From Gemmatimonadota bacterium (GTDB taxonomy: Bacteria; GCA-2686955), in NCBI GenBank assembly GCA_002686955.1, contig NYZA01000226.1, forward strand, positions 1 to 19,758: 19,758 bases of DNA, written 5' to 3'. Below, piece after piece: positions 1 through 19,758 of this stretch (within the stretch, counting starts at the first letter, position 1; every line of letters begins with the position of its first letter). The translations under genes and the position numbers were made by a program. The notes under the pieces were generated by a model that had not been told where the DNA came from, did no database searches, and saw only the letters and a list, made by a program, of their open reading frames with translations.

Positions 1-702
1 ACCAGCACGCCTCCGCGCGAAACGGTGCGAAGCACCGCCAGGGCACGAATCTGCGCCCCCTCGCGACGAAAGTTGGTGAGAAATGCGGGCTCGGCCTTCG
101 TCCGAGGCCCCCGTCTCGACGGCCGGTAGATAGAAGCGGTGGAACGCTGACCCGACCATGAAGATCGCCGCAGCGATCCCGATCGCCGCCGTCCATCCCC
201 ATTCGATCTCACCGCTGCGGGTTCCGACGACGCCCGCCACGACAACAAGAGCGCCCGATCCGAAAAGCACTGCCAAGCGGTAGAAGGTGGCGCGAATCCC
301 GGTGTAGAGGGCCTGGTCTTTCTGGTTCAGCGCTAGCATGTAGTAGCCGTCGACCGCGATGTCATGGGTGGCCGAGAGGAAAGCGATGAGCGTGAACAGG
401 ATGAGCGAGATCTGAAAGAACCCCGGCACTCGAACCAGGGTGGCCATCAGGCAGAGAGCTATGCCGATCGCGAGCTGCGTGAGGACGATCCAGCTTCGTT
501 TGGTCGAAACGATGTCGACCAGAGGTCCCCAGAACATCTTGATGACCCAGGGCAGGTAGAAGAGGCTGGTCAAACCGATCAGCGTGTTCGACACCCCCAT
601 GTTCTTGTACATGACCACCGACGCGGTGTTCACGAGGATGTAGGGCAGTCCCTCGAGAAAGTAGAGGGTGGGGATGTAGATCCACTGGTGGCGTCGCGTC
701 AT
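1..702 (-). CDS. MFS permease, AmpG/PAT-like (partial, probable frameshift)
   Basis: Reading from the ATG at 702 gives MTRRHQWIYIPTLYFLEG, followed by several hydrophobic segments and a short basic loop (VDIVSTKRSW) after the second one. This is the N-terminal half of a 12-helix major facilitator, and it resembles AmpG/PAT-type permeases. The DIAVDGYYMLAL segment near residues 105-120 fits that group. The start codon overlaps the TGA of the upstream VanZ-domain gene (ATGA), so the two are probably translated together. The frame stays open to the window edge, so the C-terminal half is missing. After about residue 196 the open frame becomes polar and loses GC-rich third positions. The -1 alternative frame after the C5 run at 108-112 reads more like a protein (AEPAFLTNFRREGAQ). 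An indel in that homopolymer is therefore likely. The substrate is unknown. Confidence 0.75.
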   Translation of the reverse strand, partial: MTRRHQWIYIPTLYFLEGLPYILVNTASVVMYKNMGVSNTLIGLTSLFYLPWVIKMFWGPLVDIVSTKRSWIVLTQLAIGIALCLMATLVRVPGFFQISLILFTLIAFLSATHDIAVDGYYMLALNQKDQALYTGIRATFYRLAVLFGSGALVVVAGVVGTRSGEIEWGWTAAIGIAAAIFMVGSAFHRFYLPAVETGASDEGRARISHQLSSRGGADSCPGGASHRFARRRAG

Positions 703-1991
703 TTGGTGGGCGCCCTTTCACGTCGGGCGGTCGCCGCTCGCGCCCCGACCACGGTCGAGAGGGCGATGACCAGGAGTCCGATCGGCAAGACTAGGGCCAC
801 GTGAATGCGGGTGAAGCTGACGATTATGCGATTGCTCACCGCACTGGCATAGGGCGGATGGCCGAGAGCCTGATCCGACTGATCGAGCCAGGCGCGCCAC
901 TCGTCAGGCAAGGCTTGGCCACTGGCGGCCAGGGTCTGGGGGAAATAGGTGCGCAAGATATCGTCTTCTCGCTGCGATACGACGCCGAAGTGGTGGGCTT
1001 GGTCGGCCTTCGCCGGGTCGACGATCGCCCCGTTCCGTTTCCTCAAGTATCGATCGCGCCGGAAGATATGCACGCGCACTTCGTGCATGTGGGGATCGTC
1101 CAAGGCTGTGTAGAGCTTGTTGACGAACTCGCCATAGGGGGTTTCTCGGTGCCGGTCGAGGATGGCGCCTCGCTCCCGGCCCTCTTCGGTGTCGATGCGT
1201 CGCAGCTCCTCGAGCGTCAGTCGGCTGTAGAAAGTCCCGGCCACGGGATCGGAATACCGGTACCCAAACTCCGCGGTCCACAGAATGAACACGCATGTAG
1301 CCGCCGCCGCGACGGCCGCCGCGGAGCCAAGGTGACGGACGGAGCGGGGTGAGGGCACGATTCGGCTCGCACTTGGGTCGAGAATACGCCAGGCTAAAAG
1401 CTGCGCGAGCCCGATCGCCCACAGATTGGTCACGGCATCTTGAATCTCACCGGTTCTCTTGGGGAATCCCCACCAGGTGTGCCAGGGCGAAAGGAACTGC
1501 ACCGACTCGTCCACCAGGCCGATGGTGTAGGCGACCAAGAGCGCGGCGAAGGGGGTTATGGCATCGCGATCGCTTCGTCGCCAGGCGCGGTAACAGCCGA
1601 GCCCCAGAAAGCCGTACTCGAGAAAGTGGACCTTCTCCGCCGGAACCTCCATCCGCGCCAAAAGGGCGGCGTAGGCTGCGGCGATCGCCATGAGCCACAC
1701 GAAGTTCGCTGCTCCCGCCGCGCGCACCTGCCGGACCACTCGCACCAGGGCCCATGCACCGATCAGGGCCAGGAGCACGGTCGCGACACCGCCGATCGCC
1801 TCCTCGTTTCCGAAAAGGCGCTCGAAGAAGTCGGTGATGTAGGGGGCCACCGGAAGGGTGGCGAAGATGACGAGGGCGTAGGCGCCGACCTCGATCCAGG
1901 CGATGGTCGGCGAGGGGCGGCGCCCTTGGACTGGATCAGTCAAGCTCGGCTGACTTCCATTCGAGGTTAGAGTTAGGGGAAGCGCACGCAT
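699..1991 (-). CDS. VanZ-domain membrane protein with C-terminal extracytoplasmic region
   Basis: This 430-residue protein has a VanZ-like core. EKVHFLEYGFLG (119-130), the DESVQ motif (161-165) and the conserved Asp/Asn near 185-189 (IQDAVTNLWAIG) sit among about five hydrophobic helices between residues 35 and 205. VanZ proteins are small membrane proteins, and VanZ itself gives low-level teicoplanin resistance; the function of most homologues is unknown. Unlike a minimal VanZ, this one has another helix near 223-240, a soluble region of about 150 residues rich in charged residues (including HEVRVHIFRRDRY) and a final helix near 395-418. The ATG at 1991 has no good Shine-Dalgarno sequence, and a start a little further in is possible. 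Its stop overlaps the start of the MFS permease by 4 bp, which suggests a two-gene operon. Confidence 0.75.
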   Translation of the reverse strand: MRALPLTLTSNGSQPSLTDPVQGRRPSPTIAWIEVGAYALVIFATLPVAPYITDFFERLFGNEEAIGGVATVLLALIGAWALVRVVRQVRAAGAANFVWLMAIAAAYAALLARMEVPAEKVHFLEYGFLGLGCYRAWRRSDRDAITPFAALLVAYTIGLVDESVQFLSPWHTWWGFPKRTGEIQDAVTNLWAIGLAQLLAWRILDPSASRIVPSPRSVRHLGSAAAVAAAATCVFILWTAEFGYRYSDPVAGTFYSRLTLEELRRIDTEEGRERGAILDRHRETPYGEFVNKLYTALDDPHMHEVRVHIFRRDRYLRKRNGAIVDPAKADQAHHFGVVSQREDDILRTYFPQTLAASGQALPDEWRAWLDQSDQALGHPPYASAVSNRIIVSFTRIHVALVLPIGLLVIALSTVVGARAATARRERAPTK

Positions 1992-2015
1992 CGTACGCGA
2001 GTGGGGCTCCCCGGG

Positions 2016-2044
2016 TCGAGACCGCAGTCCTTCTACTGTAAGAT
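2016..2044 (+). promoter_or_regulatory. Possible sigma70-type promoter for the VTT gene
   Basis: TCGAGA (2016-2021) and TAAGAT (2039-2044) are separated by 17 bp. Each hexamer matches four of six consensus positions. They lie in the 95-bp divergent gap between the VanZ gene and the VTT gene and would give a leader of about 35 nt. This is a weak match made by eye. Confidence 0.3.
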
Positions 2045-2086
2045 CCCGCGGGCGTTTCCACTCGAAGTTTCGCCGGAGTCCGCCGA

Positions 2087-2686
2087 ATGGAATGGCTGGA
2101 GAGGTTGGCCGAAGCGCCCGGAGGGGCGGCGATGGGGGCGCTGGCGCTCGCGTCCCTTCTGGAGGCGGGGCTCTTTCCGACCGGTGCCGACTTCCTGTTG
2201 ATCTTGGTCATCGCGGGGCGGCCCGATGAGTGGCTTCTCGCCACCGCAGTCGTCATCGCCGCCTCGGTCGCCGGCTCCGCGCTCGGCTACTGGATCGGTC
2301 GCGGCGCGGGGCGGCCACTGATCCGGCGAGTGCTTCCGACCCGCACCCGTCTGTGGCTCGAGAGGGTGTACCAGCACAATGACGCATTGGCCGTAGCCGT
2401 CGGAGGGCTGCTGCCTTTCGTTCCCTTCAAGCACGTGAGCCTGACGGCCGGCTTCTTCGACCTGTACTTCGTGCGCTTCCTCGCGGTGGCCACGATTTCG
2501 CGTGGAATCCGATTCGCGTTGATCGGTTACGCTTCGAGCCGTTATCAGGAGCAGGTAAGGAGTGCGCTGATCGACCACGGACTGACCCTCGTCGCGACGA
2601 TCGTGGTGGTTGCCCTTGTGGTGGAGCTGATCCGGAGACGTCTGGTTCCGCGGGAAGGGGCGAGTTGCGCGGCGGAATCGGCGTAG
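2087..2686 (+). CDS. VTT/SNARE-associated membrane protein (YqaA/DedA-like)
   Basis: This 199-residue integral membrane protein has the VTT-domain hallmarks. There is an N-terminal re-entrant-type segment LLEAGLFPTGADFLLI (24-39). A second conserved stretch, GGLLPFVPFKHVSLTAGF (106-123), is followed by SRGIRF (138-143), which holds the conserved arginine, and a glycine at 147. The last helix spans about 166-183 and a short basic tail follows. The length fits the short YqaA branch better than long DedA proteins. DedA/VTT proteins are linked to lipid flipping and membrane homeostasis; the substrate here is unknown. The ATG at 2087 is preceded by GGAG at a usable distance. The sulfatase-like gene follows after 97 bp on the same strand, so co-transcription is possible. 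Confidence 0.8.
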   Translation: MEWLERLAEAPGGAAMGALALASLLEAGLFPTGADFLLILVIAGRPDEWLLATAVVIAASVAGSALGYWIGRGAGRPLIRRVLPTRTRLWLERVYQHNDALAVAVGGLLPFVPFKHVSLTAGFFDLYFVRFLAVATISRGIRFALIGYASSRYQEQVRSALIDHGLTLVATIVVVALVVELIRRRLVPREGASCAAESA

Positions 2687-2783
2687 ACGCCGCTGCATTT
2701 GACTCGTGCGAAAAGCACCTCGGACCGATACGATTCGACCACTCCTTCCATCGCCACAAAGGCCCATTGAACAAGGACTCTCG

Positions 2784-4349
2784 ATGCTGCATTCGACACC
2801 CCGCACCCGACTACTGAGGCTCCTGCTCACCGCGGCCGCGGGACTGGCCGCGCTCCCGGGCAACGCCATCGGAGCCGAAACACCCGAGGCGATGCCACCG
2901 TACAATATCCTCTTCCTCACCGTCGATGCCTTCAGATCGGACCACATGGGCTGTTACGGATACGCGCGGGAGACATCGCCGCGAATCGATGCTTTCGCGA
3001 AAGAGGAAGCGACGCTTTTCCGCAATTCCATCAGCCACAGCGCGTGGACCGTCCCGGGTGTCGTGAGTCTGTTGACGGGTCAGTATCCCGCGACCCATGG
3101 CATCGATACCCGCCACAAGATCATGGATGAGTTCTTTCCGGCTCCGTTGAAGAAGCTGAGTGAGCTCGGCTACACCAATTTCGGCTATGTCGCTACGGGA
3201 GATGCCTTCTCCAATGTCGGCTTCAATACTCCGGAGGAATTCGTTCGCCCCTCTCTTCAAATGGTGCTCGAGCGCTACCAGAACGAGCGATTCACGATTT
3301 GGTACCACCTGAAGACGACCCATCTTCCCTACGCCGCCAAGAGCGAGATTCGCGAGAGATTCCGCCGTCCCGATTCTCCTGAGATGATGCAGCATCACAC
3401 CAACCTGGTCACCGGTCTATCGATGATCAAGGCAGGCGCCACGACCTGGGATCCGGCCACCAAGCCGACAGTCGAAGACCTCTACGATGCATGCGTCTAC
3501 GAGCAGGATGAGTTCATCGGACAGGTGTTCGAGCACATGAAGCATCTGGGGCTCTGGGACAATACGATCATTATCCTCACCTCGGATCATGGTGAGGAGC
3601 TCTTGGAGCACGGTCTGATCGGTCATGCATCGACCACTCTTCAAGGGACACTTTTCGACGAGGTGCTGCGTATTCCACTGCTCATTCGGATTCCGGGTAT
3701 ACCGGGCGGAGGGATCGTCGAAAGCATCGTTCAGCCCTCGGATGTGATACCTACAGTGTTCGAAGCTCTTGGCCTACCGCCAGTCCCGGGGGTTCAAGGA
3801 CTGTCGCTACTACCCGCAATCGCCGGCAGCGGCCCCGGTCCGAATCGGCGCTATGCTTTCAGTGAGACGACGCCCTGTGGGTGGCAATGCCCCGGGAACC
3901 GAGACAAGACGATCCGCCTGAAGTCGGTTCGTTCGCTCGAATGGAAACTGGTGGTACGCGTCGAAGAGTCCACTCAGAGAACGACTGCCCTGTACGACCT
4001 GAAGAACGATCCCGCCGAGATCACCGATGTCGCCGGAGCGAACCGGGACGTGGTCGCCGAAATGCTGGCCGCGCTTCAGGCCCACGAAGAGGCCAACCTG
4101 GAAGCAGCGTGGCAGGGAATCGAGCGGACGATTGCACACCGCGCGCAGAACATGAGGTTACTCGATCGTGGGGAGCGATCGGCGGAGGCCGCGACCCTCT
4201 GTGACGAGCTCGCCATGCTCCGCTACGTCTTCCGCGTCCAAAACCCGTCGGTATTCGATCGCCGATCCAACGATTGGGCTGCGGCGCTGGGCGGTCTCTG
4301 GTCGCTCGTTGGGAACAAACCGAACTACTGGGTCTGCGAAGAGCTCTGA
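2784..4349 (+). CDS. Exported sulfatase-family (alkaline-phosphatase superfamily) hydrolase
   Basis: I chose the ATG at 2784 because AAGGA lies 6 nt upstream and the product (521 residues) then opens with a signal peptide (basic LHSTPRTRLLRLLL, hydrophobic core, small residues to about Ala31). An earlier in-frame GTG at 2706 would bury that signal. Sulfatase-fold motifs follow in order: DAFRSDHMGCYGY (48-60) for the metal site, AWTVPGVVSLLTG (87-99) at the nucleophile loop, THLPY (179-183), and SDHGEE (267-272) for the second metal half-site, then DEVLRIPLLIRIPG. The nucleophile position is Thr89, with no Cys or Ser-x-Pro-Ser-Arg signature. It therefore cannot carry the formylglycine of classical sulfatases, and a phosphodiesterase or phosphotransferase activity is possible. 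The last 120 residues match nothing I know. Its 3' end overlaps the convergent ceramidase-like gene by 25 bp. Confidence 0.85.
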   Translation: MLHSTPRTRLLRLLLTAAAGLAALPGNAIGAETPEAMPPYNILFLTVDAFRSDHMGCYGYARETSPRIDAFAKEEATLFRNSISHSAWTVPGVVSLLTGQYPATHGIDTRHKIMDEFFPAPLKKLSELGYTNFGYVATGDAFSNVGFNTPEEFVRPSLQMVLERYQNERFTIWYHLKTTHLPYAAKSEIRERFRRPDSPEMMQHHTNLVTGLSMIKAGATTWDPATKPTVEDLYDACVYEQDEFIGQVFEHMKHLGLWDNTIIILTSDHGEELLEHGLIGHASTTLQGTLFDEVLRIPLLIRIPGIPGGGIVESIVQPSDVIPTVFEALGLPPVPGVQGLSLLPAIAGSGPGPNRRYAFSETTPCGWQCPGNRDKTIRLKSVRSLEWKLVVRVEESTQRTTALYDLKNDPAEITDVAGANRDVVAEMLAALQAHEEANLEAAWQGIERTIAHRAQNMRLLDRGERSAEAATLCDELAMLRYVFRVQNPSVFDRRSNDWAAALGGLWSLVGNKPNYWVCEEL

Positions 4350-5662
4350 GCGGCGGCGACGGCGAGGTCGACCAGGGATGTGTGAAGCGCGGCGCCGTAG
4401 TAGACGCGCTCGGCCTCGCCCACGCGCGCACACACCCGATCCGGCTCCTCGACATAACCCAGGTAGCCGTTGGTCAGCCCAACGACGACCGGAGTGGTTC
4501 CGGGAAGCTCCGCCGCGACACCGAGAGCCAGTGCGCGACCACTCGCCCGAACCGGTTCCGCGCCGACCCCTACGAGAGCAAGCGACCCCAGACGCAAGAG
4601 GTCCAGACGCACCGGATCCCGCGCGAAGAACGAGAGTGCATTCGAGGCCGCGACCTGGAAGGGGGCGGGAACCAGCCCGGCGGCATTCGCTTTGAGCGGC
4701 GCCCGCGACGCCGTGGAGGCCCAAAGAGCTCGCTCCGAAGAAGAACGCAGCGGAATCCCTATCGCCGCATTCGCGACCGCCCCGCCGTAGGATTCCATGC
4801 AAGCCTCCGCGCTCCGCCCCCCCTCGCAAGGCGCCGCGCCCAGATCTCCGGCAGCGCCTTGCAGCACCAGCCACTCGCCTCCGAATCGGTGCGAGAGGGC
4901 ACTGGACGCTCGCCCCGGCCAACCGGACGAGAGCGCTCGGGAGCGCCGACCCAGAATAGTCGGATGGGCCGCATGCACGATCAGGCCTCCCAATGCCGGC
5001 TGCCGATCGGGCCGATCGGCCGAGACCGAAACGACCACCAGGGGAGCCGATTCGCTTCGATCGGTGTTCGAACGGGGTCGAGCCAGCCCGTGCTCCTCAT
5101 CGATTCCCCACCGGAGCCGCGCCGGCTGCAGGGTCTGCCGCGCCCTGGTGACGCTCTCGACTATTCGCTCCTCGAGCTGCTCCGTCCACGCCAGATCGAA
5201 TCGTCCCAAGCCGAACGCCTCGGCCAAGGCATTGTCCCAGTGGCCGCCAGGTCCCGCGTGGGTGTGGGTCGCGCAGACCCAAAGCGCATCGCAATCCACG
5301 CGAGCCGCGACCCCTTCTCGCAGCGCCTCGGGGATCAGCACAAGATCGACCGCCACGATGGCGATCGACCGGCCGCCTGCGCGCAACACCATCGCGCTTG
5401 CTCCAACGGAATCAAGCACGGTATCGGCGATGGCGCCCCGCCTCGCGGCGAAACCACCCAGTGGGCAATCCGGGGGCGGCTCGAGAGCGACACGAGAAAA
5501 CCCCGCCTCGAGCTCCCCAACCGCCCTCCATCCCGAGACGATCGGCGCGGCCTCCCCGCCCGACCCCCCGATCTGGAGATCGACGATCATCAGCACGAGT
5601 AGAAGCGCCAAACCGTAGCCGGACCAACGCCCCGCCCACCTCGTGACTCTTCGATTCATCAT
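4325..5662 (-). CDS. Neutral/alkaline ceramidase-like hydrolase, N-terminal domain only
   Basis: This 445-residue protein is anchored or exported by a hydrophobic stretch at 16-31 after a basic start. It carries the zinc-site motifs of the neutral ceramidase fold: THTHAGPGGH (132-141), His230/His233 in IVHAAHPT, Glu369 in GVGAEPVRASG, and the tyrosine-bearing NGYLGY (398-403). Known bacterial neutral ceramidases are about 650 residues long, with a nucleophilic Ser in a GDVSPN loop and a C-terminal beta domain. Here the equivalent loop reads QGAAGDLGAA (268-277), with no Ser after the Asp, and the C-terminal domain is missing. It probably belongs to a ceramidase-like hydrolase group of unknown substrate, perhaps amide or lipid. 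Two ATG codons in tandem (5662 and 5659) could start it. It converges with the sulfatase-like gene. Confidence 0.8.
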   Translation of the reverse strand: MMNRRVTRWAGRWSGYGLALLLVLMIVDLQIGGSGGEAAPIVSGWRAVGELEAGFSRVALEPPPDCPLGGFAARRGAIADTVLDSVGASAMVLRAGGRSIAIVAVDLVLIPEALREGVAARVDCDALWVCATHTHAGPGGHWDNALAEAFGLGRFDLAWTEQLEERIVESVTRARQTLQPARLRWGIDEEHGLARPRSNTDRSESAPLVVVSVSADRPDRQPALGGLIVHAAHPTILGRRSRALSSGWPGRASSALSHRFGGEWLVLQGAAGDLGAAPCEGGRSAEACMESYGGAVANAAIGIPLRSSSERALWASTASRAPLKANAAGLVPAPFQVAASNALSFFARDPVRLDLLRLGSLALVGVGAEPVRASGRALALGVAAELPGTTPVVVGLTNGYLGYVEEPDRVCARVGEAERVYYGAALHTSLVDLAVAAAQSSSQTQ

Positions 5663-5721
5663 CGGGACCAGACTACCGCGCGGCCGCTCATCCGGTCTTT
5701 CTTCGATCGGTCCTCGGCGAA

Positions 5722-5748
5722 TTCACACCGCATTCACACCAAGTCACA
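5722..5748. promoter_or_regulatory. Three-fold TTCACA-type direct repeat, possible OmpR/PhoB-class operator
   Basis: TTCACA occurs at 5722-5727 and 5733-5738, and GTCACA at 5743-5748. The starts are 11 and 10 bp apart, about one helical turn. The first two copies share the longer ATTCACACC. Direct repeats with 11-bp phasing are typical of OmpR/PhoB-family response regulators, and the TTCAC core recalls Pho boxes. The cluster lies 60-86 bp upstream of the ceramidase-like start and about 40 bp before the putative small RNA, so it could serve either one. The regulator assignment is inference. Confidence 0.4.
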
Positions 5749-5789
5749 GATTGATCACATTCATGCTCCATCTTGCACAGTAGAAATAA

Positions 5790-5954
5790 GTCGAGCGAAG
5801 CACAGGTTCGATCCCCCAAAGCCTGTCAGCATTGAAGTCCCCCCACTCCGCTGCGCTCGACAGGGGCACCTTCCTCCCCCCTTGAAGGATGCCCCGAGAA
5901 ATCCACCGGCCGGATCAGTCGTCCCCCCACGACACGGCCGGTGGATTCATTTTT
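5790..5954 (+). ncRNA. Candidate small RNA with multiple C-rich loops
   Basis: Consecutive helices are visible on the plus strand. GTCGAGCG (5790-5797) pairs with CGCTCGAC (5854-5861), extended by AGC/GCT across one mismatch. Inside it, ACAGG (5802-5806) pairs with CCTGT (5822-5826). GGGGCA-CCTTC (5863-5873) pairs with GAAGG-A-TGCCCC (5884-5895) across one bulge. A 13-bp terminator-like hairpin follows (5900-5947). C tracts of 5, 6, 6 and 6 nt (5813-5817, 5839-5844, 5876-5881, 5923-5928) fall in loops or linkers rather than stems. Exposed C-rich loops are a known feature of anti-Shine-Dalgarno small RNAs such as the CcsR type. No strong promoter is seen; TAGAAA at 5781-5786 is a possible -10. 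The 5' end is a guess. Confidence 0.4.
5900..5954 (+). terminator. Rho-independent-type terminator hairpin
   Basis: AATCCACCGGCCG (5900-5912) and CGGCCGGTGGATT (5935-5947) form a perfect 13-bp stem. Inside it GTCGT/ACGAC (5918-5922 and 5929-5933) forms a second short stem around a C6 loop. On the plus strand TTTTT follows at 5950-5954. On the minus strand only TTT follows the stem, so the plus-strand reading is better. It could still help stop read-through from the minus-strand gene that ends at 5995. Confidence 0.55.
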
Positions 5955-5994
5955 GGGGTGGTAGGGAGCGGCCACTGGTTGGCCGAATCGGTCC

Positions 5995-7278
5995 TCAGCG
6001 CGGAATCTGAGCAAGCTGAAGCTCGCGCAGCAACCTCTCGAGCTCTTCCGCCTTATTGGCGCCGTCGAGCTCGCCGCTGATCATCTGCACCCATGCGAGC
6101 AGAAAGGGGGCCGCCGGCACCATGCGCACCGCATGGATCGACTTCGGCGATTGAACGCTGGAGCTCAGATGGATCGCGGGCAGGTGTCGGGACGCTTCCG
6201 GGATCGCCTCTTTTCTGAAGCCTCTCCGGTTTCGCTCCAGGAGCACGAAGCCCCCTCGTTTGACGTAAACCACCACGCTGCTACCCGCTCGCCCTTTCAC
6301 GGAGGCGCCCAGCCACTGGAAGAGCCGCCCCATCTCGGAGATCGGAGGATCGCCGGAGCGTGCCAGATCCCCCGCGATCGCGCTCATGACCCATGCGGGC
6401 AGTCCCCCCGGTCCATCGTGGAGCGCAACCCCATGCAGACGCCGAAGAACGTCCTGTGCATGATCGAGGTCGACGGCACCCACCCGGCAGGCGACCGCGC
6501 CCCTGGCCACCGCGGTCCAGACCTGCGAACGGGTGGCCTCGTTCAGCAGCAGCCCCACGGTATGGGAGAGGCGCCCACCTCGACGCCGATCGGGCAGCAC
6601 GGAGTCCACTCCCGATTCCCAGCCGGCGACGAAGGCACAGACCAGGGAGGACCGGCCCAGGCTCTTCGGAGAACTGATCGCTTTCGGGAGCAGGCCGTGG
6701 TCGGTCGCCAGATCGCCGATCAGCTCTCCCACGAAGGTGTCTTCGATCCAGAGCGCGACCACCGGCGCGCCGTCGGGATCGGTCGCGTGGTCCCGCTTCT
6801 TCGCGACACCCTTGACGATCGGCCCCGTCAGCTGCCGCCACCGCTTCAGCTTCGAGAACGCAGACCGCCCAATCGAATAGCCGAAAAGCAGCGCGCCGGC
6901 CAAGGCCACGAGGACGAAATGCCAACGCCGTTTGATCCGCTCTCGCCAAGGAGACACCGAAGTGCTCGGCTCCAGATCGACGTCGAAAGGAAGATCGAAC
7001 CCACCTCCGCCCGAGTCGGCGCTCGCGCGCGTCCGCAAGGCTGGATCCGCCGGCTCGGCGATCGGCTCGGGAGGGGTCAGATACTCCAGGCCCAACCTTC
7101 CCACGGGATCTTCGGCGATGAATCCGTCGAAGGTGGGCGCTGATTCCGAGAAAGGGGCGTGGGCCGTCGTCTCTTGAGCCAAGATCGGCGCGCCGATCAG
7201 CGCACACCCGAGCACCCAAATGAAGGCGATCGACGACGCTCTCTCGCCGCGACCGGATCGGATTCCGCCGCTACTCAA
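5995..7278 (-). CDS. Hypothetical exported/membrane protein
   Basis: I do not recognise this family. I chose the TTG at 7278: AGGA sits 7 nt upstream, the next gene's stop at 7328 is not overlapped, and the product (427 residues) then starts with a clean signal sequence (basic n-region, SIAFIWVLGCALIGAPILA, AQ). Longer in-frame extensions run into the metallophosphoesterase gene and are Arg-rich and non-protein-like. A low-complexity Pro/Ala/Gly-rich stretch of about 80 residues follows. A second helix lies near 120-138 (FVLVALAGALLFGYSIG), after which a soluble domain of about 290 residues runs to the end. That domain has no catalytic motif I can name. It lies 49 bp downstream of the metallophosphoesterase gene and is probably in the same transcript. 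Confidence 0.7.
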   Translation of the reverse strand: MSSGGIRSGRGERASSIAFIWVLGCALIGAPILAQETTAHAPFSESAPTFDGFIAEDPVGRLGLEYLTPPEPIAEPADPALRTRASADSGGGGFDLPFDVDLEPSTSVSPWRERIKRRWHFVLVALAGALLFGYSIGRSAFSKLKRWRQLTGPIVKGVAKKRDHATDPDGAPVVALWIEDTFVGELIGDLATDHGLLPKAISSPKSLGRSSLVCAFVAGWESGVDSVLPDRRRGGRLSHTVGLLLNEATRSQVWTAVARGAVACRVGAVDLDHAQDVLRRLHGVALHDGPGGLPAWVMSAIAGDLARSGDPPISEMGRLFQWLGASVKGRAGSSVVVYVKRGGFVLLERNRRGFRKEAIPEASRHLPAIHLSSSVQSPKSIHAVRMVPAAPFLLAWVQMISGELDGANKAEELERLLRELQLAQIPR

Positions 7279-7283
7279 TCGGT

Positions 7284-7290
7284 CTTCCTC
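7284..7290 (-). promoter_or_regulatory. Ribosome binding site deciding a TTG start
   Basis: Read on the minus strand, GAGGAAG ends 5 nt before the TTG at 7278, so the AGGA core has 7-nt spacing. This is the best Shine-Dalgarno match near the 5' end of the hypothetical protein and supports TTG over the more distant ATG codons. Confidence 0.55.
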
Positions 7291-7327
7291 GGTGTCGTGC
7301 CTTCGGACTCTACCACTAGCCCTAGTG

Positions 7328-8896
7328 TCACCCGACCTGCGCGCGATCGTCAACCGCCGGATCATGCTTCTGTCGTGGAAGGACCGCACCGGGGATCTCC
7401 GCGAGTGGGATGCTCCGTTCTTCCCACCGATAAAGTCGCGCGTGAATGTCCTCTTTGACATGTTTGACGATCAAATGGGTAAAGGGAACTCCGTCTCCCG
7501 CCTCTTGGCCGTCGATCCACGTGCCGGTGTTGAAGTACCAGCCCCCATCTTCGAGGGGCACCTGCAGCGCGTCGTGGGTATGACCGAAGACGACCAGTGG
7601 GACGCCGACCGACTTGCGAATCTTCTCGGCCGTCGGCGGCAGCCAACGCGCGGGATCCAGGTTCCGTCCTTTCTCCATTGCTCTGGCCAAGAGAATCGTC
7701 CCGATCGAGATCCCCGCACCCGCGACCACCGCCCGAACGGGCGTGAGAGCCAAGAAGCCGAGCGCCACCAGAGCGGCCGCCCCGCAGTAGAGGATCACGC
7801 GATCGAGGCAGAGCACCCGGAGCACCTCCCAGATCGAAGCCGTGGCGGGACGCCGGCGGAGGGCATCGAGCTGCAAGACCACGTCGGGGGAGAGGCCAAA
7901 TCCTTCCGCGACTTCATGAAGCTTCCGCAAATGGTCGGCCCTTCGCCGGACCCTTCCCTCATGCCCGTACTGACGCCACAGATTGATCAGCCTCCACGCA
8001 AAATAGGAGTAGTGATAGGCGATCCGGAGCGATCGGCCGAAGCCCTGCCGAATGCTCCAACCGACGAAACGGCGAATCCCCCAGTTCGATTTGCCATGGG
8101 GGTCCATGTGGGGATTGAGATTGATGAAGTAGCGCACGCTGGCGGCGGACAGATTCAGCTCCAACTCCTCGTCGGAATGTCCGGTGCGGGGATCGAGGAA
8201 GGCATCCCACGACGAGCTCGCATCGTACTGGTGGCCGTGCTCCACGTAGACCAGCCCTTGCTCGCAGTAGAACCAGGGGTAGAAGGTGATCCCCGCGTAG
8301 ACCCTCTCGCGCGCCCCCTCATCCACCAGACCGGCCAAGCGCCCCTTGAACTGCTCCTGTACCTCGGGCCAATGGAACTCGACATCGTGGTTGCCGATTA
8401 CTATCGCCAGCTCGTTCCCGGCCGCGACGAAGCGCGCGAAGCGCTCGAAAACTCCCGGGTGCCGGTCGAGGATCCGCTCGAGCTTGCGGTCGACCGCCTG
8501 GGGTCCCGTTCCGATTCCGAAGCGGCGCTCGTCCCCGTGGGCGAGATCGGGATCTTCGCACCAGTCCTCCGGGATCAGATGGACGTGCATGAAGTCGACC
8601 ATGTCGCCGTTGATGATCAGCCGCCAGGGTTGGCCACCGCGCCGGCGCAACGTGTAGTGGTCGAGGAACTCGCAGAGCTTTCTCTCGACCACGACGAGGC
8701 GCCGCAAGAACGCGATGTTACGGCCGGGCTTGCAATCCTCTCCCAAGTGGAGGTCGCTGATGATCAGCAGGTTGGCCGCCCTTCCCGCCCGCGGAGGTGC
8801 GCCTTCTCGACCGAGCGCGCGCCGCCAGCGGGAGGCGATACGCCTCCACAGGCCGCCGTGGCGACGATTCGTCTTTTTCGATCCGCGCGTGGCCAT
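7328..8896 (-). CDS. Calcineurin-like metallophosphoesterase with membrane segment
   Basis: The five metal-binding blocks of the calcineurin-like phosphoesterase fold are present in order: SDLH (47-50), NGD (96-98), GNHD (168-171), EHGHQ (219-223) and GHTH (438-441). The product is 522 residues. About 200 extra residues sit between the fourth and fifth blocks. They include an Arg-rich helical part and a hydrophobic pair of helices at about 368-404, so the enzyme is probably tied to the membrane with its active site split around the insertion. The N-terminus is very basic (RR-rich, 1-40), which suggests binding to phospholipid or nucleic acid. The fold is shared with lipid A enzyme LpxH, but length and insertion differ and the substrate is unknown. 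The ATG at 8896 lies 105 bp after the thioesterase stop, and a membrane protein gene follows. Confidence 0.85.
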   Translation of the reverse strand: MATRGSKKTNRRHGGLWRRIASRWRRALGREGAPPRAGRAANLLIISDLHLGEDCKPGRNIAFLRRLVVVERKLCEFLDHYTLRRRGGQPWRLIINGDMVDFMHVHLIPEDWCEDPDLAHGDERRFGIGTGPQAVDRKLERILDRHPGVFERFARFVAAGNELAIVIGNHDVEFHWPEVQEQFKGRLAGLVDEGARERVYAGITFYPWFYCEQGLVYVEHGHQYDASSSWDAFLDPRTGHSDEELELNLSAASVRYFINLNPHMDPHGKSNWGIRRFVGWSIRQGFGRSLRIAYHYSYFAWRLINLWRQYGHEGRVRRRADHLRKLHEVAEGFGLSPDVVLQLDALRRRPATASIWEVLRVLCLDRVILYCGAAALVALGFLALTPVRAVVAGAGISIGTILLARAMEKGRNLDPARWLPPTAEKIRKSVGVPLVVFGHTHDALQVPLEDGGWYFNTGTWIDGQEAGDGVPFTHLIVKHVKEDIHARLYRWEERSIPLAEIPGAVLPRQKHDPAVDDRAQVG

Positions 8897-9001
8897 TTCG
8901 GCTCTTCGATTCAGATCCTACACGCATGAAAATAACATCCGCAGAGACGTGAGTCGTATCGATCAGATCGGCGGGAAAGTCGTGAGTGAGAGTGGTGCCG
9001 C

Positions 9002-9448
9002 TCAATCGCCCTCGTCGATCGGAATCAGGCGCAGGAGCTCCCGCGGCATCGGGCGCGCCCGCCCGTCCCGGCCCACGGCCGCATGGATCGTCGAGCCGGA
9101 GGCGAGCAGCTCGCCGTCCGATTGCCGATGAACCTCATAGCTGAAGCGCAGACGGACGCGATTCGCCTCTTCGATGGAGGTCGCGATCAGAACGACATCG
9201 TCGAACTCGGCTCCGCGACGGTACTTGGCCGAGGCCTCCAAGACAGGAATGAACACACCGCGCCCCTCTTCGAGCATGCGGTAGTCGGCCCCCAGCTCGC
9301 GCAAATAGTCGCCACGCCCCGCTTCGAACCAGGCGAAATAGTGGGCGTAGTAGACCACGCCCATGCGGTCGGTTTCGCCATAGCGAACACGATGGGCGGT
9401 GGTCTGCACGTGGGGGAATCGCCGCTTCAGTGCGACCCCTCTCGCCAC
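9002..9448 (-). CDS. Acyl-CoA thioesterase, YbgC/4HBT hotdog family
   Basis: This 148-residue single hotdog-fold protein has the family signature YGETDRMGVVYYAHYFAWFE, with the catalytic Asp27. These enzymes hydrolyse acyl-CoA thioesters in the cytoplasm. YbgC belongs to the Tol-Pal operon in many Gram-negative bacteria, but no tol genes are seen here. The start is a GTG at 9448 with AGGA 7 nt upstream, both inside the end of accA, giving a 22-bp overlap. Coupling with accA, which makes malonyl-CoA, suggests a role in acyl-CoA or fatty-acid metabolism. Naming it 4-hydroxybenzoyl-CoA thioesterase would be over-precise. Confidence 0.88.
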   Translation of the reverse strand: MARGVALKRRFPHVQTTAHRVRYGETDRMGVVYYAHYFAWFEAGRGDYLRELGADYRMLEEGRGVFIPVLEASAKYRRGAEFDDVVLIATSIEEANRVRLRFSYEVHRQSDGELLASGSTIHAAVGRDGRARPMPRELLRLIPIDEGD

Positions 9449-10407
9449 TCACCGATCCTGTTGAAGCGCTCGATCCGCCGCTGGATCAGCTCGTTGCTCA
9501 AGAGAGACGAGAGCTCGTCGAGGTGTGCCTCGATCCTCGCACCGAGCGCGGCGGCGGTGCTCTTCCAATCGGTGTGGGCTCCGGCGACCGGCTCGGGAAT
9601 GATCTCATCGACGAGCCCGAGCTCCTCGAGTTGCGGCGCCGTGAGCTTCAGCGCCTCGGCCGCTGCGGGAGCCATCTCGGGTGTGCGCCAGAGGATCGAT
9701 GCGCAGCCTTCGGGGGAGATGACGCAGTACCATGCGTTTTCAAGCATCAGGAGTCGATCGGCGACGCCGATTCCCAGCGCTCCGCCGCTGCCTCCCTCTC
9801 CGATCACGATCGCGAGGATCGGGACAGCGAGGACGGACATCTCTCGCAGGTTGACCGCGATCGCCTCGGCGATGCCGCGCTCCTCCGATGCGATGCCCGG
9901 AAAAGCGCCCGGCGTATCGACGAACGCGAGGATCGGCAGTCCGAAACGGCCCGCCAACTCCATTATTCGCAACGCCTTGCGGTAGCCCTCGGGATGGGGC
10001 ATTCCGTAGTTGCGCATGATCCGCTTCTTGGTGTCGCGCCCCTTCTGCTGCCCGACAACGGCCACCGATCGCTCGCCGAGGCGGGCCAACCCGCAGACCA
10101 TGGCGGGATCGTCGGCGAAGCGGCGATCGCCGTGCAGCTCGATCCAGTCGCTCAGGATCAAGTCGATATAATCGAGCGTGTGCGGACGTTCGGGATGGCG
10201 CGCGACCTGCACCCGTTCCCAGGTGGTCAGATTGGCGTAGCGCCGGTTTTGCAGCTGAGTGGTCCGGGTCGCGAGCTGCTCAAGCGCATCGGAGACCGCC
10301 TTGCTCTCATCGGGCTCGTCGGTCGTTCCCGTGGCGCTACGGAGCGCGTCGATCCTGGCCTGCAGATTCTGGACGTTGCGGTCGAAATCGCTGAGTGGGT
10401 TGTTCAT
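9427..10407 (-). CDS. accA: Acetyl-CoA carboxylase carboxyltransferase subunit alpha
   Basis: AccA pairs with AccD to transfer the carboxyl group from biotin to acetyl-CoA, the first committed step of fatty acid synthesis. The 326-residue product is close to the usual 320. It carries an N-terminal helical part (1-60), RPHTLDYIDLI (74-84), GDRRFADDPAMVCGLARL (93-110), GQQKGRD (119-125), PEGYRKALRIMELAGRFGLPI (139-159), VDTPGAFPG (163-171) and EGGSGGALGIGVADRLLML (204-222). The ATG at 10407 fits the family start; a longer reading from 10635 runs through the upstream gene and is ignored. The gap to the upstream beta-barrel gene is only 11 bp. dnaE-accA proximity is well known, with here one gene inserted between them. 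accD is not in the window. Confidence 0.96.
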   Translation of the reverse strand: MNNPLSDFDRNVQNLQARIDALRSATGTTDEPDESKAVSDALEQLATRTTQLQNRRYANLTTWERVQVARHPERPHTLDYIDLILSDWIELHGDRRFADDPAMVCGLARLGERSVAVVGQQKGRDTKKRIMRNYGMPHPEGYRKALRIMELAGRFGLPILAFVDTPGAFPGIASEERGIAEAIAVNLREMSVLAVPILAIVIGEGGSGGALGIGVADRLLMLENAWYCVISPEGCASILWRTPEMAPAAAEALKLTAPQLEELGLVDEIIPEPVAGAHTDWKSTAAALGARIEAHLDELSSLLSNELIQRRIERFNRIGEWREGSH

Positions 10408-10418
10408 GGGCGGTGAGT

Positions 10419-11234
10419 CTAGCGAGACTGCCGGTATGTGATGACAAGCTCGCGGCTGAGATCGACGAGCTCCGAGCGCCCGAAGAGATCTCTCACGTTG
10501 AATTGGATGCTGAGCCCTTCGGCGAACTCCACCGAGACCGCGGTGTTCAGATAGCCTCGGCCCGGGTGGCGTAGGGGGATCAGATCGGGATCGTCGTCGT
10601 TGAGTGCGGTCGAGTACTCGAGCGCCCAGTTCCACTGCAGGTTGATCGCGAGATCGAGACCCGCGAAGAGATCGGGACGGTCGTCCTGGGAGCCTCCCTC
10701 GAGCGGATTGTACGAGATGCCGGCATGGAGGCCGAAGCCCTCCAGTGCCGAGTAGCTCTTCGATAGAACGGAGTGAATCCCGCGCGCCTTGAGCTCATAG
10801 CGGCCGGCTTCATCGAACCAGGCGCCGATGCCCTGCGAATCGAATCCAACGATCCACGCGGGCCTGGAGGTGGTTTCGTCCAGCAGGCGGATCTTGAAGT
10901 GCAGCTCCGGTCGCGGATACCACTCGGGACTCCCCTCGCCGAGCACGCCGAGCCCACCGAAGGAGGCACCGATCTGAGCTTGATCGGTGAGCCCCAAGCG
11001 AAAGCGCGCAACCGTTCCACCGGCGTGGAAGGTGCGGATCGCCAGGTCGTAGGTGTCTCGTTCGAGCATTCCCGCCGTCGGCACATCGATCAGCTCCAAG
11101 GGCGGCAGCTGGGGAGGCGGAATCGCCAAAGGGATGCGGGGTGGGGCCTCGGCCTGCCCCAACGCGGGCGAGGCGAGGGCCAGGAAGGCCACGCCGATGG
11201 GATGCCAAGATCGGAACCTGCTCTTCTGGATCAT
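10419..11234 (-). CDS. YjbH-like outer-membrane beta-barrel protein
   Basis: The ATG at 11234 overlaps the dnaE TGA (ATGA), with GGGGA just upstream, and gives a 271-residue product. A signal peptide ending near ALGQA is followed by a Pro-rich linker and IDVPTAGMLERDTYDLAIRT. Alternating short hydrophobic strands come next (VARFRLGLTDQAQIGASFG, PELHFKIRLLDE, FGLHAGISYNP, DLFAGLDLAIN). The protein ends with residues able to form a last barrel strand (ELVITYRQSR). The pattern and the GLTDQAQIGASF-type block match the YjbH/DUF940 group of outer-membrane proteins linked to exopolysaccharide. The product is shorter than E. coli YjbH, about 700 residues, so this covers the barrel part only. No capsule genes are nearby. 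Translation coupling to dnaE is probably positional rather than functional. Confidence 0.7.
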   Translation of the reverse strand: MIQKSRFRSWHPIGVAFLALASPALGQAEAPPRIPLAIPPPQLPPLELIDVPTAGMLERDTYDLAIRTFHAGGTVARFRLGLTDQAQIGASFGGLGVLGEGSPEWYPRPELHFKIRLLDETTSRPAWIVGFDSQGIGAWFDEAGRYELKARGIHSVLSKSYSALEGFGLHAGISYNPLEGGSQDDRPDLFAGLDLAINLQWNWALEYSTALNDDDPDLIPLRHPGRGYLNTAVSVEFAEGLSIQFNVRDLFGRSELVDLSRELVITYRQSR

Positions 11235-14200
11235 GCCTTTCCCCATTCGCTCTTCGAGACCGCCGTCCGCGTCCAGGTCACGTTCCTCACCCCTTCGACC
11301 GCGCGGAGCGCATCGTCGAGAGAGGCCGATGGGCGTACCTTCACATCCTTGAGAGGCAAAGCGACGACGCCGTGCCCCTCGGTTTCCACATTCACCGTTA
11401 TGGGGCAGGTTCCACCGTGGGCTACCAACACCTTTCGCAGAGAACGGGCCACGGGTCGCTGGTGGTCTCCACCGATCCGAAGGTGCAGCCCCGCGGCCAT
11501 CCGGGCGAATGCCTGGTTCAAGGGGAATGCCCTCTCGACGACAATTCCGGTGTCGGCTTCTCGAGTGGAACGGCGGCCGATCACAAGCAACATATCGGTC
11601 TGATCGAGCACTTCGCGGTTGTTCTTGTACGCCTCTGGAAAAAAGACGGCCTCGACCACGGCGGAGAAATCCTCCAGCTCGACTACGCACATCGGCTCCC
11701 CGCGGCGGGTGCTCAGGTTTCTGCGAGAGGTCACCAGTCCCGCGACCGTGAACTCCTCGGCGCTCGGTGTCGCTCCGTCGATCTGCTCCTTGATCGTGTA
11801 GTTCGCGAATCGGTCTATCTCGGTGCGGAAGTCCTCCAGTGGATGCCCCGAGAGGTAGTGTCCCAACACCTCCTTCTCTCGGTTGAGCAGCTCCGCGCGT
11901 TCCCATTCGGGGAGCGTCTCCAAGGGCGGTTCGATCGTCTCACCCGGACCATCTTCGCCAAAAAGCGATGTCTGCCCGGAAGCGACCTCTCGCTGATGGG
12001 CGTGAGCGACGTCGATCGTGCGATCCGCCGATGCGAACTTGCTCGATCGCGTCCCCGGGAAGGAATCGAGGGCCCCCGCGGCGGCCAGGCTTTCGATCAC
12101 ACGTTTGTTGACCAGACGCAGATCGAGGTGCTTGGCCCAAGCGAAAAGGCCTGTGTGTACACCCTTCTTCTTGCGCGCCACGATCATGGACTCGATCGCC
12201 GAGCGGCCGACGTTCTTCACCGCACCGAGACCGAATCGCAGCCCCCCTTCCGACACCGAAAAACCGAACGCCGAGTCGAACACCGAGGGAGGTTCGACGG
12301 CGATCTCGATTCGGCGACACTCATCCATGAAATGCGAGACCTGATCGGAGTCGTTCATCACCGAGGTCATGGTCGCCGCGAGAAACTCCAGCGGATAGTG
12401 CGCCTTCAGATAGGCCGTCTGATACGCCACGTACGCATAGGCCGCGGAATGACTATTGTGAACCAGTAGATCATCCGCCACGAAACAGCGGGTGCCCGGG
12501 ACTTCGAGATCATAGGTCATCGCCTCGCCCGCGGACTCGATCGCCACGATTTCGTCCCAAGCCAGATCCCCTTCGCGGGGCCGGAGCAGAGCGTCGAGAA
12601 TCGCGGTACCGGCCCCCCTAAACACGGTCGTACTCGCGCTACCCCCCTCCCCGCCTGCACGCTTCACCGTCTTGCTCGAGCAAAGAACTTCGTTGGCCGC
12701 CCAGGCGACACAATCGACCACGATCGGCAGCGCCGCTTCGGAACGTCTCGCTTGCGCGACAAATCTCGCGAGCTCCGCCAGCTCGGAAAGCTCCGAGATC
12801 TCCACCCCTTCGCCATCGCGCCTGGCGATTACACCCACGCGACCCAGAAGGTGTTGCAGAAGCTCCCCCCCCCGCGACCAGCGAAGCGTCGCTCCCTCGG
12901 CGCGCGCGCGATGAGCGATGTCGAGCGCAATCAGCTCTCGCAGATCCTCCCGATCGAGTGCCGTGGCATCTTCCCCCAGAGCTTCGATCCCCGCCTCTTC
13001 CTCTTCGACCTCCAATGCGTCGATCCGCGGATGCCCCTCGGCCACCGCCCACGCTATGCGGCGGGGAACGGCCACCCGAACACCCGTCGCCAATTCGTCG
13101 ATGCGGCGCCAACCATCGGGCGAAAGCAGAGGATGATTCGCACTGGCCACCAGCTCGCGGCCGCTGCGCGTCGTTACGCGGAAGACCGGTCGAATACCGT
13201 TCTCGAGAACCGCGGCAACCCGCTCCGATCGAGCCTCGCCGATCACGGGATCGGCGCTGGCGACCTCGAGCGTGCCGCCGGTCGCCGCGGCGGAGGAATG
13301 CAGCGCATCGATCCTCACTCTGCGGCCGCTACGGGCGTCGACCACGAGTGTCTCACCGACGAGGCACTTATTGAAACCGTACTGCGCGAACTCCTCCAAC
13401 AGATCGAACACGGCAAAGGCGGTCTTCCGCCCAATGTTGTTCCCCTCGCAGCCCGAGACGAACACACCTTTCTGCTCGGCCATCACGTCGGCCCTCTTCT
13501 TGCCCATGGCCCGGCGCAGAATATCGGCACCCCCCAGCGAATAGCCGGCCATGATCTGCGCGATCCTCATCACCTGTTCCTGGTAGACGATCACACCGTA
13601 GGTGTCGCGCAGAATCGGCTCCATCGAGGGATGAAGGAGCTCGATCTTCTCTTCACCCTTCTTGCGGGCGATGAAAGCGTCTATGTTCTTCATCGGGCCC
13701 GGTCGATACAGGGCGTTCATTGCGATCAGGTCGGTGATCTTCTCCGGCTTCAGCTTGGTCAGGTATTCCCGCATCCCTCCCGACTCGAACTGGAAGACCC
13801 CCACGGTATCACCGCGGCCGAAGAGCTCGAAGGTCTCTCGATCTTCGAGATCCAGCCGGTCGAAATCGATCTCGACGCCGTGGTTGCGCCGAATCATCTC
13901 GGCCGCGTTGTCGAGAATCGTAAGAGTGCGAAGGCCCAAGAAGTCCATCTTGAGAAGCCCGTACTCCTCGACGAACTTCATATCCCATTGTGTCGCGAGA
14001 TCGCCGTCGGCGTTCTGGAAGAGTGGAACGAAGTTCTCGACCGGCTCGGGCGTTATCACGATTCCGGCGGCATGGATCCCCGCATGGCGACACATCCCTT
14101 CCACCGCTTGCGACATCTCCAGAAGATCCTGATTGATGCCCCCGCCCGAGGCCATCTCACTCAGCTCCGGCACCCGCTCGATCGCCTCGCTCAGAGTGAT

Positions 14201-15613
14201 GTTCAACTCCGTGGGAACGAGCTTCGCGACACGATCCGCCTCGCCGAAGGAGAGACCTAGCACGCGCCCCACATCACGGATGGCGGCCTTCGCTTTCATA
14301 CGGCTGAATGTGATGATCTGGCTGACGCAATCCTTGCCGTACTTCTCCTTCACGTAGTCGATCACCATCTCGCGCCGATCATCGGCGAAGTCGATGTCGA
14401 TATCGGGCATCGTCACGCGCTCCGGATTGAGGAAACGCTCGAAAAGCAAGTCGTATCGCAGCGGGTCGATGTTGGTGATCGCCAGTGCGTAGGCGACGAG
14501 CGAACCCGCCGCGGAGCCGCGCCCCGGCCCCACGGAGCAGCCCATGCGACGCGCCGCGGCGACGAAATCAGCGGTGATCAGGAAGTAGCCGGAGTACCCC
14601 ATGCCCCGAATCGTCTCGAGCTCCGACTCGAGGCGGCGCCACGCGGCATCCGGCACATCGCCCTCATATCTCCCGCGCAACCCCTTTCGCGAGAGATCCG
14701 CCAGATACTCGTCCGCCCCTTCGTACCCCTCCGGGATGTCGAACTTCGGCAACAAGAGCTTCCCGAACTCGAGATCGAGCTCGATCTTCTCGGCGATTTC
14801 GCGCGTCGCCAAGAGCGCCTCTTCGAGATCACCGAATTGTGCCGCCATCTCTTGCGTGGACTTGACGTAGAATTGATCTGAATCGAATCGAAAGCGCTTC
14901 TCGTCGTTTACGTTCTTGCCGGTCTGGACGCAGAGAAGTGCGTCGTGGGCGCGGTGATCGTGCTGGTGCAGATAGTGCGAATCGTTGGTAATGACCAGCG
15001 GCAGATCGAACTCCTCGCGCAGTCGCAGCAAGCCCTTGTTCGCTTGCGCCTGCTCCGGGATTCCATGATCCTGCAGCTCGAGATAGTAGTTGCCTTTGCC
15101 GAACACGTCGCGATGCCAAGCAACACTTTCTCGCGCCCCCTCCTCATCGCCCCGCACCAACCGCCGCTGGAGCTCGCTCGAGAGGCAACCCGAGAGCACG
15201 ATGATCCCTTCGCTGTGACGCTCCAAGACCTCGCGATCGACCCGCGGCTTATAGTAGAAGCCCTCGCGGTAGGCGATCGAAGAGAGCTTGCAGAGATTGC
15301 GAAAACCCTGTTGGTTCTTCGCCAGCATCGTGAGGTGGTAATACGGCTCGAAATCGTCGCCCCGAACCTGTTTTCGCTCGTGGCGGGAAGCAGACGCAAC
15401 ATACGCCTCGAAGCCGATGATCGGCTTCACACCCCGGGCCTGGGCGGCCTTGTAGAACTCGATCGCGCCGAATAGATTGCCGTGATCGGTGACCGCGACC
15501 GCCGGCTGCCCCAGCTCCTTCACGCGATCGACGAGCTTGCCGACGCGGTTGGCGCCGTCGAGAAGCGAGTACTCGCTGTGCAGGTGGAGGTGGACGAAGT
15601 CGGAGGATTGCAC
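11231..15613 (-). CDS. dnaE: DNA polymerase III subunit alpha, intein-containing precursor
   Basis: This is the replicative polymerase. The frame is 1460 residues; removing the 304-residue intein leaves 1156, matching the usual length of about 1160. The N-terminal PHP domain has HLHLHSEYS (8-16), VTDHGN (41-46) and NDSHYLH (210-216), so its metal site looks intact. The catalytic part has GPGRGSAAGSLV (362-373), PDIDIDF (403-409, with Asp404 and Asp406) and Asp557 in LLKMDFLGLRTL. After the intein come the SHSAAYAYVAYQTAYLKAHYP block, a helix-hairpin-helix part (GLGAVKNVG) and an OB-fold domain (FTVAGLVTSRR). The start is GTG at 15613. The M23 gene ends 64 bp upstream and the YjbH-like gene overlaps the stop by 4 bp. 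Confidence 0.97.
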   Translation of the reverse strand: MQSSDFVHLHLHSEYSLLDGANRVGKLVDRVKELGQPAVAVTDHGNLFGAIEFYKAAQARGVKPIIGFEAYVASASRHERKQVRGDDFEPYYHLTMLAKNQQGFRNLCKLSSIAYREGFYYKPRVDREVLERHSEGIIVLSGCLSSELQRRLVRGDEEGARESVAWHRDVFGKGNYYLELQDHGIPEQAQANKGLLRLREEFDLPLVITNDSHYLHQHDHRAHDALLCVQTGKNVNDEKRFRFDSDQFYVKSTQEMAAQFGDLEEALLATREIAEKIELDLEFGKLLLPKFDIPEGYEGADEYLADLSRKGLRGRYEGDVPDAAWRRLESELETIRGMGYSGYFLITADFVAAARRMGCSVGPGRGSAAGSLVAYALAITNIDPLRYDLLFERFLNPERVTMPDIDIDFADDRREMVIDYVKEKYGKDCVSQIITFSRMKAKAAIRDVGRVLGLSFGEADRVAKLVPTELNITLSEAIERVPELSEMASGGGINQDLLEMSQAVEGMCRHAGIHAAGIVITPEPVENFVPLFQNADGDLATQWDMKFVEEYGLLKMDFLGLRTLTILDNAAEMIRRNHGVEIDFDRLDLEDRETFELFGRGDTVGVFQFESGGMREYLTKLKPEKITDLIAMNALYRPGPMKNIDAFIARKKGEEKIELLHPSMEPILRDTYGVIVYQEQVMRIAQIMAGYSLGGADILRRAMGKKRADVMAEQKGVFVSGCEGNNIGRKTAFAVFDLLEEFAQYGFNKCLVGETLVVDARSGRRVRIDALHSSAAATGGTLEVASADPVIGEARSERVAAVLENGIRPVFRVTTRSGRELVASANHPLLSPDGWRRIDELATGVRVAVPRRIAWAVAEGHPRIDALEVEEEEAGIEALGEDATALDREDLRELIALDIAHRARAEGATLRWSRGGELLQHLLGRVGVIARRDGEGVEISELSELAELARFVAQARRSEAALPIVVDCVAWAANEVLCSSKTVKRAGGEGGSASTTVFRGAGTAILDALLRPREGDLAWDEIVAIESAGEAMTYDLEVPGTRCFVADDLLVHNSHSAAYAYVAYQTAYLKAHYPLEFLAATMTSVMNDSDQVSHFMDECRRIEIAVEPPSVFDSAFGFSVSEGGLRFGLGAVKNVGRSAIESMIVARKKKGVHTGLFAWAKHLDLRLVNKRVIESLAAAGALDSFPGTRSSKFASADRTIDVAHAHQREVASGQTSLFGEDGPGETIEPPLETLPEWERAELLNREKEVLGHYLSGHPLEDFRTEIDRFANYTIKEQIDGATPSAEEFTVAGLVTSRRNLSTRRGEPMCVVELEDFSAVVEAVFFPEAYKNNREVLDQTDMLLVIGRRSTREADTGIVVERAFPLNQAFARMAAGLHLRIGGDHQRPVARSLRKVLVAHGGTCPITVNVETEGHGVVALPLKDVKVRPSASLDDALRAVEGVRNVTWTRTAVSKSEWGKA
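12455..13366 (-). other. Intein in DnaE (304 residues, eroded endonuclease)
   Basis: The element interrupts the conserved YGFNK/SHSAAY sequence. The first residue is Cys750 of the precursor (block A, CLVGETLVVDA) and the last is Asn1053, with His before it (LLVHN), followed by +1 Ser. Block B reads ASANHPLLSPDGW (intein 74-86), so His is present but the usual Thr three residues before it is Ser. Block F reads YDLEVPGTRCFVADDLLVHN, with Arg-Cys where His-Asn is common. Intein residues 100-265 match no intact LAGLIDADG motif. Only LLQHLLGRVGVIARR (169-183) resembles the tail of that endonuclease type, so it looks decayed. A run of nine C (12865-12873) lies in this part without breaking the frame. 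Self-splicing is expected, homing is not. Confidence 0.93.
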
Positions 15614-15677
15614 CGCTGGTTCCGGTGGGTTGGTGGTTTTCGGAGCCTCGACGAGAGCTTAGCGCATCACCGCCCCC

Positions 15678-17705
15678 CTACCCCCCTCCCGCAACCCCAG
15701 CCCCAATTACAACCGCGGTCCCCGCCTCGACCCGATTGCCCGCCAAATCGACCGCCCGCAAAAGAAGCTCACGCTCGCCCGCCGCCGCCGCGGCCCCGTT
15801 CAGCCGGGCCTCGACCCGATCCCGGGGCCCGTCGAACACCGACAGGACCCAGGCTCCATCGACCAGAAGCTCCACCGAGTCGGCGTCGATCCCAGCACCG
15901 TGGTCGACGAGCTCCCAGCGCAGAACCGTTCCGCCCTTGCGGCCTCGCTCCACCGCGACCGCTCCGGCCACGGGCGCCGCCCCGTCGGAGAAGGGCGCAT
16001 AAACACCGGGACGCGTAATCGCCGCCACCACCGACCGCTCCCCGCAGCGTCCGCCGGCCCTCCGCCAGCGATGAGGACTCCGCCCCCGATCCAATCGGTA
16101 GAGATGAACCGATTCGGGCCGCTCCCCCCCATCCCGCGGAATCTCCAAGTAGGGCGGATCTCTGAAGTAGAGCGTCCGCGGCCCGATCTCCACGGCCGGA
16201 CCGACCCGCTCCAGCCCGGACTCGGGAGCTGGATCCGGGGGTGTCGCGAAAGGCCCGATCGAGACCAGGGCATCGCCGTAAAGCCCCCCTTTCGCGAGCT
16301 CCAGCGCCACCCCGGTCGATCGGTCGATCACACGCGCCTCGCTCCCCCGCTCCAGCGTATGAAAAGGCGTCACCGCCCTCCATTCCAGCTCCCCGAGAAT
16401 CGCCCTCAGCTCGCCCGGACCCCCCGGCCGGAACCACGCAATCCAACGATCGCTCCCGATCGGCCTGAGCAGAATCGACTCCACCTCCTCGCCCCGCTCG
16501 AAAAGCAGCCGCGGCTCATCTCGCGCCGCGTGAGCGGACGGCGCCCGAACCACCACAGCCAGACGCCCATTCGCCGGCGCCGCGCGCCCATCCAGGGCCC
16601 GCCGCTCGCCCTCCGACCCGATAGAGGGAGGCCCCAGCCGAAGGACCGCCTCGGCGCGGTTTCCCGCCCGGTCCCAAAAAAGGATCGAAACCTCCCCCGG
16701 CCCACTCCCCTTCACCCAGCCCAGCGCCCGGTTCGGAGCCGTCGCGCGGAGGTGCTCGTCCTCCCCGTCCGCCGGCACATCGAGACGCACCCGCGACCGC
16801 GCTCCCGGCTCCTCGGAGAGACCGGAGTAGAGATGACGAGAGCGAGCGGCCGCGCCCCACGAGAATCGATCGAGGCGCAGCTCCAGCACCCTCTTACCGT
16901 CCTGCTCGACGGCGCCGCCCGCGACCGCCAGCTTGCCTCGGCGGCCGTCGTCGCGATCGTATACGTCGACCTCGAATCTCGCCCCACCCTCGAGTCCGAT
17001 CGGATCTCGGCCGCGATAACGACGCACGCCGGGTGTCCCCTCCCCCGCCACCAGAGGGATCTCGGCCGCGAAGGGGCTTCCGTCGATATGCGCGCCGGGC
17101 TCCGCCGGAACGATGCGGATCGACTCGATCACCGGAGGAACCGAGTCGGCGGTCGAAAGCCCATTCGCCAGGGGATCGATCGGACGGTTAGCGGCATCTC
17201 GCAGTTCGAAATGCAGATGGGGAACGGTCGTACCCGCCTGGCCGGACCACGCGACGATCTCGCCGGCCTCGAATCGAAAACGATCGTCGGGGAGATGCCA
17301 ATCGAGGCGGTAGGCCCGCTTCTCGATCTGCCGGCGCCGAACCGGCTCCGCGAGAGAGGGGACCAGCCCGCTCAGGTGCCCGTAAACAGCGGTGCGCCCA
17401 TCATCGAGACGCAGATAGAGCGCCCGCCCATAGCCGTCGGGGGCCATCTTGATCCGAGTCACCACGCCCGCGCCGACCGCACGGACCGGAACGCCGATCC
17501 GCGCGTTGGTCGAGAGATCCACCCCCCCGTGCAGCCGGCTCGCGCGGTACTCGCAGAAGCTCGATGTCACCGCCAAGGGTCGATCGATCGGGGGATGGAG
17601 AGAGCCCGCTTGGGCCGTGCCCCCGGCCAGGAGCAGACGCAATACCGCCGTGGAGGCACGGGCGGGCAGCGAGGCGCGCGCGTACGTGGGTTGTCTTCCG
17701 ATCAT
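15678..17705 (-). CDS. Secreted M23-family metallopeptidase with large C-terminal beta-domain region
   Basis: The ATG at 17705 gives 675 residues, beginning with a probable signal peptide (basic start, AVLRLLLAGGTAQA). The M23/LytM-type zinc motifs follow: RLHGGVDLS (57-65, His59 and Asp63), YGHLSG (108-113) and HLHFEL (163-168). This enzyme class cuts peptidoglycan cross-bridges, or acts as an amidase activator when the site is degenerate; here all ligands are present. The remaining 500 residues are very GC-rich. They contain repeated beta-type segments near the end, such as GIDADSVELLVDGAWVLS and LLLRAVDLAGNRVEAG, that look like Ig/Big-fold domains. The start has no strong Shine-Dalgarno sequence. 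The gene is divergent from the PpiD-like gene by 132 bp and heads the dnaE train. Confidence 0.88.
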   Translation of the reverse strand: MIGRQPTYARASLPARASTAVLRLLLAGGTAQAGSLHPPIDRPLAVTSSFCEYRASRLHGGVDLSTNARIGVPVRAVGAGVVTRIKMAPDGYGRALYLRLDDGRTAVYGHLSGLVPSLAEPVRRRQIEKRAYRLDWHLPDDRFRFEAGEIVAWSGQAGTTVPHLHFELRDAANRPIDPLANGLSTADSVPPVIESIRIVPAEPGAHIDGSPFAAEIPLVAGEGTPGVRRYRGRDPIGLEGGARFEVDVYDRDDGRRGKLAVAGGAVEQDGKRVLELRLDRFSWGAAARSRHLYSGLSEEPGARSRVRLDVPADGEDEHLRATAPNRALGWVKGSGPGEVSILFWDRAGNRAEAVLRLGPPSIGSEGERRALDGRAAPANGRLAVVVRAPSAHAARDEPRLLFERGEEVESILLRPIGSDRWIAWFRPGGPGELRAILGELEWRAVTPFHTLERGSEARVIDRSTGVALELAKGGLYGDALVSIGPFATPPDPAPESGLERVGPAVEIGPRTLYFRDPPYLEIPRDGGERPESVHLYRLDRGRSPHRWRRAGGRCGERSVVAAITRPGVYAPFSDGAAPVAGAVAVERGRKGGTVLRWELVDHGAGIDADSVELLVDGAWVLSVFDGPRDRVEARLNGAAAAAGERELLLRAVDLAGNRVEAGTAVVIGAGVAGGG

Positions 17706-17837
17706 CGGTCCATCGCTGTCGCGGGAGTCGATGCGATCGTGATACCGTGACGCTTTTCTTGTCCGCCACGAAACGATCGCCTGGTAGTCGGGCGGTGAGC
17801 ATACCCGCGCGGCGGCGGCGCCCTCGGAGTCGATCCG

Positions 17838-19703
17838 ATGCTCAGTCAAATCCGCAACGCCTCCGGCCTCATCATCGGCCTCTTCCTTCTGGTCTCGGTG
17901 GCCCTCGTGGCGACCATCTTCATCGAAGATCGGCGCCAGTCTCCGATCCCCGACCCGGTCGATATGGCGGTTGGCGAGGTCGAAGGGGTCGAGATTCAGA
18001 TCAGCCAGTACGACCAGGCGGTCAGGGCACAGCGAAACGCCTATCAGCAGCAGACCGGCCGAGAGGTGCCGAAGTTCCTCGCCGAGCGGATCGACGAGAG
18101 CGTTTGGGATTCGTTCGTGGAATCGATCCTGATGGAGAAGAAGCTCGATGCGCTGGGACTTCGCATAACCGACGACATGGTTTACGCCGAGCTCACGGAG
18201 AATCCGCCTGAGGAGCTCCAGGCGCGGTTCCGCAACGAGCAGGGCAGCTTCGACGAGACCGCCTACCAGCAGGCGCTCACCTCCGCGGGGGCCGAATTCT
18301 GGCTTCCGGTCGAGACCTATGTGCGCACCAACCTGCTCCCGCGCCGACTGCTCGAGTCGATGGCGAAGGCGACGGTTCGGGTGACCGAGGACGAGATCCG
18401 CCGGGCCTTCGTCGAAGAGCGGGAAGAGGCGCGAATCCGCTACGTCGCCATCGGGCCGCGCGAGATCGACGAAGTGGAGATCGGCGAAGAAGAGCTGCGC
18501 GCGCACTACGATGCGAACCCGTCCGATTACGAGCAGCGTTCCCAGGCATCTCTCGCTTTCGTGCGGATCGAGAAGGGGCCGAGCGACGAAGATATCGCCA
18601 AGGCGAAGGAGCGGATCGAGTCGGTGGCGGAGAAGCTGGAGCGGGGAACCGATTTCGGGCGCCTCGCCCGCATCCACTCCGACGATTCGGGCAGCGCCCC
18701 CGAGGGCGGCGATCTAGGTTGGTTCTCTCGCGGGCAGATGGTGCCTGAGTTCGACGATGCGGTCTTCGCGATGGAGGCCGGCGCGATCTCCTCCCCTTTC
18801 CAGACCGAGTTCGGCTGGCATGTGGTGCGTCTCGAGGAGAAGCGGACCAACGAAGAGGGGGTCGAGGAGGTTCACGCCGCGCACATTCTGAAGGCGATCA
18901 AGACCAGCAGGGCCACGCTGGAGCGGAAGTACGAGAGGATGCGTGAGATCGCCGATGCGGTCGAGGAGGGGGAAGAGCTGGCGGTGGCGGCGGGCGAGGA
19001 TCTGAAGGTTCTCACGACGCCGCCCTTCACCAAGCCGGCGGACGATGCGCCGGCGCCGCGGGCCGCACACGTTCCCACGCTCGGTGCGCTGGAGGGGGCT
19101 ACGGGGTTCGCCTTCGAAAACGAAGTGGGCGCGATCAGTCCGGTGATGGAGAACGACGAATCGCTTTTCCTGCTGCGGGTCGCCGAGCGGATCGAGGCGC
19201 ACACACGCCCCTTCGAAAAGGTGCGAACCCGCGTCGAATCGCAGCTGGAGCGAGAGAAGAAGAAAGAGGCCGCTCTGGAGCGCGGTCGGGCCCTCGCGGA
19301 GCGGGTCGCGGGGGGAGAATCGCTCGATGCGGCGGCGGAATCGTTCGGTCTCTCGGTCGAGGAGCCGGAGGCGCCGATTACCCGTACGAGCCATATCGAC
19401 GGGATCGGCTCCCGCTCCGAGGTGGCGGGTGCGGCCTTCTCACTCGAAGAGGGGCGGACCAGCGGCGCGATCGTGATGGAGGAGCGGGGGGTCACCGCGG
19501 TGGTCGAGGTGCTGGAGCGGACGCCGGCCGACGAGAGCCTGCTGGTGGACGAGCGCGACGAGATCGCCCAGCGCCTGCGAGCCGAGAAGGAGCGCTTCGC
19601 CCTCCGGAGCTGGATGGACGCGATCCGCGCCGAGGCCGATATCGTCGACACGCGCGATCAGTTTTATGGGGCGGGGGATGTGGTGGAGGAGGGGGCTTCG
19701 TAG
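17838..19703 (+). CDS. PpiD/SurA-type peptidyl-prolyl cis-trans isomerase
   Basis: The 621-residue product is almost exactly the length of E. coli PpiD. It has one N-terminal membrane anchor (SGLIIGLFLLVSVALVATIF, residues 9-28) and a short cytoplasmic head, so the rest lies in the periplasm. A SurA_N-like helical part (about 45-190) precedes a parvulin/rotamase domain (about 235-335) with FGRLARIHSDDSGSAPEGGDLG, FDDAVFAMEAGAIS and FGWHVVRLEEKR. A second weak parvulin-like start (HAAHILKAI, 346-354) and a charged helical tail follow. It helps fold newly exported envelope proteins. The ATG at 17838 has GGAG 8 nt upstream. It diverges from the M23 gene, an envelope pairing. A PpiD identity is favoured over SurA by the anchor and length. 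Confidence 0.88.
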   Translation: MLSQIRNASGLIIGLFLLVSVALVATIFIEDRRQSPIPDPVDMAVGEVEGVEIQISQYDQAVRAQRNAYQQQTGREVPKFLAERIDESVWDSFVESILMEKKLDALGLRITDDMVYAELTENPPEELQARFRNEQGSFDETAYQQALTSAGAEFWLPVETYVRTNLLPRRLLESMAKATVRVTEDEIRRAFVEEREEARIRYVAIGPREIDEVEIGEEELRAHYDANPSDYEQRSQASLAFVRIEKGPSDEDIAKAKERIESVAEKLERGTDFGRLARIHSDDSGSAPEGGDLGWFSRGQMVPEFDDAVFAMEAGAISSPFQTEFGWHVVRLEEKRTNEEGVEEVHAAHILKAIKTSRATLERKYERMREIADAVEEGEELAVAAGEDLKVLTTPPFTKPADDAPAPRAAHVPTLGALEGATGFAFENEVGAISPVMENDESLFLLRVAERIEAHTRPFEKVRTRVESQLEREKKKEAALERGRALAERVAGGESLDAAAESFGLSVEEPEAPITRTSHIDGIGSRSEVAGAAFSLEEGRTSGAIVMEERGVTAVVEVLERTPADESLLVDERDEIAQRLRAEKERFALRSWMDAIRAEADIVDTRDQFYGAGDVVEEGAS

Positions 19704-19758
19704 GGGGGTTGCTCCGGGGGGGGAGCCGCTGGGGGGTTGCTCCGGGGGGGGAGCCGCT
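19703..19758. repeat. 28-bp G-rich tandem repeat, two perfect copies
   Basis: The unit is G6, TTGCTCC, G8, AGCCGCT. Copy 1 is 19703-19730 and copy 2 is 19731-19758, identical at every base and ending exactly at the window edge, so the number of copies is unknown. The first G is the last base of the upstream stop codon. The runs of 6, 8, 6 and 8 G could form a G-quadruplex on the plus strand. GGAGC and GCTCC in neighbouring units could pair as a short hairpin. It could be a real array or an assembly artefact at a contig end. Confidence 0.85.

Follow-up and report, generated by a model that had tools for sequence, protein, structure and literature searches.

A candidate C-loop small RNA gene and a second locus of the same plan in a Gemmatimonadota draft genome

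Small RNAs (sRNAs) that act through C-rich loops without Hfq are already known from Gram-positive bacteria, actinobacteria and xanthomonads, and related RNAs directed against Shine-Dalgarno (SD) sequences are known from alphaproteobacteria. Going by the title of Mai et al. 2019, 6C reportedly uses C-rich loops to bind its targets independently of RNA chaperones. Loops of six or more C in 6C/B11 pair with G tracts at ribosome-binding sites, and two such C-run loops redundantly repress eccB4, whose 5' UTR carries a six-G tract (PMC10470900). The sX13 RNA of Xanthomonas is built from three stable stems with C4, C4 and C5 loops and represses, independently of Hfq, mRNAs with G-rich motifs near their start (PMC3771888). 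In alpha-r14/NfeR1, three hairpins with very variable stems keep the anti-SD motif unpaired, and pairing of its three CCUCCUCCC sites with mRNAs has been predicted computationally (PMC10746234). LhrC1-5 of Listeria, which is multicopy, carries three redundant UCCC sites located in a loop, a linker and the terminator loop, and Hfq is dispensable for its effect on lapB (PMC4132741).

The window analysed here is an entire contig (G000:C226) of 19,758 nucleotides, belonging to a draft genome of 4.28 Mb that is 84.5% complete. Positions 5790-5954 on its plus strand are best read as the gene of a trans-acting C-loop sRNA, forming a co-regulated pair with a locus on contig C66 and targeting G-rich translation starts; we assign this reading a probability of roughly 0.68. 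A plus-strand sRNA of anti-SD type with C-rich loops had already been proposed in a first-pass annotation of the window, and it is still the best reading now that C66 is seen to repeat the architecture, the array promoter and the orientation. The element is flanked by a ceramidase-like gene (PF04734) at 4325-5662 and by a gene without a Pfam family at 5995 to about 7215 (also given to 7461), both on the minus strand. According to the draft gene calls, no plus-strand gene starts within about 12 kb downstream of the element. Base by base, about 1.83 Mb of other contigs were read together with the window, making 1.85 Mb or about 43% of the genome, and the remainder was covered by two whole-genome pattern searches; the term intergenic refers to gene calls made with a simple script based on codon usage, in place of a standard gene finder. 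The comparison genome (G001), a sister from the same family and a different genus, is the only other genome of the phylum examined. Hfq was sought in both phylum genomes, each about 84% complete, and was not found, which fits with Hfq-independent C-loop RNAs such as sX13 (PMC3771888). The 16S gene, sought in the same two metagenome-assembled genomes, was not found either, and a search for tRNA and tmRNA returned none.

Folding reproduced the three stem-loop units of the first-pass annotation, with stems of 12 (one mismatch), 11 (one bulge) and 13 bp. Domain 1 (5790-5861) consists of an outer stem, P1 (5790-5801/5850-5861), of 12 positions with one A:G mismatch, which encloses hairpin P2 (5802-5826) and, at 5836-5847, AGU-C6-ACU as either a weak hairpin or a single-stranded linker; C66 has the same layout. 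Domain 2 is formed by P3 (5863-5895), whose 11-bp stem (5863-5873/5884-5895) contains a bulged A5889. Domain 3 (5900-5954) comprises P4, a perfect 13-bp stem (5900-5912/5935-5947) with a GUCGU-C6-ACGAC top, followed by CA and T5 (5950-5954). This closing hairpin and its T5, likewise as annotated before, constitute by their sequence and folding an intrinsic-terminator-like 3' end. A simple consensus terminator scan of the window did not list P4, as that scan permits loops of 3-8 bases and the apical part of P4 is large.

The four C5-C6 tracts, earlier described as exposed, are indeed predicted to be so. The UC5 tract in the P2 loop (5813-5817) has a mean unpaired probability of 0.91, followed by the C6 tracts of the weak hairpin or linker (5839-5844; 0.99), of the P3 loop (5876-5881; 1.00) and of P4 (5923-5928; 0.99). 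For comparison, only some 13% of the C5+ tracts in dinucleotide shuffles of the element are unpaired at >0.9. The fold of 5790-5949 reaches -72.0 kcal/mol (z -6.8 against dinucleotide shuffles) and was matched by none of the shuffles; a longer stretch, 5780-5960, gives z -4.4. A dispersed palindromic repeat had been raised as a possible source of the stems, and a search for copies showed that they do not belong to one, the sequence being single-copy in the genome.

Throughout the 1.85 Mb, only 5 places outside genes have four C5+ tracts within 120 nt, and at two of these five the tracts are arranged as tandem C-loop hairpins: the window element and C66 (L179; minus strand, 17726-17593). These are also the only clusters of at least three intergenic C-loop hairpins in that sequence. 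At C66, an outer stem GCTGGAC/GTCCAGC surrounds a pair of hairpins whose loops contain C8 and C6, and it is followed by a bulged hairpin with a C7 loop and then by a long hairpin, again with a C7 loop. The order of outer stem with two C-loops, bulged hairpin and long hairpin is common to both loci. Their stems have little sequence in common, and with alignment by position only, 6 of 8 outer-stem pairs differ on both sides, which may be taken as a weak form of covariation evidence. P4 is still recognisable between the two (CACCGG...TCGT-C run...ACGGCCGGTG); at C66 it is not followed by a T run. The C strand of C66 folds with z -5.2 and leaves its four tracts unpaired at 0.89-1.0, so that all eight tracts of the two elements have unpaired probabilities of 0.89 or more. 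All eight also start with U, compared with 41% of intergenic C5+ tracts in the genome, and therefore have a common motif, U-C5-8, an extended UCCC. Across the whole genome, C6 triples at such spacing are found at these two loci and at C134; the latter was rejected as a third element as it lies antisense inside a coding gene. The same search in G001 found none.

At both loci the element is preceded by a promoter-like array. In the window, a genome pattern search located four plus-strand TCAC direct repeats at 5723-5758 (starts 5723, 5734, 5744 and 5755), similar to boxes of the OmpR/PhoB family. The spacing is 11/10/11 bp here and 10/11/11 bp at C66, and exactly 26 nt lead from the start of the last TCAC to a TAnAA -10-like box at both loci. 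In the window this box, assigned by its position relative to the last TCAC, reads TAGAAA (5781-5786, plus strand), and transcription is predicted to start near 5790-5794. Searching all 4.28 Mb of the genome for three TCAC spaced 10-11 bp apart gave these two loci and no others; chance alone would yield about 1.3 single triple arrays over that length, and a whole-genome control with the pattern read backward gave zero. For a four-repeat array, the chance expectation in a given 150 nt is about 1.5e-7, a value that serves as a guide and not as a pre-fixed test, since the motif was derived from these same two loci. A pairwise alignment of the two promoters scored 38, higher than any of 5000 shuffles; however, 38 is also reached elsewhere in the same genome by an unrelated stretch. 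The alignment was therefore dropped as evidence, and the exact repeat spacing alone is used.

In M. tuberculosis, PhoP recognizes TCACAGC repeats separated by a 4-bp spacer, with tighter binding to three or four in a row, and the PhoP site of S. coelicolor is GTTCACC-N4-GTTCACC (PMC4832192). The array geometry resembles such response-regulator boxes in its direct repeats in helical phase, its TCAC core and its end at the -35 position, about 20 nt before the -10 box at both loci. It differs in mixing 10 and 11 bp spacing and in occurring at no third locus. At C66 the array follows a kinase gene (PF00485), the upstream neighbour, encoded on the same strand as the C-rich RNA; the window array, by contrast, comes after the start of a divergent gene. 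Given these differing neighbours, nothing but the C-loop RNA accompanies both arrays, and the array points to transcription along the C-rich strand at both loci. The same promoter layout further suggests that one OmpR/PhoB-family response regulator probably switches on both RNAs. Regex searches for PstB and PhoB were uninformative; a true OmpR-family regulator, that of L140, escaped the regex.

Convergent with the C66 RNA, at 17357-17554 on the plus strand, lies a C-terminal 65-residue remnant of a PHO4/PiT phosphate transporter (PF01384 positions 288-349 of 350, E 8e-15), the rest of the gene being absent there. This remnant, the only phosphate link at the array loci, hints at phosphate; it stays a hint because the PiT transporters of G001 have no adjoining C-loop element. 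Separately, an intergenic 16-mer containing a TCAC pair, CTCACGCACCCTTCAC, is present on two contigs (L209, 10389-10404, minus; L252, 12034-12049, plus), with a similar 16-mer at L168 (3031-3046). It is possibly a repeat element.

The first-pass annotation had proposed a search of Rfam. This returned no family in the window at the gathering score, and only sub-threshold alignments to alpha-r14 and 6C were seen. The best Rfam alignment of the window element is to alpha-r14 (RF02344), at 21.6 bits against a threshold of 58.8. C66 aligns with 6C (RF01066) at 24.0 bits, against a gathering threshold of 47 bits, and second best with alpha-r14 at 19.9 bits, again below 58.8. For the window element, the Rfam scans list no match to 6C or sX13, and they contain none to LhrC. 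The appearance of alpha-r14 among the top matches of both elements reflects a common architecture of C-rich loops and a terminal hairpin rather than proven common descent.

Like alpha-r14/NfeR1, the elements carry hairpins with an unpaired anti-SD-type motif, but alpha-r14 has CCUCCUCCC in each of three hairpins, whereas the tracts here are U-C5-8 without the CCU repeat; the same motif difference separates them from CcsR-type RNAs, and the host is not alphaproteobacterial. The likeness to CcsR that the first-pass annotation had drawn thus holds as an analogy and fails as membership, the UC5-8 tracts being closer to those of 6C/B11 and sX13 than to CCUCCUCCC. With 6C the two elements have in common adjacent hairpins, P3 and P4, with C6-C7 loops. 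6C has been described as actinobacterial and has two C-run loops, in contrast to the four tracts, outer stem and repeat-array promoter found here. Compared to sX13, they possess four tracts, longer C runs and a branched first domain. UCCC, the site used by LhrC, is contained in all eight tracts, but each RNA here has four tracts, its C runs are long and its stems GC-rich, and there are only two loci. Mechanistically, both elements go with the C-loop RNAs, since their stable folds expose C-rich tracts in loops or linkers; a promoter-like array is present at both loci, and a hairpin plus T5 in the window only. By this analogy, both would work like 6C/B11, sX13, alpha-r14 and LhrC without belonging to these families.

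Searches for orthologues by DNA similarity in 60 genomes, phages and plasmids gave no counterpart of the window element. One hit in G020 (37 bits) was rejected because it amounts to a short stretch of CCTCCCCCCTTGAAGGA whose context is unrelated. G001 yielded no counterpart either; there the contig ends inside the ceramidase-like gene and gene 5995-7461 has no homologue. Comparative support is confined to the intragenomic pair of window element and C66. A scan of 1.26 Mb from other genomes turned up clusters of three C-loop hairpins at just three places, on three contigs of other bacteria (L012, 8265-8523; L016, 8148-8401; L023, 2708-2966). These triplets are near-identical, with matching spacing, and are taken as one conserved stretch.

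We postulate that an RNA of about 165 nt is made from its own activator-type promoter and ends at the terminator-like hairpin. Its rigid stems would present the four U-C5/6 tracts in loops or linkers, and each tract could base-pair to a ribosome-binding region rich in G (GGGGGA-like), thereby blocking translation initiation. Such pairing is proposed by analogy with sX13, 6C/B11 and LhrC. Four equivalent tracts would allow several mRNAs to be hit, or one mRNA redundantly. At the SD position of the genome, AGGA/GGAG is clearly enriched and dominant, and GGGGG or G5-6 is enriched slightly to modestly. Single genes with G5-6 at this position include those for a SpoIID-like protein, an rpoB-like product and a proton-antiporter/complex-I-type subunit. 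Possible target leaders include GUGGGGGAC (L215:1023-2930, minus), GUGGGGGGAG (L249:8214-9551, plus) and GAGGGGGAU (L239:15432-16226, plus). In a comparison of duplex energies over about 43% of the genome, start regions were no better than gene interiors; target prediction by duplex energy was discarded as uninformative, and for this reason no target is named.

That the RNA is real and its C loops bind a protein, another sRNA or Rho instead of mRNA ribosome-binding sites is an alternative that we consider unlikely. It draws on this missing enrichment of predicted pairing at start regions and on the small number of G5-6 tracts near starts. Both observations come from a target analysis that covered only about 43% of the genome, and the known RNAs with similar loops pair with G-rich starts (sX13, PMC3771888; B11/6C, PMC10470900; LhrC, PMC4132741).

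The functional transcript might instead be carried by the minus strand, with GGGGGGA-loop hairpins serving as a terminator or leader, or as a CsrA-type sponge; gene 5995-7461 would then carry the hairpins in its 3' UTR, and gene 4325-5662 in its 5' leader. Both flanking genes are on that strand, the G strand of the window element also folds well (-85.8 kcal/mol, z -5.2), and its GGA-containing loops look like CsrA sites. We nevertheless regard a minus-strand function as quite improbable. CsrA was sought in the genome and not found, and the T5 follows P4 on the plus strand, whereas the minus strand has only TTTCTC after the stem. The common promoter array is oriented along the C strand at both loci, and the G strand of C66 folds no better than its shuffles (z -0.8). 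Furthermore, the upstream neighbour at C66 is encoded on the C strand, so the gene context changes between the loci and the array does not.

We consider it very improbable that the hairpins stacked up by chance in GC-rich intergenic DNA, or that a terminator lies beside unrelated palindromes. C5+ runs are indeed frequent in this GC-rich genome (4575 in 1.85 Mb) and no orthologue is known. The window element is single-copy, however, one other locus repeats its four-tract plan together with a promoter array that the genome otherwise lacks, and the only hairpin clusters elsewhere, in the 1.26 Mb of other genomes, come from the one conserved stretch described above.

Returning to the plus-strand C-loop sRNA, we tentatively suggest that the two loci may represent a new sRNA family of co-regulated quadruple-C-loop RNAs, belonging to a poorly studied phylum whose two examined genomes gave no Hfq; the stems would have diverged, with loops, order and promoter retained. 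They could be controlled by a dedicated response regulator, possibly a phosphate-sensing one, and act redundantly on G-tract ribosome-binding sites. The pair comes from a deep uncultured lineage and has no detectable homology to known C-loop RNAs, which suggests that a design of rigid stems mainly displaying UC runs arose repeatedly. A covariance model of the window element (R1), run against the two phylum genomes, missed the C66 locus, which scored 18.8 bits in a direct full-model scan of that stretch. A search rule that combines clusters of C-loop hairpins with a repeat-array promoter is therefore useful for finding such RNAs where sequence and covariance searches fail.

Further observations concern the remainder of the window. 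An AccA-type carboxyltransferase is encoded at 9427-10635 on the minus strand; as the family match begins only at residue 82 of the longest frame, the true start may lie downstream, at 10407 according to the draft gene calls. The DNA polymerase III alpha subunit (11231-15613, minus) contains an internal match to an intein-splicing domain at residues about 797-1053. At the end of the contig (19703-19758), a perfect 28-bp G-rich tandem repeat, GGGGGGTTGCTCCGGGGGGGGAGCCGCT, is present in two copies, and the assembly probably broke at this repeat.
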